Below, in pieces: positions 1 through 12,498 of a stretch of 12,498 nt of DNA (its first letter is position 1; each line of letters opens with the position of its first letter). The notes under the pieces were generated by a model. The model searched no databases and was not told where the DNA came from. It was given only the letters and a program-made list of their open reading frames with translations. Source of the DNA: J088 sp003695505 [NCBI: Candidatus Dadabacteria bacterium] (GTDB lineage Bacteria; J088); assembly GCA_003695505.1 (NCBI GenBank), contig RFIY01000181.1:1-12498 (forward strand), read 5' to 3'. Position numbers and translations under genes: made by a program.

Positions 1-149
1 CCGATCAGGATCCCGCGTGGAGCGAGCGCCAATGCTTCATCAACAGACAGATCGTCGTTGCGCCGCACCTCGACCTGGGATCCGAGCTCGAGAAGATATT
101 GCACGAGGTTATAGGTAAAGGAATCATAGTTATCGATGACGAGGATCAT
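1..149 (-). CDS. trpG: Anthranilate synthase component II (glutamine amidotransferase), 5' part only
   Basis: The reverse strand from the ATG at 149 gives a frame beginning [19 protein letters not shown], which is the near-invariant N-terminus of the TrpG/PabA class I glutamine amidotransferases. Only the first 49 codons are in the window, so the catalytic Cys-His-Glu triad lies beyond the left edge and cannot be checked. In the family, this subunit releases ammonia from glutamine for the chromorismate-binding TrpE subunit in the first step of tryptophan synthesis, in the cytoplasm. Its ATG overlaps the TGA of trpE in an ATGA arrangement, which points to translational coupling and equal subunit production. 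PabA (folate pathway) has the same N-terminus and some bacteria use one protein for both. The partner TrpE makes trpG the natural name. Confidence 0.93.
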
Positions 150-1630
150 GACAGCGTTCCGAACCGGTTGCCGACCATTTCAACCGCGGCAAACAGCGCC
201 GCCGCCTTGTTGATGGTCTCCTTGTATTCCAGCTCCGGCCTGGAATCGGCAACAATGCCGGCGCCGGCCTGCAACAGCAGTGTCTCACCATGATGGAAAA
301 ACGTGCGAATCAGGATACCCGTATCCATGTCTCCGGCGTAATCGAAGTAGCCGATGGCGCCAGAGTACGGCCCACGGCGCACCGGCTCTGTCTCCGCAAT
401 CAGTTGCATGGCTTTCACCTTCGGCGCACCCGATACGGTTCCCGCGGGAAAGGTCGCTGCCAGCAGATCGACGGCCGTCCAGCCGTCCGCCACACGCGAT
501 TCTACGTTGCTGACGATGTGCATGACGTGGCTGTAGCGTTCAATCACCATCTTTTCGGTCAGGCGAACAGACCCGGGCACGCTGACCCGGCCAAGATCGT
601 TGCGCCCCAGATCGACCAGCATCACATGCTCGGCGATTTCCTTCGGATCCGCCAGCAATTCGCGCTCCATTGCCAGATCCTGTTCCGGCGTGCGGCCACG
701 GCGCCGCGTTCCCGCAATCGGGCGCAACGTCGCGCGCGGGCCCTGCTTGCGAACGAGCACTTCCGGGCTTGATCCAATCAATGTACCTTCGTCGAGTTCG
801 AGATAAAACAGATACGGACTCGGATTGATCAGCCGTAACGCGCGATAAAGCCAGAAAGGGTCACCGCGATAGGCGGATTCGAACCGCTGGCTTAGCACAA
901 TCTGGATCGCATCACCGGCGAGAATGGCTTCGCGCAGGGTGTCGACACCGGCCTCGAACGAGGCCCGGCTCTGCACCGGAGCAAACTCGTTCGCCGGTTC
1001 GGGCTCAGCGGGCACCAGCAGATCGGATGTCCGTAGCAGCGCGTCGACAGCTTCGATCCGGGCCTCGGCATCCGCCAGCGAACGTTCCGCATCATCCGAC
1101 GGGTGCGCGATGGCCACGATCTCCGTCGCATGACGTACATTGTCGAAAATCACCGCGGTATCGCACTCAACGAACACACCGTCTGGAAAGGGCGTCAGGT
1201 CTGCCAGGGGATCGGGCACGGTGGGTTCGATCCAGTGGACGGCACCATACCCCAGAAATCCAACCCAGCCACCGACGAATCCGGGGCGCTCTTCGGGACT
1301 GGTCGGGAACAGCGGCGCGTCCGGCGTAGTCAGACGCCGCAATGCATCGAGCGGCGTGCCACCCGCCGGGAGTTCCAGTTGCTCATCGTCCAGCCGCGCT
1401 TCACCGTTGCGCATCAAACGCACGATGCGACGTGGCTGCAGACAGATGATCGAATTTCGCCCCCAGCGCTCACCGCCTTCGACACTTTCGAGCAGCGCCA
1501 TTGCTCCGGCGGGACGCAATTTCAGGAATGCGGAAACCGGCGTATCGGTGTCGGCCAGCACCGTTCGCGACACAATCGTACGATGCCCCGATGCGAGTGC
1601 ATCGAGCAATTGTTGTCGATCGATTGCCAT
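146..1630 (-). CDS. trpE: Anthranilate synthase component I
   Basis: This 494-residue protein converts chorismate and ammonia to anthranilate, the committed step of tryptophan synthesis. The N-terminal domain carries LLES (46-49), and NPSPYLF lies at 269-275; both match the tryptophan feedback site of known TrpE enzymes, so feedback inhibition is expected. The chorismate-binding domain shows the family signatures PIAGTRRRG (304-312), [11 protein letters not shown] (335-345), [12 protein letters not shown] (393-404), YSGAIGYFD (422-430) and [10 protein letters not shown] (471-480). The length is typical. A purine-rich AAGAGG stretch lies just ahead of the ATG, though very close to it. The gene is followed by trpG with a 4-base overlap. 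I saw no Trp-rich leader peptide or attenuator upstream: the 69 bases to the divergent hydrolase gene are too short for a standard one. PabB is the alternative, but the feedback motifs favour TrpE. Confidence 0.97.
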
Positions 1631-1699
1631 AGCCTCTTATTGTCGCAGATCCGTGCGCCGTCGGACATCCGCCAACCGTCTATCCCGTAGAATGTAGCC

Positions 1700-2980
1700 A
1701 TGCTGACGTACAAAGAACAGAAAAACGTTGCCCGCTGGTTCTGCGAAGCCGAGATCGCCTGGCTGCAGGATCAGACCACCGATTCGGAGTCGCTCCAGGC
1801 ATTGCGTAGCGCACTCGACTCCCAACCGGCCACGGACCGCTGGCGACGCCGACTCGAATCCTTCGACCGGCTCATCGCACAGCGGCGACGTCCAACCCGG
1901 GACGACGAGTATGTCCGCCACTGGGGTTATGGCGGTATCCGCCTGTTCGAGACCGCGAGTGGGCGCCAGATCTACCAGATTTCCATCCGTTCGTTTCCTG
2001 GTCACGACACCCACTGCTATTACCTGCATGGCGTCGAGCCCGTTCTGATCGACATCGGCAGCGGGCTGCCAAGCAATGGCGCAGACTGGAACGCCCGTGG
2101 CCATGTACTCGATGCCGTCTACGGCATTGATGAAACGATGCGCTCACTTCGTCATCTGGTCATCAGCCATGGCCACGTCGATCACTATGGCTTTCTGCCG
2201 CGTCTGCTGGAGCTGGCTCGCCCGACCATCTACTGCCACGAGCTCGATGCCCGCGTCCTGGAGCAGTTCGACGAACGCATCGTTCTCGCGGGGCTGGATC
2301 TGAAACGGTATCTGCTTCATGCGGGGGTTCCCGCGGACGAAACGCACGCGCTGATCGAATTGTTCAGCGAAGGACGAGAGTATTTCAGCAACTGCGCGGT
2401 CGATATTCGGTTACGCGATGGCTCGGTCATCCCTGGCGGCGGAGAGGTGATCCACGTCCCGGGCCATTGCGCCGGACTGATCTGTATCCGCTTTGATGAC
2501 CTGCTGTTCACTGCCGATCATGTACTGCAGGATGTCACCCCGCACCAGGCGCCGCAGGCGCTCAACCCGTTTTTTGGTCTCGAGCACTATTTCGCCAGTC
2601 TGCACAAGATCGCGGACCTGACGGGCATCCGTCTCGCCCTGCCCTCGCACGGTCCGTTGATTCACGACTTGCGCAGCCGGGTTCAGGACATTCTCTATTT
2701 CCATCAACGTCGTCTCGGACAGGTTCTGGAAATGTTCGCGGAACCGCGCACCGTCGCGGAGATTGCGCAGGAGCTGTTCGGGGATCTGTCGGGATACAAC
2801 GTCATCCTCGGCATCGAAGAGGCCGGCGCACACGTCGAATACCTCCATCAGCACGGCTGGCTGCGCGTCGTCAATGTCGAATCGCTACGCACCGGAGACA
2901 CCACGATTGCGCGGTATGTACAAGACCCGGAAGCGATGAAATACCGCAAAGAGCCAACCGTTCGCGGACGCAGCAGCTAG
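1700..2980 (+). CDS. Metallo-beta-lactamase-fold hydrolase
   Basis: This 426-residue protein is a probable metal-dependent hydrolase of the metallo-beta-lactamase superfamily. The metal-binding set looks complete: HGHVDH (157-162), the His of VPGH (256), the Asp of TADH (273) and the His of SHG (317). The strand LIDIGSG (116-122) precedes them, as usual. The C-terminal part (about 328-410) is helical and then ends in strand-rich sequence (AEIAQELFG, EYLHQHGWL), resembling the winged-helix tail of LACTB2-type members. About 95 residues with no recognised domain precede the core, making the protein longer than the plain fold. The substrate cannot be told from sequence; thioester, ester and RNA substrates all occur in relatives. 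No clear ribosome binding site precedes the ATG. It diverges from trpE and is followed, after 183 bases, by an exporter gene on the same strand. Confidence 0.9.
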   Translation: MLTYKEQKNVARWFCEAEIAWLQDQTTDSESLQALRSALDSQPATDRWRRRLESFDRLIAQRRRPTRDDEYVRHWGYGGIRLFETASGRQIYQISIRSFPGHDTHCYYLHGVEPVLIDIGSGLPSNGADWNARGHVLDAVYGIDETMRSLRHLVISHGHVDHYGFLPRLLELARPTIYCHELDARVLEQFDERIVLAGLDLKRYLLHAGVPADETHALIELFSEGREYFSNCAVDIRLRDGSVIPGGGEVIHVPGHCAGLICIRFDDLLFTADHVLQDVTPHQAPQALNPFFGLEHYFASLHKIADLTGIRLALPSHGPLIHDLRSRVQDILYFHQRRLGQVLEMFAEPRTVAEIAQELFGDLSGYNVILGIEEAGAHVEYLHQHGWLRVVNVESLRTGDTTIARYVQDPEAMKYRKEPTVRGRSS

Positions 2981-3053
2981 AATCCGCGTTCCTCACAGAC
3001 CATGGCGCGGCGTGTCGGCACCTGAGCCGCAACAGGTCAAACAACGATTCGTT

Positions 3054-3082
3054 TTGCCGGTTTGCGTCAAAATCGTTAAGAT
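3054..3082 (+). promoter_or_regulatory. Candidate sigma-70 promoter for the RND exporter gene
   Basis: A TTGCCG hexamer (3054-3059) and a TAAGAT hexamer (3077-3082) are separated by exactly 17 bases. The start of transcription would be near 3089, giving a leader of about 75 bases to the exporter ATG. The surrounding gap (2981-3163) is visibly richer in A+T than the genes. An ATCGTT direct repeat (3072-3077 and 3089-3094) flanks the -10 element. The call rests on consensus match and position only. Confidence 0.5.
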
Positions 3083-3163
3083 AGGAACATCGTTTAACTG
3101 CATGCAAGCGGTTACACGCACAAGAATGCGCCACCGCCCCGGTTCCCGAAAGAGAGTGCCCCG

Positions 3164-5503
3164 ATGAGCGAACGTCGTGACCTTGCGGAACGCTTTGCGG
3201 ATATTCTGTTCCGCTATCAGAAGCTCTGGCTGGCCATCTCCGTCGCCCTCACGCTCGGACTCGGATTCTTTATCAAGGATCTCCGTATCGACAATTCTGT
3301 CGAGGTCCTGTTTCAGAAAACATCGCCGATTGTTCAGGCCTACAAAAAATTCACCCGGATCTTCGGAAACGCGGAGCTCGCGGTCATCGCGTTTCGTGAC
3401 GAACGCGGCGTCTTCCATCCAGAGGTCCTGGACGAAATCGAGCATCTGACCAACGACATCCTCACGAAGGTGCCGCACGTCGAGAACGTCATCAGCCTGA
3501 CGAACGTCCAGGTTCTCGATCGAACCGAGGACGGGTTTACCGTTCGCCCGATCGTCGAGACGACGCCGGACCCCCTTACCACGGACGCCGGACGACACGA
3601 GCTGGTGAAACGCGCCCAGGAAGAGCCGTTCATTCGCCGCACGCTCGTATCGGACGATGGAACCACGACGAGTCTGGTCGTCAAAACGGTATACCTGGAA
3701 GGCAACCAAACCTATCGCCAGGAACTGACCAATGCGCTGCGTGAGCTGCTCGAACCATACCGCGAAAAGTACGGCACCGAGTACTACCTCGGAGGGCCGC
3801 CGGTCTTTCTGACCTACTTCGATGAGTACATCCTGCAGGACATGCTCACGTTCGGGCCGCTGACCGTGTTGATCATGTTTGTGATCCTGTTCCTGACGTT
3901 TCGTTCGTGGATCGGCATCGTCCTGCCGATGGGCGTAGTCGCGATCGGCGCGATCTGGACGGTTGGGTTCATGGGCGCGATGGGATTTCCGATTACGCTG
4001 GCGACGACGATCATACCGCCACTGTTGTTCGTCATCGGACTCGAAGATGCGATCTACATCCTCAGCTTTTTCCGCAAAGAGGCGATTGCCTCGGACGACG
4101 CGTTCACCCGCGCACGAAACACGGCAGCCCACACGAACATTGCCTGCTTCCTGACATCGATCACGACAGCCATCGGCTTCGGATCTCTGATGATCACGGA
4201 CATCAATGCGGTTTATGAAACAGGCATGGTCAGCGCCGTCGGTTCGATGGCGGTCTGGGCGAGCAACAACATCATTCTGCCGCTCGTGTTGCAGTGGATC
4301 CCGTATAACGTCCGCGATGAAGAGACCGAAGAAAAGCTGGAGCACGGGCTGCTGCAGCGATTCCTCGACAAACTGCTCGAATGGAACCTCGCCCACCCCT
4401 GGGCCGTGCTGATGTTTGGTCTGGCGGTTGCGGCGGCGTTTATCCCTGGCATGATGCACCTGAAAGTCGAAACCAACTTCGTCAAGTATTTCCGCGAAGA
4501 GACGCCCATCTATCAGGCGCAGCAGTTCATCCAGAAAAACCTGTCTGGCGTCGCGCCGCTCGAAATCCTCGTCGACACACACGAACCGGATGGCATGCTC
4601 AATCCGGATGTCCTTCACGAAATGGACGACATTGAACGTGTGCTTCGAGAAGACCCCATTGTCGACTGGTCGTTTGGCACCCAGGACTTTTTCGAACTGA
4701 TGCACAAATACGTTGCCGACGACCCGAGTCAGCCCATTACTGACCCGGCTCTGCTCAGCCAGTACATTCTGCTCTACCAGATTTCAGGCGGCGGCGCTGG
4801 TCTCGAAGATTTCCTGGATACGGATCGCCAGTACGGACGCATTTCGGCGCGGCTGCAGGATCAGCCGACCAGCGTCCTCAAGCACACGCTTGGCCGAGTT
4901 CAGGCCCGCATGGACGAGACGACATCGGGCGCCACCTATCAGTTCGCCGACAACACCGCGATGTTGGTCAGCATCGTCGACGCGATGCTGCTGAACACCG
5001 CGGAATCGCTGTTGATCGCGTCTGTTGTCATCTTTCTGCTGATCTGGATCTATGTGCGTTCGGCGCTGATCAGTTTGCTGTTCATGATTCCAAACCTGAT
5101 CCCGGTCGGAGCAGTGCTTGGGGTCATGGGCTATACCGGCGTTGAACTCAATATTTCAACAATGATGATCGGTGCGGTCGCCATTGGTCTGGCCGTCAAC
5201 AATACGATCCATATCTTTGCCCATTTCCCGCGCAGTCTGGTGCATGCCAACGGCGACCTGGACGAGGCCGCACACGAAACGATGCACACCGTCGGTCGCG
5301 CGGCCGTCTCAGCGGGCGTCGCGTTACTGGCGGGATTCGCCGTACTGTCGTTTTCGTACTTCTATCCGAACGTCTATTTCGGGGCGCTCAGCGCCTTTAC
5401 GATGGTCATCGCGCTCGTTTGCGACCTGACCATCTCATATACGTTCTGGATCTTGCTTGGCAAGCGGGGCTACCGTGGCCCGGCCCATATGCAGAAGGGC
5501 TGA
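3164..5503 (+). CDS. RND superfamily (MMPL/COG1033-type) membrane exporter
   Basis: This 779-residue inner-membrane protein has the duplicated RND plan. TM1 lies at about 20-37, followed by a large periplasmic loop (38-225) and a TM bundle at about 229-380. A second half then repeats this: TM at 412-430, loop 432-612, TM bundle 614-765. Relatives move lipids, sterols, hopanoids or hydrophobic compounds using the proton gradient. The first half keeps the acidic relay-type motif IGLEDAIYIL (291-300). The matching place in the second half reads IGLAVNNTIHIF (674-685), with Asn-Asn where many relatives have Asp. An AGAGAG stretch seven bases before the ATG supports the start. The stop codon abuts the stop of the convergent gene. 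The cargo is unknown; the upstream hydrolase could act on the same compound, but nothing proves that. Confidence 0.93.
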   Translation: MSERRDLAERFADILFRYQKLWLAISVALTLGLGFFIKDLRIDNSVEVLFQKTSPIVQAYKKFTRIFGNAELAVIAFRDERGVFHPEVLDEIEHLTNDILTKVPHVENVISLTNVQVLDRTEDGFTVRPIVETTPDPLTTDAGRHELVKRAQEEPFIRRTLVSDDGTTTSLVVKTVYLEGNQTYRQELTNALRELLEPYREKYGTEYYLGGPPVFLTYFDEYILQDMLTFGPLTVLIMFVILFLTFRSWIGIVLPMGVVAIGAIWTVGFMGAMGFPITLATTIIPPLLFVIGLEDAIYILSFFRKEAIASDDAFTRARNTAAHTNIACFLTSITTAIGFGSLMITDINAVYETGMVSAVGSMAVWASNNIILPLVLQWIPYNVRDEETEEKLEHGLLQRFLDKLLEWNLAHPWAVLMFGLAVAAAFIPGMMHLKVETNFVKYFREETPIYQAQQFIQKNLSGVAPLEILVDTHEPDGMLNPDVLHEMDDIERVLREDPIVDWSFGTQDFFELMHKYVADDPSQPITDPALLSQYILLYQISGGGAGLEDFLDTDRQYGRISARLQDQPTSVLKHTLGRVQARMDETTSGATYQFADNTAMLVSIVDAMLLNTAESLLIASVVIFLLIWIYVRSALISLLFMIPNLIPVGAVLGVMGYTGVELNISTMMIGAVAIGLAVNNTIHIFAHFPRSLVHANGDLDEAAHETMHTVGRAAVSAGVALLAGFAVLSFSYFYPNVYFGALSAFTMVIALVCDLTISYTFWILLGKRGYRGPAHMQKG

Positions 5504-6283
5504 TCAGGCGTCGAATTCGCTCCGGGAAAGCTGCTGCTCGAACAGGCCGGTGCGCGTTTCGTCCCCTGCTTCGGGCAGATGCGACACGCTGACACCAGTG
5601 GTCACGGCGAACGTCGCCGGATCGCCGTCAAGCAGGCGGTCGAATTCGACTCCGATGCTGTAGCCCCCCTCGGGCAGGCGCTGCTTGCGGCGCACGTTCG
5701 CGCGCACGTCGATATACGCTTCGTCACGGGGCGAAAAGACGCGCATCCTGACCGTCGAGAACAGGATCGGATCCGGAATGACGCCGCCAAGGCCGGATCC
5801 AGAGATGTTCTCGGTGTATCCTTCGATGGTGCGCGACTCGAGATAGATCCAGAACTTCAGCCGTACCCGTTTCCGTGTCGAACGACCCAGGCATTCGCCC
5901 ATCACTTCCTCAAGCTGATCCGCTGAAAACGGACGCACGAGAATGCGGTCGATGTCCCGTTCGACGACCCGTTTCGCGCGCTCTTCCGTGTCGGGATCCG
6001 GCAACAGCAGGGCTGGTATTTCGTTCGCCGGATCGTTGCGCAGCAACTCCAGATAAAATCGGAGTTTCTCTGTCAGCCCGGTTCGGAAGTCGACCGCGAC
6101 AAGCCCGATGTCTCCCTGCAACCTGCGCAACAGCAGTTTGTAGGTGTCAAGATGATGAATCATCAGCCAGCGCAGCCCGGCCGATCGTTCCAGAGGCTCG
6201 ATGTATTCAGCCGCGGACCCGACCGACTCCACGATGATCGCGACCGGACCGCGCTTGCCGTTTGCGCCGTTCACTTCAGCCAT
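5504..6283 (-). CDS. Degenerate receiver-like plus PilZ domain protein
   Basis: With the ATG at 6283 the protein has 259 residues. Residues 12-132 have the alternating strand-helix pattern of a response-regulator receiver. Asp65 (VAVDFRTG) sits where the phosphorylated Asp would be, but the usual acidic pair after strand 1 is ES (19-20), the Thr/Ser after strand 4 is Pro, and the invariant Lys is Arg (VRPF, 116-119). It is therefore probably a pseudo-receiver. Residues 136-220 form a PilZ domain with both c-di-GMP motifs intact: R137-x3-R141 and N159-x-S161-x2-G164. It likely binds c-di-GMP and acts on a partner in the cytoplasm or at the membrane. The start overlaps the last 13 bases of the Yip1-like gene in another frame, so the two are probably translated together. 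An in-frame extension up to 6469 exists but is Arg-rich shadow sequence inside that gene. Confidence 0.87.
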   Translation of the reverse strand: MAEVNGANGKRGPVAIIVESVGSAAEYIEPLERSAGLRWLMIHHLDTYKLLLRRLQGDIGLVAVDFRTGLTEKLRFYLELLRNDPANEIPALLLPDPDTEERAKRVVERDIDRILVRPFSADQLEEVMGECLGRSTRKRVRLKFWIYLESRTIEGYTENISGSGLGGVIPDPILFSTVRMRVFSPRDEAYIDVRANVRRKQRLPEGGYSIGVEFDRLLDGDPATFAVTTGVSVSHLPEAGDETRTGLFEQQLSRSEFDA

Positions 6284-7143
6284 GGCACCGTTTCCAGTCC
6301 TTCGAGCGCAACCGGGCCTGCCGTCACGATGGCGGCGACGATCAACGCCCCGATCAGCACCAGCGGCAGCAGCGCCAGGATGAAAGGTGCGGCTGCGAGC
6401 GCACTCGTTCGAGCGCGCGACAGATCGTACCAGACGGATGCACCCGTCGCGGCCAGCCAGACCCAGCACATCGCCGCCGCAAACGACCCCACGACGGGGA
6501 CGACCTTGAGTGGCGACGCGGCATTGGCCAGACCGGCGAGCACGAGCAGCTCAATGAATCGACCACCGACGCCAAGCAACCGCAACACGAACCACAGTAG
6601 CACGGCCTGGCTGAGCAGTCTCGCGACCGGCGTCAGGACGATCCATGTGAGCAGCAGGCGTCCGGCGGATTCGGCCTCCAGCAGACCGGCACTGAGCCGC
6701 CGCATGACAATCAGTTCCCCCGGCCACGCCAGTATTTCGCCGATCATCACAAAAAGCACACCCAGGACGAGCAATTGCGCCGGTGGCGCCATCTGCAGTC
6801 GGCGAAATGCGGCTTCGGGTCGCCGCAACAGGTTCCACCAAATGTCGAGTGGCGCCTCCACGACGGCCTCGGTGGCGCCTCCGGCTGTCAGCTCGCCATA
6901 CTCGGACTCCGGAGTCGTTTCGACCTCGACTCGGGTGCGCACACCGGCCCGGCCCAGCGCTTCCATCCACTCTGTCGCGCGCTGAAACGTGAACGCTCCG
7001 GGAACTTCACGCGGAAACAATTCCGCATACGGCAATTGCGCGATCTCTTCGCCGAAGATACGCTGCAAAAATCCGCGCACGCGCGCCTCATCGGACTCTG
7101 GAATCACCCCTTCGAGGTGAAGCCTGTAAGTTACGGTAGACAT
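6271..7143 (-). CDS. Yip1-family-like integral membrane protein with soluble N-terminal domain
   Basis: This 290-residue protein has a soluble N-terminal part (1-~98) of beta-alpha-beta character that I cannot assign. A hydrophobic C-terminal part follows, with about five membrane segments at roughly 122-140, 162-182, 183-207, 212-232 and 252-274. The segment order and the WWNLLRRPEAAF stretch ahead of the first one match bacterial Yip1 (PF04893-type) proteins, whose biochemical role is mostly unknown. The overlap with the downstream receiver/PilZ gene suggests a two-gene operon in which a c-di-GMP sensor could act on this membrane protein; that is inference. No strong ribosome binding site is seen before the ATG at 7143. 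It diverges from a small membrane protein gene 89 bases away. Confidence 0.75.
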   Translation of the reverse strand: MSTVTYRLHLEGVIPESDEARVRGFLQRIFGEEIAQLPYAELFPREVPGAFTFQRATEWMEALGRAGVRTRVEVETTPESEYGELTAGGATEAVVEAPLDIWWNLLRRPEAAFRRLQMAPPAQLLVLGVLFVMIGEILAWPGELIVMRRLSAGLLEAESAGRLLLTWIVLTPVARLLSQAVLLWFVLRLLGVGGRFIELLVLAGLANAASPLKVVPVVGSFAAAMCWVWLAATGASVWYDLSRARTSALAAAPFILALLPLVLIGALIVAAIVTAGPVALEGLETVPWLK

Positions 7144-7188
7144 CGGCGGTCATGCTACCATGGCGGTACCCGTTTTCGGCCCGTCGCT

Positions 7189-7204
7189 GCCGATCCGCAT
7201 CGGC
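7189..7204. repeat. Perfect 6-bp inverted repeat between divergent membrane-protein genes
   Basis: GCCGAT (7189-7194) and ATCGGC (7199-7204) are separated by the four bases CCGC. The repeat lies in the 89-base gap between the Yip1-like gene and the small membrane protein gene. It could be an operator or a short hairpin in the leader of the plus-strand gene. There is no T tract, so a terminator is unlikely. A chance repeat of this size is quite possible. Confidence 0.3.
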
Positions 7205-7232
7205 GTTGCAATTTCCTCGGGAGCCCCGACTG

Positions 7233-7574
7233 ATGCAGACTGTCTTCTGGATTTTGTGCGCCCTCGCGACCTGGATCGAAGTGCGCCTGGCACTTGGCGT
7301 CTGGCACGCCTGGGAATCGGCCTCACTGTACTGGCTGGCAGTGCGCCTGCGGGGCGACCCGCTCGTTCAGTTTCTTGTGGCCGAATTCGTGCTGCTGCGA
7401 TTTGCGCTCTTCCTGATTGGCCTGCAATTGTCAGCCAACCGTCGCTACCGGGGTGCGGCAGCGTGGCTGGCGTTTGTGCCCGTATTCGGCGCGCCGCTGG
7501 CATACGCCTGCGCCATCGAGCTGGGCACGCCGGCAAACCGGGATCACGCCGACAAGCGCAGCACTTCCCGGTAA
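7233..7574 (+). CDS. Small hypothetical membrane protein
   Basis: With the ATG at 7233 this is a 113-residue protein. It has hydrophobic stretches at about 3-20, 47-66 and 74-96, so two or three membrane passes are likely, with an Arg-rich turn (NRRYRG, 69-74) that would face the cytoplasm. The tail (97-113) is polar. I recognise no family. A GGGAG motif ends nine bases ahead of this ATG, whereas the in-frame upstream ATG at 7152 would add an Arg/Pro-rich segment with no membrane-protein character, so the later start is preferred. The reading frame crosses the end of the convergent thpR gene, with the last 31 bases shared between the strands. Confidence 0.65.
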   Translation: MQTVFWILCALATWIEVRLALGVWHAWESASLYWLAVRLRGDPLVQFLVAEFVLLRFALFLIGLQLSANRRYRGAAAWLAFVPVFGAPLAYACAIELGTPANRDHADKRSTSR

Positions 7575-8164
7575 CAGGTTCCGGTATCCGGGTCTCGTTC
7601 CCGGCAATACAGCGTTGGTGCACCACAGCGCAACGCCAGACCACGCACGGACTGCGCCTCGGCCCAGGCGATAGCCCGGTGCCGCACCGGCATCGGCGCG
7701 TTGCGCGAAATCCGGGCGATCGTGACGTGTGGGCGCGGGCCATCTCGATGCATCGTGACGCCGAAATCGCGTAATTGTCGGGCACACGTCCGCATGGCCG
7801 CCGCGACACGGGCTGCGGCCTCATCTGGTTCTGGTTCGACCGCCAGTGCGCTGAACCGCGTCACTGGCCCCATTGGCACGACGCGTGCGGCGGACAGAGC
7901 CGCGTGATCCCGCGCCAGGTCGAGGAGGTGGTCGCGGATGCGATCCCACGCCCGCTCGGCATCAGCGCGGGATCGGCGCCCCAGAAACGCCAGCGTCAGA
8001 TGCAGATCGAGCTCATGAAGAAAATGGACGCCTTCCGGCGGCGGTGTCAATGCGCGTAGAATGTCCGCGCCGTCGCGCACCGGAAGCGCGAGAAACCAGG
8101 TGCGCAGCGCCTCGTCTTTCGGATCAGCCTGCGTCGAACAACTGCTCGACGATGAACCAGCCAC
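7544..8164 (-). CDS. thpR: RNA 2',3'-cyclic phosphodiesterase (LigT/2H family); start uncertain
   Basis: The frame shows both active-site motifs of the 2H phosphoesterases: HLTLAFLG (H-x-T) and, about 90 residues later, HVTIAR (H-x-T). The opening strand RTWFLALPV is like the FFALDLP-type N-terminus of bacterial ThpR/LigT. The enzyme opens 2',3'-cyclic phosphate ends of RNA. No ATG lies near the expected N-terminus. The GTG at 8164 is listed (206 residues), with AGAAG nine bases ahead, but it adds about 19 Ser-rich residues not expected in the family. A CTG at 8107, directly before RTWFL and preceded by GACGAGG, would give 187 residues, the usual family length. Either way the gene is linked to the upstream unknown gene: the GTG start overlaps it by 41 bases, the CTG start lies 16 bases beyond its stop. 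Function is secure; start is not. Confidence 0.85.
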   Translation of the reverse strand: MAGSSSSSCSTQADPKDEALRTWFLALPVRDGADILRALTPPPEGVHFLHELDLHLTLAFLGRRSRADAERAWDRIRDHLLDLARDHAALSAARVVPMGPVTRFSALAVEPEPDEAAARVAAAMRTCARQLRDFGVTMHRDGPRPHVTIARISRNAPMPVRHRAIAWAEAQSVRGLALRCGAPTLYCRERDPDTGTCYREVLRLSA

Positions 8165-9221
8165 CCTGGGCAACTTCTTCGGCAACCGACCGAAAGACGA
8201 CCCCCTCCTGATCAAACCGCGTCGCCCAGAAGCCCTGGGCAAAAAAATCACACCAGATCGTGGCTCCGGGGGCGTGTAGAACAAGATTGGCGGCCGGCGT
8301 ACCAACCAGCGGCTCAAAACCCTGCCGAACGAGACCAAGCAACTGCGCCAGCGAAGAATCGATCTCCTGCTGCGAATGGCCATCCCGTGGCATCGAATAG
8401 ACGACGCGCGGCTGCCGCTGAAACCAGATGTGATCCCATTCTGTACCAAATTCTGCAAACCGGGCGCGAATCGCCCGGTCAATACGACGGTACAACTGCG
8501 GGCGCAGCATGGCATAGCTCGTTTCGCGACGAACCGAAGCGTTGGAGCGCAGGTCGTATTCGTTCGCACCACCCGAACTCTGCAGCAGTGTTTCGCGCAA
8601 CTCATTCAGCGTCTGCTGGAATCGCTTTTGTTCGACACTGCGCGGCTTGCGATACAGCAACGAGCGTTCACCGTCGATCCGTTGAAAGCCGAAACGCTCA
8701 CCGTGAAAGTCGAGATTGAATCGTGACAATGGCCGATCGCGGAGGACATCACCAAAGACCCCGTTGACCTGCGCAACCAGCCCCGTCACCGATCGCAATC
8801 CGACCTGGCCACCCGCCGCCGCGAGCAACTCGTCGCGATCCAGAAACGCAATCCAGCCCTTGTCGTCGAGGTCGGGCAGGTCCCGAGTCACCGTCTGCCG
8901 GACCAGCTCGGCGAGGTCCCGGTTGCGTTCCGTGCGTTCACGCGAAAGCGTGTCCTCGCCGCTACGCGCCTCTGAGCGACCGGGCATCCAGGCAACGACG
9001 ACCGAATCGCGCCCTACGAGACGCGAGACCTCGTCACGTTCGGCGAGAGGCGTCCCGTCGTCGAACCGGAGCACGGATACGCGGCCATCTTCGAGAGCGC
9101 ACTCAGCAACCCCGCTATAATGTCCGCGATGAATACTCTGAAGAAGGTCAAACAGCTGCCGGCCGTTCAACTGTTGCAGAAACGGCGCCTGGACCCAACG
9201 GTCGAATGTCGTCGTGCTCAT
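8124..9221 (-). CDS. Unknown protein, paralogue A of a divergent pair
   Basis: This 365-residue cytoplasmic-looking protein has no signal peptide or membrane segment, and I do not recognise its family. It is clearly paralogous to the divergent plus-strand gene. Shared blocks include QAPFL (11-15), VVAWMPG (75-81), GLVAQVNG (147-154), RFGF (176-179) and TIWCDFFAQGFWATRFD (321-337). Residues 9-80 resemble the DUF4388/PATAN layout: a helix, then G-x-x-E, then strands with a DG turn. Residues 122-210 and 262-340 each read as strand-strand-helix-strand-strand-strand, like a Roadblock/LC7 module; this is by-eye fold guessing. The ATG at 9221 is chosen because AAGGG lies ten bases ahead; a GTG at 9230 would add three residues but sits too close to that motif. 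The downstream thpR gene overlaps or nearly abuts the end. Confidence 0.82.
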   Translation of the reverse strand: MSTTTFDRWVQAPFLQQLNGRQLFDLLQSIHRGHYSGVAECALEDGRVSVLRFDDGTPLAERDEVSRLVGRDSVVVAWMPGRSEARSGEDTLSRERTERNRDLAELVRQTVTRDLPDLDDKGWIAFLDRDELLAAAGGQVGLRSVTGLVAQVNGVFGDVLRDRPLSRFNLDFHGERFGFQRIDGERSLLYRKPRSVEQKRFQQTLNELRETLLQSSGGANEYDLRSNASVRRETSYAMLRPQLYRRIDRAIRARFAEFGTEWDHIWFQRQPRVVYSMPRDGHSQQEIDSSLAQLLGLVRQGFEPLVGTPAANLVLHAPGATIWCDFFAQGFWATRFDQEGVVFRSVAEEVAQGGWFIVEQLFDAG

Positions 9222-9301
9222 TGTGGCCACACCCTTCTGATAACTATGGTAACAGGCAATTTACTCTTGTTGCATTTTCGAGACGGTTTCAGGGGCCAGC
9301 C
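9222..9301. promoter_or_regulatory. Shared start region of the divergent paralogues
   Basis: Only 80 bases separate the ATG of paralogue A from the GTG of paralogue B. The centre (about 9236-9280) is A+T-rich compared with the flanking genes and must hold control signals for both genes unless they start within each other. GATAAC and GGTAAC lie nine bases apart (9238 and 9247). I could not fix a convincing -35/-10 pair on either strand. Confidence 0.4.
9291..9295 (+). promoter_or_regulatory. Ribosome binding site deciding the GTG start of paralogue B
   Basis: AGGGG lies six bases ahead of the GTG at 9302. It sets the start there rather than at the upstream in-frame ATG at 9206, in agreement with the alignment to paralogue A. 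Confidence 0.65.
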
Positions 9302-10372
9302 GTGAGTGTCGCTGCGGGCTATGAAAGCTGGCTGCAGGCGCCGTTTTTGCAGCCATTCCACGGTAAGGCGTTTTACGAGCTGCTGAAAGCCATCCGCGAC
9401 GGCGCCGTGACCGGCGAGGCCGAATGCGCGATCAGCGGTGGCCAGGTTCGTGTTCTGCACTTTCAGGACGGCAAACCGACGGGTCAGCGCGAAACGATCG
9501 CGGCGCTGGTCCGCGAACCACAGATCGTCGTCGCCTGGATGCCAGGAAAAACGGCGCGCGATGACAGCGCCACGCTGGTCAATCGATCGGCCATCGTCGA
9601 CCTGATCCAACGGCAATGCAGCGGTATCGCCGATGGCGAGTCTGGCTGGCTGCAGGTGTACTACGGCAACGAACGGCTCTACGCGCAAGGCGATGCAGGT
9701 ACAGCGGGCTTCGCATCCGGTCTCGTCGCACAGATCAACGGCACGTTTCGCGAAATCGTCGCGGACCAGACGCTGCGGCGGTTTTCGCTCTCTTCTCCGG
9801 TGTCGAGATTCGGCTATGAGTCGCTCGGCGGCAGCTACAGCGCATTTTACCGGTGCGCCCCCGAGGAACAGGCCGACATGCTGACGCGACTGGACACGCT
9901 GCGCAGCGACCTGTCTGAAATGTCCACCTACAGTGGACCGTTCGAAATGCGCTCCAGCGCGGGCGGGCCGGGCGAAGCAGAATACTGTCTGATCCGCCCT
10001 TCCCTCTACCAGAAACTGGATGCAGCGATTCTCAATCAACTTGAAGAAACCGATCTTCCGTGGAGCGCCTTCTGGCTCCAGGGTGACGCAGGCATCACCT
10101 GGCAGCACCGCCGCGGAACTGATCCGATGCAACAACGGGCAGATCCGTTCGAAGCGCTCGTCGAACTCGTGCGTCAGGCGTTCGCCGACGACAGCGGTGG
10201 GCCATCCGACATGGTGCTGTACACCAATGCGCTAACGATCTGGTGCGATCTGTTCGACGAGGGATTCTGGGCGATTCGCCTCGACGACGCCGAACAGGGC
10301 TTCCGGCGCAGAACGTCCGCTCTGGCAGCACGGGTACATAGAATGATGCGGCGCGCGTTCTCGCGTTCCTGA
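9302..10372 (+). CDS. Unknown protein, paralogue B of a divergent pair
   Basis: With a GTG start at 9302 this is a 356-residue soluble protein. It is collinear with paralogue A from the first residues: QAPFL (12-16), VVAWMPG (76-82), GLVAQING (140-147), RFGYES (169-174) and TIWCDLFDEGFWAIRLD (312-328). The N-termini align within one residue, which supports this start, as does AGGGG six bases ahead of the GTG. The in-frame ATG at 9206 would add 32 residues with no counterpart in the paralogue and would run into the start of the divergent gene. Domain guess as for A: PATAN-like 10-80, then two Roadblock-like modules at about 115-200 and 255-330. The last 25 residues are Arg-rich and differ from A. 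The family is not recognised. It ends 25 bases from the convergent TPR-like gene, with no terminator seen. Confidence 0.82.
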   Translation: MSVAAGYESWLQAPFLQPFHGKAFYELLKAIRDGAVTGEAECAISGGQVRVLHFQDGKPTGQRETIAALVREPQIVVAWMPGKTARDDSATLVNRSAIVDLIQRQCSGIADGESGWLQVYYGNERLYAQGDAGTAGFASGLVAQINGTFREIVADQTLRRFSLSSPVSRFGYESLGGSYSAFYRCAPEEQADMLTRLDTLRSDLSEMSTYSGPFEMRSSAGGPGEAEYCLIRPSLYQKLDAAILNQLEETDLPWSAFWLQGDAGITWQHRRGTDPMQQRADPFEALVELVRQAFADDSGGPSDMVLYTNALTIWCDLFDEGFWAIRLDDAEQGFRRRTSALAARVHRMMRRAFSRS

Positions 10373-10397
10373 CGCACGGCTGACGCCGAATGTCCGC

Positions 10398-10763
10398 TCA
10401 GACTGCCTTGCGCAGCGGCGTCACTTCGGCACCCGCGCGACGTTCCACCTGACCGACGGCCTGGCGGCGTACGTCCTCGATGCTTGTCGTCGCCATGATC
10501 CGCGCGACGGTCAATGCCTCATCGAAGCGGTTGCTCTGGGCAAACAGGTGCAATGCCCGCGCGTAAGCCTGCACCATTTGTCGGGTGCGTCCGTGCGTGC
10601 GGCAATGGTTGGCAACCTGCATCCAGAGCTGCGGGTTTTCAGGATCTTTGCGAACGCGCTCACGCAGTTCCATCAGCTTCGTCCGCCAGTCCGACTGGAC
10701 ACGGTCCGCGCCGAGCCGCAAGAGTTTACCCCAGTCCTGTTGACGCGATGTCGTGGTCGGCAT
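10398..10763 (-). CDS. Small TPR-like protein
   Basis: With the ATG at 10763 the protein has 121 residues, is mostly helical and has no signal peptide. Residues 43-76 fit a tetratricopeptide repeat (NPQLW, then the VANHCRTHGRT turn, then MVQAYARAL), and 77-95 begin a second, incomplete one (SNRFDEALTVA). TPR units bind proteins; no partner can be named. Residues 28-40 (TKLMELRERVRKD) are a charged helix. AGGAGG at 10777-10772 lies eight bases ahead of the ATG, a textbook site. A longer frame from a GTG at 10823 has only weak signals and a low-complexity Gln/Glu/Ser/Ala N-terminus, so it is not preferred. A CRP-type operator and -10 element upstream suggest control by cAMP. It is convergent with paralogue B. 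Confidence 0.78.
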   Translation of the reverse strand: MPTTTSRQQDWGKLLRLGADRVQSDWRTKLMELRERVRKDPENPQLWMQVANHCRTHGRTRQMVQAYARALHLFAQSNRFDEALTVARIMATTSIEDVRRQAVGQVERRAGAEVTPLRKAV

Positions 10764-10771
10764 GCTGCTGG

Positions 10772-10777
10772 CCTCCT
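10772..10777 (-). promoter_or_regulatory. Canonical Shine-Dalgarno deciding the TPR-protein start
   Basis: The minus strand reads AGGAGG here, eight bases before the ATG at 10763. It is the strongest ribosome binding site in the window and argues against the longer GTG start at 10823. Confidence 0.85.
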
Positions 10778-10843
10778 GTGGTTCGGCAGGTGTCGATGCT
10801 TCCTGTCCTTGTAGATCGGACACCTGCGTGTTTCGTTAACCAC

Positions 10844-10849
10844 AGTATG
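10844..10849 (-). promoter_or_regulatory. Candidate -10 element of the TPR-gene promoter
   Basis: The minus strand reads CATACT. The start of transcription would be near 10837, about 74 bases ahead of the ATG. There is no good -35 hexamer; the CRP-type dyad occupies that place instead, as in class II activator-dependent promoters. Confidence 0.45.
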
Positions 10850-10869
10850 GCCGCTGATCGACCCGCGAT

Positions 10870-10889
10870 GCTGTGACTTCGATCACAGC
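10870..10889. promoter_or_regulatory. Perfect CRP/Vfr/Clp-type operator
   Basis: The sequence is GC-TGTGA-CTTCGA-TCACA-GC: both conserved half-sites of the CRP family with the correct six-base centre, in a seven-base perfect inverted repeat. Its centre (10879.5) is about 42 bases upstream of the start predicted from the CATACT -10 element, the spacing of class II CRP activation. It lies in the 176-base gap between the SRPBCC and TPR-like genes, upstream of the latter. As RNA it could form a hairpin, but no T tract follows on either strand, so a terminator is less likely. The regulator could be CRP, Vfr or a Clp-type protein. Confidence 0.65.
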
Positions 10890-10939
10890 CCCTGAGTTAC
10901 CAGGCCGCGATGCCTCGCTGCATCACTGACACGGGACGC

Positions 10940-11449
10940 TCAGCGCGACCAGCGCGGCGCGAAACGCACGAGTTCGTCGGCAAAGCGACCGAGCGATTTT
11001 TTCATGACCGGCCCCATCAACGGATGGATCGTAGCGAACCAGCCGCGTGGCTCATAAGCGACGATCCAGCGCAGCCGGCAGCGGTCATCATCCAGCGGCG
11101 TGAGCTGATAATCTTCGCCAAAGGCGCGCCAGACGGGCCGCGTCGAGCCGCGCAAGCAAAATGCCATGCGACGCCCCTCTTCCCACGCAATGAATAGCTC
11201 ATCAACGGAAAGACCACCACTCAGATCGACGATTCGCGTCGTGCCGACGCCGAACGGTTCGGCGCTGGTCCATTCCACGCGTCGAATGCCGCCAGCCCAC
11301 TTCGGCCAGGCGTCCGCATCGCGGAAAATCGCGAACAGCGTCTCGGCCGACACCGGGATCTCGCGATCATAGACGAAGCGCACCGGCGCGATGTCGAAGT
11401 AGTCCATCGAAAACGTTTCGCACGGCACATATGAAGCTTGTCGCGCCAT
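10940..11449 (-). CDS. SRPBCC-superfamily (START/polyketide-cyclase-like) protein
   Basis: With the ATG at 11449 the protein has 169 residues. Residues 22-165 fit the SRPBCC helix-grip fold. The first strand is followed by IPVSAETLFAIFRDADAWPKWAGGIRRVEW (31-60, the usual V-x-A-x-x-x-F motif with its W-P-x-W), then strands at 70-76, 82-88, 94-101, 109-117 and 123-133, and a long C-terminal helix (about 146-162). Such proteins bind hydrophobic ligands; the ligand is not evident. No membrane segment is certain; GWFATIHPLMGPVM (136-149) is only mildly hydrophobic. AGGAG five bases ahead supports this ATG, while the in-frame start at 11482 has no such site. It diverges from a DUF1214-like gene and shares a dyad-containing control region with it, which suggests co-regulation. 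Confidence 0.85.
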   Translation of the reverse strand: MARQASYVPCETFSMDYFDIAPVRFVYDREIPVSAETLFAIFRDADAWPKWAGGIRRVEWTSAEPFGVGTTRIVDLSGGLSVDELFIAWEEGRRMAFCLRGSTRPVWRAFGEDYQLTPLDDDRCRLRWIVAYEPRGWFATIHPLMGPVMKKSLGRFADELVRFAPRWSR

Positions 11450-11500
11450 GGCATCTCCTGCCTTTCGCCGAACCCGGGGCACGATGAGATTACGCGCTCC

Positions 11501-11513
11501 CCGAAATTTTCGG
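11501..11513. repeat. 13-base palindrome CCGAAA-T-TTTCGG
   Basis: Two perfect 6-base arms flank a single T in the gap between the SRPBCC and DUF1214-like genes. If the minus-strand promoter at 11554-11562 is used, it lies in the untranslated leader of the SRPBCC mRNA. It may be a second protein-binding site, or chance in an A/T-containing stretch. Confidence 0.3.
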
Positions 11514-11525
11514 CTAGTCTGTGTC

Positions 11526-11556
11526 TTGAATGCGGGGACGGCCCCTGCCGTAAACT
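11526..11556 (+). promoter_or_regulatory. Candidate promoter of the DUF1214-like gene
   Basis: TTGAAT (11526-11531) and TAAACT (11551-11556) are 19 bases apart, a little longer than ideal. Transcription would start near 11563, inside the TACCA-AA-TGGTA dyad, so a protein bound to the dyad would block it. The spacer holds a GGGG/CCCC short repeat. Confidence 0.35.
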
Positions 11557-11562
11557 ATACCA
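11554..11562 (-). promoter_or_regulatory. Candidate extended -10 of the SRPBCC-gene promoter
   Basis: The minus strand reads TGG-TATAGT, fitting the extended -10 form TG-N-TATAAT, with no good -35 hexamer. The start would be near 11547, giving a leader of about 98 bases. It overlaps the left arm of the TACCA-AA-TGGTA dyad. Confidence 0.4.
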
Positions 11563-11571
11563 AATGGTAAA
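11556..11571. promoter_or_regulatory. Operator-like dyad between divergent genes
   Basis: TACCA (11558-11562) and TGGTA (11565-11569) flank AA; counting the outer bases, TATACCA against TGGTAAA matches at six of seven pairs. The dyad overlaps the extended -10 for the SRPBCC gene and the expected start site for the DUF1214-like gene, as a repressor site would. Size and symmetry suit a TetR- or MarR-type regulator. No regulator gene is in the window. Confidence 0.5.
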
Positions 11572-11589
11572 ATCGGGAGCCAGTGGACC

Positions 11590-12498
11590 ATGCGCACCGT
11601 ACTGACACAGGCCATGCAATTCTACCGGCGCGCCAACAATCTCTGGCGCCGCGTCCGAGGCAGAACTGCAAAAGACGAAGCGGACGCCGCCGTACAGACT
11701 GGCGCGGTCTGGGACGAATTCTGTGGCACGCTCAACGCTGCGGCCGCAGCCCTCGACTTTCCGGGCGCGCCGGACGATCCATTCAACCGCGCCGAGGGCT
11801 TCCGGTACCTCACCAGACTGGCTCGCGCCGGCCTCGAACAATTTCTCGAATATCAGTACCCCGCATTTCCGCAACTGCGGCGGATGGTGCACGAAACCGT
11901 CAAGATGGGCGCGGACAACCCGGACAATTACTATCAGAATTGCGTCATCGACGGTCGCTACGACTACCGCATCGAGGGCAACCGTGGAACGGTTGCGCTG
12001 CTCAGCTTTGCCACGAAGTCCGGACACTACGGCCAGGGCGGCGGCATGCCGCCTGTGGACGAAGTCGATGCCCGCGATCTCGACATCGGTTCCAATGGAG
12101 AGCTCGTCCTGCACCTGTCCACGCGCAAACAGGCCGGCAACTGGTTGCGGATCGCCGACGGCCCCGGCCTGCTGATCGTGCGCCAGACCTTTCTCGACCG
12201 GGCAGGCGAGCAGCGGGCGGATCTGAAGATCCGATGCCTGAACGGTCCGGACCAGCCCGAACCGCTGGGGCCAGAGCAGCTCGTCGACGGACTGCGGCAG
12301 GCGTCGCTACTGGTCGCCGGTGCATCGGCGCTGTTTGCGAAATGGTCCCGTGACTTTCAGAAACATACGAACGAGCTTCCACTGTTCGACCCCGAAGTAT
12401 CGATTGCCGCCGGCGGTGACCCCAACATCGCGTACTACATGAGTCACTGGCGCCTCGCGCCGGACGAGGCGCTGGTCATCGAGACACCGGTCCCGGAC
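11590..12498 (+). CDS. DUF1214-like protein, cut by the right edge
   Basis: An open frame of 303 codons runs from the ATG at 11590 to the end of the window with no stop. The stretch DNPDNYYQNCVIDGRYDYRI (about 108-127) followed by G-N-R-G-T-V and, near the edge, YYMSHWRLAPDEALVIE matches my memory of the DUF1214 (PF06742-type) proteins that occur with DUF1254 proteins and in lipid or steroid-type gene sets. Function in the family is not established. No signal peptide is seen; the N-terminus is amphipathic and Arg-rich (FYRRANNLWRRVRGR). GGGAG ends ten bases ahead of the ATG. The gene diverges from the SRPBCC gene across a dyad-containing region, so the two may serve one process with a hydrophobic substrate. 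The C-terminus is outside the window. Confidence 0.8.
   Translation, partial: MRTVLTQAMQFYRRANNLWRRVRGRTAKDEADAAVQTGAVWDEFCGTLNAAAAALDFPGAPDDPFNRAEGFRYLTRLARAGLEQFLEYQYPAFPQLRRMVHETVKMGADNPDNYYQNCVIDGRYDYRIEGNRGTVALLSFATKSGHYGQGGGMPPVDEVDARDLDIGSNGELVLHLSTRKQAGNWLRIADGPGLLIVRQTFLDRAGEQRADLKIRCLNGPDQPEPLGPEQLVDGLRQASLLVAGASALFAKWSRDFQKHTNELPLFDPEVSIAAGGDPNIAYYMSHWRLAPDEALVIETPVPD

Follow-up and report, generated by a model that had tools for sequence, protein, structure and literature searches.

Genes A and B, two divergent neighbours in the 12,498-nucleotide stretch of DNA analysed here (the window), encode old paralogues, and at the sequence level both proteins belong, as the earlier note had claimed, to no recognised family, with no hit that passed its cut-off or had a convincing E-value. 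In the reading put forward here, A and B may be a duplicated signalling protein with PATAN-like and Roadblock-like parts that, as a dimer or heteromer, regulates an MglA-type GTPase or a type IV pilus motor; we regard this as our best guess, although one that falls clearly short of an even chance. The draft genome to which the window belongs, as contig C241, has 2.83 Mb and is 84.5% complete; no 16S gene was found, and the coordinates of the features discussed are collected in Table 1.

Table 1. Positions of genes A and B, the region between them and the predicted segments of their products in the window.
Feature	Position	Strand	Remarks
Gene A	8124..9221	-	Protein P0001, 365 aa, ATG start; paralogue of gene B
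Gene B	9302..10372	+	Protein P0002, 356 aa, GTG start; in-frame ATG at 9206 as a possible earlier start
Intergenic region between start codons	9222..9301	.	80 bases, 49% GC; no sigma-70-like site by consensus scan
PATAN/DUF4388-like segment, protein A approx. residues 18-80	8982..9170	-	hhalign 23.1; PF14332 11.7 bits, sub-threshold
Matching segment, protein B approx. residues 19-81	9356..9544	+	By alignment to A only
Roadblock/LC7-like middle domain (predicted), protein A residues 94-216	8574..8942	-	Low-confidence model, Foldseek, VIA-align; without sequence-profile support
Matching middle domain, protein B approx. residues 94-208	9581..9925	+	By alignment to A
C-terminal alpha/beta domain (predicted), protein A residues 241-364, with TIWCD-F-GFWA-R block	8130..8501	-	Models
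Matching C-terminal domain, protein B	9998..10366	+	By alignment to A

That two paralogous genes stand head to head, with the protein lengths and the spacing of Table 1, had been noticed before from the letters of the DNA, and this is borne out by the open reading frames, BLASTP and the alignment. The GTG at 9302 is the probable, not the certain, start of gene B: the paralogue alignment starts there, and an AGGGG (read by eye) ends 6 bases before it, but the frame is open upstream to an ATG at 9206, an alternative start that would make the two genes overlap at their 5' ends. A sigma-70 consensus scan of positions 7000-11500 gave no site. Gene A is followed, on its own strand, by a gene of the 2'-5' RNA ligase type (38.2 bits to PF13563, which exceeds the cut-off), and gene B has a convergent neighbour with a sub-threshold TPR match in Pfam.

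Proteins A and B are identical at 118 of 339 positions (35%), with 10 gap positions and an E-value of 2e-64 (BLASTP). By part, in the numbering of protein A, the identity is 44% over residues 1-85, 32% over 94-216, 35% over 241-345 and 10% over the last 20 residues. The conserved blocks listed in the earlier note are all present in the alignment (QAPFLQ, VVAWMPG and GLVAQ(V/I)NG), with a slight correction to the spacing of the last one, which is TIWCD(F/L)F-x2-GFWA-x-R. Between the genes, identity at codon positions 1, 2 and 3 equals 0.50, 0.56 and 0.36, and the third bases agree at 14 of the 40 identical shared A, G, P, T or V residues (fourfold sites), which together argue for an old duplication whose proteins have been kept by selection at the protein level. 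Synonymous sites are saturated, so that what is conserved is the protein and not the DNA behind it.

In the source genome no copies were found beyond these two in the window. With protein A as the query, 1 of 145 genomes matched, which was its own genome, while a two-row profile of A and B, run against 386 genomes with a limit of E 0.1, hit 13 of them, i.e., its own and 12 others (both counts include the source genome, and the two sets probably overlap). Each of these 12, out of 385 genomes besides the source, had a single short, weak match (E from 8e-5 to 0.1), and five of the matches are interrupted by stop codons. The top-scoring one lies within domain 3 of a release factor of the eRF1 type, and the next is antisense to the gene for topoisomerase IV subunit A; when all 12 loci were rescored, no match exceeded 20.2 bits or extended beyond 100 of the 366 positions. 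We have taken all 12 to be chance matches, ten of the loci on the low rescoring only. No credible relative came from two scans of genome_contigs (N- and C-terminal patterns), from two scans of viral_contigs or from tblastn of plasmids and phages. In the phylum with the best-scoring TrpE, that of genome G137, 0 of the 18 genomes matched, an empty answer that, without a positive genome in the search, is no evidence of absence. The survey of side-by-side copies that had been proposed thus gives a credible pair in one genome only, the source itself. By the terms set in the earlier note, a pairing confined to one genome speaks against its claim; however, the phylum is represented in the searched genome set by this single genome, and the scans were limited (very near genomes may be absent from the searched sets, according to the search tools' own warning).

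Collinear proteins with saturated synonymous sites are what is expected of an old duplication, and no second genome was found in which the pair is kept together. Both observations would suit duplicates that are redundant or neofunctionalised and work independently of each other, e.g., as homo-oligomers, with the head-to-head layout as a relic of an inverted duplication. We place this not far below an even chance; against it, adjacency that has persisted after saturation would hint at a functional link. This explanation concerns the pairing and not the fold, and is compatible with any of the fold assignments considered below, so the confidences overlap. A heteromer of A and B, as suggested earlier, appears plausible, while for an antagonistic pair, the other relation suggested, no evidence was found.

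Searches of Pfam, NCBIfam, PADLOC and PHROGs with A and B returned nothing above cut-off or below E 0.001, with no match at all among the defence-system families and nothing below E 0.1 among the phage families. Sequence searches of the PDB gave nothing credible (best E 1 and, in another search, a designed helical repeat at E 0.007). No enzyme family is predicted for either protein from its sequence.

For the N-terminus, a likeness to PATAN/DUF4388 domains is suggestive. In a scan of its own genome, protein A matched positions 4-75 of the 122 in PF14332 with 11.7 bits (E 0.44), under the gathering cut-off of 25 bits, while protein B alone gave no match to the DUF4388 profile. When a two-row profile of residues 1-90 was compared with 35 DUF4388 domains, hhalign returned a score of 23.1 (P 0.001, probability 20%, 44 columns), which was reached by none of 200 column shuffles. 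A check for the second part of the domain, beyond its DG motif, thus had only profile positions 4-75 and these 44 columns to go by. The hmmsearch score of protein A for DUF4388 was reached by 7 of 2000 shuffled sequences and by 6 of 217 unrelated real ORFs, a set cleared of genuine DUF4388 proteins and of A and B themselves. Known PATAN/DUF4388 regulators, such as PixG and PixE of Synechocystis, offer a comparison: the N-terminus of A and B resembles the first part of DUF4388, but unlike these regulators it stays below the Pfam cut-off, is matched in protein A only, and is accompanied by no receiver domain that Pfam could find in A or B.

For the middle domain, we consider a Roadblock-like fold to be weakly indicated by the models. 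An AlphaFold model of protein A from the two-row alignment was of low confidence (mean pLDDT 37, pTM 0.29). Over residues 94-216, the predicted order of elements is helix, two strands, helix, three strands, helix, which we take to be the Roadblock order. Of the first 50 Foldseek rows (E from 1.2e-3 to 1.5e-2, with no match of the protein A model below 1e-3), half, 25, come from MglB, and nearly all the others come from Ragulator/LAMTOR-type complexes, archaeal Roadblock proteins, dynein or Mon1-Ccz1, some of which are titled by assembly only and presumably belong to these groups; one row (TlpQ) is clearly another protein. VIA-align placed MglB on residues 90-200 (Z 8.6, rmsd 3.5, 100 residues), with 11 of 991 chains at Z 8 or more and a top row of Z 8.8, values to be read against the notes of the tool, in which a best Z of 7-8 is usual even without a true match. 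These Roadblock-dominated fold lists cover residues 88-200 of a model with low pLDDT, at a Z of at most 8.8.

All Roadblock sequence tests on A and B were negative. In the source genome, Robl_LC7 (PF03259) found three places at E up to 10, none of them in the window, where no score reached the 23-bit gathering score. The hmmsearch scores of A and B for Roadblock were no better than those of shuffles or real ORFs, and when the middle domain was compared by hhalign with three Roadblock alignments, 31, 35 and 67 of 200 column shuffles scored at least as high. These failures bar the filing of A and B as members of the Roadblock family, but they leave the fold possible, because the Roadblock proteins MglB and MglC share less than 9% identity and still have the same fold, with 2:4 binding, as passages of PMC7949163 describe.

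A different assignment of the same residues is a GAF-type sensor behind the PATAN-like N-terminus, which would make A and B diverged ligand-sensing signalling proteins and not GTPase regulators. Indeed, the best Pfam match of protein A is GAF_2 (PF13185, residues 102-165, E 0.0022, or 0.013 for the fragment), and the VIA list has a GAF-domain entry in 50th place (Z 6.7). The 18.7 bits of GAF_2 are under the 28.6-bit cut-off, however, and Pfam did not detect GAF_2 in protein B; three consecutive strands follow the second helix in the prediction, as in the Roadblock order, and Roadblock-type entries stand higher in both the Foldseek and the VIA lists. We find a GAF sensor improbable.

In the C-terminal domain, the fragment model (mean pLDDT 48.5) has a helix, strands, a helix, three strands and a helix, and the block of conserved W, C, D and F sits on the last two strands of this predicted three-strand run. 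This placement would suit the structural core proposed earlier, but is no proof of one. A fold search with the fragment gave no significant match, the top values being E 0.24 in Foldseek and Z 5.2 in VIA; here and there the Foldseek list has longin, profilin and LAMTOR entries, all of them without significance. The hhalign scores against two Roadblock alignments were reached by 93 and 98 of 200 column shuffles. A second Roadblock/longin-like domain may be present here. An internal duplication of the middle domain was also considered and rejected, as there is no profile similarity between the two.

The missing library and PDB sequence matches, the low model confidence and the negative Roadblock sequence tests are what a lineage-specific family of another or a new fold would give, where the likeness to PATAN and Roadblock would be chance or a common alpha/beta arrangement. 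Such a family is a possibility that we take seriously while holding it well under even odds; it does not readily account for an N-terminal profile score above all 200 shuffles or for a very uniform Foldseek list. The family assignment of A and B is tentative.

Returning to the proposed PATAN-like and Roadblock-like protein, among the closest known parallels would be MglB and MglC of the Myxococcus xanthus MglA polarity switch, which like A and B are a paralogous pair, with a Roadblock-like middle domain predicted in A and B. Switch-controlling proteins of this kind steer surface movement in other bacteria. MglB is reported to be a homodimer, and in PMC9481161 Roadblock and longin proteins are said to be often heteromeric GTPase regulators. 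The differences are considerable: A and B have 365 and 356 residues with further domains, against 129-179 aa in 58 single-domain MglB homologues (PMC4316618); they have no significant similarity to Roadblock profiles; and no GTPase gene was found beside the pair. The coupling of mglB to an mglA-type GTPase gene is usual but not universal, as 328 of 749 MglB homologues are uncoupled in PMC4316618. No such gene was found among the window proteins scanned, and the Arf/Ras-type gene of the genome is on contig C237. There, a Robl_LC7 gene (55.8 bits) directly precedes it, and although the NCBIfam MglB model gives this protein 67.2 bits, below its cut-off of 200, the two genes are read as a putative mglB-mglA pair from their layout and sequence.

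The source genome also has a second Robl_LC7 place, and six DUF4388 and three PilT places over the cut-off. On contig C323, the gene for a DUF4388 protein with an MshEN domain has a PilT gene at a distance of approx. 5 kb and an MshEN-T2SSE gene at 3.6 kb. In the window, none of the 12 proteins scanned (fragments of A and B aside) was recognised as a GTPase or pilus protein, which counts against the proposed reading. Across the 145 genomes, DUF4388 and Roadblock starts are at most 6 kb apart in at least 11 of the 32 genomes that have both, among the matches listed, where uniform placing would give an expected 0.67. Such neighbourhoods have already been published (PMC4316618, which credits Makarova 2006). 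For PATAN domains, binding to the PilB motor of the pilus is reported in PMC10519157, and binding of PixE to PilB1 is given as a hypothesis in PMC7690835.

A single chain with both domains is found in genome G115, where an ORF of 239 aa (locus L084, 1117-1833, minus strand) has DUF4388 (Pfam, 88.8 bits) followed by Roadblock, the order proposed for A and B. Its Roadblock part was recognised by our own 31-sequence profile (36.1 bits, E 3.5e-10) and not listed by the Pfam Roadblock model at E 0.001. Unlike A and B, it has no third domain, and it shows no significant BLAST similarity to either (best E 0.15). In the open-access literature searched, we found no paper with DUF4388 and Roadblock together, nothing relevant on tandem roadblock proteins and nothing on a divergent paralogous roadblock heterodimer; the passages retrieved that treat PATAN alongside MglA/roadblock give gene neighbourhood and co-occurrence, not fusion.

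To hypothesize, the two old, diverged duplicates A and B would go back to one signalling protein, and each would start with a PATAN/DUF4388-like domain, continue with one like Roadblock/LC7 and end in a third domain of the alpha/beta kind. Most likely the two would pair, either A with B or each with itself, through the Roadblock-like domain, and would form a platform that regulates the MglA-type small GTPase of the genome, its type IV pilus motors or both, with one control region common to both genes setting their ratio. A bolder version, in which A and B are a new family of one PATAN-like and two Roadblock/longin-like domains forming a divergent obligate heteromer, i.e., a Ragulator- or MglB-MglC-like platform that links an MglA-type GTPase to a type IV pilus motor, seems rather unlikely to us.

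Should the proposed reading be wrong, A and B would be one of many orphan duplicates, and only a confident structure of a heteromer with Roadblock-like domains in tandem would give the pair more than modest interest. Should it be true, the bacterial GTPase-polarity toolkit (MglA, Roadblock, PATAN) would extend to a barely sampled phylum, and PATAN and Roadblock, often encoded by neighbouring genes, would here be joined on one chain and duplicated as a divergent pair.

The domain types weakly likened to the N-terminus (DUF4388) and the middle domain (Roadblock, Robl_LC7) of genes A and B are encoded at several loci outside the window. Within the same draft genome (G000), the contig bearing the MshEN/DUF4388 protein also carries a PilT gene and an MshEN-T2SSE gene. 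The two adjacent DUF4388 genes, L007 and L009, have reading frames that span 449 and 411 aa. The Roadblock and GTPase genes of the locus L091 are laid out like an mglB-mglA pair.

Features at these loci and in the window
Feature	Location	Positions	Strand	Match
MshEN + DUF4388 protein	L090, G000 contig C323	7276-8202	-	
Two adjacent DUF4388 genes, common strand	L007 and L009, G000 contig C148			
Robl_LC7 gene, then Arf/Ras-type GTPase gene	L091, G000 contig C237	2624-3944	+	
DUF4388 then Roadblock domain, one ORF	L084, genome G115	1117-1833	-	
PilZ-domain protein	window	5504-6469	-	PF07238, 29 bits, above cut-off
TrpE-like protein	window	146-1630	-	TIGR00564, 497.8 bits

The TrpE-like protein scored slightly below the TIGR00564 cut-off (517.7 bits), and its top-scoring match in 144 other genomes was 51% identical, which agrees with an isolated phylum. 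Roughly 1.7 kb separate the PilZ-domain gene from the end of gene A. The PilZ-domain gene adjoins the gene of a Yip1-like membrane protein (Yip1 match sub-threshold); its surroundings are possibly a c-di-GMP signalling neighbourhood.
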